NCBI GenBank assembly: GCA_030613245.1
Contig: JAUWMI010000006.1
Location: 1 to 64,000, forward strand
DNA from: Candidatus Sumerlaeota bacterium
GTDB taxonomy: Bacteria > Sumerlaeota > Sumerlaeia > MWCT01 > JAUWMI01
Direction: 5' to 3'
DNA: 64,000 nt
Shown here: in pieces, positions 1 through 64,000 of the stretch
Position numbering within the stretch: position 1 is the first letter of the stretch
Layout of the letters: the number at the start of each line of letters is the position of its first letter
Position numbers and translations under genes: made by a program
The notes under the pieces: model-generated
Database searches by the model: none
The model's input: only the letters and a program-made list of their open reading frames with translations
What the model was told of the DNA's origin: nothing

Positions 1-427
1 TTCTTCGTGCCTATTTGTGTTCATTTGTTCCCATTCGTTGTAAATTGTTAGTAAATTTCTTTGTTATTTAAAATATAACCGCAGATGAACACAGATGAAC
101 GCAAATAAATACTCAAGAAAAGATATAACACGAATTTACACGAATGTAATGTATTTATTCGTGCCTATTTGTGTTCATTTGTGTCCATTCGTGGTAAATT
201 GTTTGTAAATTTCTTTGTTATTTAAATTCTAACCGCAGGTGAACACTGATGAACGCAGATAAATACTCAAGAAAAGATATAACACGAATTTACACGAATG
301 TAAACGAATGTGATGTATTTATTCGTGCCTAGTTGTGTTCATTTGTGCCCATTCGTGGTAAACTGTTTGTAAATTTCTTTGCTATTTGAATTCTAACCAC
401 AGATGAACACAGATGAACACAGATTTT
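1..427. repeat. Three tandem copies of a long intergenic repeat (~154-164 bp)
   Basis: The phrase TTCGTGCCTATTTGTGTTC recurs at about 4, 158 and (with one change) 322, giving periods of 154 and 164 bases. Each unit runs on through a GTGGTAAATTG block, a TTTCTTTG block and an 'accGCAGATGAACAC...gataaatactcaagaaaag' block. The longer spacing comes from an extra roughly 10-base ACGAATGTAA-like duplication. A reverse-complement copy lies at about 10540-10700 and a short fragment at about 8766-8805. Open frames inside the unit look like by-products of repetition. The first copy may be cut by the window edge. Confidence 0.85.
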
Positions 428-455
428 GTAGGGGCACGCCGCGGCGTGCCCTTAC
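428..455. repeat. GTAGGGG-family hairpin (inner arm cacgccg/cggcgtg)
   Basis: The left outer arm GTAGGGG is followed by self-complementary inner arms around CACGCCG-CGGCGTG and a weakened right outer arm (CCCTTAC). It sits directly at the end of the tandem long repeats. A nearly identical copy is at 10755-10780. Confidence 0.8.
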
Positions 456-686
456 CTTAATGAATCTCTGTGACTCTGTGGCATTATTTAACAAGGTAAA
501 ATTAGCGAAGGATGTCAAGGAATTTGGCTCAGGCCGCATTAAATATCGGAGAACCCATTTTATAACGACTGAATCTGGCCAGTTTTGTGCCATTATCCTT
601 GACAAGAGCCACAATATTCTTTATTGAAAACACAAGTGCGCCATAATAAGAAGTAACATTTTTTTGTGAGAAGGAAGGGGTGTAAA

Positions 687-1919
687 ATGAGAAAGAAACT
701 GTTTGTTTTAGGAGCGTTAGTTCTTCTTGTTCTTTGTTCTGCTGCCTTAGTTCAAGCCCAGACGGGCACCATAAGCGGCACCGTTTTGAACGCCAGTACC
801 AGCGATCCGATAGAAGATGCTATGGTGTATACATCGTTTAGATTCTCAAGGACAGATGATAATGGCCAGTATAGCATAGAGAGTGTCCCTGTAGGAACCC
901 AGACGATAATGGCATTTAAGTGCGGGTATTATCCAGCCAGCCAGGAAGCCGATGTTCAGGACTCACAGACTACCATTGTTGATTTCAGTCTCACACCTAT
1001 TGAACCTCCCGCAACTGGCACCATCACTGGCCAGGTGACTAACGCTAGCACCTCAGACCCGATTGAAGAGGCCTTTGTGTTTACTGTAGCAGACGATATC
1101 TGGCAGTGTATCGGACGCCTCTGGGCGCGGACAGACAGTGATGGCGACTATACAATAGAAGATGTTCCCGCTGGAACGAGAAAGATTTTTGCATTTAAAA
1201 AAGGCTATCACCATGGCCGTCAGATGGTGAATGTTGAAGAAGGCCTTACTACAACTGTAAACTTTGCCTTGTATCCGATTCACCCTGTTGGTGCGGGCAG
1301 TGTGGCAGGCACGGTGGTTGATGTTGTGACGTCGGCACCCATTGAGAATGCATGGGTTTTTGTGAAGCCTCTGGGTGCAGGCTATCTCGCGTGTCGCCAT
1401 AATACCCTACATACCCAAACTGATGAGAATGGAGAGTACCTGATTGAAGATGTTCCAGCAGGCAATTGCAACGTGGGCGCTTTCAAGAGAGGGTATCATA
1501 TAGACAAAAAGAAAGCTACGGTAGTGGCAAACGAGACCACGACTGTTGATTTCGTACTCAGACCCTTCCCTGGTTCCAGAGATGTAAGGGGCGTTATCCT
1601 GAATGCTGAAACGAACGAGCCTATTGAAGGAGCAGCAGTGGTCTTCTCGATTTACGATGAGGTAATGCCCACTTCAGAGTGGAACTACTGGAAGGGGAGT
1701 ACTGACAGTATGGGGAACAGCCTGATTCCTGAAGTTCCCGAAGGTACTCAATCGCTTGTTGTATCCAAGGAAGGATACAAGCCAGCTGTCCTGGACGTCA
1801 TGATTTCTTCCAGCAGCGGCGCAAAGAGCGTTTTGGCTGCTTCCGCACCGCAAACAATAACCATCAAACTCGAACCTGCGGAGGCCGTTACTTCCATAAC
1901 CGACTGGCCGCTGTATTAA
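687..1919 (+). CDS. Secreted protein with four carboxypeptidase-regulatory-like beta domains
   Basis: The 410-residue product starts at the ATG with AAGGAAGGGG six bases upstream; a GTG 21 bases earlier lacks such a site. Residues 1-25 form a signal peptide (MRKKLF, a hydrophobic run, then VQAQ). Four repeats of about 85-90 residues follow, each opening with G-T/S-I/V-x-G-x-V and continuing with N-A-S/E-T-x-x-PIE-x-A, a turn like TD-x-x-G-x-Y-x-I-E-x-VP-x-GT, then AFK-x-GY. This is the pattern of the carboxypeptidase regulatory-like (transthyretin-fold) domain, used for binding or as a stalk in exported proteins. No catalytic domain is present, so a binding or structural surface role is inferred. 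The first three repeats are closest to each other; the fourth is more diverged. Confidence 0.85.
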   Translation: MRKKLFVLGALVLLVLCSAALVQAQTGTISGTVLNASTSDPIEDAMVYTSFRFSRTDDNGQYSIESVPVGTQTIMAFKCGYYPASQEADVQDSQTTIVDFSLTPIEPPATGTITGQVTNASTSDPIEEAFVFTVADDIWQCIGRLWARTDSDGDYTIEDVPAGTRKIFAFKKGYHHGRQMVNVEEGLTTTVNFALYPIHPVGAGSVAGTVVDVVTSAPIENAWVFVKPLGAGYLACRHNTLHTQTDENGEYLIEDVPAGNCNVGAFKRGYHIDKKKATVVANETTTVDFVLRPFPGSRDVRGVILNAETNEPIEGAAVVFSIYDEVMPTSEWNYWKGSTDSMGNSLIPEVPEGTQSLVVSKEGYKPAVLDVMISSSSGAKSVLAASAPQTITIKLEPAEAVTSITDWPLY

Positions 1920-1942
1920 GCGGATTCGTCAACGAGAAATTT

Positions 1943-1971
1943 GTAGGGGCAGCCCTTGCGGCTGCCCTTAC
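1943..1971. repeat. GTAGGGG-family hairpin downstream of the secreted repeat protein
   Basis: GTAGGGGCAGCC and GGCTGCCCTTAC form a stem around a short CTTGC loop and are followed by CTTTTTG. It lies 24 bases after the preceding stop codon, so it could serve as a terminator. Confidence 0.7.
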
Positions 1972-2012
1972 TTTTTGTGCGCAATTAAACCGGATTCTTG
2001 CATTTGAACAAT

Positions 2013-2160
2013 GCGAGGGGAACTCCGCCGCGGCGGATTACCCCTCGCGCTCCCCTCCCAAACCTTTCTGTGCGGGCGATTTCATCCGCCTCAGGCGGAT
2101 TCATTCGCCTTCGCCGGGCTTCGGCGGATGAAATCGCCACTGGCTCCTGGCTCACCCTCT
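2013..2160. repeat. GCGAGGGG-family repeat, copy 1
   Basis: Outer arms GCGAGGGG and CCCCTCGC enclose a CCGCCGCGGCGG inner palindrome. A conserved tail follows (CGCTCCCCTCC, AAACCTTTCT, then GCGATTTCATCCGCC), and a second stem is made from GATTTCATCCGCC and GGCGGATGAAATC. The same outer arms and tail occur at 5735 and 5914 with different inner arms. Confidence 0.8.
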
Positions 2161-2256
2161 TGTGAGCCAGATACTATTGCTGACAGTGACTTTGTTTGAG
2201 TGTTCTTCTTTTAGTTATCGAGAGCCCCTGCTTTTGTCTTCGGGCGCACTAAATAG

Positions 2257-2343
2257 TCTGGATTGAAAATGTAGGGGCGACCCGCCGGGTCGCCCTTTTT
2301 GATTTTGGAGTGCGGTAGCAAAACGCAGTGCAGCTACCGCTTT
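2257..2343. repeat. 87-bp dispersed repeat, copy 1 (GTAGGGG hairpin plus GGAGTGCGGTAGC hairpin)
   Basis: These 87 bases recur at 2999-3085 with one mismatch that I can see. The unit joins a GTAGGGGCGACCC/GGGTCGCCC hairpin to a second hairpin with stem GCGGTAGC/GCTACCGC. The second hairpin reappears in reverse orientation at about 35180-35225. Confidence 0.9.
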
Positions 2344-2396
2344 GCTATCCGCTGCTAGGTCTGGCTTATTACATGATATGGCACTGGCCCCGATTT

Positions 2397-2771
2397 CTAT
2401 GGCGCTGTTGCAGTCAGTGTGGGGTCAATTAGAGGAGTGCCTTTAACAATGTACATGGACTGGCCATAAATACAAGGGATATACCAAGAACGCTGTGAAA
2501 CGACGCCATCCAGAAGGGCGACGGCGCCAGGAACACTTTCGATGCCTCTGTCTATAGCCTCCTTCATGTTTGGAATACCCGTTGGGATAAAGATAATGAT
2601 GTGCGTCTTATCTATTCCTTCGACTCTTGATGTGCCTCTTTTGAAATCTGCGCCCCTCGATAGATCAATGTTCTTGGTTGAAATTAACGTGAAATCAACA
2701 AGGCGCGTCGTGCATCCTGCAGCTGCAATGAATATAACACCCATAAGTAACGACAGCAGTCTTCTTTTCAT
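2397..2771 (-). CDS. Small conserved lipoprotein of unknown function
   Basis: The 124-residue protein has a basic N-terminus, a hydrophobic run and a lipobox ending AAGC-T (Cys near residue 19), so it should be a lipid-anchored envelope protein. The start is supported by AGGAGGGTC just upstream. The mature part contains VDFTLISTKNIDLSRG, a GIDKTHIIIFIPTG strand and a WYIP-x-IYGQ segment, which I recognise as a recurring hypothetical family without an assigned role. It stands alone between repeat-filled intergenic regions. Confidence 0.8.
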   Translation of the reverse strand: MKRRLLSLLMGVIFIAAAGCTTRLVDFTLISTKNIDLSRGADFKRGTSRVEGIDKTHIIIFIPTGIPNMKEAIDRGIESVPGAVALLDGVVSQRSWYIPCIYGQSMYIVKGTPLIDPTLTATAP

Positions 2772-2952
2772 ATGACCCTCCTGGATGATAGTATTATGCC
2801 GCTAACATTTATCCCTTCTTAATAGCCAGATGTTTATGTCCTATGTTCGTAGAAAGCAGGACGGCCCGTATCTTGTTCTTCCGTGTCGATTTCTTCTCAC
2901 TAATTGCTGCGAATATTGGCGAAATGGCAAGCAATGTCAAGGAATACGGACA

Positions 2953-2980
2953 GTAGGGGCTCAAAATTTTGAGCCCCTAC
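2953..2980. repeat. GTAGGGG-family hairpin, perfect 28-nt palindrome
   Basis: GTAGGGGCTCAAAA is followed immediately by its exact reverse complement. The outer seven bases match the family; the inner arm (CTCAAAA) is unlike the other copies. Confidence 0.9.
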
Positions 2981-2998
2981 AGCAGAGCTACTGCATAA

Positions 2999-3085
2999 TC
3001 TGGATTGAAAATGTAGGGGCGACCCGCCGGGTCGCCCTTTTTGATTTTGGAGTGCGGTAGCAAAACGCAGTGAAGCTACCGCTTT
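2999..3085. repeat. 87-bp dispersed repeat, copy 2, overlapping a gene end
   Basis: This copy matches 2257-2343 apart from one base. Its last ten bases (3076-3085) supply the stop codon TAG and the last codons of the minus-strand gene at 3076-3858. Confidence 0.9.
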
Positions 3086-3858
3086 ATTCGCGAAAGGCTG
3101 TGATCAATCTCGAACATCACCACAGCGGTTTGAAACACAACCCGACGTCCATCCTCCCAAACCAGCTGCTCACCTTCCTTCTTCGCGTCGTGCTCTTGAC
3201 GCTGAATTAGACCATCAAGTGCCCGCCAGTAGTCGAGAAGTGCGTCCAAGAAATCGTGTACCGTATCCCCGGCCTGCTGTTTTTTCAAGTTGAGAACAGC
3301 TTTGACCCTGGCCACAGTGCGAGCTTTATTTTGATCGACATTAGGAGGCTTATGCTGCTCAACAAGAAACGTTGCAAATTCCTGCACTGCTTCCCGGCAG
3401 AGATGTCCTATGGTTGTCAGCTGCTTCTCAGGGTCGCTAGACCAGAGTAAGGCTTCAGCCTCAGCCCATTTTTGATATGCGGCAGGATATTTCTTCTGAA
3501 ATTGATCGGCATTTATATATTGCCTAATTCCAGTTTCAATTCTTTGTACGGGCTGCCCTTCACGCTCTTTCATCTCCCTGTAGTATTGGAATCCCTCTGG
3601 GGTTACGTAGAACAAAGAGGGCTTGCCTCTTGAGTCATACGAAAGTTCGATAAGTCCTTGGCGCTCCAAAATCTCAATATCCTCGATATGAGTTTCCAAG
3701 TGCCTATCTTGCAAACCCGGATGCAGAATCCATGTCTGATCATCGGCTTGGTTGACTATGAACTTCTCGCGCTTTTGGGGCGCTACATTGCGATTAGCCT
3801 CGACAAGTTTTGCCAGGAGATTTTTCTGCTCCGGTTGTAATGGAATGTCATCAAACAA
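3076..3858 (-). CDS. Winged-helix-like protein with helical C-terminal domain, unknown function
   Basis: The 260-residue product starts at TTG, supported by AGGAGG six bases upstream. Residues about 50-95 resemble a winged helix: IEDIEILERQGLIEL, then a beta wing (SYDSRGKPSLFYV) and TPEGFQYY, as in transcriptional regulators or nucleic-acid sensors. Residues about 120-255 are predicted mostly helical, with no catalytic motif I can name. It follows a DUF2971 gene on the same strand after 49 bases, so the two may be cotranscribed. DUF2971 proteins often occur among defence and accessory genes, but no known system is complete here. The last codons and the stop lie inside a dispersed repeat, so the C-terminus may have been changed by repeat insertion. 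Confidence 0.7.
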   Translation of the reverse strand: MFDDIPLQPEQKNLLAKLVEANRNVAPQKREKFIVNQADDQTWILHPGLQDRHLETHIEDIEILERQGLIELSYDSRGKPSLFYVTPEGFQYYREMKEREGQPVQRIETGIRQYINADQFQKKYPAAYQKWAEAEALLWSSDPEKQLTTIGHLCREAVQEFATFLVEQHKPPNVDQNKARTVARVKAVLNLKKQQAGDTVHDFLDALLDYWRALDGLIQRQEHDAKKEGEQLVWEDGRRVVFQTAVVMFEIDHSLSRIKR

Positions 3859-3907
3859 GATGTTCCTCCTTCGCTCTGTTCTGTAAGTTTGTCACTGGGA
3901 GTACGTA

Positions 3908-4726
3908 TTAATAATCAATACTTTCAAAGTCTAAACCAAAGCTTCCTTTCTTTATTCTTGCTTGCAGCAATTCAATTTTATCTGGTTGTTCCCTCAAAAG
4001 CCCTATTATCTCTCGCCTTTGGAGAGCGGGCATATTGCAACCTAATATGACTTTACAAATTATTCCGCTTTGAATACGGATATTTCTCTCTTTTAAATGA
4101 AATGAGGGATGTTTCATAAGAATAAACCTATGTTCTTTTTCATATTCCCAATTGGCAGCTTTTATGATTAGCGCTTTTAGAACAATCTGTTCGATAGTCA
4201 TTTCAGAAGGATTTAAAATTGGATAATCCTTAACATATTCAACTTCGTGATGCTCTATTACCACTCCTAAGCTAACACTAATTTTTTCAAAGAACGTCTT
4301 CATTTTTTCAGCGTTAAAACCCACGCAGAAACCTTCATGCGAGTTTGAGTAGAGTGACCACATTAAAATGCTATTATGAATCTCTGAACATGAGAATATG
4401 CCAAAATCTTTATATCTTTTTTCTTGTACATAGTCATAATGCCGTTTGAGATGATTTGGGTCCTTATATAATCCCTTGCTCATCTCCTTCTTAGCTAAAT
4501 CTTCTATCGCTTCATCTTTTAACTGCGGATTTTGCATTTTAATGTGTTTTTTATAGAGTTCAAGGAAGTGCGCGTCTTCTAGCAAATCGTATCGAAGTAG
4601 TATAGTGGAGTCAAAAGGGTCATTAAATTGTTTAGCTGAGGTGAAATAAATTTCATTTTGGGTAAGCAATTTCTTATGGTTTTGATCATCCCAATCTCTG
4701 TATTTATACAGATATTTTGGTAGCAT
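3908..4726 (-). CDS. DUF2971 family protein
   Basis: The 272-residue product shows the DUF2971 pattern. The N-terminus is LYKYRD followed by a F-T-S-A-K-Q-FNDPFD block, the centre has FSCSEIHNSILMWSLYSNSHEGFCVGF, and the C-terminal third has NWEYEKEHRFI. The biochemical activity of the family is not established as far as I know; it is frequent in mobile and defence-associated regions. The upstream ribosome-binding site is weak. The gene is AT-richer than its neighbours, suggesting acquisition. It precedes the winged-helix gene at 3858 by 49 bases. Confidence 0.8.
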   Translation of the reverse strand: MLPKYLYKYRDWDDQNHKKLLTQNEIYFTSAKQFNDPFDSTILLRYDLLEDAHFLELYKKHIKMQNPQLKDEAIEDLAKKEMSKGLYKDPNHLKRHYDYVQEKRYKDFGIFSCSEIHNSILMWSLYSNSHEGFCVGFNAEKMKTFFEKISVSLGVVIEHHEVEYVKDYPILNPSEMTIEQIVLKALIIKAANWEYEKEHRFILMKHPSFHLKERNIRIQSGIICKVILGCNMPALQRREIIGLLREQPDKIELLQARIKKGSFGLDFESIDY

Positions 4727-5001
4727 AGTATTTTTGAAGAATTATGAGCTTGTCGCCAAAATCTAGGGTTTAAATGCCGTTATGCTTGCAGATGGAAAGG
4801 AACGTGTTAGATCGTCACCATATCTCAACCAGCTCTTTTATTAGAGCTGATACTCGGTATAAACGCAAGAAATATATTAAGTTCTTAAGCAGAAGCACAG
4901 GTATTATTTGCCTGGCGCTTGAATTGGCAGAATTGCTCGCCTTAGTCCCCTATTTCTTGATTTTCTATGAAGGCAACTGTGCAATGTCAGAAAGAGAGGG
5001 A

Positions 5002-5724
5002 TCAGATTTTGGGCGGGCGAGGGTCCGGGATGTTGGCGGTGTGGAAGGCGTGGCGGCGGCGCAGACAGCTGTCGCATTTGCCACATGCTACATCCTCATT
5101 TTTATAGCATGACCAGGTGAGATGCAGCGGTGCGCCTAGCTCCATTCCCTTTTTCACGATCTCGGCTTTGGTCATGTGTATCACGGGCGTAACGATCCGA
5201 AGATTATCGCCGATTTTCGTGCCTACTGCTATCAGGCGGTTGTAGGCGTCGTAATATTCAGGCTGGCAATCAGGGTAGCCTGCGCTGTCTTCTGCTACTG
5301 CACCGATGTAAATCCTCTCCGCCCCAATCACTTCTGCCCATGATACTGCCAGTGCCAGGATGTGGGTGTTGCGAAATGGGACGTAGGTGGAAGGGATAGA
5401 TTCCGGCGGGGACGGCCCCGTTGGCACCACCATTCGCTCGTCAGTCAGGCTTGAGCCGCCTATCTCTTTAAGGTAGTCGGTGCGGACTACTTTTCGCAGC
5501 TTCACGCTGTAGAAGTCGGCAATCTTCTCGAATGCCTGGAGTTCGCGTTTCTCAGTGCGTTGTCCGTAGCAGAAATGCAGAAATGCGATGCGGCCAGGAT
5601 ATTCCTGATTTGCAATGGCTGCGGTGACGCAGCTGTCCATACCGCCACTGATGAGTACGATAGCCAGCGGGCGATCGGTAGCGCTCTGTTCGGAGCCCAC
5701 TTGTCTGAATGATTCAGCGCACAC
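5002..5724 (-). CDS. queC: 7-cyano-7-deazaguanine synthase QueC
   Basis: QueC converts 7-carboxy-7-deazaguanine to preQ0 using ATP and ammonia, in the queuosine/7-deazapurine pathway. The 240-residue product carries the PP-loop SGGMDS at residues 26-31, a FRN-T substrate segment, and the C-terminal zinc site with four cysteines in C-x8-C-x2-C-x2-C spacing (SCYKNEDVACGKCDSCLRR). The GTG start gives an N-terminal extension of about 18 residues compared with typical QueC; I see no clear ribosome-binding site, so the start is uncertain. The upstream 400 bases are repeats. QueD, QueE and QueF are not in the window. Confidence 0.93.
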   Translation of the reverse strand: MCAESFRQVGSEQSATDRPLAIVLISGGMDSCVTAAIANQEYPGRIAFLHFCYGQRTEKRELQAFEKIADFYSVKLRKVVRTDYLKEIGGSSLTDERMVVPTGPSPPESIPSTYVPFRNTHILALAVSWAEVIGAERIYIGAVAEDSAGYPDCQPEYYDAYNRLIAVGTKIGDNLRIVTPVIHMTKAEIVKKGMELGAPLHLTWSCYKNEDVACGKCDSCLRRRHAFHTANIPDPRPPKI

Positions 5725-5734
5725 AGTTGTTGTT

Positions 5735-5848
5735 GCGAGGGGGACCCTTTGGAAAAAGGGTCACCCCTCGCGCTCCCCTCCTAAACCTTTCTTTACGGCG
5801 ATTTCATCCGCCTTCGCCAGGCTTCGGCGCATGAAATCCCTCATGATC
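5735..5848. repeat. GCGAGGGG-family repeat, copy 2
   Basis: Outer arms GCGAGGGG and CCCCTCGC enclose GACCCTTT/AAAGGGTC inner arms, followed by the family tail (CGCTCCCCTCC, TAAACCTTTC, then GCGATTTCATCCGCC). It ends about 170 bases before copy 3 begins. Confidence 0.8.
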
Positions 5849-5913
5849 ATTATTTATTCAAATCTGCGTGTATCTGCGTGCATCCGCGGTTACTCTAATT
5901 CATTTTATCTGTT

Positions 5914-5985
5914 GCGAGGTGAATTCGCCCAGGCGAGTCACCCCTCGCGCTCCTCTCCTAAGTCTTTCTTTACGGCGACTCCATT
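5914..5985. repeat. GCGAGGGG-family repeat, copy 3
   Basis: Outer arms GCGAGGTG and CACCCCTCGC enclose GAATTCGCC/GGCGAGTC inner arms. The tail CGCTCCTCTCC, TAAGTCTTTCTTTACGGCGA is shared with copies 1 and 2. A short run of TCTGCGTGTATCTGCG-type repeat lies just before it, at about 5860-5895. Confidence 0.75.
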
Positions 5986-6094
5986 AAGCCGCAGAGGGAT
6001 AGGGGCTTGGGGGAAGGGTGGACAAATGCGGCTCTGGCGGTCTTGTTCGCCTCAAGCGAAAATGCGGCAGACCGCCCTTCCCCCATTTTGTAGC

Positions 6095-6124
6095 GCAGAG
6101 GGCGACCACGAGGGTCGCCCCTAC
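6095..6124. repeat. Degenerate GTAGGGG-family hairpin supplying the stop codon of the cysteine desulfurase
   Basis: The right half CCCCTAC and the inner GGCGACC/GGGTCGCC stem are intact; the left outer arm has decayed (GCAGA). On the minus strand the element begins with TAGGGGCGACC, and this TAG is the in-frame stop of the gene at 6121-7344. Confidence 0.75.
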
Positions 6125-7344
6125 GTTGTTCGTGAGCGGCGAGGGTGCTTCTTGCCGGAGGTGCGCGCAAGGTAGCTGGGCGAGATGCTGCGCACTTTTG
6201 CTACGATGCCCGGCATGCGCCTGAGTACTTCGGTGATCTCTTTCCGCGTTGTTGTGTCGGCCAGACTGAACCGTAGCGTTGCCCGCGCCTGCTCGGTTGA
6301 CAGGTCAATGGCCAGGAGCACGTGCGATGCTTCTCCGTAGCTCTCCGTACTGCATGCCGAGCCACTCGATACGCAGATGCCTGCCAGATCGAGCTGCATG
6401 AGGAGCGATTCTGCTTCCGTATCTTCAATGCTGATGCTCAGGGTATTGGGCAGGCAATTGGCGGATGGGCTGTTTATGCGAATGCCCTTAATGCGTTGCA
6501 TCAGTCCGCGGCGCAAGGTCTCTTTCAGCGCAGCCACACTCTTTGCACTGCGACGCAGATCCTTTCGTGCGATAACTTCAAACGCCTTGCCCAGGCCGAT
6601 TATGCCCGGTACGTTCTCCGTACCTGCGCGCAGCGCTCCCTCCTGTGGGCCACCGTCAAGAAGCGGCCTGATGCGAACTCCCCGGCGCACCCAGAGCAAA
6701 CCCACGCCTTTTGGCCCTTGAATCTTGTGGCCGGAAAACGTGAGCAGGTCTGCGCCAATCTTCCTATAGTCAATCGCAATCTTTCCTAGTGCTTGCACAG
6801 CGTCGGAATGAAAGATCACTCCGCGCTTGTGTGCCTCGCGTGCCAGCGCGCGGATGGATTGAATAGCGCCGATTTCATTATTCGCCAGCATGATCGAGGC
6901 GAGTAGCGTGGAAGGAGTAATCGCAGCGACAAAATCCTTCACGCGTACCCGGCCATGACGATCCACGGGCAGAAATGTCACCTTGACGCCAGCTGCAGCT
7001 AGCCCTTTGCATGTCTCCAGAACCGAAGGGTGTTCGATCTCAGAGGTAATCAGGTGAAACGCCTCAGGTGGGCGATGCATCCATTCGCACGCAGAGCGCA
7101 GCACGCCTTTGATAGCCAGGTTGTTCGCCTCCGTGCCGCTGCCGGTGAAAATGATCTCCTGCGGCTGCGCGCCGAGAAACGAAGCAATAGTCTGGCGCGC
7201 TTCTTCTATCAGGTTGTGCGCTTCGCGGCCAAGCCGATAGATGCTCGATGGATTGCCGAAGATCGCCAGCGCATCCTGCATGGCCTGGCGCACACGCAGA
7301 TGCAACGGCGTGGTGGCATTATGATCAAGATAGATTGGTTTCAT
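6121..7344 (-). CDS. Cysteine desulfurase, NifS/IscS family
   Basis: This PLP enzyme removes sulfur from cysteine as a persulfide for Fe-S cluster or thio-nucleoside synthesis. The 407-residue product begins MKPIYLDHNATTP; I chose this ATG over a GTG 30 bases upstream because it matches the family's usual N-terminus. The PLP-binding lysine lies in SGHKIQGPKG (near residue 207) and the active-site cysteine in SSGSACST (near residue 331). The PLP contact GSGTEANN and the helper segment ANNEIG are also present. No scaffold gene (iscU) is adjacent, so the acceptor cannot be named; a tRNA-thiolation partner is also possible. The last codon abuts a repeat hairpin that provides the TAG stop. The C-terminal SGKKHPRRSRTT is unusually basic. 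Confidence 0.93.
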   Translation of the reverse strand: MKPIYLDHNATTPLHLRVRQAMQDALAIFGNPSSIYRLGREAHNLIEEARQTIASFLGAQPQEIIFTGSGTEANNLAIKGVLRSACEWMHRPPEAFHLITSEIEHPSVLETCKGLAAAGVKVTFLPVDRHGRVRVKDFVAAITPSTLLASIMLANNEIGAIQSIRALAREAHKRGVIFHSDAVQALGKIAIDYRKIGADLLTFSGHKIQGPKGVGLLWVRRGVRIRPLLDGGPQEGALRAGTENVPGIIGLGKAFEVIARKDLRRSAKSVAALKETLRRGLMQRIKGIRINSPSANCLPNTLSISIEDTEAESLLMQLDLAGICVSSGSACSTESYGEASHVLLAIDLSTEQARATLRFSLADTTTRKEITEVLRRMPGIVAKVRSISPSYLARTSGKKHPRRSRTT

Positions 7345-7357
7345 CTTCGCAACTTTT

Positions 7358-7387
7358 ACTTGCCACAGAGGCACAGAGACACAGAGA
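7358..7387. repeat. CACAGAG-type short tandem repeat
   Basis: GCCACAGAGGCACAGAGACACAGAG lies just upstream of the cysteine desulfurase start. Related runs occur at 7760-7786, 10945-10978 and 63655-63682, often next to the AT-rich dispersed repeat. Confidence 0.6.
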
Positions 7388-7390
7388 TTT

Positions 7391-7795
7391 TTACAAGATA
7401 AATCTTTTTATGCCGTCTTTCAGAAAGCGTGAATTGAAGTTGATCAATAAGCCAATCTTCTTACCTGTAACTTTCAGATATGTAAGTACCTGGGCTTCGA
7501 ATACGGGATCAAATCGATCTACACTTTTGATCTCCACAATAACAGCATCCTCTACTACTAGGTCGATACGATATTCTCCAATTGTCCTCTCCTTGTAAAG
7601 CGCAGGAATAGAGACCTGACGTTGGTATTTTAAACCTGCGAGTTCTAGTTCAATGCATAGTGCTGCTTCGTAAGCAGCCTCCAGAAGGCCTGGCCCGAGA
7701 TGGCGATGCACCTCGATTGCACAGCCAATAATGCTTTCAGTGAGCTTGTCAATATCTTTCACTCTCTGTGTCTCCGTGTCTCTGTGGCTGATCAT
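7391..7795 (-). CDS. GxxExxY family protein
   Basis: The 134-residue product carries the hallmark of the GxxExxY family: IIGCAIEVHRHLGPGLLEAAYE, then V-x-I-P-x-LYK, GEYRIDLVVED, VIVEIKSVD, and QVLTYLKVTGKKIGLLINF. The RIDLVVED...VEIK segment resembles the D...E-x-K core of PD-(D/E)xK nucleases; the cellular role of the family is not known to me. The first dozen residues (SHRDTETQRV) are translated from the CACAGAG-type repeat upstream, so the original start may have been lost and replaced by repeat sequence. It stands alone between a cysteine desulfurase and a glycosyltransferase. Confidence 0.88.
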   Translation of the reverse strand: MISHRDTETQRVKDIDKLTESIIGCAIEVHRHLGPGLLEAAYEAALCIELELAGLKYQRQVSIPALYKERTIGEYRIDLVVEDAVIVEIKSVDRFDPVFEAQVLTYLKVTGKKIGLLINFNSRFLKDGIKRFIL

Positions 7796-7911
7796 GCAAA
7801 AGTGAGCCGGGGAATTGCATTGACATCTCTTCGACCCACTCGCAATATACAAATAGTATAGAGGCCGGGGATGATTGCAAGCAAATTTCTAGCAGAGGAA
7901 CGGGCTGGCTG

Positions 7912-8724
7912 ATGAGCACTGCGCTTCCAGAGGCTACGCTGGATTTGTCGGTCGTGATGATCAACTACCGCATGCGCCACCAGCTCGAGCAGAGTCTGGC
8001 ATCCATTTTTGCGCGGCCGGCGTCATGCAAGTTTGAAGTTGTGCTGGTCAATAAACCCTCGGGAGACGGTACGGAAGAGCTCATCCCAAAGAGCTATCCG
8101 TCAGTGCGTCTCGTATCGCACGAGCAGTTTGGCATTGCGGAGATGCGCAATATCGGCATTCGGAATTCCTCAGGGCGTTATCTGCTGATGCTCGATGCAG
8201 ACACGGAAGTGCTTGAGGGGTGCTTTGATGCGCTGGTCGAATTTATGGACGCGCATTCTGACGTAGGCGGCGCAGGCGCAAAGACCCTCAGACCTGATGG
8301 CTCGCTCGAATATTCGGGCAAGCGCTTCTATACGCTGGCGACTATTTTCGTGCGTCGCACGCCGCTTGGCCGCTTGTTTCCGAACAATCGCTGGGACCGC
8401 CATCACCTGATGATGGATGCGGATCATGACCAGGTGCTGGATATTGACTGGATGGCGGGCGCTTGCTATCTGATGCGGCGCGCGAGTGTCGAGCAGGTCG
8501 GTCTGTTTGACGAGGATTATTATTTCGGCTTTGAAGATGTGGATTGGTGCTACCGCGCAAAGCAGCACGGCTGGCGCATTTGCTACGTGCCGCAAGCCAG
8601 GATCATTCACCACGTCCAGCGCTCAAGTGCGCGCGGGCTAAATCGTATGGCCTGGGAACATCTGAAAAGCGGATGGCGTTTTTATAAGAAGCACCACTTG
8701 CGCAGGTCCCCATCTGCTCGGTAG
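7912..8724 (+). CDS. Glycosyltransferase family 2 (rhamnosyltransferase-like)
   Basis: The 270-residue soluble GT-A enzyme is predicted to transfer a sugar from a nucleotide donor onto a surface polysaccharide or glycolipid. SVVMINYRM opens the fold, LDADTEV contains the metal-binding DxD, and the C-terminal half has WMAGACYLMRR, a FDEDYYFGFEDVDWCYRAKQ acceptor/base region and an IHH motif, as in WbbL-like rhamnosyltransferases. There is no membrane segment. It precedes a B12-binding radical SAM gene on the same strand by 222 bases. GAGGAA lies upstream of the ATG. Confidence 0.9.
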   Translation: MSTALPEATLDLSVVMINYRMRHQLEQSLASIFARPASCKFEVVLVNKPSGDGTEELIPKSYPSVRLVSHEQFGIAEMRNIGIRNSSGRYLLMLDADTEVLEGCFDALVEFMDAHSDVGGAGAKTLRPDGSLEYSGKRFYTLATIFVRRTPLGRLFPNNRWDRHHLMMDADHDQVLDIDWMAGACYLMRRASVEQVGLFDEDYYFGFEDVDWCYRAKQHGWRICYVPQARIIHHVQRSSARGLNRMAWEHLKSGWRFYKKHHLRRSPSAR

Positions 8725-8765
8725 ATTTTCTGTCCGTTGTTCAATTATTCGCGAACCTCAAAAAG

Positions 8766-8805
8766 TAACACGAATGATCACGAATAGACACGAATAAACA
8801 CACCA
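8766..8805. repeat. Fragment of the ACACGAAT long repeat
   Basis: AGTAACACGAATGATCACG and the following ACACGAATAAACACAC match part of the unit found in tandem at 1-427. Confidence 0.55.
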
Positions 8806-8946
8806 GTAGGATTATGGAAAAGCGGTTCTTTATTGACTTTTCACGCCTGTTCGGAATAAACTACAGTGTTATATTTCAGAAGATTTGCGCCCGGGAAATT
8901 TCTCTGATTTCTTTCGCTTTATTGGTGGCAAACTGGAGATTTTGCT

Positions 8947-10389
8947 GTGTCTATGAAGATCACACTGATCACGCCGCCGGCATTGGTTGGCAAGCTGGCT
9001 GCCGACCGCGTGTTCGGCTGCAATTACGGCTACTATGCTGTCCCCAACATATTTATTCTCACCTGTGCTGCGGTGCTCGAGCAAGAAGGATATAAGATCC
9101 GCTACGTTGATGGCGCCATTGAGAACTGGACTCGCAACGACCTGATCGAGTATCTCAAACGCGACGATAGCGACCTGTATGTCTTCTACACGGTGTACCT
9201 CGCCAAGGAGACCGACCTGCAAACACTCAGCCTGATTCGCGAGCTGCGTGGCAACGTGAAAGTCGCCTTCATAGGCCCTGTGCCCACCGAGACGCCGGAA
9301 AAGTTCCTCCTTGACGAGAATGTCTACGTGATACGTGGGGAACCGGAGATCACCCTGAAAGAATTCGTCGCTGCCCTGCGAGATCATCGGCCTATAGATC
9401 ACGTCGAGAGTCTCTCGTATCGGCGCAATGGTCAATTTCAGCACAACCCCATGCGGCGCGTGATTAATGATCTCGACACACTACCTCTGCCTGCGCGTCA
9501 CCTCATTGATAAGAATCGCTACTATAATCCGAAAATCGGCATTCGGCCTTTCTCTGTGATTCTGGCCTCCCGCGGATGTAGCTACCAGTGTACCTACTGT
9601 GTGCCCTGCTCGCTATCCTTTGCCCGCGAACTCGAATATAAGGCATACCTGAACCGCAAGCCGCCGGTGCGCCAGCGCTCGGCCAAGAACGTGCTGGAAG
9701 AGGTGCGGATGCTCAAGGCCGAAGGCTATCGCTCGATTGGCTTCATTGACGATCAGTTCATCTGGAACGAAAATCGCGTGATCGAGTTGTGCGAGGGGTT
9801 AAAAGAGATAGATATCGAGTGGGGCTGTCTGGCGCGCGCAGACCGCCTGAATGAACGCATCGTGCGGAAATTCGCGGAGTCGAAATGCCAGTATGTGGAT
9901 ATCGGCGTCGAATCATTCAACCAGGAGATTCTCGATGACCTGAAAAAAGACCTCGATGTCAAAACTATCTACCACGCAATTGACCTGCTCAAGAAGTACA
10001 AAATCACGGCGAAGATTAACGTGCTGATTGCTGCCACGCCTCTTGAGACCGAAGAGACAATTCTCGAGAACATTCGTATTGTTAAAAAAATTCGGCCGGA
10101 TTCCGTTATGTACGGCATCACCAACCCCTTCCCTGGGACGGATTTCCACAAAATCGCCAAGCGCGAAGGCTGGTTGCTGTACGATGAGTACAAGCCCGTG
10201 GATGTGCAGAAGGAGTGTATCATTAGCTATCCTCACCTGAGCAATCGCAAGATAGAAAAGCTGGCACGCAAGGCAAACTTGAGTTTCTTCCTCAGTCCGC
10301 ATTTCCTGCTTCAGAATCTTAAGAAAATCCGTACGGGTGGCGATTTCCTCCGCGCCTGTATTTCCTTCAAACGTAAACTGTTCGATTGA
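8947..10389 (+). CDS. B12-binding-domain radical SAM protein
   Basis: The 480-residue product has an N-terminal cobalamin-binding-like Rossmann region (residues 1-150), including LITPPALVGKL and a VRGEPEITL turn. The radical SAM cluster motif CSYQCTYC (Cys 211, 215, 218) follows. Residues 225-430 contain the SAM-binding barrel with GFIDDQFIWN, DIGVESFNQEIL and ITNPFPGTDFHKIA. Members methylate or rearrange unactivated carbons in lipids, cofactors, antibiotics or sugars; the substrate cannot be told from sequence. The canonical B12 ligand DxHxxG is not visible, so cobalamin binding may be base-off or lost. The GTG start fits GGAGAT seven bases upstream better than the ATG six bases later. Flanking glycosyltransferases suggest a glycan or lipid target. 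Confidence 0.85.
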   Translation: MSMKITLITPPALVGKLAADRVFGCNYGYYAVPNIFILTCAAVLEQEGYKIRYVDGAIENWTRNDLIEYLKRDDSDLYVFYTVYLAKETDLQTLSLIRELRGNVKVAFIGPVPTETPEKFLLDENVYVIRGEPEITLKEFVAALRDHRPIDHVESLSYRRNGQFQHNPMRRVINDLDTLPLPARHLIDKNRYYNPKIGIRPFSVILASRGCSYQCTYCVPCSLSFARELEYKAYLNRKPPVRQRSAKNVLEEVRMLKAEGYRSIGFIDDQFIWNENRVIELCEGLKEIDIEWGCLARADRLNERIVRKFAESKCQYVDIGVESFNQEILDDLKKDLDVKTIYHAIDLLKKYKITAKINVLIAATPLETEETILENIRIVKKIRPDSVMYGITNPFPGTDFHKIAKREGWLLYDEYKPVDVQKECIISYPHLSNRKIEKLARKANLSFFLSPHFLLQNLKKIRTGGDFLRACISFKRKLFD

Positions 10390-10429
10390 TTCCTCTTCAT
10401 TTGCCCCCATACGACTAAAGCCACGGAGA

Positions 10430-10500
10430 AACGGAGTAGTGAATTGTAAATTGCAAATTGGAAAATGCAAAATGCAAATTTAAAATTTCTGGGGTGTTCG
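10430..10500. repeat. AT-rich dispersed repeat (AATTGTAAATTGCAAATTGG), partial copy
   Basis: The block AATTGTAAATTGCAAATTGG, AAAATGCAAAATGCAAATTT occurs here, again at about 10858-10910, and in reverse at about 36230-36285. It is preceded by an ACGGAG tandem in each copy. Confidence 0.8.
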
Positions 10501-10539
10501 GGTAGGACAACAAGAATTGTTAAACGTTAATCTGCGGTT

Positions 10540-10705
10540 ACAATTCAAATAACAAACAAATTTACAAACAATTTACCACGAATGGACACAAGTAAACACA
10601 AATATGCACGAATAAATACATCAGATTTGTTTACATTCGTGTTAGGTCTTTTCTTAAGTATTTATCTGCGTTTATCTGCGTTAATCTGCGTTCATCAGCG
10701 GTTTA
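10540..10705. repeat. Inverted copy of the left-edge long repeat
   Basis: Read on the minus strand this gives the same order as at 1-427: an AACCGCTGATGAACGCAGAT block, AAATACTTAAGAAAAG, ACACGAATGT, then GTGTTTACTTGTGTCCATTC, GTGGTAAATTGTTTGTAAAT and TTGTTATTTGAAT. It is a single copy rather than a tandem, so the family is dispersed in both orientations. Confidence 0.85.
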
Positions 10706-10754
10706 GAATCGGTTTTTCGATCTATTTTTGAAACCGCAGAAGCACGCGGATTTT

Positions 10755-10780
10755 GTAGGGGCACGCTGCGGCGTGCCCCT
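10755..10780. repeat. GTAGGGG-family hairpin (inner arm cacgctg/cggcgtg)
   Basis: GTAGGGGCACGC and GCGTGCCCCTGC form the stem. The inner arm nearly equals that of the copy at 428-455, and both lie beside copies of the same long repeat, suggesting the two elements travel or co-localise together. Confidence 0.75.
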
Positions 10781-10838
10781 GCCTTATAAATCTCCGTGTC
10801 TCTGTGCCTCTGTGGCAATTTGTAATGAAAAGTAGAAC

Positions 10839-10978
10839 CACGGAGGCACGGAGGATTTAATTGTAAATTGCAAATTGGAAAATGCAAAATGCAAATTTAA
10901 AATTTAATATTTACAATTTTCATTTTACAATCTTTTGCTGTTTAATGATCTCTGTGTCTCTGTGTCTCTGTGGCAATT
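10839..10978. repeat. AT-rich dispersed repeat, full copy with ACGGAG and CTCTGTG flanks
   Basis: About 100 bases of the core (roughly 10849-10948) are repeated in reverse orientation at 36193-36292 with few mismatches. It begins with CACGGAGGCACGGAGG, contains the AATTGTAAATTGCAAATTGG block and CAATCTTTTGCTGTTTAATG, and ends with tandem TCTGTGTCTC units just before the glycosyltransferase stop codon. Confidence 0.85.
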
Positions 10979-10982
10979 ACCC

Positions 10983-12143
10983 CTAATCGCCAGGCCTGTT
11001 GTGTTTTGATTTATAGAGTTCGGTGTAGAGGGCGAGGGTTTTGCGGGCGCAGAGTTCCCACGAGAACATCCGGATGTGCTCCAGCCCTTTATCGCGCAGC
11101 TGTTCACGCAGACGGTGTGTCATAATCAGCTCCTTCATCTTCTCTGCCATCTCGTAGTAGTTGTGCGGATCAAAGGTGATGCCTGCTTCTTTGGCAATTT
11201 CGCGCAGCGACGAGGTGTTCGACACAATAACGGGTACGCCGCACGCCATTGCCTCGAGCACTGGCAGGCCGAAGCCTTCGTAAAGCGAAGGACATATGAA
11301 AAGCAGCGCGCTGTTATAGATCATGGGCAGGTGTTCTTCGGTCACATAGCCGGCAAAGATGACGTCGCGCTTGAGGCGGAGCTGCTTCACTGTCTGGCTA
11401 ATGTGTTCGGCCTTCCATCCCTGGCGGCCGACAATCACGAGTTTCGGAGGATTATGGAGAATCTCTTTGAGGCGTTTATAGGCGAAGAGGAGTCCTTCGA
11501 AATTCTTGCGTGGCTCCAGGGTCGAGACGCTGAGGATATAGTTATTGGGCAGGCAGTACTCTTCACGGATTGATTCGAGTAAATTCTTATCCAGGATGAG
11601 GCGGAAGGTGGTGGTATCAATCCCTCCATAGATAACGGTGATCTTCTCGGCAGGGATATTGAGCAGTTTGATCAGGTCGTTTTTAGTATGGTTCGAGACG
11701 GCAATTATGCGATCGAGGTGTTTGAGTCGGCGGGGGAGAGTGTGCAGGTGATATTTCCCGCCCAGGACGTCGCAGTCTTCGGGATGCATAAGGAAGTAGA
11801 GATCGTAGACCGTAGCGACGCGGAGTCCGGTCAACTGTGGCGGCACGTATGTTGAAGCGGAATGGAACAGATCGAGCTTGCCGAGGAAGAGTTCTATCGG
11901 CGGGGCATGCAGGTAGCGCCACAGGTTGATGAGCAACGGCCCGGGCACGTGGAACTGTTTTATCGTTACGTTAGGCTGTTTGAGTAGGCTCGCGTCGGGC
12001 AGGGACCGCGTATAGGAATTCAAAAAGATCACATACTGATTTTCGTGATCAAGAGCGAGGAGGTTACGGAGCAGATTGAGCGTATAATAACCGACGCCGG
12101 TCTTTTCAGGCAGAATGGAAGATGCGTCAATTCCGATTCGCAT
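10983..12143 (-). CDS. Glycosyltransferase family 4 (GT-B)
   Basis: The 386-residue product is a retaining GT-B enzyme. The N-terminus MRIGIDASSILPEKTGVGYY carries the acceptor-side glycine-rich loop. LSVSTLEPRKNF marks the start of the donor domain, and [21 protein letters not shown] is the E-x7-E donor-binding motif. Its N-terminal layout, linker and C-terminal FSWELCARKTLALY resemble the other GT4 at 58997, so the two are likely paralogues. No membrane segment; a cytoplasmic role on lipid-linked or surface glycan is inferred. Repeats occupy the whole region downstream. Confidence 0.9.
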   Translation of the reverse strand: MRIGIDASSILPEKTGVGYYTLNLLRNLLALDHENQYVIFLNSYTRSLPDASLLKQPNVTIKQFHVPGPLLINLWRYLHAPPIELFLGKLDLFHSASTYVPPQLTGLRVATVYDLYFLMHPEDCDVLGGKYHLHTLPRRLKHLDRIIAVSNHTKNDLIKLLNIPAEKITVIYGGIDTTTFRLILDKNLLESIREEYCLPNNYILSVSTLEPRKNFEGLLFAYKRLKEILHNPPKLVIVGRQGWKAEHISQTVKQLRLKRDVIFAGYVTEEHLPMIYNSALLFICPSLYEGFGLPVLEAMACGVPVIVSNTSSLREIAKEAGITFDPHNYYEMAEKMKELIMTHRLREQLRDKGLEHIRMFSWELCARKTLALYTELYKSKHNRPGD

Positions 12144-12212
12144 ACGTGTCTATGAAAGGACAGGCTCCTGAGGTAGGGTTCCAGTCCATCAGGGAATTTC
12201 AAACTGTGCATA

Positions 12213-12241
12213 GTCTATAGCCCGCCTAGGCGGGTGATTAC
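12213..12241. repeat. CTATAGC-family hairpin
   Basis: TCTATAGCCCGCC and GGCGGGTGATTAC form a stem around TA. The same outer words (TCTATAGC, ATTAC) enclose a different inner stem at 30040-30071. Confidence 0.6.
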
Positions 12242-12280
12242 AAGCATTTTTTCTGCATCGCAGATCCGGAGGTGGGGTAA

Positions 12281-14632
12281 TTATCGTGACGCTGTGGTGT
12301 GTTGCGAAGTGGAGCCGCAGCGCTGAATCCAGCGGGTGGATGCGTTCGCCTCGGCTGAGCACCTGTCCTCGAGAAACGCCGCTCGCGCTTGTTGGAACTT
12401 TCGCCGCGCCTCTTCTACATTTCCCTTTGCCAAGTGCTCGCGGGCTTCGCAGAAGAGCTGATAACCAGAAACCGGCAGAAGGGCATCGCCGAGCACGTAC
12501 GTATTAAAAAAGCCTGCCCAGTTCCATCCGGAGCTTGCCGGGGTTTTGGAAAGGGAATTCTGGAATGGATCAATCTCAGCGCACACCTGGTTCAAGGTGT
12601 GGACAAGGTTGAAGTTGGTCGGTCTGAGCTTGCGAGCCTTAATGTAGCGGACGACATCAGCGAGCGACCGCTGGTCATCCGACAGGATACGCAGTCTCTG
12701 GTCAATGAGGAAGAAGATCATGCAAGCTTTATTATAGGTGAACCAGACCAGGCTGGCGTCGCCCGTGGTCCAATGGAGCTTCTTTGGCTCGCCGGTTTGT
12801 GACAGCTGAGCGACGCTGCGGTCTTTGCCTTCGGCGTGGAGCGTTTTGAGCCGATCAAGATCGGCCGTGATGCGTTCGCGCAGGCGAGCATTGGTCAAGC
12901 CCAGGGTATCTGGTACCAGGGCGTCATAATACATGGCCATGCCTTCGCCGCACCATTCGTCGCCGCCAATAGCTGCGGCATGGCAAATCTCATGGGCCAG
13001 AAAGCCGATATCCGCCAATTTGCGGCGCTCAGGAATTATAAAGCCCGTTGGATACGCACTCGACCCGATGCCCCTCACATTTTTCGGGGCGAGCATGATT
13101 GCGTACTTTTCAAACGGAAATCCATTGAACTCGCGCTGAAAGTATTCGCAGATTTTCAGGCAGTTCTGCACATCCCCGGACGCCTCATCCGGGGGGATTG
13201 AGCCCTTGGCCGAAGCATCGGGACTTTTCGATGGATAAGCGACGACGAATTCCGTGTCACCGAATTTTTGGCGCACTTCCTGATACTGTCCGACCACGCA
13301 GACTGCGTCCGTGAGATGGCGGCGTGGATATACGGGATCGCAGCGCCAACCTTCTTCTGTTTCATACCAGGGCGTGACCATTCGCCATCCTTTGGGAAGT
13401 TCAGATGTAACGGTGATGGAGGCGATCGGCGAGTTTTCTGGATAGAGAAACGTTGTCCACCCATCAATGCAACCACCGGACTCGTTCAAATCCATGGGGT
13501 AGACAGGATTCGCGTGTTCAGGATCGCGCACGCGCGCATTGACTTGATAGTTGACTGTGATGGTGGAGAATGCCGCCGGGCTGATTTTCCACTTGCCATC
13601 GTCGGTATGGAGAACGGTGAGTGCCTGGCTTGAAGGGCCGATTGCAGTTACGGTTTCAATCTGGCCAAGGTCGCTACAGCTGCGGAGGTAGAGCGTGGGT
13701 TTTGAGAAGTCACGCACGGTGAGCACAACATCAAACTTGCCGGAAGATGGATTCGTTACCCGAATCTTGTATGCCAGATGTGTTCCCAGAGTATGAAGTG
13801 GCGGTTTGAGACAGACGAGCGAGTTTTGTTTGGCTGTGGCTTGGCTCCAGGCGGCTGCAGCCGCCTGACGAAGTTTGGTGCAGGCGTCGCTAGAGCTCAT
13901 CAGGAGCCGTGCGTTAGCCCAGTCAGCATGGTCGCAGGCCTCTCGGCCCAGGTCATCAGCGCGCAGTATGAGCTCGCGTACGCCGTCAAGGGCAACGTCA
14001 ATTTCTTCGGGTGCGCTTCCTGTTCGCATAGCCTTGCTCGAATAGAGAAGCCGAGCATCGCCGTATACGAGGAACCGTACGTCAGCGTCCTGCGGAGAGC
14101 CTTTTTCACGCACCTCATCATCAATTCCGACAGAGGCACGAAATCTGCGTGCCTGACCGTTGATCGTAAATGTCAGGCTTGAATTAGCATGCGTGCCGAG
14201 ACCTCTGGGAAAATAACGACCACCAATCCGCAACGGATGATTCTCAACCGAGGCATCAAAGTGCAGCTTACCCCACGCCTGATCGGCAAATGATGGAAAG
14301 AGCTCGCTGAGAAAGAGAACAGGAAGGCCGGATTCCATGAGACCAGCTGGGCGGGAGGCACCTGGCTCTGGGGACGTGGCCAATCGCTCGACAGACTGCA
14401 CCCGTGCCTTTGGAATCGTTGTCTCAATCCCGTTGCGCTCGATCCGGTAGCCCGTATCCGTCTCCTCGAGAATAGTGCAGCTAATTCTCTGCCCGCTGAT
14501 CAAGACGAGATAGTCAGCCCGGAGCTCGGAGCAGGTGAGCACTACCAGCGCCACAAAAACGAATGGGAGACAGCTCCGGCCAAAGCGGCCGTTCAGTTTC
14601 CGTAATGTTAATTTTCGGAATCTTATTACCAT
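12281..14632 (-). CDS. Secreted NPCBM-domain protein with M1-like gluzincin metallopeptidase domain
   Basis: The 783-residue product begins with a signal peptide (hydrophobic residues 21-35, cleavage probably after ELRA). Residues about 40-85 form a small SH3-like beta region. Residues about 105-245 match the NPCBM/NEW2 carbohydrate-binding module (PRGLGTHANS, VGIDDEV, D-x-RFLVYGD, ILRADDLG). The C-terminal half carries HEICH at 547-551 with a third ligand Glu in WCGEGMAMYY (Glu 563). This is the HExxH-x-E arrangement of M1-type zinc aminopeptidases, preceded by GIGSSAYPTGF in the position of a substrate loop. The combination suggests a glycan-tethered exported peptidase. The start codon lacks an obvious ribosome-binding site. 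Confidence 0.85.
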   Translation of the reverse strand: MVIRFRKLTLRKLNGRFGRSCLPFVFVALVVLTCSELRADYLVLISGQRISCTILEETDTGYRIERNGIETTIPKARVQSVERLATSPEPGASRPAGLMESGLPVLFLSELFPSFADQAWGKLHFDASVENHPLRIGGRYFPRGLGTHANSSLTFTINGQARRFRASVGIDDEVREKGSPQDADVRFLVYGDARLLYSSKAMRTGSAPEEIDVALDGVRELILRADDLGREACDHADWANARLLMSSSDACTKLRQAAAAAWSQATAKQNSLVCLKPPLHTLGTHLAYKIRVTNPSSGKFDVVLTVRDFSKPTLYLRSCSDLGQIETVTAIGPSSQALTVLHTDDGKWKISPAAFSTITVNYQVNARVRDPEHANPVYPMDLNESGGCIDGWTTFLYPENSPIASITVTSELPKGWRMVTPWYETEEGWRCDPVYPRRHLTDAVCVVGQYQEVRQKFGDTEFVVAYPSKSPDASAKGSIPPDEASGDVQNCLKICEYFQREFNGFPFEKYAIMLAPKNVRGIGSSAYPTGFIIPERRKLADIGFLAHEICHAAAIGGDEWCGEGMAMYYDALVPDTLGLTNARLRERITADLDRLKTLHAEGKDRSVAQLSQTGEPKKLHWTTGDASLVWFTYNKACMIFFLIDQRLRILSDDQRSLADVVRYIKARKLRPTNFNLVHTLNQVCAEIDPFQNSLSKTPASSGWNWAGFFNTYVLGDALLPVSGYQLFCEAREHLAKGNVEEARRKFQQARAAFLEDRCSAEANASTRWIQRCGSTSQHTTASR

Positions 14633-14710
14633 CGCAATAAAAAAATTTGCAGCGTATAAAGCTAACGGTCAACTTAATTCTGATAGATCTGCTGCCTGCC
14701 GCATTGTTTT

Positions 14711-14735
14711 GGGCAACCACAAGGGTTGCCCCTAC
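14711..14735. repeat. GTAGGGG-family hairpin, half copy
   Basis: GGGCAACC and GGGTTGCC form the inner stem and CCCCTAC remains as the right outer arm; the left outer arm has decayed. Confidence 0.6.
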
Positions 14736-14847
14736 GACATCTATATTATCTGGCCTGGGCCGCAAGGGATAAGGGAGTCGCTTTCAGGGAACAGCAGATT
14801 CTAACTTTAGCCTTCTTAGTAGAATGCGATCAGGCTAGGCGATCACC

Positions 14848-16755
14848 TCAGCCGAAGAAGATGGGGCATTTGCTGACCAGGCGGGGAACTGGCAAGGGGC
14901 GAAACGGCATGGCTTCGGTCTTCTTGCGCACGAGTTCGACAAACTCATCAACGCTCATCTGGCGCTGGCTATCGTCTTCGCGTGAGCGCACTGTGAGCAT
15001 GCCCGACTGATGTTCTTTTTTGCCTACTACGAGCAAGTAATGAATCCACTCTGTTTCGCCATTGCGGATTTTCTTCCCCACGGTGTCGTCGCGATCATCT
15101 ACGTCTGCACGAATGTCGCGGCGCGAAAGTGTGTCGCATAGCGAGACGGCGAACTCCACGTAGTCGCGCGACACGGGAATGATCCGTGCCTGTGTAGGTG
15201 CCAGCCAGAGTGGAAACATCGGCTTCCGCCCCTGGTCGACATCAATGGCGATGTTTTCGAGAATTGTGCACAGTGTGCGCTCGATGCTGCCAAAGCTCGA
15301 GGCGTGAATGATCACCGGGCAGGGATGTTTCTTGCCATCTTCGTCAATGTAGCCAATATTGAATCGCTCGCCATCCTTGACGTCCCATTGCACCGTGGAA
15401 ATCTGGATATTCGCCTTATCCTGTGTGATGCTCTGGTATTCGTTCTTGATCGCGTAGTAGTGGCTCATGTGAGGCATGAGTTTAAAGAAAGCAGGCACAC
15501 CAATTTTTGTCCCTATGCTGATAAGCCAGTCGCGACTCTCCTCAAAAAAGTCTACAGTCCCTTCCCAGCCAAGCACCCAGCGGCCGCTCGCTATGATGTC
15601 GTTCATGAGCTCGGCGAATTTCAGGCAGAGGACTTCGTATTCCCTTCGAGCTTCTTCAATGCTGGAGCAGGCGGCGTGCATGTCGGTCATCATGAAGTTG
15701 CGCACGCGTTTCAGGCCGCTCACTTCGCCTTCCTGCTCGTTGCGGAAACAGGTGGCCTCTTCATAGACTTTTAGCGGCGATTGCTTGTACGTGAACCGCA
15801 CGTTCTGCATAAAGGGAAAGCCAAGGGGATCCGAGGCGTAGCGCAGGTAGCAGACGCCTCGACCGCCGTCTACCTGGTAGTCGCGTTCGAAGAATTCGCC
15901 CATAAGCTCGCCTACGACGTTATTATCCCCGCGAATGAGGATGGGGTTTTTCATCTCGCTTGCTCCCCACTCATGCGCAAGGCGCCCTGCGTAGTCGAGA
16001 ATAAGTTTTTGCATTAACAGACCCTTGGGATACCACTTATAGTGCCCCTTCTCTGACACTTCACAATAATCCACCAGCTCGTGCTCGCGCATATAGGTGA
16101 TATGCTTGGGGATGCCCTCGGTCTTCACACCGCCGGTCAGCTCGTTCGTCACGAATTGCCTGAGCAGCTTATAGACAGGCTGCTGATTGTTAAAGATGGG
16201 GCAGTCGGCAAACGTGGAGGGAGTGACGTCGAAGGTCTTGCCCTCATGATCCACGAGGATGTAACGGGTAAATTCGCTGGGCTTTCGCTCTGGGGCTTCT
16301 TCCTTGAGGATCGGTTTAACCGGCTTCTCGCCAGGGATATAGCGGCCGCTCCATTCCGACAGCGGATGACCGAGACAGGAAATGTCAAATGCCTTGTACC
16401 ATCCGAACGGTGAGCGGATGACCTCTACCGACTCGCTGAGTCTGGTTTCAATCGCCTTCAGCACCTTAAGAGAAATGCGCGCAGTTGCAGGATTTTCCGT
16501 GAGGTGAACGTACGGGTAAAGCACTACGGTCTTGACGTTCAGCTGCTCCGAGCGCTTGAGCGTGTCGGCAGCCATCTGTTCGGCAACCGATTCCGGCGAC
16601 TTCTCATCCCCTTTTTCAACCGATACAAAGACAACCAGGCATTCGCGATCAATCACGACCGGCTGGTCATGAGCCTCGATGCGCTCTGCAGCCGCAGTCG
16701 CTTTCTCGCGGCTCTGGAAGCGAAACGACTTGGTATGAATTCCCAGGGTTCTCAA
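14848..16755 (-). CDS. thrS: Threonyl-tRNA synthetase, archaeal type with archaeal editing domain
   Basis: The enzyme charges tRNA-Thr. I place the start at TTG (16753-16755) because AAAGGAGGT sits seven bases upstream; this gives 635 residues beginning MRTLGIHTKSFRF. Residues 1-145 match the D-aminoacyl-tRNA-deacylase-like editing domain of archaeal ThrRS (LYPYVHLTENPATA, RSPFGWYKAFDISCLGHPLSEW) rather than the bacterial TGS/N2 domains. Residues about 190-510 are the class II core with FRNEQEGEVSGL, a zinc cysteine in EATCFRNE and histidines in TDMHAAC and IIHASSFGSIER. Residues about 515-620 are the anticodon-binding domain. The frame stays open for 56 codons upstream, which would tempt an automatic caller into a long N-terminus. 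An archaeal-type thrS in a bacterium suggests ancient transfer. Confidence 0.93.
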   Translation of the reverse strand: MRTLGIHTKSFRFQSREKATAAAERIEAHDQPVVIDRECLVVFVSVEKGDEKSPESVAEQMAADTLKRSEQLNVKTVVLYPYVHLTENPATARISLKVLKAIETRLSESVEVIRSPFGWYKAFDISCLGHPLSEWSGRYIPGEKPVKPILKEEAPERKPSEFTRYILVDHEGKTFDVTPSTFADCPIFNNQQPVYKLLRQFVTNELTGGVKTEGIPKHITYMREHELVDYCEVSEKGHYKWYPKGLLMQKLILDYAGRLAHEWGASEMKNPILIRGDNNVVGELMGEFFERDYQVDGGRGVCYLRYASDPLGFPFMQNVRFTYKQSPLKVYEEATCFRNEQEGEVSGLKRVRNFMMTDMHAACSSIEEARREYEVLCLKFAELMNDIIASGRWVLGWEGTVDFFEESRDWLISIGTKIGVPAFFKLMPHMSHYYAIKNEYQSITQDKANIQISTVQWDVKDGERFNIGYIDEDGKKHPCPVIIHASSFGSIERTLCTILENIAIDVDQGRKPMFPLWLAPTQARIIPVSRDYVEFAVSLCDTLSRRDIRADVDDRDDTVGKKIRNGETEWIHYLLVVGKKEHQSGMLTVRSREDDSQRQMSVDEFVELVRKKTEAMPFRPLPVPRLVSKCPIFFG

Positions 16756-17262
16756 TGCAAGACCTCCTTTGGAATAATCGCTGCTAAGGCAGCACAGGTT
16801 CGGCGCTTTCATTTCAGCCTGCGCAGCGATATTTCTTACGTGACGATTCTTATCCATACTAGAATCAGGTACGCATTTCAAGGAAGATGTGGCGGTTAGA
16901 ACAGAATTCGCCAACTTGAACATAAAGCGACCGAATAGGATGGAGATATACCAGTAAGATACATTATTGGGAGGAAACGCGAAGATTAGTGAGGAACTGT
17001 GGAGCCATGTCTCATATTTCCAAAAGGAGAGTGCGATGGTTATGTAAATTTATGAAGACAATTTTGTTGGATATTTCTTTCCCGCTAGGCTGAAGTAAAT
17101 GGCAGACAGATTCGAGTGTAAATAAAACAATTTTATTTCTTGACAACTCAAACAAAGTGCTTATTATAAAAATTGACTGTTTGAGAATTGCCATTAATTA
17201 GTTACAATATTCTGCCAGGAGATGCCAATTCAGAATGAATGTGTTATGCGAGGCGGTCTGAG
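16756..17262. other. AT-rich divergent intergenic region
   Basis: Apart from the thrS ribosome-binding site and the promoter-like pair upstream of the 17263 gene, I see no gene, repeat family member or structured RNA here. The frame upstream of thrS is open but has no coding signature. Confidence 0.5.
17140..17167 (+). promoter_or_regulatory. Sigma-70-like promoter for the 17263 gene
   Basis: TTGACA at 17140-17145 and TATTAT at 17162-17167 are separated by 16 bases in a strongly AT-rich stretch. They lie about 95 bases before the start of the exported protein gene. Confidence 0.5.
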
Positions 17263-18093
17263 ATGAGAGAATATCTAATAATATTGATACTGGGGTACTT
17301 ATGCTTCTCTCCACAAGTGTCTGAAAGTAAAGTGAATGGTTTCTCTCTTATTCAGTATGAAGATGTCGTCATAACCCTGGAAGATATAAGGGAAACTTCA
17401 GCTAGTTTGGCACAAAAAGTGCGGGTTCCCAGTCTTGTACCACCTCGAGGATTTGATCAAGTATTTCAATCATGCCTTTCAAAAATCAAGGCCAGGGTAT
17501 TAGAAGAACTGACAGAAAATATAAAGATGGACCCCGAAGAACTAAAACAAATATATGAAAAGGAATATGCTGAGCTAAGTGATAGCGATATTCAAATGTA
17601 TAACAGAAGATTGGAAATATTAGTGCAATCGGTAAAAGAGGCAAAGCAGCATTTAAATGACGAAGAAGCTCTTCATTCTATTTATTCCAAGTATGAAGAC
17701 GACCTCTCTGAAATTGGCGCACCTTATGAAATTTGGCGTGACTATTCCGTACCGCAGGACCCGCAATTTCTAACCGAAAAGCTGATAACTGGTCAATTTA
17801 AGGATAAGAATGAATTGATCAATATGGCGGCCAGCCAAAACAATATCTATACCAAAGCTAAAGTACTATTTGAAAAATTAACAAAGGACGTGAAATTGAC
17901 TGAATCAGAGCAGACTTTGGCAAGTAGATCCCGACGATCCCAACCGTTCGCTTTAGAGAGAAAAAAACAATTTATTTATGATCGGATTATCTTAAAGGAG
18001 ATTCTTAAAAAAGCAAAATTCTTTCCTAATCATTACTCCCAACGAGTAAAGCAGAGCCTCGAGGAAAGAGTTCAAAAAGAATTTATTAAATGA
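17263..18093 (+). CDS. Exported helical protein of unknown function (SurA-N-like?)
   Basis: The 276-residue product starts at the ATG preceded by GAGGCGG; an ATG 24 bases earlier lacks such a site. A signal-like hydrophobic stretch (EYLIILILGYLCF) occupies the N-terminus. The rest is charged and helical, with many Glu/Lys residues and no cysteine cluster or catalytic motif. The arrangement (a short V-I-T-L-E-D-I stretch after the signal, then long helices) recalls the chaperone part of SurA/PpiC proteins without a PPIase domain, but I cannot confirm it. The next gene, 51 bases on, has a similar plan. Both genes use AT-rich codons unlike most of the window, which suggests acquisition. Confidence 0.65.
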   Translation: MREYLIILILGYLCFSPQVSESKVNGFSLIQYEDVVITLEDIRETSASLAQKVRVPSLVPPRGFDQVFQSCLSKIKARVLEELTENIKMDPEELKQIYEKEYAELSDSDIQMYNRRLEILVQSVKEAKQHLNDEEALHSIYSKYEDDLSEIGAPYEIWRDYSVPQDPQFLTEKLITGQFKDKNELINMAASQNNIYTKAKVLFEKLTKDVKLTESEQTLASRSRRSQPFALERKKQFIYDRIILKEILKKAKFFPNHYSQRVKQSLEERVQKEFIK

Positions 18094-18144
18094 TATTTTC
18101 CCTAAAGTGACCCGAAACCATCCTACTACTGAGAGGTGCTGTGA

Positions 18145-19107
18145 ATGACAATTAAAAGCCTGAAATTATTTTGGGTATATATTCCCTTAATGAGTATTAT
18201 TTGTTCTTCTTATGGCTTTTGCCAGACAAGAACAGTTGCTGACATTTATGGTGAAGTCCTGAGTGAAGACGAAGTTTCCTCTTCAATCAAGTACATTAGA
18301 TCCTTTTCTCTCCTCTTCAATCAAAGTTTTGACGAGCAGAAGAGAAGGCTAGGCATTATTTCAGGCTGGGCCACAAAGAAAGCGGTGAATCACCTTGAGG
18401 CCAAATACTCACCGGAAGCGACGAATGAAGAAATTGCTGCTCAATGGGAATCAATAAAGGAACGTATGGCTAAACAAGGCCTGCTGGAGGAAATGAGGAA
18501 AGAAAAATACAATGAAGAGTGGAAGAATTTGCTCAAGATAGCGGTCTCGGAAGTAAACCCTTCCGGGAAAATTTTAACCGATGAGAATGCTGAGGAGCGT
18601 GTAAGGAGAGTGTTTGAACGCTATAAAGAAAGGTTTAGGAATGCTTGGCCAGAGTTTGATGACTATACGAGATATGCAGCTCTTAAAGCAAACATGTCGC
18701 AATTCCAAAGGCCTGAAGATGTGGAGGAATATTTTAACAAAATGCCAGACAGCTGGGAGGATATGCTGGCTGCACACCATGAGGGAGTAGCCAAGGAAGT
18801 CCGGGTGAATAAACTCAACGAGACACTGTTGTTTGAGAGGATAGGAGAAATTAGTTATTCCATGTTTGAGAGATATTTGAAGGCGGTAAGCAAAGACAAA
18901 GCATTAGGAATAGAAGACCGCCGGGAACAGCTTACCAAATTCTTATCTCGTTTTGCTGAATATGCCTTCCAGGATGCCATATTTAAGGAGCTGGAGAAGA
19001 ATCTGAAGATACACGATAAGAACACTGAGAATCTCTTCTGGCGACAGTACCAGGAGCCGTCACTGGACTTGTATATTGAAGTGCTACCCTCTGTATATGG
19101 GAAATAA
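18145..19107 (+). CDS. Exported helical protein of unknown function, likely paralogue of its neighbour
   Basis: The 320-residue product has a signal peptide (IKSLKLFWVYIPLMSIIC, then SSYGFCQ). A VADIYGEVLSEDEVSSSIKY segment follows that looks like the first strand-helix of SurA-type chaperones, and then a long helical region rich in Glu/Lys/Arg. No PPIase or protease motif is visible. GAGAGGTG precedes the ATG. The 51-base gap to the upstream gene and the shared layout suggest an operon of two related envelope proteins. Function unknown; periplasmic chaperone is only a guess. Confidence 0.65.
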   Translation: MTIKSLKLFWVYIPLMSIICSSYGFCQTRTVADIYGEVLSEDEVSSSIKYIRSFSLLFNQSFDEQKRRLGIISGWATKKAVNHLEAKYSPEATNEEIAAQWESIKERMAKQGLLEEMRKEKYNEEWKNLLKIAVSEVNPSGKILTDENAEERVRRVFERYKERFRNAWPEFDDYTRYAALKANMSQFQRPEDVEEYFNKMPDSWEDMLAAHHEGVAKEVRVNKLNETLLFERIGEISYSMFERYLKAVSKDKALGIEDRREQLTKFLSRFAEYAFQDAIFKELEKNLKIHDKNTENLFWRQYQEPSLDLYIEVLPSVYGK

Positions 19108-19280
19108 GCAACGAAATTTAGTTCTGAAATTTTACTCTATTGGCACTTTCGCAAAATGCTCACATCTTGAATAATATCTCGACAAGATAAGACCCTTTGA
19201 TCCTATTTCCTCTTATTTCGTCGCCCCTACCTCTAAAATATATGCGGGAGAAAGAACATGTGCCGTCAGTCAGAGGCAAA

Positions 19281-20195
19281 TTAAATCAGGATATCTTCAG
19301 TCCAGCCCAGCTTGATGAGCTCCATGCGCTGCATGTCGCTGGTGCCGAGATGATGTTTCGTGTCGGCTGCTGCAACGTAGGTGACCGGCGGTTTGAGCGG
19401 GCGCTCTTCGCCAAAGTAGGCGCGGCGTTTTGCCTGCAAAATGCGCACACCAACTGCGTCCAGCGCCACAGGATCCGTTCCCACTAGCAAGCCTTTGTAG
19501 TCCCACTGGTAGGTTGGGTTGAAATGATGCGGCCCGATGCCGTGAAAGAGTGGGCGCAATATCACCAGAATGTTCAGACGCGTTTTACCTTTGACGATCG
19601 GCAATTTCCAGATTGCTGCCAGGTTCTCACACGAGTTCGGGTGATACTGTGGTGGGCTTGGAACGAACATTATGTAGTTTTTAATGCATCCGCCAACGCC
19701 GGACCAGTGGTGGGTTCTGAGCGGGCGCGCGTTGATCAGTGCAGTAGCGTTGAGAAAGATCTGGTTGCGCAGCACTCCTCTATCGTCAATCCCAATCTTC
19801 TCTTGCGGCACACCAGCATCCATGGCTCGCTGCTTAATCGCCTGCTCCAGCTCTTTCGGCGTTCGGAGCGGTGCCCATACATTTGTCTTGATGCCAACTA
19901 CATCGTTAGGCTTGACCAGCTGCTTCCAGGCTTCAACCGGATCTGATTTTCCCAGCAGTGTGGTGACAGCGTCGTCAAACATCTTTTGAATCACACTTGC
20001 GTTGACGCGGTGGTTGGCGTCCAGAACTTCTGGATTTCGTATCAGCACTACTTTCGTCTTCTTCACGGCGGGTTTCACTGCCTCTTTTACCACTTCTTGC
20101 GCATCCACGCGCAGTCCGAGCGCTGCGGCCAGAAACGTACATGTAGTGCCGCGAAGAAAGTCGCGGCGAGTTATGCCTTTTTCGTAATCTGTCAT
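19281..20195 (-). CDS. Tat-exported DUF362 domain protein
   Basis: The 304-residue product begins with a twin-arginine signal (ITRRDFLRG followed by a hydrophobic run to VDAQ), so it should be exported folded, probably with a cofactor. The mature part matches DUF362: VLIRNPEV, a DDAV segment, VGIKTNVWAPLRT, and GVGGCIKNYIMF, ending with GTDPVALDAVGVRIL. DUF362 proteins are often linked to Fe-S or electron-transfer proteins, but I see no CxxCxxC cluster here. It overlaps the upstream DUF6599 gene by four bases (ATGA), with GAGGTG upstream, so translation is coupled. Confidence 0.87.
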   Translation of the reverse strand: MTDYEKGITRRDFLRGTTCTFLAAALGLRVDAQEVVKEAVKPAVKKTKVVLIRNPEVLDANHRVNASVIQKMFDDAVTTLLGKSDPVEAWKQLVKPNDVVGIKTNVWAPLRTPKELEQAIKQRAMDAGVPQEKIGIDDRGVLRNQIFLNATALINARPLRTHHWSGVGGCIKNYIMFVPSPPQYHPNSCENLAAIWKLPIVKGKTRLNILVILRPLFHGIGPHHFNPTYQWDYKGLLVGTDPVALDAVGVRILQAKRRAYFGEERPLKPPVTYVAAADTKHHLGTSDMQRMELIKLGWTEDILI

Positions 20196-21127
20196 GGGTG
20201 CGTCACCTCTAGCTTTTTGTTAACAGCCCCGAGCAGAGCTTCTGCACGAGCCCTGGTCGCGGCATCAAATACCACCGCAATAAGCTTTGGCTTGCCCACC
20301 TGTACACGTGCGGAAGTCCATTTACCATTCTCAGTCTGCGCAGTCCCCATTTTCGTCGCATCAGGCATGTATGCCGCCAGAAAGCTGTCGTATGCATTCT
20401 TTGCTTGAGCAGGAGTTGGATAATCAATCAGAAGGAGATAGCTTTTCCCTTCTGGATGCTGGTAGCGTGCCAGCACTGCGCTCGTGCTTGCGTCGAGCCT
20501 GAGAATGTTCTCGGTAGCCACGAAGTAATGATAGTTCAACATGGGGTGGGTGTGGAAGTAGCGGATACTCTGATGTATCAATCCGTCTTCTGGTAGATAG
20601 TTAAGCAGCTGCGGCTTCGAACCGCTTTCAGTGATTGCATTCGCAATAGCCTTGCCCAGAGCCATCACTGCCTGTTTTGCAGACGGGGTTTCTCGTTTTG
20701 TCAATACGCAGGTAAAGAAGCGTCCCTTCCAGAAGTATAGCAATCCCGCTTGATATTGAGAGCCTTGTCCGATTTCTCCCTCGTCGCCCTCGCGGCTGTG
20801 GCTAAAGATACCAAAGGCATCTTCTGACGAACCCATGTCGAAGAGCTCAACTGTAATTTCGGGCTGATCTGGCTCATCGAGGTTTGCAAAATTCCGGACC
20901 AGCAGATCTTGAAAACCATACGCAAGGTAAACCTCACCTGCACCGTCTATGTAATCGAAGATAGTCTTGCGGTTGTACGTTTCGTCGGTGCCTTGAATTG
21001 TCCAGCCGTGCATCGCACGCGGCACAAGCTCGTTCATGCGCATAGCGGTCTCCCCCTGAACCATTGTCGCGAATACTACTGCGGCGAGTGTAGCTAGGGT
21101 GATTTTAAAGATTCGTGATAGATTCAT
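20192..21127 (-). CDS. DUF6599-like exported protein, partner of DUF362
   Basis: The 311-residue product has a signal peptide (residues 1-26, ending VQG-ET). The mature part carries a YNRKTIFDYIDGAGEVYLAYGF block, then VELFDMGSSEDAFGIFSHSR, which I associate with the DUF6599 family. No enzymatic residues are evident. Its stop overlaps the start of the Tat-exported DUF362 gene, and the same gene order appears to recur in other uncultured bacteria as far as I recall. The pair probably acts together in the periplasm; function unknown. Confidence 0.8.
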   Translation of the reverse strand: MNLSRIFKITLATLAAVVFATMVQGETAMRMNELVPRAMHGWTIQGTDETYNRKTIFDYIDGAGEVYLAYGFQDLLVRNFANLDEPDQPEITVELFDMGSSEDAFGIFSHSREGDEGEIGQGSQYQAGLLYFWKGRFFTCVLTKRETPSAKQAVMALGKAIANAITESGSKPQLLNYLPEDGLIHQSIRYFHTHPMLNYHYFVATENILRLDASTSAVLARYQHPEGKSYLLLIDYPTPAQAKNAYDSFLAAYMPDATKMGTAQTENGKWTSARVQVGKPKLIAVVFDAATRARAEALLGAVNKKLEVTHP

Positions 21128-21275
21128 GAACGCAAATCCTGAATTTCAGTGCATAAATCTTGTTGTTTTTGCGCGTTTGCTTCTCTGGCTGCCGATGTTT
21201 CGCAGCCCGTTGACGTGGACTTGCTGCTGGCCTGCGGCGACATGCTGAATTAGCGATGTAAGTGTGTCGAAACAA

Positions 21276-21929
21276 TTATGACGTGATCTTCGTGCGCGCC
21301 TTCCATTCCATCAGCGATGATACAACATCGCGTGCGTACTTTGGACGATAGAACACCGTGAACCCAAGTGCTTCTGCAACAGCAAACCGCCGGTAGATCT
21401 CCGCTGGCGTTTTTGCCAGTCCAAGCCACCAACTCCGTTCCCCTTTTGGCACGCCGGTGTACATCCAGTCGAGAAAAAGGAGATCCACAAGCGTTGACTC
21501 GAGCCAGTGGACTTCCTTAGTGTAGCCGGCAACCCAGCGAACCTTGGTTTTTTCAATCAGCCGACGCGGCATATCGCTGCGCGCCAGTGCGCACGAGCCC
21601 AGATGCACGCCACGAATGCTTGGTGCCTTACGCAGAATGGGAACGAGTTTGGCACCCGGAATTAACCCTTCCCTCGTCTCTAACCCTTTGAGCGTGCCAT
21701 GAGCCGCAAGGTAAAGAATCTTCGCCTTCCCACCTCCCACACGCATGCGCTGAAAGCGATCTGCCCAGTGTTGGATGTCATTCACGCTGTCGAACCGCCG
21801 GTAGAAAAGCGTCCACTCATTCGCCGCGCATAGGCCGCTAATGAACGGATAGATCGACGATAGGTCGCGCAAATCCTCCGACCACAATGCCTCCAAAACC
21901 AAAAACACTGGCTTTAGCTTCTTTCTCAT
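21276..21929 (-). CDS. Caspase-like (clan CD/CHAT-like) small protein, orphan
   Basis: The 217-residue product shows hydrophobic-strand-H-G (KILYLAAHG, His 77) and, 36 residues later, a hydrophobic strand ending in GSC (VHLGSCAL, Cys 113). This is the His-Cys dyad layout of clan CD cysteine peptidases such as caspases, gingipains and CHAT domains. The N-terminus (VFLVLEALWSEDL) fits the first strand of that fold. There is no signal peptide or fused sensor or repeat domain, unlike most CHAT proteins. I recall a family called DUF6642 of similar appearance but cannot verify it. The gene lies 148 bases upstream of the DUF6599 gene on the same strand. Protease activity is inferred from motif spacing only. 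Confidence 0.75.
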   Translation of the reverse strand: MRKKLKPVFLVLEALWSEDLRDLSSIYPFISGLCAANEWTLFYRRFDSVNDIQHWADRFQRMRVGGGKAKILYLAAHGTLKGLETREGLIPGAKLVPILRKAPSIRGVHLGSCALARSDMPRRLIEKTKVRWVAGYTKEVHWLESTLVDLLFLDWMYTGVPKGERSWWLGLAKTPAEIYRRFAVAEALGFTVFYRPKYARDVVSSLMEWKARTKITS

Positions 21930-22185
21930 ATCATCTGATCCTATTCGTACCGTTTCGAAGTGTCCGAGATTCCCCTAGCCTGACACTACGTCATGGTTTC
22001 GACTATTGTGTAATAGCAGTTGGGTAAGCTGCAGAGCAACTTCTGCGGCCTGAAGGCAGAACATCGCCTATGAACCAACCATTTTCGATACAATTAATAA
22101 TTGTTATGAAGAATGGTGAAGGAGTCAATATCTTTTAGCCTGATCTCCTGTCGAGAGTGCATGCGGCCGGATCGGATAGAATGAG

Positions 22186-23898
22186 CTATCTGGTTCGCCC
22201 GGGGGTTTGGAGGCAGAATTGCGCGATGCTTTCAATCACCTGAGGCGCCACAGTACCTGGGATTGCATATTCCTGTCCGGTGGAAGGGCCATCAACTGGC
22301 ATGAACAGGTGATTGAGTTGCGGAAAGCTTTGGAACTGCACGTTTGTCTTCCCGCTGTCGCTAAGTGTCTCTTTCCAGGCAGCAAAATCGTTCATGGTGG
22401 TCTGGTAGTCTTTCTCACCCTGGAGTACGAGAATTGGCTGAGGGATACCAGCAGCCACTTCCAGGGGTTTGCGGCTCAGGTAATCATACCAGTACTTGCC
22501 GCTTGCACCGAGGAGAAAGTGATCGGAAGGAAATGTCTTTTCGCGCAGCCGGGAAAAGCCGTTTCTAACTTCGCTTATTAGCTGGTCAATATGCTCCGAA
22601 GACACTCCCATCACCTGAGCTCGATACCGGGTCTGGCGAATAAACGTATGGTCGAAGTCAGTGGCATGCGGTGCTAGCATGATGATGCCTGCCAGCTGGT
22701 TATCCTGTGCTGCAATAAAAGGCGCGCACCATGCTCCCAGACTGTGCCCGACGAGAAAGACGCTACGGGAGTTAATGCCGGGATGTTCGCGAAGAAAGCC
22801 GATGGCGCTCAGGGCATCGTCCAGCACCTCTTCTTTGAGGGTCAGATTAATGATGTCCCTCCGTGTGAATTTCGTCCTGTAGGTGAACGTCCGCTTATCA
22901 TAGCGCAGCACGGCGATGCCGCGAGCTGCAAGCCCGTGGGCCAGATCGCGGAGCGGTTTATTTCCCCCAATGGTCTCGTCGCGATCATTCGGCCCAGAGC
23001 CGTGGAGCAGGACTACGCCGGGAACGGGTCGGTTTGTGCTCGATGGAAGGGTCAGCGTGCCGTATAGCGTATACTTGTCGCTCTGAAACGTCACCTCTTT
23101 CTCGGTGAACTCCTGTACGGAAACTTGTGTTAGAGCCGGTGTGGCAACTGGTGTGACAACTGGTGCGACAGGAGACTCGGCGACATCCGGGAATGATGCA
23201 CCTTGAAGGAGTGCTTCCGTCTGCTGGTCGGGACTTGCCGTCCTGAGCACTAGACCGGTCTGCTTCGCAACCCAGGCTTTCATTTCATAGCCCATCATAC
23301 TCATCTCAAAAATCACAGTCTCAACAGGCGATCCATTGAGGATTGCGGTTCCGGAGCCAGCAAGGCGCACCGTGACTGGCATTGACATGAGCATTGAAGG
23401 CATCAGCGTCTGAAATTGTTGTTCGCCCCCAACGGTACGATCATATTGCCTGAGCAGAAATTCCGCATCAAATGCAACGCCCTCTCTTACAACCATACCG
23501 CGCTGCCACGGGATGCGCTTTTCCTGTGGCGTTGGGCCCATCACAGATTTCATTACTACTGTATCCCCTTCAACGACCGCACTCGCCTGCATCGTCATTC
23601 CAGCCACTTCGGACTCCGAAGTGTATTTTTTGAGCTGGTAATCGGTGGTCAGGAGTAGGTCATGCTTTGTAGTTATTGCGGCCTTTCCCGGAAAGGCAGA
23701 GGTTGACTTCGCGGTGACGTGAATGCTCTGGCCATCCGGCGTTGGCTGGACAACAGAGGTTTCTTGGCTAACGGATTTTCCCCTGAACGTGGCGGAATAA
23801 ACTCTTTGAGCCTGCTCGGCCCAGAGTAGCGCATGGCTCATCACGAGCATGCTGACCAGAAGCACGAGTAATACTTGCCAGCTGCAGTATCGTTTCAT
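22186..23898 (-). CDS. Secreted alpha/beta hydrolase with N-terminal lipoprotein-like beta domain
   Basis: The 570-residue product starts at the ATG with AAGGAAG six bases upstream; a TTG 18 bases earlier overlaps that site. A signal peptide covers about residues 1-28. Residues 30-235 form a beta-rich domain with paired strands resembling DUF3108-type folds. A linker rich in Ala/Val/Thr/Pro (about 240-265) leads to an S9/dienelactone-hydrolase-type domain with VVLLHGSGPNDRDE (oxyanion loop), nucleophile elbow GHSLGAW (Ser 386), Asp near 497 in LQGEKDYQ and His near 530 in QLNHLF. It probably hydrolyses an ester or peptide bond in the periplasm; substrate unknown. Confidence 0.87.
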   Translation of the reverse strand: MKRYCSWQVLLVLLVSMLVMSHALLWAEQAQRVYSATFRGKSVSQETSVVQPTPDGQSIHVTAKSTSAFPGKAAITTKHDLLLTTDYQLKKYTSESEVAGMTMQASAVVEGDTVVMKSVMGPTPQEKRIPWQRGMVVREGVAFDAEFLLRQYDRTVGGEQQFQTLMPSMLMSMPVTVRLAGSGTAILNGSPVETVIFEMSMMGYEMKAWVAKQTGLVLRTASPDQQTEALLQGASFPDVAESPVAPVVTPVATPALTQVSVQEFTEKEVTFQSDKYTLYGTLTLPSSTNRPVPGVVLLHGSGPNDRDETIGGNKPLRDLAHGLAARGIAVLRYDKRTFTYRTKFTRRDIINLTLKEEVLDDALSAIGFLREHPGINSRSVFLVGHSLGAWCAPFIAAQDNQLAGIIMLAPHATDFDHTFIRQTRYRAQVMGVSSEHIDQLISEVRNGFSRLREKTFPSDHFLLGASGKYWYDYLSRKPLEVAAGIPQPILVLQGEKDYQTTMNDFAAWKETLSDSGKTNVQFQSFPQLNHLFMPVDGPSTGQEYAIPGTVAPQVIESIAQFCLQTPGRTR

Positions 23899-23948
23899 GG
23901 CACTCTTCCTTTTCAAACTGATATTTCTAATTTCATCGTGTAATTGTA

Positions 23949-23976
23949 GTAGGGGTTTGATTAATCAAACCCCTAC
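23949..23976. repeat. GTAGGGG-family hairpin, perfect 28-nt palindrome, supplies a stop codon
   Basis: GTAGGGGTTTGATT is followed by its exact reverse complement. On the minus strand the sequence reads CAGGTAGGGG and this TAG ends the methyltransferase-MetF gene. A near-identical hairpin lies just upstream of the same gene at 25834. Confidence 0.9.
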
Positions 23977-25811
23977 CTGAGAATTTCCAGAATCTTGAGC
24001 GCAGTATCAACTCGACCGAAGGGCGGCATGAAATAGGCTCCCTGCACCATTGGGCGAGCAGCGCGCAATACCTCCTGAGCAATGACAATTCCTTCTGCTT
24101 GCGCCCGTGGCCCTTTGCCGTATTGCCGCATGCGCTCGCGAATGGCGTCGGGGATTTGCATCCCCGGCACTTCGTTGTGGAGAAACTCGGCGTTGCGCGA
24201 GCTGATGAGTGGGAGAATGCCAACGAGCAATGGTATGTGGAACGCCTCAATGCGCTTGAGAAAATTTTCGAGCAGCCGAATGTCAAAGACCGGTTGTGTC
24301 AGCACGTATTCTGCCCCGCTTTCTACCTTCTTTTCGAAACGACGCACCTCCTCATCGAGGTCAATCGCACCATGGTTGGCTCCAACGCCAAGGAAGAAAC
24401 ATGTCGGTTCGCCAATCGGGTTATCTGAAAGATCGCATCCGCGGTTGAGTTTCTGGGTAATGCGCAACAGGCCAATTGAGTCAACATCGAACACTGCAGT
24501 TGCGAATGGGTAATCGCCTAGCTTGGGTGGATCGCCGGTGATGAGCAGGAGGTTGTGGAGACCAAGGGCATGTGCGCCGAGCAGGTCGGCCTGCATGCCG
24601 AGAATATTCCGGTCTCGGCAGCAGTAGTGGAGAATCGTTTCAATGCCAACCTCCTGTTTCAGCAGAATCGCCAGGGCCATAGGGCTCATGCGGGCACTGG
24701 CACGCGGGCCGTCTGCAATGTTGATCGCATCAATCTGGTGTTCGTGCAGTAATCTTGCAGCAGCCACTGCGCTGGATGGATTCGTGCCCCACGGGGGGTC
24801 AATCTCAACGCTGACGACAAATTTGCCTTCGCGCACTTTCTGGGCGAAGGCAGTGGGAGGAGCAGAAGGTTCGACAGCTGCGAGGTGAGGTTGAGGCCTG
24901 GCCACCGGCTCTTTGATTTCGACGTGCTGGCGAGGGCGCAATGCTTTTACCGCTGCCCGGATGGCTTTCGTATGCGCTGGCATTGAGCCGCAGCAACTCC
25001 CCACGATAGTAACCCCTGTTTGGATCATCCGCTTGGCATATTCGGCCATGTATTCAGGGGTAGACAGGTAGATAAGTCGGCCTTCGATCTGGCGGGGAAA
25101 TCCCGCATTAGGTTGCGCGGAAAGAGGAATCTGGCTTGCCGCGCGCATCTGTTCCATGCACTCAAGGATGACTGCGGGCCCGACGCTGCAGTTCAGACCC
25201 ACTGCCTGAACGGGCTGACCCTCCAATTCCTTGACGATCATTGCTGGTGTCTCCCCATAGATAGTCTGCTGATTTTCGCCCACCGTCATCTGGGCAAGGA
25301 TGGGGAGAGCGCTCACGCTGCGCACTGCTGCGATGGCTGCCAGGATTTCCGGGACGCTGGAGAATGTTTCGAGGATGAAAAGATCAACGCCGCCACCTGC
25401 GATCAATGCTTGCGCCTGCTCAAGGAAGCAGCTGCCTGCTTCATCGAGCGAGATTGTGCCGTAAGGCTCCAGAGGTTTTCCCAGAGGCCCGATGGCAGCA
25501 GCCACGTATTTCTCCTTGCCTGCAACTGCGTGGGCCAGTTGCGCGCCAGCCATGTTTATCTCTCGCACCTTTTCTGCAAGGCCAAATTGCCCGAGTTTGA
25601 TGAGGTTGGCCCCGAAAGTATTGGTCTCAATAATGTCAGCTCCCGCTTCGCAGTATTCGCGATGAATCTGGCTGATCAGGTGAGGGCGTGTGCAATTGAG
25701 ATGCTCGAAGCACTGGTTGATATAAATCCCCTTGGAATAAAGCACAGTTCCCATGGCCCCGTCAAAGACCACAATGGAGTCAGTGAGCAGTTCCGTGAAC
25801 GGCTTTTTCAT
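23973..25811 (-). CDS. Bifunctional homocysteine S-methyltransferase / 5,10-methylenetetrahydrofolate reductase
   Basis: The 612-residue fusion joins two steps of methionine synthesis. Residues 1-290 are a homocysteine methyltransferase with FDGAMGTVLY and zinc cysteines in GLNC (208) and GSCC (273, 274). Residues about 325-612 are a MetF-type flavoprotein (VSVEIDPPWG, HYCCRDRN, LLLITGDPPK, YVLTQPVFD, VGILPLISSRNA). Together they could make methyl-THF and use a methyl donor on homocysteine; the donor of the first half cannot be told. The ATG start is supported by AAGGAAG and a family-like N-terminus; the frame extends 99 codons further upstream without coding signature. The gene is bracketed by two hairpins with the same inner arm. 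Confidence 0.92.
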   Translation of the reverse strand: MKKPFTELLTDSIVVFDGAMGTVLYSKGIYINQCFEHLNCTRPHLISQIHREYCEAGADIIETNTFGANLIKLGQFGLAEKVREINMAGAQLAHAVAGKEKYVAAAIGPLGKPLEPYGTISLDEAGSCFLEQAQALIAGGGVDLFILETFSSVPEILAAIAAVRSVSALPILAQMTVGENQQTIYGETPAMIVKELEGQPVQAVGLNCSVGPAVILECMEQMRAASQIPLSAQPNAGFPRQIEGRLIYLSTPEYMAEYAKRMIQTGVTIVGSCCGSMPAHTKAIRAAVKALRPRQHVEIKEPVARPQPHLAAVEPSAPPTAFAQKVREGKFVVSVEIDPPWGTNPSSAVAAARLLHEHQIDAINIADGPRASARMSPMALAILLKQEVGIETILHYCCRDRNILGMQADLLGAHALGLHNLLLITGDPPKLGDYPFATAVFDVDSIGLLRITQKLNRGCDLSDNPIGEPTCFFLGVGANHGAIDLDEEVRRFEKKVESGAEYVLTQPVFDIRLLENFLKRIEAFHIPLLVGILPLISSRNAEFLHNEVPGMQIPDAIRERMRQYGKGPRAQAEGIVIAQEVLRAARPMVQGAYFMPPFGRVDTALKILEILR

Positions 25812-25833
25812 CAGTCGGCTTCCTTTTCGACAT

Positions 25834-25860
25834 GTAGGGGTTTGATTTATCAAACCCTGG
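25834..25860. repeat. GTAGGGG-family hairpin upstream of the methyltransferase-MetF gene
   Basis: GTAGGGGTTTGAT and ATCAAACCCTGG form the stem. The inner arm TTTGAT equals that of the hairpin at the other end of the gene (23949-23976). Confidence 0.75.
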
Positions 25861-25975
25861 CTCTGAGGTCGGTTTATCTTCACCATAGCCAGCGCAACGG
25901 TAGCGCTACAACTAAGAATTAAGCGTAGGCTAAAACATCCGAGAATCGCACCAGCTGCGTGTTGCTCTGGAATGT

Positions 25976-27799
25976 CTATTCGCGCTTGAGCAGCACCATA
26001 AATGCCTCCTGGGGGATTTCTACTTTGCCCACCATTTTCATGCGTCGTTTCCCCGCCTTCTGCTTTCCCAGGAGCTTGCGTTTGCGGGTGATGTCGCCAC
26101 CGTAGCATTTGGCTGTAACGCGTTTACGTAGCGCATGTACAGTTTCGCGCGCAACAATGTTGCCCCCTATGGCTGACTGGATTGCCACTTCAAAGAGCTG
26201 CCTCGGCACTAGGATTCGTAGTTTCTTTACCAGACCACGGCCGCGACTTGCAGCGTCTTCTCGATGCACAATCGTGGACAGAGCGTCTACTGGATCGCCA
26301 TTGATCAGGATATCCAATTTCACCATGTCGGCAACACGGTAGCCCAGAAGCTCATAGTCAAACGACGCATACCCACGACTCAAGGATTTCAAGCGGTCGT
26401 AAAAGTCGGTAATAACTTCGCTCAGCGCCAGTTCATAGGTCAGCATAACGCGGTTTTGCGTGATATAATGAAGCCCTTTGGCACTGGATCGTGGGGATGG
26501 GATGCCCTTCTTGCTTTGCAGCAGCTGGAGGATGGGGCCGAGATATTTAGCTGGAACGAACATGCGCGTCTCGACGAAAGGCTCCTCGATCTGCTGGATT
26601 GTATGCGGGGGAGGGAGTCGGCTGGGATTGTCTACAAAGAGCACGTCGTTGTCCCTTTTCGTTACGCGGTAGCTCACAGTCGGGGCGGTAATTAATAGTG
26701 CAAGGCCGTATTCGCGCTCCAGGCGTTCCTGGGCGATCTCCATGTGGAGCAGGCCGAGAAAGCCGCAGCGGAAGCCGAACCCTAGCGCCTCTGAGGTTTC
26801 TGGCTCCACCGTGAACGAGGCATCGTTCAGTTGCAGCTTGCTCACCGCGTCTTTGAGTGCCTCGTAGTCTTCGCTCAGTTGTGGATACAGGCCAGCAAAG
26901 ACAACAGGCTTGATCATTTTATATCCCGGGAGCAGCGACTGGGCTGGTCGCTGGGTGTGTGTGATTGTGTCGCCGATCCTGGTAGCCGCCAGGGTTTTGA
27001 CGCCAGCAATGACGTAGCCGACCTCGCCCGTCCGAAGCTCCTCAATCGGTGTCATTTTAGGCGCAAAGTATCCCACCTCTGCCACCTCATAAGTCTGCTG
27101 GGTTGACATGAAGCGGATGCGATCGCCGGCTCGCAGCGTCCCATCCACAATGCGAACGTACGTAATTACGCCGCGATAGCAATCATACATTGAATCGAAA
27201 ATCAGAGCCCGCAGGGGCGACTCGCGATTGCCCCTCGGTGGCGGAATGCGTCGCACAATAGCCTCTAGAACCTCTCTGGTGCCCTGACCCAGTTTCGCGC
27301 TTGCCAGAATCGCCTGGCCCGCTTCTACCCCTATGACTTCCTCAATCTGATGCGCCACGGCCTCAGGATCAGCATTTCGCAGGTCAATCTTGTTGATCAC
27401 TGGAATGATTTCCAGATTGTGATCAGTTGCCAGATACGCATTTGCCAGGGTCTGAGCTTCTACGCCCTGAACCGCATCAACCACGAGAAGAGCACCTTCG
27501 CACGCCGCCAGGCTGCGCGAGACCTCGTAGGTGAAATCCACATGGCCCGGCGTGTCAATCAGGTTCAGCTGATAGGTTTGGCCGTCTTGCGCGCGATGGC
27601 GCATTCGAACTGCCTGAGCCTTTATGGTAATGCCGCGCTCGCGCTCCAATGCAAGGCTGTCGAGCACCTGATTGCGCATCTCGCGAGGACTGATGGTTTC
27701 CGTCAATTCAAGCAGCCGGTCTGCCAGCGTTGATTTGCCATGGTCAATGTGTGCGATGATGGAAAAGTTTCTGATCAACTGTTGATTCATATCAGGCAT
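25976..27799 (-). CDS. lepA: Elongation factor 4 (LepA)
   Basis: The 607-residue ribosome-associated GTPase has G1 AHIDHGKST, switch [13 protein letters not shown]3 DTPGHVDF and G4 NKIDL. The EF4-specific C-terminal tail contains [25 protein letters not shown], which replaces domain IV of EF-G (quoted only by key residues: KCYGG, ITRK and KAGK). Length is normal for the family. A second ATG three codons in (MNQQLIRNF) matches other LepA N-termini equally well; neither has a clear ribosome-binding site. It is followed on the same strand by the methyltransferase-MetF gene after a 164-base gap. Confidence 0.96.
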
Positions 27800-28301
27800 T
27801 TTTTTGGGACATTATCTCTGAACGAGGGGCTTCTGCCCGCGCTTGGAATTTAACACCAGCCCAAATGCAATTTTTTAGTTGACAAGGTTCATCCCAGCCT
27901 TTTAGGATGGTATGATTTTACTTAAGTAGTCATGTCTGAGTGACCAAAAGCGCTGAGGAGAATAATTTTCAACTTTCCGCGATAAAAAGCGCATAAGGGC
28001 AGAGCATTATATCTTATTGTAATTATTATAGTTATAGCGGTTCGGCTCGAATGTGTTTTGATGTTACATTACAGATGCATTATTTATTTTAGCGTAGAGA
28101 ACAGGTATAGAAGTGCACTCCAAGCGCTGTTGTCAAGCGTAAAATCGCCAGGCGGCCGGTGTTGTGTCTGCTGGGAGCAGAGTATTCGAGACATGCGCGG
28201 AAGATTATTTGCGCTCGCAGTGTAAGTACTGCAGAATCGGTTCATCCGTTAATCGGTTGGTGTAGAGGAGACTATTCCAGTTTGCGTCCCGAGGAACTCA
28301 G
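27800..28301. other. Divergent intergenic region between lepA and the XPB helicase
   Basis: About 500 bases, AT-rich in the middle, with no gene or repeat-family member that I recognise. TTGACA at 27879-27884 with TAGGAT 18 bases later points rightwards and is a weak promoter candidate for the helicase operon. No structured RNA was recognised. Confidence 0.4.
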
Positions 28302-30002
28302 ATGGTCTACAAGCCAGAAAACCCAGTGATAGTTCAGTCGGACAGGAGCATTCTGCTCGAAACAAATAGTCCTGAGTTTGAATCAGCGCGTGATGCCCTG
28401 GCTAGTTTTGCAGAACTCATTAAGAGTCCCGAGCATTACCATACGTACCGGATTTCCCCACTCTCCTTGTGGAATGCAGCGTCAGCTGGCCTGAATGCTG
28501 AGGGAATTATTCAGAAGCTAGAGACCTATAGCAAGTACGATATTCCACAGAATATCCTCCAGGACGTCCGCGATTATGTGGCACGCTATGGTCGGCTTAA
28601 GATGATTAAGGAGGAGAGCGGCGATCTTATTTTAGTCTCTGACGACGAGTTTTTAATCACGGAAATCACGCACAATCGGATGGTGCAGCAGTTAATCGAA
28701 GTACAGCTGGACAAGCGGCGCGTTCAGGTCAAGCACGGCATGCGCGGCCGCATCAAACAGGCGTTGATTAAAATTGGCTACCCGGTAGAAGACCTTGCGG
28801 GCTACATCGAAGGGGACCCGTTAGATCTGCGGGTGCGCGAAATCACGGTTGCGGAGCGGCCGTTTGCCTTGCGCGAATATCAGCGCGATGCAGTGGAGGT
28901 CTTCTATGCTCAAGGCTCGAGTCACGGCGGAAGCGGCGTGCTGGTGCTTCCGTGTGGCGCAGGGAAAACGATTATCGGCATCGGCGTGATGGAAAAGGTT
29001 CGGCAGCATACGCTGATTCTTGCAACCAACATCACGGCCCTGCGCCAGTGGCGTGACGAGCTAAAGGATAAGACCAGCCTGACTGACAAGGATATCGGCG
29101 AATATAGTGGCGAGGTTAAAGATATCCGCCCCGTCACGATCACCACGTACCAGATTCTGACCTATCGCAAGAAGAAGGACGATGAGTTTGTTCATATGGA
29201 GCTCTTTAATCTCCAGAATTGGGGGCTGATTGTTTACGATGAAGTACACCTGCTTCCTGCGCCGGTATTTCGCGCGGTGGCAGACATTCAGGGAAAGCGG
29301 CGCCTTGGCCTGACCGCCACTCTGGTCAGGGAGGATGGCAAGGAGGACGATGTTTTCAGCCTGATCGGTCCGAAGAAGTACGATGTGCCGTGGAAGGTGC
29401 TGGAGAAACAGGGCTGGATTGCCAAGGCACTTTGTACTGAGATTCGCATTCCCTTGCCGGAAGCAAAGCGGCTGGAGTACGCTGTGGCAGACGCGAAGGC
29501 GAAGTTTCGAATCGCCTCTGAAAATCCCGCTAAGTTCACTGTGGTCCGGAACCTTATTGAGCAGCACAGTGACGATAATATCCTCATCATTGGCCAATAT
29601 ATAAACCAGCTCCAGCTGCTTGCAGAGCAGTTTGATGCCCCGATCATTACGGGAAAAACGCCAAACAAGGATCGTGAGAGAATCTACGGTGACTTCAAAA
29701 ATGGCGTGCTCAAACGGCTGATCGTCTCAAAGGTCGCCAATTTCGCCATTGATCTTCCTGATGCCAACGTGGCGATTCAAGTGTCGGGCACTTTTGGCTC
29801 GCGCCAGGAGGAAGCTCAGCGCCTGGGACGAATTCTTCGGCCGAAATCTGAAGGCAACTTTGCTCACTTCTATTCGCTGGTCACGAAGGATACCAAAGAC
29901 CAGGAATTTGCAGCCAACCGTCAACTGTTCTTGACAGAGCAGGGCTACCGCTATAAAATTATTATAGAAAATAGTGAGAAAGGGGATAATACACCAGTAT
30001 AG
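28302..30002 (+). CDS. XPB/Ssl2-type superfamily 2 DNA helicase
   Basis: The 566-residue product has an N-terminal damage-recognition-like region, a Walker A motif LPCGAGKT (217-224), the Walker B DEVH (313-316), motif III GLTAT, and the XPB-specific RED triplet (343-345) in LVREDGKEDD. The C-terminal RecA domain ends with QEEAQRLGRILRP. These features distinguish XPB from RecG or UvrB. In eukaryotes and archaea XPB unwinds DNA in transcription and repair; in bacteria its role is less clear. GAGGAA precedes the ATG. A large protein follows after 174 bases on the same strand and likely works with it. Confidence 0.93.
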   Translation: MVYKPENPVIVQSDRSILLETNSPEFESARDALASFAELIKSPEHYHTYRISPLSLWNAASAGLNAEGIIQKLETYSKYDIPQNILQDVRDYVARYGRLKMIKEESGDLILVSDDEFLITEITHNRMVQQLIEVQLDKRRVQVKHGMRGRIKQALIKIGYPVEDLAGYIEGDPLDLRVREITVAERPFALREYQRDAVEVFYAQGSSHGGSGVLVLPCGAGKTIIGIGVMEKVRQHTLILATNITALRQWRDELKDKTSLTDKDIGEYSGEVKDIRPVTITTYQILTYRKKKDDEFVHMELFNLQNWGLIVYDEVHLLPAPVFRAVADIQGKRRLGLTATLVREDGKEDDVFSLIGPKKYDVPWKVLEKQGWIAKALCTEIRIPLPEAKRLEYAVADAKAKFRIASENPAKFTVVRNLIEQHSDDNILIIGQYINQLQLLAEQFDAPIITGKTPNKDRERIYGDFKNGVLKRLIVSKVANFAIDLPDANVAIQVSGTFGSRQEEAQRLGRILRPKSEGNFAHFYSLVTKDTKDQEFAANRQLFLTEQGYRYKIIIENSEKGDNTPV

Positions 30003-30039
30003 CTTACAACGGATCTTTCATAGAGAGGGGGGGCTCTAG

Positions 30040-30071
30040 TCTATAGCCTCGCCCCCAGGCGAGGCTATTAC
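30040..30071. repeat. CTATAGC-family hairpin in the XPB operon gap
   Basis: TCTATAGCCTCGCC and GGCGAGGCTATTAC form a stem around CCCA. Outer words match 12213-12241 while the inner arms differ. Confidence 0.65.
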
Positions 30072-30176
30072 GCGTGCGATTATGAGGCGGGTGTCGTTGC
30101 GAACCCACCAGAGTTCGGATACCCGTTGCAGTGATTTAGAACTCCACATTATACAGTATCTAGGTAGGGAAGTCTT

Positions 30177-32933
30177 ATGAAGCTAAAAAGTATTCTCAGA
30201 ACACTTCCGTATAAAACACTGGCAGATATTCTTGACTTTTGGAAAATCCAACCGCCGACGCTTGACGATGAACTGAAAGAGAAGCATCGCCAGATCATCG
30301 TGGCCGATTATCTCTATCCGCGGCTTCAGAATCGCCAGTTCTTCGAAGGTGCATACGCCAAGCTCTCAGAGGAGGATAAGGACGTTATCTTTTTCCTCGC
30401 CATTCACGGTGGCGACCTGGAGAAGGAGGAAGTCCTGGAACGATTCTTCAATGGCGATGCCAAGCAGTTCGACGACATCGTCGCCCAGCTCAGCTCCAAA
30501 GGCTTTGTCTTTATAGACGATCTGAGCGATGAAGAGGTAGGTGCAGTGCTGGTCGGTCTACCTGAGCCCTATCTGCGCTACATCGAGCTGCCTTCCTACT
30601 GGGAGGGATACCTGGGAAACTTCTTGAAAGACCTCTCCACACAGCAACTTAAGACCATGGCGCATACCGGGATGAAGCTCCAGCTCGACTCAGTCAAAAA
30701 GAATTTTCTGCTAAGCCGCATTCGCAAGTTCCTGCTGAACCCGGCCAAGCTCAAGGAATACATTAACGGTCTCCCCGCAAACGAACGTCAGGTGTTTAAC
30801 ACCCTATTGGAGCGCAAAGGTGTCTGCGTCTACCGCGACCTTCTTGATGTGGGTTATCAGAAGCGCTACGATCATTCCAAGGCGGACTATATTAACAATC
30901 TGCTGGCGGTCAGCGGGCTCGTGTTCACGGCAGTGCACAAGCCTAACAAGTACAACAACCTCCTCATGATTCCCCGAGACATCTACTATAGTATTGAGAA
31001 TAAGTTCAAGCCGGATCGCCGGTCGCTTAAAGATCTCGACACCGTGAGCCTGCCTGGGCGCGAGAGTCCGCCTACCATTGTGCTGGATAATTCGAACTCG
31101 TTTCTGCGTGATATAGTGGTTTTCGTCAGTTTCATCAATCGCAATGCTGTGAGGACTTTGAGCAATGGCGGGATTGGAAAGAACGACTTGAAGAAGTTAC
31201 TCCCGCTCATGAGTGCGAACAAGACGGTCAAGTACGTCAGCTTCATCGCGCTGTTCTTGATCAACAAGAAATTCATCATCGGTGTTGGGGGTCAGTGGAA
31301 AATTAGCAATACGTTTATCAAATGGCTGGAAGACTCCCAGGAGTGCTATCAGGATGTCTTCCAGTACTGGCTGGAAACGAGCGAGTGGAATGAAGAACTT
31401 GTTGAGGGGAACACCGTACATACGGAAACGAGCCCGAGTAGTCTGGTCAACATTCCCGAGATGCGCAAGCTTGTATTGAAGAACATCGAGATTATCCCGC
31501 ATGATCGCTGGATTGACTTTGGTGCGTTCGTTGAAAGCCTACTGCCGCAGATCGAGATCGACATTCCTAAACGCGGGAGCCAGCTGGTGCTCGAGCGCAA
31601 CAATCGGCCTAATACCCTGGTTGTCGAGTCCGTTATTGCTGAAACGATGTACTGGTTGGGTCTTGTGACACTGGGGCCGCAAAACAACCGCGATATCGGC
31701 CGATTGGGTAATCGCCTGTCGGAAGCCCACGAGAGAACGGGCAAACGTCTCAAGGCTGAGGGCAGCCAAAAGTTGCGGTTTTTCTTTAAACTCACTGACC
31801 TCGGCAGTTTTGTACTCGAAGGCCCGTATCTCGAACCGCAAAAGCTCTTTGAACGCCAGAGTCGCAAGGTTATAACACCACTCAATTACGATATTAGGGA
31901 ATTCACTGTTCAGCCGAACCTCGAAATCATCACACCGCCAGATTTAAACTTGAAGTCCTTCTACCACCTCAATGAATTTGCCGACATTAAAACGGTAGAC
32001 GTGATGTCTACCCTCACCATTTCCAAGGAATCATTGCGCGAAGGAATGGACAAGGGGCTGCGCGGCGAGGATATCTTGAAGTTCCTGAATGAAAGCTCTC
32101 GCCAGCGCCTGCCGGATACCGTGCGCCATCTCATAAGCGAATGTAGCGACAAGCACGGTGAGGTCAATATGGGTTTTGCAGGTGGCTATATTAAAGTTGA
32201 TGACCCTATCTTGCTCGAGGAGCTGAAGTCCCAGAAGCGCATTCGTGCCGTCATTAAAGACATTGTGGACGACAAGCTCATTCTCCTCGACCCCGACGTC
32301 AACGTGAAGAAACTGGCCAGAGAATTGCAGCGCCTCGGCTTTATGCCTCAGCTCGATTCCGAACAAGTACACCTCACCAGCGAAGGCCGATATCATCTGA
32401 GCCTTACCAAAGAAGACCTCTACTATCTGCTCGGTGCCCTGCAGTTAATCTTGGCGGTTGAAGAGGAACTTGGAACCTCGGTTACTGATGATCGGGTGGC
32501 TCCTCTCCTGGAACGGCTGAAGCCCGATAGCGATAGCTCCTACAACCTGCACTTCTTTGCCGAAACCATTGCTAAGGGATTTTATAAGAAGTTCAGATCA
32601 GCAATGAAAAAGAAGATTGGCGAAGCCACTACCAAGTATAAGAAGCAGGTATCTCGTTTGATTACTTCAACGTCCCCTCGTGCTCTATCCAAGTACTCGT
32701 TCTCCGGCCCTAATCCCTCGAAAAAAAAGAGCGATATCAAAAATATGATTGATTTTGCCATTGATAATAGTTTTGAGCTGGAGATTAAGTACCTGAAATC
32801 TAGCGACGAGAAAGTAGAAGAGGTGGTGGAACCCGAATCGGTTGATAGTGATAAGCTTTACGCCTACTGCGAGAAGCGGGATTCCTATAGTGTATACCGC
32901 CTTGATCGAATTCAGCAAACACGGCTATTATAA
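30177..32933 (+). CDS. Large XPB-associated protein with helicase-associated (Helicase_C_3-like) and WYL-like domains
   Basis: The 918-residue product follows the XPB gene with no other gene between. Residues 1-120 are helical. A central region about 580-740 includes FTVQPNLEIITPPDLN, ADIKTVDVMSTLTISKESL and VRHLISEC, which resembles the helicase-associated C-terminal domain found next to bacterial XPB. The last 80 residues (IDFAIDNSFELEIKYLKS, then VEPESVDSDKLYAYCEKR and RLDRIQQTRLL) look like a WYL ligand/nucleic-acid sensing fold. No ATPase motif is seen, so it is probably a regulatory or DNA-binding partner. Start ATG follows GGTAGGGA. The XPB-partner assignment is by neighbourhood and pattern. 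Confidence 0.8.
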   Translation: MKLKSILRTLPYKTLADILDFWKIQPPTLDDELKEKHRQIIVADYLYPRLQNRQFFEGAYAKLSEEDKDVIFFLAIHGGDLEKEEVLERFFNGDAKQFDDIVAQLSSKGFVFIDDLSDEEVGAVLVGLPEPYLRYIELPSYWEGYLGNFLKDLSTQQLKTMAHTGMKLQLDSVKKNFLLSRIRKFLLNPAKLKEYINGLPANERQVFNTLLERKGVCVYRDLLDVGYQKRYDHSKADYINNLLAVSGLVFTAVHKPNKYNNLLMIPRDIYYSIENKFKPDRRSLKDLDTVSLPGRESPPTIVLDNSNSFLRDIVVFVSFINRNAVRTLSNGGIGKNDLKKLLPLMSANKTVKYVSFIALFLINKKFIIGVGGQWKISNTFIKWLEDSQECYQDVFQYWLETSEWNEELVEGNTVHTETSPSSLVNIPEMRKLVLKNIEIIPHDRWIDFGAFVESLLPQIEIDIPKRGSQLVLERNNRPNTLVVESVIAETMYWLGLVTLGPQNNRDIGRLGNRLSEAHERTGKRLKAEGSQKLRFFFKLTDLGSFVLEGPYLEPQKLFERQSRKVITPLNYDIREFTVQPNLEIITPPDLNLKSFYHLNEFADIKTVDVMSTLTISKESLREGMDKGLRGEDILKFLNESSRQRLPDTVRHLISECSDKHGEVNMGFAGGYIKVDDPILLEELKSQKRIRAVIKDIVDDKLILLDPDVNVKKLARELQRLGFMPQLDSEQVHLTSEGRYHLSLTKEDLYYLLGALQLILAVEEELGTSVTDDRVAPLLERLKPDSDSSYNLHFFAETIAKGFYKKFRSAMKKKIGEATTKYKKQVSRLITSTSPRALSKYSFSGPNPSKKKSDIKNMIDFAIDNSFELEIKYLKSSDEKVEEVVEPESVDSDKLYAYCEKRDSYSVYRLDRIQQTRLL

Positions 32934-33185
32934 CCCAACCGCTGCAGTTTACTTTGAACACATCGGGCGCGCGGTTGGCCACAAGCCACTGGGATTGTCT
33001 ATGTAAATCGCTCTGAAAGCCAGAAAACATGGCAAGGTCAGGGACGGCCGTACAATGTAACTTTGATAGCGCTGTAATCGCGCAGACTGTGCAAAGAGAC
33101 AGAAGCTATAAGTAGTCTTTCCTGTTACCCCGATATGATTAGGGCAGAAGCGAGATGATTCCCGGCCAAGGCGGCTTCTCGACTG

Positions 33186-34151
33186 ATGGTTCCTAGATTG
33201 CAATCGCTCAAAGTTCGACTGCTTGCGTGCTCTATTTTGACTACGTTGCTAGCTACGGGGATCGGTTATGGCGTTTTTCGCCTCGTTGAGAAGTTACAGG
33301 TTGTAGAATTTGAGACATTACGCGAGCGCCTGATTGCCTTCTTTTTCCTTTTTATTCTTCTAAGTACAATCCTCAATCTCTGTATCCTGCCCGTGGTGCT
33401 GAATCCAGTGAAGCGCATAACACAGCGACTGCGCAGCTTCATCGAAGGCGGAAGCATAGAGAAAATCAATCCAGCTGACTTTCCCGAGATGCGCGGACTG
33501 GTCGAAGCCACGATAGAATTTGTAAACTCAGTTGAGCGCGAGAAGAGCGTTGCCAGCATGCTTCGCCAGGTATCGCGCAAACGCGCCATGATGGCTGAGA
33601 AAGACGCAATGACTGGTTTGTACAATAAGAGTTATCTATGGACAATGGTGAACGGCGAGCTCTCGCGCAGCAAAGTCCTGGGCGATAGTCTGTCGCTCGT
33701 GATGCTGGATATTGACAATTTCAAGCACTACAATGATACCAACGGACATCCGGCGGGCGACCAGGTCTTGATCGAAATCGCCAATATTCTTCGTGAGAAC
33801 ACCCGCGACCTGGATTTGTGTGCGCGGTTTGGCGGCGAGGAGTTCATGGTCGTGCTGCCCAAAACGCCTCTTCGCATTGCAGAAGAAATAGCTGAGCGTA
33901 TTCGCACAATGGTCCAGAGCGCCTCTTTCCCACACCAGGATAAGCAGCCCCTCGGCACGCTCACCGCCAGCTTTGGCGTCGCCAGCTTCCCTGACCACGC
34001 CACAATCGCTGATGAGCTAGTCCGTAAAACTGACGTTGCGCTCTATGCTGCAAAGCGAGCAGGTAAAAATCGCGTCTGCGTGTATGCCAAATCGTTTGAA
34101 CAAGAATTATCTTCAACTACCGAGCCTGGCAATACTTCCCCCGAATCTTAA
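33186..34151 (+). CDS. Membrane-bound diguanylate cyclase (GGDEF)
   Basis: The 321-residue product has two membrane helices (about 10-30 and 48-70) around a very short external loop, then a HAMP-like linker (NPVKRITQRLRSF). The GGDEF domain contains DAMTGLYNKSY, LDIDNFKHYND-TNGHPAGD and active-site GGEEF. RDLD five residues before GGEEF is an intact allosteric inhibition site, so the enzyme should make c-di-GMP and be product-inhibited. No PAS or EAL domain. PilZ and PilT elsewhere in the window are plausible downstream effectors. Confidence 0.93.
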   Translation: MVPRLQSLKVRLLACSILTTLLATGIGYGVFRLVEKLQVVEFETLRERLIAFFFLFILLSTILNLCILPVVLNPVKRITQRLRSFIEGGSIEKINPADFPEMRGLVEATIEFVNSVEREKSVASMLRQVSRKRAMMAEKDAMTGLYNKSYLWTMVNGELSRSKVLGDSLSLVMLDIDNFKHYNDTNGHPAGDQVLIEIANILRENTRDLDLCARFGGEEFMVVLPKTPLRIAEEIAERIRTMVQSASFPHQDKQPLGTLTASFGVASFPDHATIADELVRKTDVALYAAKRAGKNRVCVYAKSFEQELSSTTEPGNTSPES

Positions 34152-34204
34152 AGCTCGTATCTCTCCTACAACAGCCTCGTGCAGCAGCAGAGGCTGCCTC
34201 AACC

Positions 34205-35035
34205 TTACCTGTGCCGTACTGCCAGAGCTACGAGGAAACAGGCGAATTGCGTCAACACGATAGTCGCACCCGTGGGAATGGAAAAAAAATACGATGCAGC
34301 AAAACCCGCGCAAACTGAACCCATACCCACTGCTATCGCAATGCTCATCATCCGGTGAAACGAGCTGGAGAGCAGCTGAGCCGTGGCACCCGGGATAATG
34401 AGAAACGCACTGACCAGAATCACCCCAACTACCTTGACCGACAGGACTATGGTCAGCGCAAGCAACGTTAACAGCGCATAGCGGAGAAACTCGACAGGCA
34501 GACCCGACACGCTAGCCATCTCTTCATCGAATGCATAGTAGAAAAATTCCTTGTAGAACGCTGCGACCGTCCCCACCACGATCAAGCCCAGCACTATCAT
34601 GCTTATAAGATCCACGGGTGTTACCAGGAGAATGTTTCCAAACAGGTAGCCAAACACCTCTGCCGTGAAGGTCTGTCTGAGTGCGATAAAAATTACCCCC
34701 AGGGCCATCGAGACGACCAGGAAAATCCCTATCGCAGTATCTTCGGAAATCTTGCGTCTTCGGCTTGTAAACCCGATCAGCAGTGCGACCCCGAGGCAGA
34801 AGCACGTTGTGATGATATTGGTATATAGATTGGGACGCGTTGTGGCCTGAAAAAGCCACAGGCCAAACGCAACGCCTCCAAAGGCAGCATGCGATATCCC
34901 CTGGCCAATGAACGCCAGCTTCTTGAGCACCACATAGGTTGACAACACTGAGCACGTTAGGCCCACAATCAGTCCAGCTAACAGGGCACGCTGCAAATAC
35001 TGCATATGAAGCAGATCAGAAAAGAACGCTCCCAT
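34205..35035 (-). CDS. Metal ABC transporter permease, ZnuB/MntB family
   Basis: The 276-residue membrane protein has about eight hydrophobic segments and family motifs FIGQGISHAAFGGVAFG near the N-terminus and VVGVILVSAFLIIPGATAQLL near the C-terminus. It is the membrane channel for zinc or manganese uptake. Its partners are the ATPase at 35367 and the binding protein at 36371, all on the minus strand in order binding protein, ATPase, permease. A repeat element separates it from the ATPase by 331 bases, longer than usual for such operons. Confidence 0.92.
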   Translation of the reverse strand: MGAFFSDLLHMQYLQRALLAGLIVGLTCSVLSTYVVLKKLAFIGQGISHAAFGGVAFGLWLFQATTRPNLYTNIITTCFCLGVALLIGFTSRRRKISEDTAIGIFLVVSMALGVIFIALRQTFTAEVFGYLFGNILLVTPVDLISMIVLGLIVVGTVAAFYKEFFYYAFDEEMASVSGLPVEFLRYALLTLLALTIVLSVKVVGVILVSAFLIIPGATAQLLSSSFHRMMSIAIAVGMGSVCAGFAASYFFSIPTGATIVLTQFACFLVALAVRHR

Positions 35036-35097
35036 AATCCTCCAGTGCTCCTCGCTATAGCTCCGCCTGGCGTCAGCAGCTCAGGTAGCCGTTGCTA

Positions 35098-35235
35098 ACT
35101 TTGGAGTGCGTAAGCACAGCGACAGCGGAGCTTACGCTTTCAGGGGCCGAAGCGCAGCTTCGGCATCTCTCTGGTAAGCTACGCTTACCAATAGCAAAGC
35201 GGTAGCTCCACTACGTTTCGCTGCCGCACTCCAAA
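35098..35235. repeat. GGAGTGCG-family repeats, two facing copies inside the metal importer operon
   Basis: TTTGGAGTGCGTAAGC begins one copy (stem GCGTAAGC/GCTTACGC, then a second hairpin CCGAAGC/GCTTCGG). A second, reversed copy ends ...GCTGCCGCACTCCAAAAAG at 35228. The reversed copy includes GCAAAGCGGTAGCTCCACTA, matching the second half of the 87-bp repeats at 2257 and 2999. The element occupies the gap between permease and ATPase genes. Confidence 0.8.
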
Positions 35236-35366
35236 AAGCCGCGTTTCCAATCCAGCCCGCTTTCATGATTACAAGATATTTTAATGGCAGAGTTCTTGCT
35301 TACGGCTTCCCAGGTTCAAAAAACGGGCACTTTGAGCCACCTAACGAATTCGATATTGACGGTACA

Positions 35367-36155
35367 CTAGTGATACTCTGCCAGGTGCTGTTTGTGTTCT
35401 TTGAGATACAAATATAGCTCGCACCCGTATGTCTCTTCCAGAATCTCTTCGTTGATGAGCTCGGAGCGATCGTGAAAATGTACCCGCTGGTTAAGGCAGA
35501 CGATCTGTTCCGCAAATCTGTGCAGCTGGCCCACGTCGTGTGAAACCATCAGCATGGTAAGGCGCATTTGTTCTTTGAGCCTGTGGATAAAGCTATAGAA
35601 CTGATGCTGTCCTCCAGAGTCAATGCCAGAGGTGGGTTCATCGAGGATCAGAATCTGTGGCTGCGTGATCAGCGCACGCGCAATGAAAACGCGCTGCTGT
35701 TGGCCCACGCTCAGCTTGCCGATGGGCTGGCGCCCATAAGCCTTCATGCCAGTCAATTCCAGCAACTCAGCGGCGCGCTTGCGAATCTCTGGTCCCACGC
35801 GCCGGAATAATCCTGCCGTACCATACGCTCCCATGAGCACGACGTCTTCCACAGTAGCCGGAAAGTTCCAGTCAATGAGCGTTTGTTGTGGAATATAGCC
35901 AATTATGCCGGGGGTCTTGCGGACCTGCTCTGGCGAGAGCCCAAACACGCGGATGGTACCGCGCTTGAGTGGAAGCAGTCCGATCGTTAATTTGAGCAGG
36001 GTCGTTTTTCCCCCGCCATTTGGCCCGATAAGGCCACACGACGTGCCTGACTCAATGTGAAACGTCACGTCTTTCAGTACCGAATGGCCATTGTATGAAA
36101 ACCACACGTGCTCCACAGAGAGAGCCACAGAGGTGGCTGTTTTCCCCTGTTCCAT
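35367..36155 (-). CDS. Metal ABC transporter ATP-binding protein, ZnuC/MntA family
   Basis: The 262-residue product has Walker A GPNGGGKTT, Q-loop IPQQ, signature LSVGQQQR and Walker B ILDEPTSG. The ATG at 36153-36155 is preferred because AAGGGGG lies eight bases upstream; a GTG nine bases earlier overlaps that region. The C-terminal EETYGCELY-type extension is consistent with a metal importer. It powers uptake through the permease at 34205. Confidence 0.92.
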   Translation of the reverse strand: MEQGKTATSVALSVEHVWFSYNGHSVLKDVTFHIESGTSCGLIGPNGGGKTTLLKLTIGLLPLKRGTIRVFGLSPEQVRKTPGIIGYIPQQTLIDWNFPATVEDVVLMGAYGTAGLFRRVGPEIRKRAAELLELTGMKAYGRQPIGKLSVGQQQRVFIARALITQPQILILDEPTSGIDSGGQHQFYSFIHRLKEQMRLTMLMVSHDVGQLHRFAEQIVCLNQRVHFHDRSELINEEILEETYGCELYLYLKEHKQHLAEYH

Positions 36156-36175
36156 GTTGAGCACCCCCTTAACTA

Positions 36176-36310
36176 AAGACTGCCACGGAGACCATTAAAC
36201 AGCAAAAGATTGTAAAATGAAAATTGTAAATATTAAATTTCAAATTTGCATTTTGAATTTTCCAATTTGCAATTTACAATTAAATCCTCCGTGTCTCAGT
36301 GCCTCTACTA
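36176..36310. repeat. AT-rich dispersed repeat, inverted copy, in the metal importer operon
   Basis: Read on the minus strand this gives ACGGAGGATTTAATTGTAAA, the AATTGCAAATTGGAAAATTC block and CAATCTTTTGCTGTTTAATG, as at 10849-10948. It occupies most of the gap between the binding-protein and ATPase genes. Confidence 0.85.
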
Positions 36311-36370
36311 ATTACAGTTTCCCATTTCATTCAATGTAAGTAAATGACCATGCATTTTTATTCATCCCGA

Positions 36371-37360
36371 TTATTTCATATAGCGCTCCAATGTTTTCAC
36401 GTTGAACTTCATCAATTTGATATAAGTGTCTCGCTCCGGATCATCCGGCGTACCCAGAGGATCGAGAATGTCAACCGCTGCGCCGACTTCGTTCGCGATT
36501 ACGCGCGCTGTTTTATCACTCAGCTGCGGTTCGACGAAGACCACTGGCTTGTCCATGGTGCGCACACGCTGAACGGCGCGTTTAATGTCTACTGGTGAGG
36601 GCAATTTACCCGGTGAGGCGTCAATTACTGCTGCCTGGTGAAGACCGTAGCGATAGGCAAAATATGGCAAGAAGCTGTGCACCGTGATAAGCTCACGGCA
36701 TGTGAAACCCGACACGGTGCGGCGGATCTCCTCGTCCAGAGCACGCAACTGCTCGCTGTATTTAATGAGCCGTATTTTATAGTACTCTGCATTAGGTGGA
36801 TCTATAGCTGCATAAGTCTTCGCAATGGCATTTACCATATCCTGCGCCAGAACCGGATCGAGCCAGACGTGGGGGTTAGTGGTCAGGTGCTGGTGTTTCT
36901 CGGGCGATTCTGCGTGCTCGCGCGCAGGGAGATGTGCCGTGAGTCCCTGGGTTGTGCCGGGTATCGTGAGGCTGTCTGCCAGAGTGACTACACGCAGATG
37001 AGTTCCGGCAGTTGCCCCGACGATCTTTTCAGCCCAGCTCTCCAGGCCAAGGCCAATTTTGAAAAAAATGTCCGCATGCGCCAGCCGGCGCACTTCATTT
37101 GGCGTTGGCTCGAAGGTGTGCGGACTGATCCCTGCGGGAAGCAGGGTATAGACCTCTACTTTATCTCCGCCGATTTGCCGTGCCCAGTCCGACACAGGAT
37201 AGATGCTTGCGACCACCTGAAGATGTTCTTTGCGGGGCATCGGCGTTTGCTGGCATGCGCTGAGCAGCCCGATGGCTACGATTATAAACAAGAGACCAGA
37301 CGTAGCCCAGCGCCGAAAGGTGCTGCGATTTAATTCTCTACAGCCATGTGTCTGGCGCAT
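36371..37360 (-). CDS. Zinc/manganese-binding lipoprotein, ZnuA family
   Basis: The 329-residue product has a lipobox LLSAC after a hydrophobic stretch, so it is membrane-anchored. Metal ligands expected for the family are visible: His in GISPHTFEPTP, His in TNPHVWLDP, His in ITVHSFLPYFAYRYGL and an acidic residue in VFVEPQLSD. A histidine/acid-containing loop (AREHAESPEKHQHL) lies between the first two, as in zinc-specific members, so zinc is favoured over manganese. The start (ATG at 37358-37360) is uncertain because an upstream GTG at 37396 is also in frame. It heads the importer operon. Confidence 0.9.
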   Translation of the reverse strand: MRQTHGCRELNRSTFRRWATSGLLFIIVAIGLLSACQQTPMPRKEHLQVVASIYPVSDWARQIGGDKVEVYTLLPAGISPHTFEPTPNEVRRLAHADIFFKIGLGLESWAEKIVGATAGTHLRVVTLADSLTIPGTTQGLTAHLPAREHAESPEKHQHLTTNPHVWLDPVLAQDMVNAIAKTYAAIDPPNAEYYKIRLIKYSEQLRALDEEIRRTVSGFTCRELITVHSFLPYFAYRYGLHQAAVIDASPGKLPSPVDIKRAVQRVRTMDKPVVFVEPQLSDKTARVIANEVGAAVDILDPLGTPDDPERDTYIKLMKFNVKTLERYMK

Positions 37361-37495
37361 GTCGTTTCGTCTTTCTAAAAACTTAACACGGCACACCCTG
37401 CCGAGACTATCTGGTTTTGAACCTGCTGAAGAGATATTTTCTTCACTATTACGCGGATTGCAAGAGGATTATGTTAGGAGCTCAAAGTGCCCTTC

Positions 37496-37535
37496 TTTTG
37501 GAGTGCGTAAGCGAAGCGATAGTCCGCCGCGGTAA
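37496..37535. repeat. GGAGTGCG-family repeat fragment
   Basis: TTTTGGAGTGCGTAAGCGAA matches the beginning of the element at 35098. The rest is truncated or diverged. The surrounding 37361-37694 region holds no gene that I can support. Confidence 0.6.
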
Positions 37536-37694
37536 ATACCTATATTTCGTCATCAAAAAACTCTTGACTTCGCCCATGCATCCGATCTAGGTGATTCTTA
37601 AAAGGTATTGTATTTATTAAATGGAAAATATTGAGCAGTCATCGTTGCATAGGACAAAAAACGCAAGATAATAACGCGAAAGGAGGTTCCGGCC

Positions 37695-38021
37695 ATGAGA
37701 AGTTTCGCGATTGCAGCATTACTGTTGTGCTTGGTTGCGATGTCTGGTTGTGTAATGTGGGCGCCCGTAATTCCACCGTTGGGCGCTGTTTTTACGGCAA
37801 CTAGCGGACCAATTGACACGGATGTCGATCAGACCACTATAGGCAACAGATCCGGCTCTGCATCGTCCGTCTGCGTCCTGGGAATGTTTGCATTTGGCGA
37901 TGCAAGCATCTCCGCAGCTGCGGAAGATGGAAATCTCTCCACAGTTAATCATGTAGACTATTCTTATCTGAACGTACTGTACTTATTCCAGAGCTTCACG
38001 ACAATCGTTTATGGAGATTAA
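37695..38021 (+). CDS. TRL-like lipoprotein 1
   Basis: The 108-residue product has a lipobox MSGC (Cys 19). The mature part follows the TRL-like family plan: a P-V-I-P-P-x-G-A-V-F-T entry, a PIDTDVDQT strand, an IGNRSGSAS turn, LGMFAFGDASISAAAEDG and NHVDYSYLNVLYLF ending FTTIVYGD. AAAGGAGG gives a strong ribosome-binding site. It is the first of three consecutive related lipoproteins, three bases before the second. The function of the family is unknown; an outer-membrane location is inferred. Confidence 0.88.
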   Translation: MRSFAIAALLLCLVAMSGCVMWAPVIPPLGAVFTATSGPIDTDVDQTTIGNRSGSASSVCVLGMFAFGDASISAAAEDGNLSTVNHVDYSYLNVLYLFQSFTTIVYGD

Positions 38022-38024
38022 GCC

Positions 38025-38405
38025 ATGAGCGGACATCTCAAGACTTTAAAACATCTGGTTGTGCTGGCGTTGCTCGGGAGCATGCTCCTTCTGGCTGGTT
38101 GCGGCGTGGCGTATCTGGCACCTGTCAAACCACCCCAGGGATTCTTGATTAGCACTTTCAAGGCACCGTTAACGGTAAATTTTGATGAGACTCCGGTGTC
38201 GGGGAATCTGATACATGCCTCAAAGAAGAAGACCTACTATTTCCATGACATCCTTTTTACGGGCATGGATTTTGCCTGGGGTGAAGTTGATGTGCCGCAG
38301 ATCGCACGCGCTGCAGGAATTACAAAAGTAAGCTATGCAGAATACGAGCTTCTATCTATTTTAGGTGTATATGCAGACTTCACGGTGCACGTCTACGGCT
38401 ACTAA
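38025..38405 (+). CDS. TRL-like lipoprotein 2 (diverged)
   Basis: The 126-residue product has a lipobox LAGC (Cys 26). It shares the early V-A-Y-L-A-P-V-K-P-P-x-G-F-L entry and the final V-H-V-Y-G-Y with its neighbours, but the central part (KKKTYYFHDILFTGMDFAWGEVDV) differs from the GDAS block. It starts three bases after the stop of the first copy, so translational coupling is likely. Probably a diverged paralogue. Confidence 0.82.
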   Translation: MSGHLKTLKHLVVLALLGSMLLLAGCGVAYLAPVKPPQGFLISTFKAPLTVNFDETPVSGNLIHASKKKTYYFHDILFTGMDFAWGEVDVPQIARAAGITKVSYAEYELLSILGVYADFTVHVYGY

Positions 38406-38506
38406 AGAGACCATCAGTGGTACACCTGTAGCCTGTGACAAGCATACATTCAGTTTTGCTCATGCGATGGCCTGTCAGGCTGTCTAACTGGTGTGGGAGG
38501 ATTACT

Positions 38507-38836
38507 ATGCGTTACCTTACATCACTTATTCTGCTTGTGATGTTACTATCACTCTGTGGCTGCTGGATTTTGCGATCTCCCGTGGTTCCACCCGCGGCCG
38601 CAACTTTCATGAATGTCGAAGCACCTGTGGATATTACCTATAATCTAACGGAGATAGGGAGCAAGAAAGGCGAGGCTACTTCGGTTGGTATTCTCGGTCT
38701 ACTCACCTTCGGAGATGCCAGCGTGAAGGCTGCTGCTAAGGATGGAAACCTGAAAAGGGTGGATCACATCGGGTGTCGGTTCACAAACGTCCTGTGTCTG
38801 GTGACCTTTTACACGACCATAGTTTACGGCGAATAG
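38507..38836 (+). CDS. TRL-like lipoprotein 3
   Basis: The 109-residue product begins at the ATG preceded by GGGAGG; an open frame of 24 codons upstream lacks a ribosome-binding site. Lipobox SLCGC, then a PVVPPAAATFM entry, EIGSKKGEATSVGILGLLTFGDASVKAAAKDGN and a final TTIVYGE. It is closer to copy 1 than to copy 2. The 101-base gap from copy 2 leaves room for its own regulation. Confidence 0.85.
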   Translation: MRYLTSLILLVMLLSLCGCWILRSPVVPPAAATFMNVEAPVDITYNLTEIGSKKGEATSVGILGLLTFGDASVKAAAKDGNLKRVDHIGCRFTNVLCLVTFYTTIVYGE

Positions 38837-39425
38837 TTTTCTTTTGGCTCTTTGGCCAGCGAAGTTCGACACTTCGTAAGACATCTATGCGCCCTGGGTA
38901 GTTTTGCTCAGGGCGTTTCTGCATTTGCCCGCAAAATGCCTGCCGCACTGGCCTTGTTTAATGCCAGGGCCAGGTTAACAGTTTTCGTTACAACCGCACT
39001 CTTTTTAACTACCCCAATCCGTCGACCTCATATAGAAAATATGCAGATATGAAATAAAAACAATGTGCTGGCTTCGAATTTAACGTATAAGCCCCTACAC
39101 AAAATGTGACAAAATAGCAGACGAGGGTGAATAAGCCGCACAGGATGGGGGTTTGAGTAGGGGCGTATTTGCAATACGCCCCTGCAATTGGCCCGTCACG
39201 TATTGACTAACCTGCGAACCGAAGGTGGTAAATTGTTCCGAGGGGAGGCTGGCGGATAGTGGTTGATTGGTGCATCTCAGAAAGCATCTTGACGTTTAGT
39301 ACTACCAACGGTAAGCTCTGAGAATATATACAATAGAGCCAGCTCGCTAAGCGTGACTTGTCTTGTTCAAGTGCATATCGATCTGAATCAATCGGGCAGG
39401 ATTTAAGAGGCGTAGAGAGGACTAA
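38837..39425. other. Intergenic region with stem-loops
   Basis: About 590 bases without a gene. A stem GCCCTG/CAGGGC around GGTAGTTTTGCT at about 38891-38914 is a possible terminator for the TRL cluster. A GTAGGGG-family hairpin lies at 39157-39185. The rest shows no pattern I recognise. Confidence 0.45.
39157..39185. repeat. GTAGGGG-family hairpin (inner arm cgtatt/aatacg)
   Basis: GTAGGGGCGTATT and AATACGCCCCTGC form a long stem around TGC. Confidence 0.85.
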
Positions 39426-40088
39426 ATGGGCCGATTCTCGACGCGTATCTCACAACGCAGTCCCCGTGCGGGCTTCACGCTGATTGAGCTTCTTATTGTG
39501 GTGGCAATTATTGCGATTCTTGCAGCGATTGCAATCCCGAACTTTCTCGAGGCTCAAACCCGCGCGAAAACAGCGCGCAGTGCAAGTGATCTGCGCACTA
39601 TTGCCACTGCCCTTGAGGTCTATAACCTGGACAACAGTAGGTACCCGAGCATGATTGTGCCGGGTTTTATGGGTGGGCCGCCGATTATTAAAGGAACAGA
39701 TCTGAAGTGGTGGTACGTCCCGGATGTGTTAACCACGCCGGTGAGCTATCTATCGAATTCAGTGCTCTGGTGTCCGTTCGGTGGCAACTGGGACAAGGCG
39801 CCCTATTTCCCTGATCAAATCTGGCGTCGCTACGGGTACGAGAACATCGGCGAGTTGATTGAAAAGGCGAACACATGGCCGATTTTTCAACCGCGCTACC
39901 CACCCGAGGCAATCGAGTGGAGCGGACCGTGGAGGTTGCAATGCGTTGGGCCAGATCGCATGTGGAATCCCTCTGTGCTGTACGACCCCACCAATGGCAC
40001 GGTCTCAGGTGGTGACGTAATCCGTACGCAAAAGAACCCTACCGGCAATGTGCTTCCCGTGAATCCGTATCCGCAACCCGCTAGCTAA
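39426..40088 (+). CDS. Type II secretion/type IV pseudopilin with YDPTNG tail
   Basis: The 220-residue product has a basic leader ending RAG and the prepilin peptidase site G/FTLIELLIVV, followed by the hydrophobic spine helix. It continues with EAQTRAKTARSASDLRTIATALEVYNLDN, typical of major-pseudopilin-like proteins. The C-terminal domain has CVGPD and then YDPTNGTVSGGDVIR near the end. GspG pseudopilins bind calcium in this region, so the acidic/glycine motif may be a related loop. The same motif ends two other pseudopilins in the window. The PilZ gene follows convergently eight bases away. Confidence 0.9.
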   Translation: MGRFSTRISQRSPRAGFTLIELLIVVAIIAILAAIAIPNFLEAQTRAKTARSASDLRTIATALEVYNLDNSRYPSMIVPGFMGGPPIIKGTDLKWWYVPDVLTTPVSYLSNSVLWCPFGGNWDKAPYFPDQIWRRYGYENIGELIEKANTWPIFQPRYPPEAIEWSGPWRLQCVGPDRMWNPSVLYDPTNGTVSGGDVIRTQKNPTGNVLPVNPYPQPAS

Positions 40089-40096
40089 TAACTCAT

Positions 40097-40507
40097 CTAG
40101 TCTCCCTTGGCTTCTGAGTCCGAGTCCTTCTGTCTTTCAAGCGTCTCAATTAACTCGTGCATATCCTGTTGATCTTCGGGCGTTATAGTTTCGAAGCAGA
40201 CGCCAAAGGTGCACTCCTCTTTTTGAAAATTGTAATCAAACCACACCATTTTGCCATGAAGCACCTTGTGCTTCTTGGTTGTCGGCAAGGTGAAGGAAAT
40301 TTTCGCATGTCGGATTGGAGAGAGCATTTTCTTATAGAAACTTTCAGGGACGTCGAACATCATGATTTTCATTCCTTGTTCGCTAATATTCAGTGTATGG
40401 CCGCCTTTCTTTTTTGGCTGAAAAGTCTCCTCAGGGAATACTACTTCAATCTCCACCTCAATTTTTGCCTCGACCCGCTTGTGTTTTCTTTTGTTCGGAA
40501 CGCTCAT
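40097..40507 (-). CDS. PilZ domain protein (c-di-GMP receptor)
   Basis: The 136-residue single-domain protein has KRKHKRVEA, an R-x3-R-like start (with K at the first position), and TLNISEQGM, matching the N/D-x-S-x2-G element. It continues with a beta-barrel of alternating hydrophobics. Binding to c-di-GMP is likely but the first arginine substitution lowers certainty. It lies tail to tail with the pseudopilin gene and may adjust fibre assembly or motility in response to the GGDEF protein at 33186. Confidence 0.83.
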   Translation of the reverse strand: MSVPNKRKHKRVEAKIEVEIEVVFPEETFQPKKKGGHTLNISEQGMKIMMFDVPESFYKKMLSPIRHAKISFTLPTTKKHKVLHGKMVWFDYNFQKEECTFGVCFETITPEDQQDMHELIETLERQKDSDSEAKGD

Positions 40508-40532
40508 GGTGTCTTTTCTCCCAGAATGAGAT

Positions 40533-40748
40533 TCACAGCCGTGACCAAGAGGCCAACACCTCTTCTACTTCCAGCTTGCGGAGTAAGATGCCCGTAAAAA
40601 AAGGCTTTTGGAGAAGCGGTTGATCGTTGGCGTAAGCAACCTCAAGAAGGTGCACAAACTCGGGGGATGCCCTCAGTCTAACTGTCCACCTTCCTAAGGT
40701 AGAGCCTGAAATTGTCCCCCTCAAACGTCCTTGAAAAAACACAATCAT
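40533..40748 (-). CDS. Possible small protein upstream of PilZ
   Basis: A 71-residue frame begins at ATG with AAGG about nine bases upstream and ends 25 bases before the PilZ start on the same strand. The product (MIVFFQGRLRG, then VRLRASPEFVHLLEVAYAND, LLRKLEVEEVLASW) has mixed hydrophobic and charged content and no motif I recognise. It could be a real short gene cotranscribed with PilZ, or an open frame by chance. Confidence 0.3.
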   Translation of the reverse strand: MIVFFQGRLRGTISGSTLGRWTVRLRASPEFVHLLEVAYANDQPLLQKPFFTGILLRKLEVEEVLASWSRL

Positions 40749-40925
40749 CAGAAAATCCTTGCAATGTCAACGGTATTCCTAACACTCTTATCGTCAAGAA
40801 TCATATTTTCATAAATTTATTTTATCTGAAAGAGTTATTTCAAGGAAAAAATAGACAATTTGATTCAACAAAACAGAAGCCATTATAATTCTGAACGCTT
40901 TCAATCGGCAGGTGGCGACGGCCTT

Positions 40926-41150
40926 ATGCCAATAATTAGGGGCAAAGAAGTCCAGGTAAATGTCCTCATCTGGGTGTCACTGATAATTGTTTCTCTGGGG
41001 CTGATCGGACTGGGCATTGGGCTTGTTTTTGGAGATCCTGCGCTGATTTTGAGCATGGTGTGGTTAGTAGTGAGATTTGGCGCTGTGGCTGTTGCAGGGA
41101 TTATTGCCTATGTGCTCCTCAGCACAATCCTGCACTGGTTCTTCAAATAG
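40926..41150 (+). CDS. Small two-helix membrane protein
   Basis: From the ATG at 40926 the product is 74 residues: VNVLIWVSLIIVSLGLIGLG forms one membrane helix and VRFGAVAVAGIIAYVLLSTI a second. A TTG start 66 bases earlier is also possible. No family recognised. GC and codon use match the surroundings. Confidence 0.5.
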   Translation: MPIIRGKEVQVNVLIWVSLIIVSLGLIGLGIGLVFGDPALILSMVWLVVRFGAVAVAGIIAYVLLSTILHWFFK

Positions 41151-41301
41151 AGCATTTGTCACATTAGGAAAGTTACTGGAAGTAGAGGGATTCGCCAGCG
41201 AATATAAACACTCCGAGTGAAGGGAGGAACGAAAAAAACTCGTACGACACAGCGTGTGTGACGCAAGAATTAATAGTAGAATTTCCTATTATAAATTTTC
41301 A

Positions 41302-41318
41302 ATGCGCCTAAGGCGCAT
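41302..41318. repeat. Short palindrome ATGCGCCTAAGGCGCAT
   Basis: A perfect 17-base inverted repeat with single-base centre, upstream of a lipoprotein gene. Its CGCCT-A-AGGCG centre echoes other palindromes in the window (41911, 12213). Confidence 0.55.
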
Positions 41319-41388
41319 GCGCGTCGTGTCGTTGTGGTTTGATATTTTTTTTCTCATGTATTCTTAGGGGAAAGGAGGGAATTTAACT

Positions 41389-41856
41389 ATGAGACTACGC
41401 GAGCTGGGCATGAGTATTGTTATGATTCTGTTTGGAGTTTGCCTGCTGAGCGGATGTAGGGGAGCGCGGGTGGAGGTATCAACAGCGCCGTCGAGACCGG
41501 CGCCACTGCCAAAAACGGGGCCACCACCGCATGCGCCAGCGCACGGCTATCGCGCTAAGCATGTGTATCACTACTATCCATCTGCTTACGTGTACTACGA
41601 GCCGGCGCGGGGCCGCTATTTTTATTATGAGAATGGGAGATGGAAGATCGGCGTGACGCTGCCAAATCATATCATGATCTCCGTTGGCGAGCGGGTCATC
41701 ATTAAGATGGATATCGATAGGCCGTATATAAAGTTTGAGGCACACAAGAAGAAGCATCCGCCAGTCAAGCTAAAGAAGAGGGTCAAGGTAAAGACGAGAC
41801 CCACGCCAAAGAAGATAGTCAAGCCGAAGAAGATACCCAGGGCAAGGCGCAGGTAA
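41389..41856 (+). CDS. Lipoprotein with basic proline/lysine-rich tail
   Basis: The 155-residue product has a lipobox LLSGC (Cys 23), a Pro/His-rich stretch (GPPPHAPAHGYRAKHV), then YYPSAYVYYEPARGRYFYYE and NGRWKIGVTLPNHI, a pattern I have seen in small exported proteins of unknown function. The last 45 residues are strongly basic (KKRVKVKTRPTPKKI), suggesting contact with anionic polymer or nucleic acid. GGAAAGGAGGG precedes the start. Function unknown. Confidence 0.78.
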   Translation: MRLRELGMSIVMILFGVCLLSGCRGARVEVSTAPSRPAPLPKTGPPPHAPAHGYRAKHVYHYYPSAYVYYEPARGRYFYYENGRWKIGVTLPNHIMISVGERVIIKMDIDRPYIKFEAHKKKHPPVKLKKRVKVKTRPTPKKIVKPKKIPRARRR

Positions 41857-41910
41857 CTGCGGCACGAGCATCACGCCACAGGCGCATTTTCCAACTTGCC
41901 CGTGTAGATT

Positions 41911-41928
41911 CATCCGCCTAGGCGGATG
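41911..41928. repeat. Palindrome CATCCGCCTAGGCGGATG
   Basis: A perfect 18-base inverted repeat beside the GTAGGGG hairpin at 41941. The same CATCCGCCT word occurs in the GCGAGGGG-family tails. Confidence 0.65.
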
Positions 41929-41940
41929 CCACGCATAGTT

Positions 41941-41968
41941 GTAGGGGCGTTTAATTAAACGCCCCTAC
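41941..41968. repeat. GTAGGGG-family hairpin, perfect 28-nt palindrome, after hydantoinase-like gene
   Basis: GTAGGGGCGTTTAA is followed by its exact reverse complement. It lies four bases beyond the stop codon of the minus-strand gene ending at 41973 and could act as its terminator. Confidence 0.9.
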
Positions 41969-41972
41969 ATAC

Positions 41973-44126
41973 TCAGAGTCGTACCACGGCGGCAACTTGT
42001 TCATCATCGCCCAGTTTCGCCAGCTCTACGCCGAGTAACGACATAATATGCTCTACGCTCAGCAATCCCGTCAGATCAAGAATCCTTCCCCGAAACACAA
42101 GGAAAAGGTCGGGGATGGCACGCCCTGCATCCCCGTACTGCGTGTGTTTCTCAATAAACGGCCGTAACGCACTGCTTAATTCCGCCTTAGGCCTCACCAG
42201 GACGTCGCCATGGCGCAGTTGCAACCGTATGATTCCCTCGCGGTCAATTGCCCGAATCTGCGTTCGCTGGCTTGTGTATAGCCCGAACAACTTCTTTTCC
42301 TTCGTCTTGATCCGGTATATCGCCAGCCCTCCGATATCGCCAACCCGCTCTACGGCCTGAATCTCCGTCCGGACCGACTGCCGCACTCGCTCTTCCAGCT
42401 CCTGTGTGTCTAGCTCGCCGCGGCCAAGCTCGCGCGTGCGCAATTCCGTTGAGCCAGTGGCCATAGCGCGCAGAACATTTCGTAGTGGATCAATCTCGAT
42501 CTGGACCTCTACGGTCTCAGGATTAGCGCCCATGCGCACCACGGCTTCCTCGGCATCGCGCCGAATCCGCAGCACATCTGCTTCCGTCGGATCCACCACA
42601 GTGCGTTCCACTGTATCGCGTACCATCGCCAGTGCCGCGCCAATCGCTGAAATTACCGGTGCATTTGGTGCGATTTCAAAGGATAGGCTCATCTGTTTCG
42701 CCGTATACGGAACAAGCGCTATTGCCCCACCTCCGCCTCCACTCAACGTCAGCAGCTCGCGATCCAGCTCATAATCAGCTATTAAATCCTCCACTACAGA
42801 TTGCGCCTTCGGGTACGAGCGGTCAAGCAGCTCCTTGGCTACATGGTCGGGTGCTATCCCGAGGGTCTTGCCAACGGTCGTAAAAGCCGCGCGAATCGTA
42901 GCCAGATTTCCGTGCGCCACATCATCCGCTGGAATGTAGCCCAGCAGGTTTGCCGCACACGTCGGCGTAATCGTAAATCGCCCGTTCGTGCTCTCCAGCA
43001 TTACATAGTCCGACGGATCACCGGGTCGCGGCTGAATTAGTGCATAGCGCGGCTCCTCGCCCTGGCCCATTGCCGTAAATGATGCATAGCCCAGATTTGC
43101 AATGTGGGCACTGCGCGGCCCAACGTCCACAATCTTGTTGTGACGCACGCGTGGTATAGAGCCTCCGGCCAGGCCGATGGTTCGCACGTCCAGAGTGCGC
43201 AGATAAAGACGATGCCCTCCAACTGTGGCTGTTTTGACCAGCGACCTCCCGTTGCGAATCGCTGAAATATCTGTACTCGTTCCGCCGACCTCAAGAAAAA
43301 TCCCATCCGTAATGCGCGCGTACATCAAGGCCGCTGCTACTCCGGCTGCAGGGCCGGAAAGCATTGTGAGGATGGGTCGGCGGCGCATCTGCTCGATGTC
43401 CATGATCCCCCCATCACTTCGCATGATCATCAGTGGTGCCTGAATCCCTGCTGCGCGAACGCTCGCCTCTGTCATATTTGCCGTCTCCATCATCTTCGGC
43501 AGCATGCTCGCATTGATCACTGCCGTGCGCGTTCGCACGCGAAGCCCGTAGAGCTGCGAAATCTCGTAACTGTTCGTTCCTAGTACCCCAATCTCCTGGC
43601 AGACCTTCACAACCAGGTCCTCATGGCGCGTATCATCCACACCGAAAGCTTCGCTGGCCACGATCACCTCTGCCCCCTCGGCCAGCAGCTCCTTTACCGC
43701 TGTTTTTATGGCTGGCGGTTCTAGTCCGCGTGAGGTACCGAGAAAGCGGTGGTACGTTCGCAGAAATCGTCCCGGCGCAAGCTCGATATCGCCGACGTTC
43801 GTCTCGCGTCGGGCTTTGCCGCGTTCAAAACCACTGCCCATTCCCACAATACCCACAGGCGCAACATCACCCTCCAGCAATGCGTTTGTGGCCTGGGTAG
43901 TGCTATGCGCGATCAGTACCACATCTTCCGGCCGCAGTCGCGTTTCCTCGATTAACTTGTAGAGCGTCTCGATGATCCCTTGCGCCACACCCTTCTCTGC
44001 CGTGTGCGTCGTGGGCACCTTCACCTGCCCGATCAGGCCAAACGTCTCGGTCTCAATGGCCACTGCATGTGTGAACGTTCCACCGACGTCAATCCCGATT
44101 CGCACGCGTTTGTGGTTGCCCTTCAT
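41973..44126 (-). CDS. Hydantoinase/oxoprolinase family protein, HyuA-like
   Basis: The 717-residue ASKHA-fold protein opens GIDVGGTFTHAV (phosphate-binding loop), has TNALLEGD, LSGPAAGVAAAL, EVGGTSTDIS and LSGGGGGAI. Members cleave hydantoins, 5-oxoproline or related cyclic amides, or carboxylate acetone, using ATP and a HyuB/β subunit. No HyuB gene is visible in the window, so the partner must be elsewhere, absent, or not needed. Upstream lies a LacI-type regulator with a putative operator in the gap, suggesting that a small molecule controls this gene. Confidence 0.9.
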   Translation of the reverse strand: MKGNHKRVRIGIDVGGTFTHAVAIETETFGLIGQVKVPTTHTAEKGVAQGIIETLYKLIEETRLRPEDVVLIAHSTTQATNALLEGDVAPVGIVGMGSGFERGKARRETNVGDIELAPGRFLRTYHRFLGTSRGLEPPAIKTAVKELLAEGAEVIVASEAFGVDDTRHEDLVVKVCQEIGVLGTNSYEISQLYGLRVRTRTAVINASMLPKMMETANMTEASVRAAGIQAPLMIMRSDGGIMDIEQMRRRPILTMLSGPAAGVAAALMYARITDGIFLEVGGTSTDISAIRNGRSLVKTATVGGHRLYLRTLDVRTIGLAGGSIPRVRHNKIVDVGPRSAHIANLGYASFTAMGQGEEPRYALIQPRPGDPSDYVMLESTNGRFTITPTCAANLLGYIPADDVAHGNLATIRAAFTTVGKTLGIAPDHVAKELLDRSYPKAQSVVEDLIADYELDRELLTLSGGGGGAIALVPYTAKQMSLSFEIAPNAPVISAIGAALAMVRDTVERTVVDPTEADVLRIRRDAEEAVVRMGANPETVEVQIEIDPLRNVLRAMATGSTELRTRELGRGELDTQELEERVRQSVRTEIQAVERVGDIGGLAIYRIKTKEKKLFGLYTSQRTQIRAIDREGIIRLQLRHGDVLVRPKAELSSALRPFIEKHTQYGDAGRAIPDLFLVFRGRILDLTGLLSVEHIMSLLGVELAKLGDDEQVAAVVRL

Positions 44127-44299
44127 CGGTGCTCCTCACCGGCTTGGCCCTGAAAAATGCTTGCAAGCGCACAGCATGTCCCTTTATGGCTCAGCACACA
44201 GCCAATCCTGGATACACCATGCACAGAGCATTTATGAGGACAAGGCTCATTTATGTTTTATACAGTTCGTAATGCAGAAAATACGGGTGGGAAGTTGTA

Positions 44300-44309
44300 G
44301 AAACGTTTC
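44300..44309. promoter_or_regulatory. Putative LacI-family operator GAAACGTTTC
   Basis: A perfect 10-base palindrome with the central CG typical of LacI/GalR operators lies in the 206-base gap between the lacI-type gene and the hyuA-like gene, 174 bases from the latter's start. Autoregulation plus control of the downstream gene is inferred. Confidence 0.5.
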
Positions 44310-44332
44310 AATACCGTACAAAACATTCTCCC

Positions 44333-45412
44333 TCAGAGAGCTATTTCCTCTGGTGACTGCTGCCGACTTCTTCCACTCCCGCTGGCCAGAGCCGTACCTT
44401 TTGCACTCAATCGCTCACCACACGAGTCCCGGATTACCAGTCGCGGCTCCAGCACTGCACTCTTCGTCGCTTTGCCTTGCATGAGAGCTCGCAATTTCTT
44501 GGCTGCCAGCACCCCGAGCTCATACTTTGGCTGCGCAATGGTAGTTAATGGCACCTCTGCAATTGAGGAGAAAAATAAATCGTCAAAGCCAACCAGCGCA
44601 ATATCCGCTGGCACCCGCAGCCCTGATTTCCGAATCGCGTAGCTCGCTCCGATTGCTACAATATCACTGGCGCAAAAGACGGCTGTAGGCGGCGGCTGCT
44701 GTTCGAGCATCTCGCGCATGGCGCGATAGCCCGCCTCCCAGTTGAATTGCGCAGCGATAATCAGCTGCTTGTACACGCCAATGTCCTTCTCGCGCAGCGC
44801 GGCCATAAAGCCCTCGCACCTGTCAGCGCTGATTTGCAGACTGTTTGGGCCTGCCAGGTGTCCGATAATTTTGTGGCCTTGCTGAATAAGGTGCCGTGTG
44901 GCAATGTATCCACCCTTGAAATTATCCACACCGACGTAGACCGTGTCGTCCACAGGTAGCCGCCGTAGAATAGCCACCAGCGGGATTTTTCGCGCCGCCA
45001 CGTCGCGCCACAGCCGCAGGTTCGTCTGACCCCCTACAGGCTCTGCAATAATCCCGTCCACGCGCTTCTCTGCCAGCAGCGTCAAATACTCACGCTCGCG
45101 TCTGCCCTCATCGTTCGTCGCACAGAGAATCGCACTATAGAATCGCTTGCTTATAACGTCCTCGATACCCTGAATGATCTGCGGGAAAAATGACGACATA
45201 ATATCTGTCACAATGAGTCCGATCAGGTGGGTTTGCTTATGCACCATGGCCCGCGCAATCAGGTTCGGTCTATAGCGGAGCTTGCGCGCAATCGCCTTGA
45301 CCCGTCGCTTTGTCTTCTCACTGATACGCGGATGATTATTCAAGGCCATTGACACTGTAGAAGGTGCGACCATAAGCGTTCGCGCAATGTCTTTTATCGT
45401 TACGGCACGCAT
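44333..45412 (-). CDS. LacI-family transcriptional regulator
   Basis: The 359-residue product starts MRAVTIKDIARTLMVAPSTV, a LacI helix-turn-helix, followed by the hinge LRYRPNLIARAM. The periplasmic-binding-like effector domain has HLIGLIVTDIMSSFF, GVDNFKGGYIATRHLI, FCASDIVAIGASYAI and VGFDDLFFSSIAEVPLTTI. An upstream open stretch of 28 codons lacks family similarity, so I use the ATG at 45410-45412. It precedes a HyuA-like gene and a palindromic operator, so it probably senses a metabolite related to that gene. Confidence 0.92.
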   Translation of the reverse strand: MRAVTIKDIARTLMVAPSTVSMALNNHPRISEKTKRRVKAIARKLRYRPNLIARAMVHKQTHLIGLIVTDIMSSFFPQIIQGIEDVISKRFYSAILCATNDEGRREREYLTLLAEKRVDGIIAEPVGGQTNLRLWRDVAARKIPLVAILRRLPVDDTVYVGVDNFKGGYIATRHLIQQGHKIIGHLAGPNSLQISADRCEGFMAALREKDIGVYKQLIIAAQFNWEAGYRAMREMLEQQPPPTAVFCASDIVAIGASYAIRKSGLRVPADIALVGFDDLFFSSIAEVPLTTIAQPKYELGVLAAKKLRALMQGKATKSAVLEPRLVIRDSCGERLSAKGTALASGSGRSRQQSPEEIAL

Positions 45413-45471
45413 GGTTACCCCAGTCGTGACAATTCTACTCCTCCCGACCATCACGTAATTAGTCGCCTCTC

Positions 45472-45485
45472 CCCGCCGCGGCGGG
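45472..45485. repeat. GC-rich palindrome CCCGCCGCGGCGGG
   Basis: A perfect 14-base inverted repeat in the 138-base gap upstream of the regulator. Similar GCCGCGGC centres occur in family hairpins at 2013 and 428. Confidence 0.5.
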
Positions 45486-45550
45486 TACAGACGCAAAGGC
45501 CGCTTCTCACACCAGAGTCGGACCTCTCTCCCTTCACATGCGACAGCGGC

Positions 45551-46603
45551 CTATTCCACCTCTTCAACCGGCGCAGGCAAATCCATCGGCTCGGGCATCC
45601 CCATCTCTTTTTGCATTTCCGCAAACATTTCTTGCAGCTGTTTGATCTCTTCCTCACTCAATGAGAACGAGAGCTTCGCAGTTGCTCCGTCAGCCGTCAC
45701 CTGGATATTTTCATAGAGCTTCATGAGCTGTTCAGCCTGGGGCATAAGGCCGAGGAAGAACTTAGTTTGCTCGAGAAGTGATTTGACTGCGTCCTTAACG
45801 CCGGTGGCTTCGTCAGATGTTGTACAATAGCCCGCTAGCTCCAGATCAACCCCTTTTGTTGCTTTCAACATCATTGAGAATTTCTTCAGATTCCCCAAAG
45901 CCGCAACCTGTGGGACTTCCTTGGCCGATTCTTCCACCTCCGCGGGTACAAGTCCTGCGATCCAGAAATTACTGGCTCGGTCAACGTTACCCAACAGGCT
46001 AGATATCTCTTTATTGTCCATAACCGACTTTGCGGGTTTCTTAAATTGTCCGAGCGCGGTCTTCAGTGCCTCCTCATCATTAGACAGCACGGCGAACTCC
46101 GATGCTGGAAATCCAAACGCAAGCCAATCGTCCTCTTCTTGCCCCACCACGGTGTACTTGTACGCGTCAAACGTCTTCTCTTCGAACGTACAATCCTGGA
46201 TTTCCTCTTTCACCGCACTGGTAATTGCCGCCGGATCGAACCGCCCCTGGAACAATGCCACAATTGTAGGCTCTCCCTGACCCACCTTGCTCAACCCGAA
46301 CACCACGCGATCCAGATCCTCAGGCAGGTTGAGATTTGCTTTGGTTTTAATCCGTTCCAGCATTTCTTTTACTTCTTCCATCTGGGCACCGAGCATCTTC
46401 TCGGCGAACTCAGACTTCTCTTTCTGTTCCCCCAATTGGTCAATTGCCACTCCACCAACAATCGTTGCATCCACTGGCAGCACGATCAGCGGCTCTGCCT
46501 TGATCTTCTCCGTTATCGGTTTTTGCTTACAACTCAAAAACCATGCACTCACAGTCAACACCAGAAGACTTCCCATGATTAGCGTTTTGCCTGCACGTCC
46601 CAT
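45551..46603 (-). CDS. Lipoprotein of unknown function (DUF3352-like pattern)
   Basis: The 350-residue product starts at the ATG with AAGGAG seven bases upstream; a start 24 bases earlier overlaps that site. A lipobox WFLSC is near residue 24. The mature part alternates helices and strands: VLPVDATIVGGVAIDQL, FGLSKVGQGEPTIVALFQGRF, YTVVGQEEDDWLAFGF and AVLSNDEEALKTAL. This resembles the substrate-free fold of DUF3352-type exported proteins, without catalytic residues. The C-terminal tail is acidic and Pro/Glu-rich. Function unknown. Confidence 0.8.
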   Translation of the reverse strand: MGRAGKTLIMGSLLVLTVSAWFLSCKQKPITEKIKAEPLIVLPVDATIVGGVAIDQLGEQKEKSEFAEKMLGAQMEEVKEMLERIKTKANLNLPEDLDRVVFGLSKVGQGEPTIVALFQGRFDPAAITSAVKEEIQDCTFEEKTFDAYKYTVVGQEEDDWLAFGFPASEFAVLSNDEEALKTALGQFKKPAKSVMDNKEISSLLGNVDRASNFWIAGLVPAEVEESAKEVPQVAALGNLKKFSMMLKATKGVDLELAGYCTTSDEATGVKDAVKSLLEQTKFFLGLMPQAEQLMKLYENIQVTADGATAKLSFSLSEEEIKQLQEMFAEMQKEMGMPEPMDLPAPVEEVE

Positions 46604-47010
46604 CGTATTCTCCTTTTCAATCGTCAAAGATGATCCACTTCACAGTCAGTCATGTGCGCCAGCTCTCTTGCTCTGCATAACATGTCACAACAAGCGGCAC
46701 GACTCCAACTCCACTCCAGACCTTTACGGCGTGAATCCTATTCTCCTTTCTCCTTCCGGCCATCTCTCATACTTCTCCGACATTCTCGGGTGAATCCCAG
46801 AAAGTGAATTTCTGTGCAGCTGATTGCGAACACCTGATTAACACCTCACCTTACAGGAAAGTCAACGGATTTTTCTCTATCTGCGATAGTTTACAGTACG
46901 TTATCCAGTATTAGAATTTATATATGAGAAAGAAAAAAATCGGATAGTGTTTGAGGAAGGAAAAGAATAGAACGCGTCTATTCCCCCTGTAGAGGATAGG
47001 TCTCCTCCGG
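46604..47010. other. Intergenic region, nothing recognised
   Basis: About 400 bases upstream of the lipoprotein gene and downstream of prfA. AT-rich near 46900-46960. No gene, repeat-family member or structured RNA seen. Confidence 0.4.
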
Positions 47011-48081
47011 TCATAGGGCCTTAAGCTTCTGCGTTTGCGCGTCAAGCACCAGCTGGTTGATAATGTCATCCAGTTCACCTTGCATGATCAAATCCAATTT
47101 GCGCAGTGTGAGGCCAATCCGATGATCGGTCATGCGGTTCTGGGGGAAATTATAGGTTCGGATTCGGCCGCTGCGGTCTCCTGTGCCCACCTGTTGTTTT
47201 CGGCTCGCGGAAATGGCGTTCTGCTGCATTTCCCGCTCTCGATCCAGCAGCCGTGCACGCAGCACTTTCATCGCTTTTGCCCGGTTCTTATGCTGCGATT
47301 TTTCGTCCTGGCATGTTACCACCAGGCCGCTTGACAGGTGCGTGATTCGCACTGCAGAATCCGTGGTATTGACACTTTGCCCTCCGGGGCCGGACGATCG
47401 GAATACGTCAATCCGTAGATCTTCAGGCTTGATCACGACATCTACCTCTTCGGCTTCAGGGAGCACGGCAACCGTAACGGCTGATGTATGGATACGGCCT
47501 TGCGTCTCGGTTACGGGCACGCGTTGTACCCGATGGATGCCGCTCTCGAACTTCATCTGGCTGTACACGCCTTTCCCTTCGATGCTGATGATCACTTCCT
47601 TGAATCCCCTGCGGTTTGTCGGGTGAGAGCTCAAGAGTTCGACACGCCAGCCTTTTTTCTCGGCAAACTTGGTGTACATGTGCAGCAAGTCTGCCGCGAA
47701 CAGCGCTGCTTCTTCGCCCCCGGTCCCCGCGCGAATCTCAATCACGATGTTCTTCTCATCCAGAGGGTCACGAGGCACTAGCAGCAGCTCCAACTCCTGC
47801 TCTACGGCCGCGAGTTTCTGCTTGAGCTCCACGGTTTCCTCGCGTGCCAAAGCAGCAATCTCCCCATCCGGGTCGTCCTGCAATGCCCGTGTATCTTGCA
47901 ACCGTGTCTTAATCGCCTGGAGTTGCCGATACTGCTGCACAATTTTCTCCAGATCGCTATGCAGCTTTGCATTCTTAAGATACTCTTCCCTGTTCGCCAC
48001 AACTGCAGGATCGCCCAGCAGCGTCTCCACCTCGCTATAGTGCGCCTCAATTTCCTTCATTCGCTTGTCGAATTCTAACAT
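47011..48081 (-). CDS. prfA: Peptide chain release factor 1
   Basis: The 356-residue factor terminates translation at UAA and UAG. GGQ appears in SSGPGGQSVNTTDSAVR. The codon-recognition tripeptide region reads RVPVTETQGRIHTSA, a P-x-T type as in RF1 (RF2 would carry SPF). Length is normal. It sits 34 bases downstream of the DUF1385 gene on the same strand, an order (DUF1385-prfA) familiar from several bacterial phyla. No prmC follows. Confidence 0.95.
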   Translation of the reverse strand: MLEFDKRMKEIEAHYSEVETLLGDPAVVANREEYLKNAKLHSDLEKIVQQYRQLQAIKTRLQDTRALQDDPDGEIAALAREETVELKQKLAAVEQELELLLVPRDPLDEKNIVIEIRAGTGGEEAALFAADLLHMYTKFAEKKGWRVELLSSHPTNRRGFKEVIISIEGKGVYSQMKFESGIHRVQRVPVTETQGRIHTSAVTVAVLPEAEEVDVVIKPEDLRIDVFRSSGPGGQSVNTTDSAVRITHLSSGLVVTCQDEKSQHKNRAKAMKVLRARLLDREREMQQNAISASRKQQVGTGDRSGRIRTYNFPQNRMTDHRIGLTLRKLDLIMQGELDDIINQLVLDAQTQKLKAL

Positions 48082-48115
48082 ATGCTTATTCCCTCACTCC
48101 GGCCTTGATACACTT

Positions 48116-49336
48116 TCACGGTAGATCTCCGCGAGCCGAGCCCGACTCAATGTTCCCCTCATGACTGGTTTGTGCTCCTGTACCCTGGCCAATAGCTAAA
48201 GCAGCCTTCAGCGACGCGATCGCTACTTCCAGTTGCTCATCATCCGGCTCTTTTGCGGTGATGCGCTGAAAGAGCAGACCGGGATAGACCAATACGCGCC
48301 AGAACAACTGATGTTGGTGCCGCCCGGCATACTTGATGATCTCGTACGCTGAGCCCGCCACCAGCGGCATGAAGAGAATATGCAGCGAGATCAGTATGCC
48401 TTTTTTCAAGAAAAAATGCCACGTCGTAAACGGTGGATAGAGCGATATCACAACCTTGGCAATGACCGAAAAGACGATAATACTGATGAAGATAACAATT
48501 GCCAGAAACGTCGTCCCACACCGCGGATGCATGATCGGGTACTTTCTGACGTTCTCCACCGTCAGCTCTTCCCCCTTTTCAAATGCAAACACCGTTTTGT
48601 GCTCTGCCCCGTGATATTGAAAGATGCGCCGAATGTCCTTAAGCAAAGAAATCACCAGCACGTAGGCAAAAATAATAGCTGCCCGAAAAAACCCGGAAAT
48701 AAGATTGTAGACCAGCGGCGCTTGCTCTTCCACCAGAACGCTCCGCTCAGACGACTGATACACTGCGGGTGTCTCTGCCTCGACGCCTGCGCCAGGCTCA
48801 ACCACCAGCACCTGTTGCTCTGGTGCCATCCCAAACAGATCAAGACGCCCCAGATATGACGTTAGAAAATTCGGCAGTATGACGACTAGAAACATTGCCA
48901 ACCCGAAACTCAGCACCATCATCAGCACGAGCGACACGATGCCGAGCCCCTTGCTCTCTTTAGCCAATCCAGGGCGGACTGCTTCGGTCTGTGGCTTTTC
49001 GTCCGCAGTCTCGCTCATAGCAGCATCCGGCTTTTTTGCTTTTTTACCCCGTTGCTCTACCGACGTCTCTTCCCATTCGTTTGCTGAAAAGTCCAGTGCC
49101 TTAATGCCGATTATTAACATTTCGAATAGTGTAACTGTTCCGCGCAAAAATGGTAGCCCAAGCAGCTTGATCCGCTTGCTCAGTGGCCGATACGCGACGC
49201 TCTTGACTTTGATCTCTTTCGATGCCTTGCGCACGGCAATGCTATAGCCCTGGGGACTGCGCATCATGACCCCTTCGATAACCGCTTGTCCCCCCATTGT
49301 GTCAATCTTATAGTCTGGCTTCTCGTTTTTCATCAT
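48116..49336 (-). CDS. DUF1385 membrane protein
   Basis: The 406-residue product begins with MGGQAVIEGVMMRSP, the DUF1385 hallmark, then LGLPFLRGTVTLFEMLIIGI. It has several membrane helices (about 130-160, 210-235, 275-300, 305-330) and a conserved YHGAEHK cytoplasmic motif. The residues 95-125 linker is lysine/alanine-rich. Function unknown; the gene is commonly found beside prfA or rpmE, as here. Confidence 0.92.
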   Translation of the reverse strand: MMKNEKPDYKIDTMGGQAVIEGVMMRSPQGYSIAVRKASKEIKVKSVAYRPLSKRIKLLGLPFLRGTVTLFEMLIIGIKALDFSANEWEETSVEQRGKKAKKPDAAMSETADEKPQTEAVRPGLAKESKGLGIVSLVLMMVLSFGLAMFLVVILPNFLTSYLGRLDLFGMAPEQQVLVVEPGAGVEAETPAVYQSSERSVLVEEQAPLVYNLISGFFRAAIIFAYVLVISLLKDIRRIFQYHGAEHKTVFAFEKGEELTVENVRKYPIMHPRCGTTFLAIVIFISIIVFSVIAKVVISLYPPFTTWHFFLKKGILISLHILFMPLVAGSAYEIIKYAGRHQHQLFWRVLVYPGLLFQRITAKEPDDEQLEVAIASLKAALAIGQGTGAQTSHEGNIESGSARGDLP

Positions 49337-49953
49337 ATGGAATAACCGATCGTTATTGCACGGCCCTGCGCGTCTCAGCGGCTGTCTTGCTCAATGCGAG
49401 CCGTACCCTCGAATTTATATAGCCTGGCAAAAAAGCCTTAATGCCTTCTCATGCCATACCATGGACGTCAAGGAGAATTTATCTTGTTTTGCTTTTTTGC
49501 AAATAACCTTCGCCACAAGCATCCTAAGTATATCAGAATATGCACTCTTTAAGGCCGATACGCTCATCTAATCAAAAGGAGACGATTTCTGTTAGGAAGT
49601 TCTAAAAAAGGAAGAATTGCGATTCTGGCCCACGGGCGACTCGTCACTTCCCTCAACGCGGTTGTCTTCAACCGCTACCAGTCACCCGGACGCCAGACAC
49701 TGAGGGAGTATGAAAACACCAGACCTAAACCTCCATACCGTGCGACTCATTCACCGCGCCACACAGCCAGTTGCTATAAAGGTGTACAGGCAGGGATGCC
49801 TGTACTACCGCCATGAAAAACAGATAGAGATGCCTGCGCTACCAAATTGCATGGCTAGATAGCGTCCTGGAGGGCTGCTCCGCCTCTTGCCACTGGCTCT
49901 CAGATACACTTGCCCACAATTCTTTAACAGATCGGGGCGGCCCTCCGCAGATT
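49337..49953. other. Intergenic region with one palindrome
   Basis: About 600 bases. A hairpin GTACAGGCA-GGGA-TGCCTGTAC lies at 49784-49805, related in sequence to the TGCAGGCA hairpin at 60205. No gene with a plausible start was found. Confidence 0.45.
49784..49805. repeat. GCAGGCA-type hairpin
   Basis: GTACAGGCA and TGCCTGTAC form a nine-base stem with a GGGA loop. A partial second unit (AGATGCCTGCGCTACC) follows 24 bases later. Confidence 0.65.
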
Positions 49954-50211
49954 CTATGACTTCTTGTGGAGCTCCTTGGCCCGAGCAATGTGGCTATCCG
50001 TTTTCTCAATCTCCTGATCAATCAGGCTGCGCACGGCCTTTAGCAGTTCCTTCTTACTATTGCCCAGATGCTCCGCTACGTCAGCAGGAATGAACGACAG
50101 CACGCAATCAACCATGTCCTGGCGAAATTGCTCAAGCTTCGCTTGCATCTTTTCCTTTGCGGCTTCCGCCTTTGGTTCGCTTTTGCCTGTTTGTGTAGTC
50201 ATCATTATCAC
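49954..50211 (-). CDS. Small helical protein of unknown function
   Basis: The 85-residue product is soluble and helical, rich in Lys/Glu/Ala (KAEAAKEKMQAKLEQFRQDM, then a FIPADVAEHL turn and EKTDSHIARAKELHKK). GAGGTG precedes the start. No motif recognised. It is the last gene in a minus-strand run after a transglutaminase, separated by 172 bases. Confidence 0.6.
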   Translation of the reverse strand: MIMMTTQTGKSEPKAEAAKEKMQAKLEQFRQDMVDCVLSFIPADVAEHLGNSKKELLKAVRSLIDQEIEKTDSHIARAKELHKKS

Positions 50212-50383
50212 CTCGGATCGTTCTCAGCGCCCTTATGATCTTCTTCAAGGCCACTATTAGAAATCCCACGCACAAAAGTTATCTTTTTCAAGGAATTCAA
50301 TTATCTACTTTACCTGATCGCAAGGGGCAAAAGCAACATTTTTTCACTGGTCACTTCTCCACCAGGCGTCCACCAGCAATACT

Positions 50384-52528
50384 TTAGCGGTGCTGCCCTG
50401 CCAGAACCGCCAGCAAGCGATTCATTTTCTCTATCACCGCGCGGCTCAGGGTCATCTTGCCATAGCGCAGCCCATAATAGATATCTATCAACTGCTCGAC
50501 CACCTGGCGATCCTTCTGCCCCTGGTCTGCCAGCACGAGGGCAAACTCGCGTGGGGTTTGAGCCCAGGCCTTCTCCTGCCGCCGCCCGCTAATTGCCTTC
50601 ACGATCCGCAAATAGAGTTGATGTGTTGAGCGCCACGTCCCTCGTGATAGGAAAAGCGTGCGCATCCCTCCATGCCTGATCCGATAGTAGATTCTAGCCA
50701 CCAGGATGTTCAAAGCCAGCAGTATTGCAGCGAGAGCAATGATTGTGGGCTGCGTAATATTCTGCGACATACGCTTAAGAAATGGCTGGATCATACTCTG
50801 CTCCAAAACCTCCTGATATAGCTTCCCTAGGTGCTTCCCAATGCCGCTCGCCAGCTTCTGCTCCCATGTCGTGTCATAAGTCAGCACGAATTGGTGCCAT
50901 TTCACAGCCGCACGTTCGTAAAAATCCTTGAGACTCTTGAACACCAGCCGATCGCTGTAAATCTCCAACGGAGGGGGTGGTGTAGGGTCGAACCGCACCC
51001 AGCCGCGACCCCTAATGTATGCCTCCACCCACGTATGTGCATCCATCTGCCGGATGCGGTAGATGCCTGCTGTCTGATCGTAGACCCCACCGTGAAATCC
51101 GACCACTAATCGCGCCGGAATCTCCACGCTCCGCAGTAGCATCACCATAGCACTGGCAAAAAATTCGCAATACCCCCGTTTGTCGTAGAACAGAAATCGT
51201 TGCAGGGGATTCTCCCTCGGCCCTGCCTCGAAGCCAAGCCGATAGCTATAGCGATTCATCAGATAGTGCTCAATCGCCCGTGCCTTGCTCATATCATCGC
51301 GAGCACCTTGAGTCATGCGCTGCGCCAGTGCTTGTAACTCGCTTGTGTGAAGCTGCGACGGGATGCTAGAATACTCCGAAGCGGACGGAAAAGAGTGCAT
51401 ATCCACCAGCGCGGGGACGTTCTTCTCGTGAGCCTCATCGTCTCTAACAGCCGAATACGCTTCGTATTTCCGTAATCGCTCCTTGCTGATCAGGGTGAAA
51501 GAGTCACTCCGATCCCGGCGAACTCGTCCGTCAATCCCGCCTACCCCAACCAGATGCGGAAGCGAAAACAAAATGTTTGTCGGAAAGTTTCGATAGCTCA
51601 CTTTTTGTTTAACCAGATCGCCAATCTCAGAAAGTGGGGCGAATGCTACCAGCTCACCAGGCAGCTTCTGATCGAACTCCGTGTACTCGCGCAGCGCAGA
51701 ACTCTTCTGCCAGTTCACACCGTCGAAGGAATCCAGCGCGCCTCCCCGAAAATACAGCTGCTCTGGTGCAATGGTCTTCCCTGAAATCTCCACTTCCATG
51801 ACAACTGTCGGATCCTGCAGGATTTTCACCATGGCTCCAAGCTGTACCTGATTAGTGAACCCGGAGAGATAGATCTGATTTTCAAGTTGATACGAGGGTA
51901 GGCTGTAGTAGGTCATTGCAGGGTTGACGCGGGGAAGTGTGATAAACACCACCCCTGCAGCCACAAATGCCACCACACCCGTTACGCCCAACACCCGATA
52001 GAGTGAGCGGAAGCGCTTGTCTCCACGCCGGCCTAACTCCTGCGCTGCGTGCTTTGGCGACACTGCCAGGGAATCCCGCTCCAGCGAGATCAGCACAAAT
52101 GCAAAGATTGTCAGAAACAAAAAGGGGATCAACAGCAGCGGAAACAACGGCGAGCTACTCATGGCCCCGATAACCACCATCATCAACGCCAGAAACCACA
52201 TCTGCATATAATCCTTTGGCCGCTTAACGTTGAACAACTTGTTAAGCTGGAGAAAACTCAATTGATATACCAGCGTTAGGTGTGGCATTCGATGATTGAT
52301 GAACATCTCAACGGTCGAACCAACCAGAAATATTACTGTCACCACGTTCCATGCCCGGGCATAGTGCTTAAACGGCTCGCTCCCTCGCAGAACAAACCAG
52401 CTCGGGATTACAAGTAATATCAGCATTCCCAGCGTCGCCTTTGAAAATTGCGGCACCGCATACAGTGCCACAAATCCATTAAGCGCCACCAGGTATACAA
52501 GCGCTTTCACTGTCTGCCGAGGCGACAC
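50384..52528 (-). CDS. TgpA-like membrane transglutaminase
   Basis: The 714-residue product has N-terminal membrane helices (about residues 8-195, the DUF3488-like part), a periplasmic linker, and a transglutaminase-type domain. Catalytic triad: Cys 453 in GYCEFFASAM, His 498 in MDAHTWVEAY and Asp 514 in RFDPTPP. A membrane helix lies at about 610-630, followed by a cytoplasmic tail that looks like DUF4129. In Pseudomonas the TgpA protein is essential; substrate here unknown. Preceded on the same strand by a pseudopilin gene. Confidence 0.92.
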   Translation of the reverse strand: MSPRQTVKALVYLVALNGFVALYAVPQFSKATLGMLILLVIPSWFVLRGSEPFKHYARAWNVVTVIFLVGSTVEMFINHRMPHLTLVYQLSFLQLNKLFNVKRPKDYMQMWFLALMMVVIGAMSSSPLFPLLLIPFLFLTIFAFVLISLERDSLAVSPKHAAQELGRRGDKRFRSLYRVLGVTGVVAFVAAGVVFITLPRVNPAMTYYSLPSYQLENQIYLSGFTNQVQLGAMVKILQDPTVVMEVEISGKTIAPEQLYFRGGALDSFDGVNWQKSSALREYTEFDQKLPGELVAFAPLSEIGDLVKQKVSYRNFPTNILFSLPHLVGVGGIDGRVRRDRSDSFTLISKERLRKYEAYSAVRDDEAHEKNVPALVDMHSFPSASEYSSIPSQLHTSELQALAQRMTQGARDDMSKARAIEHYLMNRYSYRLGFEAGPRENPLQRFLFYDKRGYCEFFASAMVMLLRSVEIPARLVVGFHGGVYDQTAGIYRIRQMDAHTWVEAYIRGRGWVRFDPTPPPPLEIYSDRLVFKSLKDFYERAAVKWHQFVLTYDTTWEQKLASGIGKHLGKLYQEVLEQSMIQPFLKRMSQNITQPTIIALAAILLALNILVARIYYRIRHGGMRTLFLSRGTWRSTHQLYLRIVKAISGRRQEKAWAQTPREFALVLADQGQKDRQVVEQLIDIYYGLRYGKMTLSRAVIEKMNRLLAVLAGQHR

Positions 52529-52582
52529 GACTACTCTCTTTCCTCCTTACACCTAAGACCAACGAGATTATTGGGCCGATGC

Positions 52583-53137
52583 TTACCTGCGGGATAGCGT
52601 GATGATATCACCGTCGCTATTTAAACCATTGGTAGGATCATACACCCTGGTCTTCAAAAAGTCCTTCAGGGCGTTTTCAGCTGGCTGGGGTTGCGGCGTT
52701 GCTCCTTCACTTGCCGGACTACTCACCGCACTGAGGTAGTATTCGTAAAAGTCCAAATCCCCGTCCGGCCCAGCACTGATCAAAATATAATTGTATGGAT
52801 AGCCGGGCTCGTAGTAGTAGACATAGGTACGATTGCCATCGGATAAAAAAGGATCAGAAGGTAAACTCGCCAGATATGCTGTCGGCGAATTCAACGCCTT
52901 CAGTCCTACTGTATTATTCGGATAATCGTTATAGTCCATCTGATAGTTTTGGAGCGCTCGCGAAAGTACCTTGTGTTCTTCTTTTACCCGCGAAAGCTTC
53001 GTCGTGATAATCAAGTGGCGCGATGAATAGATGAAGATCGCCGTTAGAATCAAGGTCACAGTGATCACCACCATGAGCTCGAACAGGGTAAAACCGCGAT
53101 CCCTTCGGCTTCTACTATGAAACACAATTCGTCTCAT
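52583..53137 (-). CDS. Pseudopilin, GspG-like, with YDPTNG tail
   Basis: The 184-residue product starts at the ATG with GAGG six bases upstream, giving leader MRRIVFHSRSRRDRG and prepilin site G/FTLFELMVVI. An open frame extends 29 codons further upstream. The spine helix is followed by LSRALQNYQMDYNDYPNNTVGLKAL, as in GspG. ISAGPDGDLD precedes the final YDPTNGLNSDGDIITLSRR. Acidic Asp/Gly repeats suggest a calcium-binding loop of the GspG type. Adjacent to the transglutaminase gene, 54 bases away on the same strand. Confidence 0.92.
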   Translation of the reverse strand: MRRIVFHSRSRRDRGFTLFELMVVITVTLILTAIFIYSSRHLIITTKLSRVKEEHKVLSRALQNYQMDYNDYPNNTVGLKALNSPTAYLASLPSDPFLSDGNRTYVYYYEPGYPYNYILISAGPDGDLDFYEYYLSAVSSPASEGATPQPQPAENALKDFLKTRVYDPTNGLNSDGDIITLSRR

Positions 53138-53431
53138 CAGCGCCTCGGAGAAACCCTCTCCACCTTTATTTTTCTTTCTGAAAACTCTATAAAGCTTTAG
53201 ACCACCTGTTAGAACAGAAATCAACGAAAAAATGGAGAAATTCTATATTTTTTTCACCCCCCCCACTATGCTTTCCTCGCTTCCTAGAATTCACTTGATT
53301 CTTTTCCCCTCTTTTGTCTAATAAGTCATATATTACAAGGCACGGCGGATTGTCAACAGTAGTGTAGCGTATCGGAAAAATATTTCAGGTCTTCTGGCCA
53401 ATCCCTCAGCCTTCGAAAGTTACGCCTTGCT

Positions 53432-54241
53432 ATGGGGATCGCAACACAAGTCGTAGATCTTTACGCGGTTATCGGACGCCGAGTGCTCAATTTCCTTACC
53501 ACCGCGGGACAACTCTCCCTCTTCTCTCTGCGTTCCTTTGCCCTGATTATGGTCCCTCCTTATCGCCTCCACCACCATGCCGAGCAGATGCTCAAAATCG
53601 GTGTTCGCTCCCTCCCCATCGCCAGCCTCGTCGCTCTTTTTATCGGCATGGTGATGATGTTACAAACCGGCTATCAGCTCATGCGATTTGGCGCCAAGCT
53701 ATATTCCGCAGGCATCACCGCTGTTGCCCTGGCTCGCGAAATGATCCCCATTTTTACTGCCGTCGTGGTTGGCGCCCGCGTCGCCGCCTCGATCACCGCA
53801 GAACTGGGCACCATGAAAGTGACCGAACAGATTGACGCCATGGAATCGCTCGCCGTCAATCCCATCAAGTACCTTGTCGTTCCGCGTGTCGTCGCCTCCA
53901 CCATCACGCTCCCCCTGGTTACGATCTACGCCAACCTGATCGGCTACCTTGGAGGCATGTTCACCGGCGCCGTGGCGCTCGGCATCCCGCCCCGCCTTTA
54001 CTACAATAATACTTTGCAATTCATGCTGCTCAGCGATTTATACTCCGGCCTGCTTAAAGCCATAGTCTTCGGCGCAATCATCGGGCTGATCGGCTGCTTC
54101 CAGGGCTTTCGCACCAGCGGCGGTGCAGAGGGCGTTGGTCGCGCCACTACTGTCTCTGTGGTTCTCACCCTCGTCCTTATACTTGTCTGGGACTACATCC
54201 TCAACAGCTGGATCATGGTATACTCCGGCCTCATCCGCTGA
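53432..54241 (+). CDS. mlaE: MlaE-family ABC permease
   Basis: The 269-residue membrane protein has a family-typical amphipathic start and five or six hydrophobic helices. MlaE motifs include LVALFIGMVMMLQTGYQL, ELGTMKVTEQIDAMESLAVNPIKYLVVPR and FQGFRTSGGAEGVG. It should be the channel of a phospholipid transporter that keeps outer-membrane lipid asymmetry. No MlaF ATPase or MlaD binding protein is adjacent, so they must be encoded elsewhere. The start codon lacks a strong ribosome-binding site. Confidence 0.92.
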   Translation: MGIATQVVDLYAVIGRRVLNFLTTAGQLSLFSLRSFALIMVPPYRLHHHAEQMLKIGVRSLPIASLVALFIGMVMMLQTGYQLMRFGAKLYSAGITAVALAREMIPIFTAVVVGARVAASITAELGTMKVTEQIDAMESLAVNPIKYLVVPRVVASTITLPLVTIYANLIGYLGGMFTGAVALGIPPRLYYNNTLQFMLLSDLYSGLLKAIVFGAIIGLIGCFQGFRTSGGAEGVGRATTVSVVLTLVLILVWDYILNSWIMVYSGLIR

Positions 54242-54359
54242 TCATTATGGTTATGCATTGGACCGCTTGGAGGATCCCGTAACTCTCGCCTTGACTCTCT
54301 GGCTGGGTTGTGTATGACCTCTAGACATAAACGTATAATAGGTCAGAAGGAGGTCAACC

Positions 54360-54629
54360 CTGGGGAGCTCGTATCGCAAAGGGAAACGCGGAAAGCGCCA
54401 ATCGGGCCGGGTGCTGTTGATGACTGCTCTGGTGCTGGTGATGGCAGGAATTGCAGTGCTCTACTGTGTGGTGCGGATGCGTCAGCTGGAAACCGAGAAC
54501 GATCGTCTGCGTAACGAGGTCAAATCCCTACAACACACTATGAACCAGAAGGATGCCGAGCTGGGCGACCTTCATGTGCGCGTAAAGATTCTGGAAAAGG
54601 GGACGATAAGAAAAGACTCCAACGAATAG
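54360..54629 (+). CDS. FtsB/FtsL-like septum protein, probable CTG start
   Basis: From a CTG at 54360-54362, preceded by AAGGAGGT with a five-base spacer, the product is 89 residues. It has a strongly basic cytoplasmic tail (GSSYRKGKRGKRQSGR), one membrane helix (VLLMTALVLVMAGIAVLYCV) and a coiled coil (RQLETENDRLRNEVKSLQ, then DAELGDLHVRVKILEK). That is the FtsB/FtsL/DivIC plan. No ATG, GTG or TTG lies between the in-frame stop at 54339 and the GTG at 54411, which has no ribosome-binding site and would remove the basic tail. A division role is inferred from architecture only. Confidence 0.65.
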   Translation: MGSSYRKGKRGKRQSGRVLLMTALVLVMAGIAVLYCVVRMRQLETENDRLRNEVKSLQHTMNQKDAELGDLHVRVKILEKGTIRKDSNE

Positions 54630-54883
54630 CAGCTCCACTATGGTTGGAGTACAGCGTTTGCCCAAGAGACTCACCTTTTGCGATATTCCCTGCTCTCATT
54701 TACCTTTCCTGCCTGTCTTCTCTCTTCCAAAATAGGTGGATTTTCTGAGCGACTCACCGTGCATATTGCACGCTGAGGGAAAGCCATTTGTATGCGTCAG
54801 CTGGTAAGACTACTGGCAAGAGTTTCTCTCTTGGTGATGGTAGCGAATCTGTTACTTCCGTACACTAGAATAGCACCAGCACA

Positions 54884-57175
54884 TTAGAGGAGATCCAGGG
54901 GATCCACGTCAATGCTAAGTGCCACCTTGCTTGTCATGCGAAGCTGGCTAAATTTCGTCAGGCTGGCATCCAGGAGGCGGTGTAGAGTACTGGTTCGCCC
55001 ATGGCGAATAAGCAGGCGCCAGCGATAGCGATTTCTCAATTTTGCAATGGGCGAGGGTGCAGGGCCGAGGATAGTAAGGCCCTTAAGGCCTTTCTGGTAC
55101 GCAAGGCTTTTTGCGATGTTGGCGAAGCGCTGAGCAACAGTGCGCGTAAGCTCTTCCTCAACGCCGGAAAACACAATTGAGATGAGCTTATAGTAGGGTG
55201 GAAAGCGAAGGATTTTGCGCACTCGCAGCTCCTTGACCGTGAATGCGTCGTAGTCTTGCTCAGTGGCTTTCACAATGCTGTAGTGGTGGGGGACGTAGGT
55301 CTGAATAATGACGTATCCGGGCTGAGGGCCTCGGCCCGTGCGCCCTGCAACCTGGGTGAGAAGCGAGAAGGTGCGTTCAGCGGAGCGGAAATCCGGCAGG
55401 TAGAGTGAGAAGTCTGCAGACACAACGCCCACCAGCGTAACGCGTTCGAGGTGGAACCCCTTGGCGATCATCTGCGTCCCAAGGATGATATCCACTTCCC
55501 CCTCGGTAATCATGCGCCACTTTTCAATGAACGACCCTCGGCGCGTTGTAGTGTCGAGATCCACGCGCACTACGCGTGCCTGAGGAAAGCGGTGCGCAAG
55601 CTCATTCTCCACCCGTTGGGTGCCCGCCCCAATCAATGTAACCTCAGAGCTATGGCACGCAGGGCAGACGTCCGGCTTCTTCATCCTGCGGGCGCAATAG
55701 TGGCAGACAAGCTGGTCACCCGCGCGATGGTAGGTCATGGTTATGTCGCAGGCGTCACACTTCACAATGTGGTTGCACTGGAGGCAGAGAAGGAAGTTCG
55801 AGAAGCCGCGGCGATTGAGAAACAGTATTACCTGCTCGTTGGCATCCAAGCGCTGCTGGATCGCCTGGACGAGTCGGGTGGAGAGGATCTGGGGATTATC
55901 TCTTTCCCTGAGTTCCTTGGTCATGTCAATGAGTTCAACAGAAGGTAGCGGCAGATTCTCCACACGTTTGGGCAGGGTTAGAACGGTGTACTTGTGAATG
56001 AGTGTGTTATAGTAGGATTCTAGGGAGGGGGTAGCGCTGCCGAGGATAACAACAGCGCCGCGCTGCTGACCCCGCATTACTGCAACGTCTCGCGTGTGGT
56101 AGCGTGGAGTGTCGTTCTGTTTATAGGTGTTTTCATGTTCTTCGTCCACGACGATGAGGCCGAGATCAGCAAACGGGCTGAAAACCGCCGAGCGTGCGCC
56201 GATGATGATAGCCACACGCCGCTGCTTGATTTTGCGCCAGAGATCGTACTTCTGGCCAATGGAGAGCTTACTGTGATAGACACCCACGATGTCACCAAAG
56301 CGGCTGCGAAAGCGATCCACGGTCTGTGGGGTGAGCGCAATCTCTGGAACGAGCACAATCGCCTGGCGGCCCTGAGCCAGTGCTTCGGCAATGGCCTGGA
56401 GGTACACTTCAGTTTTCCCGCTGCCTGTGATGCCATAGAGAAGAAAGGTATGGTGGCGGCGCTCATGCAGCGGTTGTAGAATCTTCTCCAGGGCCTCCTG
56501 TTGCCACGTGTTCAAAGTGAGTGCAGACGAACCAGGAGAAAGTGTGAGGTAGTCATCTTTGCGGTCTACGGGCTCCAGAGTTTCTTCCAGAATGTCCGCG
56601 TTAAGAAGGTTACGAATAACGGCAGGGCCCACCTGGAGGCGTGTGCGAAGCTCCGACGGTGCGATTGGTTCATTTGCGCTCTCAAGGAAAAAGGCGACCA
56701 CCTGGCGCTGTTTCGGGGTGAAGCGGTTCAGATCTGCGCGACCATTGCGCAGCTGCTTGGTGATCTGGGCAAAATTTGCCATACGCAGAAGGCGCTGGGT
56801 TTTTTCTGTGACGTCATGAAAGCCGATAAAAGAGATACAACTTAACGCTTCACCAAAGCCGCAGTAGTAATAGTCTGCCAGCCATTTGCCCAGCTCGATC
56901 AGATCCTCATCCACTGCAAAGTCCGGCGTGATCTGTGCAAGAATCTGCTTGATGGATTTCGCTTTCTTATCCGTGGAGAAGCTGACCACGCAGCCTGCAG
57001 CCTGGCGGCTGCGCACGGGAATGACCACCAGGCTTCCCTTCCGTATTGTGGCACGCAAATCATCGGGTATTGCATACTGATAGGTGGTGCGGATTGGTAG
57101 CTCCAGCGCAACATCCGCGTACGGATACTCAAGCGGACGAAGGTGCTCAGAGCTCTTGCTATTTGCAGAATGCAC
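54884..57175 (-). CDS. priA: Primosomal replication restart helicase PriA
   Basis: The 763-residue product carries an N-terminal 3'-end-binding domain (YADVALELPI), Walker A GITGSGKTEVY, Walker B DEEHENTYK, and the eight-cysteine zinc region with CLQCNHIVKCDAC, CHYCARRMKKPDVCPACHS. HQ/RGF follows in FLNRRGFSNF and QVAGRTGRG marks motif VI. Length is normal. It restarts stalled replication forks by loading the helicase. The neighbouring gene on the same strand is pilT, 389 bases upstream. Confidence 0.95.
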   Translation of the reverse strand: MHSANSKSSEHLRPLEYPYADVALELPIRTTYQYAIPDDLRATIRKGSLVVIPVRSRQAAGCVVSFSTDKKAKSIKQILAQITPDFAVDEDLIELGKWLADYYYCGFGEALSCISFIGFHDVTEKTQRLLRMANFAQITKQLRNGRADLNRFTPKQRQVVAFFLESANEPIAPSELRTRLQVGPAVIRNLLNADILEETLEPVDRKDDYLTLSPGSSALTLNTWQQEALEKILQPLHERRHHTFLLYGITGSGKTEVYLQAIAEALAQGRQAIVLVPEIALTPQTVDRFRSRFGDIVGVYHSKLSIGQKYDLWRKIKQRRVAIIIGARSAVFSPFADLGLIVVDEEHENTYKQNDTPRYHTRDVAVMRGQQRGAVVILGSATPSLESYYNTLIHKYTVLTLPKRVENLPLPSVELIDMTKELRERDNPQILSTRLVQAIQQRLDANEQVILFLNRRGFSNFLLCLQCNHIVKCDACDITMTYHRAGDQLVCHYCARRMKKPDVCPACHSSEVTLIGAGTQRVENELAHRFPQARVVRVDLDTTTRRGSFIEKWRMITEGEVDIILGTQMIAKGFHLERVTLVGVVSADFSLYLPDFRSAERTFSLLTQVAGRTGRGPQPGYVIIQTYVPHHYSIVKATEQDYDAFTVKELRVRKILRFPPYYKLISIVFSGVEEELTRTVAQRFANIAKSLAYQKGLKGLTILGPAPSPIAKLRNRYRWRLLIRHGRTSTLHRLLDASLTKFSQLRMTSKVALSIDVDPLDLL

Positions 57176-57564
57176 TGTTCACCACCTCTGATGCTTGCGG
57201 GAATTATTGCCTCGTAGCTGAGATCGTGGAAACGCGGGCTTGAACAGGATGTCCACATACGCCGCTGATGGATTCTACCACCCGACAGGAAGCTCGGCTG
57301 TGTAGCACGATCCCAAAACCAAACAGCAATGCCATGCTGTATACCATAGCATCATATTTTTTCTATCGTATAGGCATGGCCGAGACAAGGAAATTATGTG
57401 GGGAAGAGTTGAAGAATGGCGGTTTCTGCGCGAGGCCAGAGAAAAACCCACCCGATGACCGGGCGGGAATGAAAGGATGAAAAAGACCAGCACTTTATGA
57501 CCAGGTGCATAATGAGCACCAGGGATTTACATTTACAAAGATCTCTGCGGCGCTCCTCCGACAA
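57176..57564. other. Intergenic region between priA and pilT
   Basis: About 390 bases. A short stem CCCGATGACCGGG near 57449-57463 is too weak to call. No gene with both a ribosome-binding site and family signature was found; one 70-codon frame is discussed as rejected. Confidence 0.4.
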
Positions 57565-58659
57565 TCAGAAATTCCCCACAAGACCGCCCCGGTCTCCCTC
57601 TGAATAGCGGCCTGTCACATTGCGCCGGAACTTCGCTTCATCGTCGCAGTACTTCAGCCCCTCTTCAAATGTAATCTTCTTCGCACGGGCAAGCGCTACA
57701 AGCGACTGGTGGAAACTCTGCATGCCATCCTCCTGATTCAGGATGGCCTGCTTAATCTCGGTAATATGGCCTTCGCGGATACACTTAGTGACAATAGGTG
57801 AATTGATCATAATTTCGCAAGATGGAATGCGGCCAGTCTCATCTGCACTTCGCAAGAGCTGCTGTGACACGACGGCACGCAGGTTCAGTGAGAGCTGCTC
57901 GAGAATTAGCCGCTCATCGTCAGCAGTGAAGAAGTGGAGAATGCGGTTTATGGTCTGCACGGCATCCGGTGTGTGGAGGGTGCTGAGGACTAGGTGGCCG
58001 GTTTCTGCAGCAGTCAGCGCGGTTTTCGCAGTCTCGCGGTCGCGCATTTCGCCGATCAGAATCGCGTCGGGATCCTGGCGTAGAATGTGTTTGAGCGCTG
58101 TCTCAAAGGACTCGATGTCAACGCCGAGTTCCATCTGGTTGACAATACACTTGTTGTCTCGGTGAAGAAACTCGATAGGGTCTTCAATGGTGATGACATG
58201 TTCGCGTCGGGTGCGATTGATATGATGAATGATAGCGGCGAGTGTAGAAGATTTGCCACTGCCCGTGACACCGGTAACAAGGATCAGGCCCGTCCGATAG
58301 TCAGCGATCTTGCTTAGCACTGGCGGAAGATTGAGATCCTCAAATGTAGGAATGTTAATGCTTACAAGACGGGCGGCGAGACTAATCGAGCCGCGCTGGT
58401 GGAAAATATTGATACGATACCGCGCAATCCCGGGAATGCTGTACGAGAGATCCGCCGTACCCGCTATATCAAAGCTCTGACGTTTGCGGGCAGGAGTAAT
58501 GGTTTCCATTGCATCCTCGGTATCCTTGGGAGTAACCTTGTTGTGGTCCACGGGATGCAGAACGCCATTTATGCGAAACATAGGAGGGCTGCCGACCTTG
58601 AGGTGCAGGTCAGAAGCCTTCATCTTGATCATGGCTTCGAGCAGATGGTTAACGTCCAT
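57565..58659 (-). CDS. pilT: Twitching motility retraction ATPase PilT
   Basis: The 364-residue cytoplasmic ATPase powers pilus retraction. ASDLHLKVGSPP starts the N-domain, Walker A is GVTGSGKSS (near 129), the Asp box ITIEDPIEF and the His box GHLVLSTLHTPDAVQTINR follow, and AIRNLIRE is replaced here by KCIREGHITEIKQAI. EDGMQSFHQSLVALAR lies near the C-terminus. No PilB, PilC or PilU adjacent. A role with the pseudopilins in the window is plausible. Confidence 0.94.
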   Translation of the reverse strand: MDVNHLLEAMIKMKASDLHLKVGSPPMFRINGVLHPVDHNKVTPKDTEDAMETITPARKRQSFDIAGTADLSYSIPGIARYRINIFHQRGSISLAARLVSINIPTFEDLNLPPVLSKIADYRTGLILVTGVTGSGKSSTLAAIIHHINRTRREHVITIEDPIEFLHRDNKCIVNQMELGVDIESFETALKHILRQDPDAILIGEMRDRETAKTALTAAETGHLVLSTLHTPDAVQTINRILHFFTADDERLILEQLSLNLRAVVSQQLLRSADETGRIPSCEIMINSPIVTKCIREGHITEIKQAILNQEDGMQSFHQSLVALARAKKITFEEGLKYCDDEAKFRRNVTGRYSEGDRGGLVGNF

Positions 58660-58996
58660 GAGAAATTTTGTCTCCTAATCCGTTCATTTCCAAATATATA
58701 CCATATGGTCCCAAACGTCAATAATGATATCGGCATTTCTCACAAATTGATTAGCCGAAACTACCAGGCTTTTCTGCATACTCCTTGCGAGTTTATGTGG
58801 GAATAATACTGCGACACCGTGAATGGTGCGCACCGGAGGAAAAACAGCGAAAAAAATTGATGTTGATAATTTAATCATAGGCTTATATACGTCAGATGCC
58901 CTGATGCAATGGAACCCTAAGATAATTCTCTTTAGTAATGACCTTGTTGCTGAAGCCGCAGGCTCTCATTCAGACGTCCGTTAAAGGCGTTGGCTG
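58660..58996. other. Intergenic region upstream of pilT and the GT4 gene
   Basis: About 340 bases between divergent genes. AT-rich around 58850-58885, which could hold both promoters, but I see no clear -35/-10 pair. No repeat-family member. Confidence 0.4.
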
Positions 58997-60121
58997 ATGA
59001 AAATTCTCTATGATGCCAGGACCATCCGGCACGGCCGAACCGGGGTTGGAGTCTATACGTATAATCTGCTTCGCCATCTGTTAAAAATAGATGGCGAGAA
59101 TACTTATGCATGCCTGTTTCTGCGCGGCCAGGTGCCGACAGAGCTCCAGGGCCTGAGCGCCTGTGATCCCATCGAGGTGGGTGTAGATTATCAACATCAT
59201 CCATGCGGAGAAATCTGGGAAAATCTGCACCTGCCACATCTGGCACGGAAGCTGGGCTGTACGCTGCTGCATGGGCCGGCATTTTTAGTGCCCTGGGTGA
59301 AACGGAGATTGAAGATAGTTGTGACCCTTCACGACTTGATTGCCTACCGGATACCGCAGAACTATCGCTTTGCATATCGCAATTACCTGAAGGTGGCAAT
59401 CCGGCGCGCTGCACGCGTGGCAGACCGTATTATAGTTGATTCGCATTGCACCAAGCGCGATTTGCAAGAGATCCTCGGGGTACGAGAAGAGTTGATCGCA
59501 GTGGTGCATCTGGCACCATCGCCGGGATTCAGAGTTCTCGAGGACGCGGTGAAGGAGCAGAAACGGGCCGCCCATCAATTGCCAGCGCGATTTATTCTGT
59601 GCGTGGGCACGCTCGAACCGCGAAAGAATCAAATTGCCCTCGTCAAGGCATTTGAGATAGCGAAGCAGCGCAATGGTCTCCCGCACTCGCTGGTAATGGT
59701 TGGTGATATGGCGAAGGGAGGCGAGGCAGTTTCCCAGGCGATCAAGCGGTCACCCTATGCTGCCGACATCCAGCTGAGGTCCTATACAGCGGAAGAGAGC
59801 TTGCTCTATTTCTATAACTGTGCGGATCTGTTCGTATTCCCATCGCTGTACGAAGGGTTTGGGCTCCCACCGCTGGAAGCAATGGCGTGTGGAGTGCCAG
59901 TGATTGCGGGTCGGGTCGCCTCAGTGCCTGAGGTTGTGGGTGATGCCGCGATGCTGGTGGAGCCGACGAACGTAGAGGAGCTTGCGCATGCGATGGCGAA
60001 TATGCTCGCGGATGAGGATCAGCAGAGATTATGGCGCCAAAAGGGACTGCGGCACGTGACGAATTTTTCCTGGACGCGAACGGCGCGCGATACCCTGGCG
60101 GTCTATCGCGCAGTGGCTTAG
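58997..60121 (+). CDS. Glycosyltransferase family 4 (GT-B), second copy
   Basis: The 374-residue product has the acceptor loop [13 protein letters not shown] near the N-terminus, [11 protein letters not shown] at the domain hinge and [24 protein letters not shown] in the donor domain. These blocks parallel those of the enzyme at 10983, so the pair are probable paralogues acting on surface glycan. The ddl gene follows after 122 bases. Confidence 0.92.
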
Positions 60122-60204
60122 CAGTATGATTGAAAACATAGGCAATGCAGGGAACGGCTAGGCGGTCATAACTATTGCACCGATAGCGATTCTGACATTG
60201 GTGG

Positions 60205-60224
60205 TGCAGGCATCCGTGCCTGCA
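60205..60224. repeat. GCAGGCA-type hairpin upstream of ddl
   Basis: TGCAGGCA and TGCCTGCA form an eight-base stem with a TCCG loop; the sequence is related to the hairpin at 49784. Confidence 0.6.
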
Positions 60225-60243
60225 TTTTCCGAAAGGTAGCCTC

Positions 60244-61353
60244 ATGAATACTTCGAAGCGCAAAATTGTAGTACTCTGCGGCGGGCAATCGCCGGAGCAC
60301 GAGGTGTCAATCTCCTCGGGGCATACCTGCACGAAGGCGATGAGCCTGGAGAAGTATGCGGTAAAGCCGGTCTGCATCCGGCGCAATGGCGAATGGCAGA
60401 TCCCCACGTTCTTTATGACGAGTCCGAAGGACACCCAGGAGATCGAACCGCTGTTTGAGATTTTTCAGTCGCCGTCGCCGCCCCAAACGTCTCGGCTGAG
60501 AACTTACCCGCTGGTCAAGGCTCTCGAGCAGCTTTTAGCGGATCAGATTGATCTGGTCTTTATCGTTCTCCACGGCCCGTATGGTGAAGATGGCACGATC
60601 CAGGGGCTTTTCGATTTTCTCGGTGTTCCCTACCTCGGCTCGGGTGTGCCAGCAAGTGCCCTGGCCATGGACAAGATTCGCTGTCAGCAGCTCCTTGCGC
60701 ACAATCGGGTGCGCATTCCACGCTACGTGCCGCTTCAGCTGGATGAGGGTCACAAGATGACATTGACCCAATTGCGCCGCATCGAGTCGCAGCTCGGCTA
60801 TCCATGCATCGTGAAGCCCTCGCGCGCAGGTTCAAGCGTTGGTATGACCCTGGCGCACACGCGCGATCAGCTTCTCCACGGCCTGAAGATCGCCCAGAAG
60901 TTCGATACCGACATTCTCGCGGAACAACACATTCAGGGAACCGAAGTGACCTGTGGGCTTATCAATATTGTGGATGAATTAGGACGCAGAACTTTGCAGG
61001 CTTTGCCTCCTACCGAGATCATACCCCTGCACGCGGAGTTTTTTGACTATGACTCGAAGTACATCGCCGGCCGCAGCGATGAGATCACACCCGCGCGCCT
61101 CCCCGAGGAGATTCTCAAGAAGATTCAGAGCGTTGCGCGCCAGGTACACGTCTTGCTCGGGTGCGATGGGCTATCACGCGTGGATATGATTGTTAAGGAA
61201 GGCAAGCCGTATGTGATGGAGCTAAATACGATTCCCGGGATGACGCCTACCTCGCTACTGCCACAGGGGGCACAGGCTATAGGAATTGATTTCTCCCACC
61301 TACTGGATATTCTCATTACCTACGCACTTACCAGGCGAGGCAAACCAGAGTAA
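60244..61353 (+). CDS. ddl: D-alanine--D-alanine ligase
   Basis: The 369-residue ATP-grasp enzyme joins two D-alanines for peptidoglycan. SPEHEVSISSG contains the N-terminal substrate glutamate, LHGPYGEDGTIQGLFD is the classic loop, VKPSRAGSSVGMTL is the ATP-grasp lysine segment and MELNTIPGMTPTSLLPQGA lies in the metal/product site. AGGTAGCC precedes the ATG. It follows a glycosyltransferase on the same strand, consistent with a cell-envelope cluster. Confidence 0.95.
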   Translation: MNTSKRKIVVLCGGQSPEHEVSISSGHTCTKAMSLEKYAVKPVCIRRNGEWQIPTFFMTSPKDTQEIEPLFEIFQSPSPPQTSRLRTYPLVKALEQLLADQIDLVFIVLHGPYGEDGTIQGLFDFLGVPYLGSGVPASALAMDKIRCQQLLAHNRVRIPRYVPLQLDEGHKMTLTQLRRIESQLGYPCIVKPSRAGSSVGMTLAHTRDQLLHGLKIAQKFDTDILAEQHIQGTEVTCGLINIVDELGRRTLQALPPTEIIPLHAEFFDYDSKYIAGRSDEITPARLPEEILKKIQSVARQVHVLLGCDGLSRVDMIVKEGKPYVMELNTIPGMTPTSLLPQGAQAIGIDFSHLLDILITYALTRRGKPE

Positions 61354-61585
61354 CCCCGAAAAGCGGGGGGACAGCACCCTCGTTTCCGATTGACCACGTC
61401 CGTGATTTCAGAGATACTTAAGATGTTATGGTACGAATGCCTGACCGAGTTTTTTCAGGGGCCTGGAAGATATTTTAGGTCGCGTCTTGCGTCCGCGCAA
61501 GCCCGGCCGAAAACCTGAAGGAAGTACAAAATGAGGTCGCTGTGCTCGATTTTTCCAAAATATTCTTTGTTGTGGAGTCTATAAA

Positions 61586-62263
61586 TTGAAATTGCGCATC
61601 ATTATATGGTCAATTGTAGCATGCTTGCTTGCGCTTTTTATAGCCGTGTTTTCTAACTGGGAAAAGGCGCAGGTAAGGTACTACCTTTCTAGAATTGGTT
61701 TGCTTGGTGAAACGTCATTCAATGAAGAACTCCTAGGGCTGCGGGAGGACGGTGCTGCAGTTTTTGATATAGTAGATGTCCTCGCTGAAAATATTGACCT
61801 GCGGGGTCCGGTTTGGGGTATTGGGGATGTCTTGGATGCAAATCCTAAGCTGGTAGATTATATAGTGAAGAAGCTCAAATCTACGAATAATCCCTGGCAT
61901 AAAGCGATGCTCATTGATCTTTTGAGCCCCTATGCTAATAGAGCGGAAGTTTTTCCTATTTTGACAGATTCCTTGAAATCAAACAGTACAGTGATCAGAT
62001 TCACAACTGTTGAAGCTATTCATGATGCTTTTATTGACAATAGATTCAGTGAAGAACAGCAGAGGATTCTTGTTGAAACATTGGAAGAGTTAATGAGTGT
62101 CGTGAAAAAGGAAGAGGAGGAAAAGCTTTTCCGAATCAAGCTGGTGAAGGAGTTCATTAAGAGCGGCGGAGACAGACAACTGGTCTGCAATATACTGTAC
62201 GAGCATTATTTACGAACAAGAGGTGAGGATTCTTCTAGCACTAGTTCTCTGGATGGGAAATGA
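61586..62263 (+). CDS. Exported or membrane-anchored helical-repeat protein, unknown function
   Basis: The 225-residue product starts at TTG with GTGGAG about eight bases upstream. Residues 5-24 are a membrane or signal segment (IIIWSIVACLLALFIAVF). The rest is helical with HEAT-like pairs (LVDYIVKKLKSTNNP, MLIDLLSPYANRAEVFPIL, TVEAIHDAFIDNRFSEEQ). The C-terminus is Ser/Thr-rich. Codons are AT-richer than the neighbours. No function assigned; a scaffold role is a guess. Confidence 0.7.
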   Translation: MKLRIIIWSIVACLLALFIAVFSNWEKAQVRYYLSRIGLLGETSFNEELLGLREDGAAVFDIVDVLAENIDLRGPVWGIGDVLDANPKLVDYIVKKLKSTNNPWHKAMLIDLLSPYANRAEVFPILTDSLKSNSTVIRFTTVEAIHDAFIDNRFSEEQQRILVETLEELMSVVKKEEEEKLFRIKLVKEFIKSGGDRQLVCNILYEHYLRTRGEDSSSTSSLDGK

Positions 62264-62342
62264 GGACAGACGGTATTATTTTGAAGAAGCAACGAAATTA
62301 TATTAACAGGATAGCCAGGATACATAGGATGTCGGATTCGAA

Positions 62343-62414
62343 GGGGACAGGCTACTTTATAAAGTCGATAAAGACGCCAGGGGACGATGTAAAAAGTAGC
62401 CTGTCCCCCTTTTT
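62343..62414 (+). terminator. Long hairpin with T-run (GGGGACAGGCTACTTT arms)
   Basis: GGGGACAGGCTACTTT and AAAGTAGCCTGTCCCC make a perfect 16-base stem around a 34-base loop, followed by CTTTTT. It lies about 80 bases after the helical-repeat gene and just before the SGNH gene. The arms belong to a word (TAGCCTGTCCCC) that I have seen repeated in other uncultured genomes, so this may be a mobile repeat acting as terminator. Confidence 0.75.
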
Positions 62415-62425
62415 GACGTAGCGCC

Positions 62426-63640
62426 ATGAAGCTATCGCCACAAGTCAAGCGATCAATTCAGAATATTAGCCTCTGTGTAGGTTCTCTTATCCTTATTCTG
62501 TTCGTGCTTGAGATCGGGATGCGGGTTTATCTGTCGTGGAAGATAGGGAGTATGGGGGCATTGGCGGCGTACAAGTTTAATCCCCGGCGCAAGAACCTGA
62601 TACTGGCAGACATTTTCCAGACCCATCTGAACAAGCGAATTGTTTATGAGCTTGTGCCGAACCGAGAAGGGCAACTTGTAGGCGCGCCGCTTAAGATCAA
62701 TTCGCAGGGACTACGTGATCGCGATTATGCGGTAAAAAAACCTGCTGGGACTTTCCGTATTATCGGTTTGGGCGACTCGCTGTTATTTGGCTGGGGTGTG
62801 CCGGTGGAAGTGACTACTCTGAAGGCTCTGGAGCGGTTGCTGAATGAGGGATCACCACGGGTACGCTACGAGGTGATAAATTTTTCTGTGCCCGGATATA
62901 ATACGGTCATGGAGGTTGAGACACTGAAGCGTAAGGCGCTGGCGTACGAGCCAGACGCAGTGATCATACTGTTTTGCGGCAATGATATAAACGTGCCAGC
63001 CTTCTTACAGAAACGGCCAAACCTGCTCAGTCTTGGACGCTGCTACCTTCTGGAGTGGGTCGCAGCCGCGACATCCGGAGGCAATCAGGCTCTGGTGAAA
63101 ACGCTCTATGAGGTCCAGCTCATCCAGCCCGGGGATATTTTCACGGAACGCGACCTCATGAGTCTTACGCCGGATTCCAGGCGCGTACCTCCTGCCTATC
63201 GCCATCTGGTCGGATTGAAAAACTACACCAAAGCATTGGAGGAGCTCCAGCGACTGGCCAAAAATCATGGCTTCCCGGTGCTCATGACCTTCACGTGGGG
63301 GGACCTGGAAGAGTGGCTGGACGACAAGAATGCAGATGCCCTGATTGAGCAGTACCTGGAAGATTGGCCATTTTACCGTATCAATTACCGCTTTGGATTC
63401 CACGTTGTTGACACGCTGCAGGATCAGCTGGCGTACCTGCGTCGTCACGGGCTGCGGTCGCAGGCGTTCCGGGTGTCTGAGAATGATCCACATCCCAATC
63501 GGGTCCAGCATCATCTGATTGCACTGACACTGTACCGCACGCTTGTTGAGCAGGACTTAATCCCCGATGCTGAACAGCGCAAGCCACGACTGGCGGCGCA
63601 ATTGGAACGGCTGCAAAACAGCATTGCTCCACCACAATAG
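62426..63640 (+). CDS. SGNH/GDSL hydrolase, membrane-anchored
   Basis: The 404-residue product has an N-terminal membrane anchor (ISLCVGSLILILFVLEIGMRV), then block I LGDSLLFGWGV with nucleophile Ser, block III FCGNDIN and block V DPHPNRVQHHLIA with catalytic Asp and His. The fold hydrolyses or transfers acyl groups; anchored envelope members often modify exopolysaccharide or peptidoglycan acetylation. The neighbouring ddl and GT4 genes fit a cell-surface role. Substrate unknown. Confidence 0.88.
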   Translation: MKLSPQVKRSIQNISLCVGSLILILFVLEIGMRVYLSWKIGSMGALAAYKFNPRRKNLILADIFQTHLNKRIVYELVPNREGQLVGAPLKINSQGLRDRDYAVKKPAGTFRIIGLGDSLLFGWGVPVEVTTLKALERLLNEGSPRVRYEVINFSVPGYNTVMEVETLKRKALAYEPDAVIILFCGNDINVPAFLQKRPNLLSLGRCYLLEWVAAATSGGNQALVKTLYEVQLIQPGDIFTERDLMSLTPDSRRVPPAYRHLVGLKNYTKALEELQRLAKNHGFPVLMTFTWGDLEEWLDDKNADALIEQYLEDWPFYRINYRFGFHVVDTLQDQLAYLRRHGLRSQAFRVSENDPHPNRVQHHLIALTLYRTLVEQDLIPDAEQRKPRLAAQLERLQNSIAPPQ

Positions 63641-63654
63641 CTCAATCAAATAAC

Positions 63655-63682
63655 GCCACAGAGTCACAGAGACGCAGAGGTC
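63655..63682. repeat. CACAGAG-type short repeat
   Basis: GCCACAGAGTCACAGAGACG followed by CAGAGG resembles the tandems at 7358 and 7760. Confidence 0.5.
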
Positions 63683-63757
63683 TCGGCTGCTATACTATGT
63701 GCAGTGGACACTTTCATTCAACACATAGGGAGATGCTACGCTACAAATGGGTGGGGA

Positions 63758-64000
63758 TTATTGGCCAAAATTGATGACGTCGCCTAGGCTGATGGTGCCA
63801 TTGGTTGGATCGTAAATTGAAACATGCGGAGCCGGATCGGAATGGATATAATTCACTCTCAAGTCGGGACCTACGCTGATAATCGCGTAATGCACACGGC
63901 GGCCAACGAGCGGGATCGCTACGCCCTCAGGATTGATCTGGAGGTAGTTGACGTAAGAAAATCTCCACGATTGGGGGAATCTTCCGTAATATCCGCGGCT
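63758..64000 (-). CDS. Pseudopilin C-terminal fragment with YDPTNG tail (5' end off window)
   Basis: Reading the minus strand from the window edge gives 80 codons ending at TAA (63758-63760). The visible part has ISVGPDLRVNYIHSDPAPHV and ends IYDPTNGTISLGDVINFGQ, the same GPD-spacer-YDPTNG-GDVI pattern as the pseudopilins at 39426 and 52583. The leader and spine helix would lie beyond the edge. The call rests on shared motif and length consistency. Confidence 0.7.
   Translation of the reverse strand, partial: SRGYYGRFPQSWRFSYVNYLQINPEGVAIPLVGRRVHYAIISVGPDLRVNYIHSDPAPHVSIYDPTNGTISLGDVINFGQ

Follow-up and report, generated by a model that had tools for sequence, protein, structure and literature searches.

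The bacterial caspase-like immune proteases characterised so far are tied to sensors, as in TPR-CHAT (PMC9729208) and SAVED-CHAT (PMC11229360). The SAVED-CHAT enzyme gives immunity through a cascade of proteolysis (PMC11229360). Clan CD peptidases place the histidine of the dyad after strand beta-3 and the cysteine after beta-4, and their loop after beta-5 carries a conserved aromatic residue that lines the S1 pocket (PMC4357240). We analysed a 64,000-nucleotide stretch of a Candidatus Sumerlaeota contig (the window). A gene at 21276–21929 on the minus strand encodes a predicted stand-alone, caspase-like clan CD cysteine peptidase of 217 residues, assigned from the open reading frame (ORF), an AlphaFold2 (AF2) model with a caspase fold and a conserved family. 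It is almost certainly a caspase-fold protein with an intact dyad. With moderate confidence, we read it as an active, stand-alone peptidase with an accessory effector role in conflict or stress, activated by assembly or by a separate partner.

The coordinates are exact, stop codon included. The preliminary description gave them correctly but without a strand; the plus strand of 21276–21929 is interrupted by several stops, and the ORF lies on the minus strand. Translation places His77, the predicted catalytic histidine, within LYLAAHG (codon 21699–21701, minus strand) and Cys113, the predicted nucleophile, within HLGSCAL (codon 21591–21593, minus strand), the two motifs from which a clan CD dyad in a small stand-alone protein had been proposed. 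Neither Pfam nor NCBIfam places a fused repeat, TPR or other domain in the 217 residues, so the single-domain architecture first described also stands. No signal peptide is apparent. The source genome carries one copy of the family.

The dyad is retained across the family. Across 39 aligned members sharing 20–35% identity, no position is invariant other than His77, Gly78 and Cys113 (39/39 each). Few other columns reach 90%, namely Glu13 (37/38), Trp16 (35/38), Tyr136 (37/39), Trp142 (36/39) and Ala75, and the dyad motif is therefore more than a chance occurrence. Six remote members (from the plasmid search and the same-class genome G005, with the window protein) have Tyr73, Ala75, His77, Gly78, Cys113, Gly135 and Trp142 in common. 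Loss of the histidine or cysteine in homologues, named beforehand as grounds for dropping the assignment, was not seen. The invariance of the dyad in these alignments points to proteolysis as the protein's probable activity.

Some members carry additional segments. Four (L050, 7350–8273, minus; L051, 6871–7827, plus; L052, 8057–9133, minus; L053, 324–1250, plus) seem to have a signal peptide, together with an additional N-terminal domain (DFSGxWxTTYG) that matches nothing in Pfam, and are apparently exported caspase-like proteins. Two others (L054, 7806–8573, minus; L055, 7870–8676, plus) have, by eye, an N-terminal SH3/Tudor-like segment ahead of the caspase-like domain. An apparent 794-residue fusion at L044 was traced to an over-extended ORF start, its upstream part looking out of frame, and was not counted.

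Structure prediction, suggested at the outset as a check for the caspase-hemoglobinase fold, returned that fold. An AF2 model built from a 25-sequence alignment reached pLDDT 80 (over 90 in most of the core) and pTM 0.79. Its topology, b1-a1-b2-a2-b3-hairpin-a3-b4-a4-b5-a5-b6, follows the caspase order of strands and helices around a six-stranded sheet, and the alpha/beta/alpha assignment is shared by AF2, Foldseek and VIA-align. In the model His77 comes right after beta-3 (70–75) and Cys113 right after beta-4 (105–110). This is the clan CD placement, kept throughout the family, and the alternative of a predicted fold lacking the dyad geometry did not materialise. The top Foldseek matches were caspase-4, caspase-7, caspase-11 and CED-3 (E from 3.7e-5). 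VIA-align placed the CHAT domain within the activated SAVED-CHAT filament first (8tl0; Z 15.8 over 179 residues, 20% identity), followed by caspases and legumain at Z about 12. The segment 159–188 and the C-terminal tail are poorly predicted.

The model also bears on specificity and activation. Tyr136 and Trp142 sit after beta-5 and would match the clan CD S1 aromatic. Two conserved acidic residues near the L1 region, Glu13 and Asp19, suggest a possible preference for basic P1 residues. Only 18 residues separate Cys113 from beta-5, and no long caspase-style cleavage linker is apparent.

Current profiles do not capture this protein. Its sole Pfam match is DUF6642 (PF20347), at E 0.15 and 12.1 bits, well short of the 27-bit gathering cut-off. 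The match is collinear over residues 11–154, and the window protein is related to DUF6642 at the superfamily level only. Peptidase_C14 (PF00656), which covers caspases, metacaspases and orthocaspases, does not match it up to E 10 and matches nothing in the source genome at E 0.01. The CHAT profile (PF12770) does not match it, and it lacks the fused TPR or SAVED sensor of the characterised CHAT members. NCBIfam and the PADLOC models likewise returned no match to the window protein, and PADLOC gave only weak matches among 25 family members. Neither the window protein nor a 25-row profile could be linked by sequence profile to the solved caspases in the PDB; the caspase link therefore rests on the fold. 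A literature search on DUF6642, to which Pfam gives no function, found no papers, and a search for the name PCaspase returned eukaryotic or unrelated uses only. The window protein thus is a member of a divergent, unannotated clan CD family that existing caspase profiles fail to detect.

The family is rare (1–3% of genomes), patchy and spread over several phyla. Among relatives it was found in 2 of 61 genomes, the window's own and G005. A profile of the six remote members detected it in 11 of 386 diverse genomes, and a second search, in another phylum, in 4 of 246. The remote-member alignment was too diverse for patterns, and the pattern search started from the two closest plasmid homologues, aligned with each other; it yielded 26 genome loci, mostly in Gammaproteobacteria, with one Nitrospirae and one Myxococcales metagenome-assembled genome (MAG). 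Scanning genome and viral contigs with a pattern from the window protein alone gave no close relatives, and none of the family was found in phage records or E. coli genomes. Members also occur on plasmids and beside a tyrosine recombinase, and one IMG/VR contig of phage type carries a member. This phage-borne copy (L047, 7986–8555, plus) is a DUF6642-branch protein with a caspase fold on a 212-kb viral contig, adjoining a terminase large-subunit fragment.

The nearest relatives of the window protein are in Myxococcales (33% identity) and Nitrospirae (29%), not in G005. The window gene groups with Rhizobium, Nitrospirae, Myxococcales and gammaproteobacterial proteins (split support 97/98), and the G005 copy groups with DUF6642-type proteins and the phage copy. 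Relatives on that DUF6642 branch match the Pfam profile strongly (best E 1.4e-32); the window protein is in a separate, supported branch. Combined with its occurrence in just 2 of the 61 genomes searched among relatives, this placement implies horizontal movement. The behaviour of the gene is that of a mobile, accessory one.

Genes of defence type are often found near members of the gammaproteobacterial sister clade. A regulator cluster recurs beside these members, identified as WYL by both Pfam and PADLOC in those checked; co-localisation of WYL regulators with phage defence is known (PMC9122601). In the 17 host genomes (about 79 Mb) Pfam detects 37 WYL domains. Six of these fall no further than 6.5 kb from a family gene, involving 5 of the 17, against an expectation of about 0.1; two of the five are from Halomonas and may represent one event. 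The other neighbours include type I restriction enzymes, the MADS component mad7 and DUF262-type (NsnA-like) proteins. The 111 neighbours of 28 loci match 212 PADLOC models versus 32 for a matched sample of 104 proteins taken from random positions in those genomes, a comparison that is indicative only, since the models are redundant, the tally counts models rather than proteins, one protein can match many models, and the neighbours come from plasmid and MAG loci as well. One background locus, L093, was excluded because its contig carries a family gene. In two Halopseudomonas loci a 214-residue protein of unknown family (L028, 7284–7928, plus) lies between a WYL regulator and the caspase-like gene and is a possible partner.

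The defence-context relatives share about 20–25% identity with the window protein, and the enrichment is seen at their loci, not around the window gene. The role in immunity or cell death first suggested for the window protein thus has indirect backing from genomic context, in the sister clade only; the surroundings of the window copy are ordinary. An immune role of the window protein is plausible, and its distribution and the sister-clade context make an accessory conflict or stress protease its most likely use. A narrower proposal is possible but doubtful. It holds that the window gene and the gammaproteobacterial sister clade are single-gene caspase effectors of immunity, each a minimal caspase with no fused sensor that would sense infection itself or be brought to assemble by a factor from host or phage, and that would kill or stall the cell by proteolysis.

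Around the window gene itself G+C is ordinary, and the neighbours encode housekeeping and exported proteins (LepA, a tRNA synthetase, an alpha/beta hydrolase). Upstream is an exported alpha/beta hydrolase assigned by Pfam (22186–23916, minus). Downstream are a DUF6599 gene (20192–21127, minus; Pfam E 3.5e-37) and a DUF362 gene with a Tat-like signal, RRDFLRG (19281–20195, minus; E 8.4e-11). All are on the same strand as the caspase-like gene, and all three were judged to lie outside the system. The adjacency to the exported DUF6599–DUF362 pair was correctly described at first. The pair recurs in G013, G019 and G040 with no caspase-like gene. The adjacency is therefore taken as incidental, and a functional unit with the pair was rejected. 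No PADLOC match was found among the neighbours scanned from 12.3 to 26.1 kb, and no SAVED, CRISPR or CHAT gene was seen near the caspase-like gene in the window. What the preliminary description called an orphan belongs to a sporadic multi-phylum family, but its remark on the lack of a sensor or partner holds for the window, with one family copy in the genome and no PADLOC match in that interval.

Three other regions of the window are recorded here. Two exported proteins that match nothing in Pfam are encoded in an island of unusually low G+C at 17239–19104 on the plus strand (37–42%, against 51% for the window). A DUF2971 protein of low G+C (34%) at 3911–4726 on the minus strand is a match (E 8.7e-71) to PDC-S31, one of PADLOC's models for candidate defence systems. 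At 28302–32930 on the plus strand, a PbeA-matching protein by PADLOC is followed by a 918-residue Helicase_C_3 and WYL protein, probably an XPB-type helicase pair.

These surroundings raise the prospect of a housekeeping or envelope-related peptidase whose task is to process one specific protein of the cell, which might be tied to the DUF6599, DUF362 or hydrolase neighbours and which has no immune role. The ordinary same-strand chromosomal neighbours with their normal G+C are in keeping with it, as are the relatives with an apparent N-terminal signal and extra domain. We consider it unlikely, however, given that the gene is absent from 59 of the 61 genomes searched among relatives, that the pair persists elsewhere on its own, that the window protein itself has no apparent signal peptide, and that relatives are found on plasmids and near defence genes.

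Somewhat less likely still is that the protein is a caspase acting downstream in a cascade of proteases, that another protease cleaves or activates it, and that its trigger is encoded at some other place in the genome. SAVED-CHAT is the nearest solved structure, and CHAT-type proteases act in cascades (PMC11229360, PMC9729208). The source genome does have a second stand-alone caspase-like ORF, CHAT-like and of 297 residues (L062 on contig C69, 982–1875, minus; HIECHG...LVLAACHGGH), beside an RCC1-like repeat protein, and the idea that it is a candidate upstream partner can be entertained. This second protein is, however, on another contig and falls just under the Pfam CHAT cut-off, no SAVED, CRISPR or CHAT gene was seen close to the window gene, and no intersubunit cleavage linker is evident in the AF2 model. 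A degenerate, inactive caspase fold acting through binding only is very improbable: although no activity is known for any family member and DUF6642 is a Pfam family of unknown function, a dyad invariant at 20–35% identity is not expected without catalysis.

For the favoured reading, an active accessory effector, the model suggests how the protein could work. His77 would act as the general base for the Cys113 nucleophile, with Tyr136 and Trp142 lining the S1 pocket. Because the protein has no prodomain, no fused sensor and so short a stretch between Cys113 and beta-5, activation probably does not proceed by cutting a long caspase-type linker. It is more likely to come about by self-association along the beta-6 edge or by binding of a separately encoded partner, upon which the 159–188 segment and the C-terminal tail would become ordered. 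The window protein would most likely be an effector or a regulator in a response to invasion or stress.

The family is of interest as a minimal, sensor-less caspase fold, invisible to profiles, that occurs on plasmids, a phage-type contig and defence-type islands. With it, the question of how a bare caspase domain becomes active could be studied in a small system, and it is a candidate ancestral or effector form. The analysis also supplies a predicted fold and catalytic dyad for the proteins grouped around DUF6642, a Pfam family with no assigned function.

Set beside the known systems, the window protein is most like the CHAT domain of SAVED-CHAT (8tl0), its best structural match, which has the same caspase fold with a His-Cys dyad. 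SAVED-CHAT, however, brings its own cyclic-oligonucleotide sensor and forms filaments, whereas the window protein amounts to a protease domain by itself and has no Pfam CHAT match. TPR-CHAT (Craspase, Csx29) is likewise a caspase-like His-Cys protease of bacterial immunity (PMC9729208), but it requires TPRs and a CRISPR effector, and the window protein has neither. With the metazoan caspases of family C14 (caspase-4, caspase-7, CED-3) it has fold, strand order and dyad placement in common (PMC4357240), at about 10% identity and without their prodomain, long cleavable linker between the cysteine and beta-5, or Peptidase_C14 match. To DUF6642 it shows a weak, collinear match, but it is below the cut-off and in a separate supported branch. 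The window protein is thus built like Peptidase_C14, CHAT and DUF6642 proteins while fitting none of their profile definitions, and it probably works like them.
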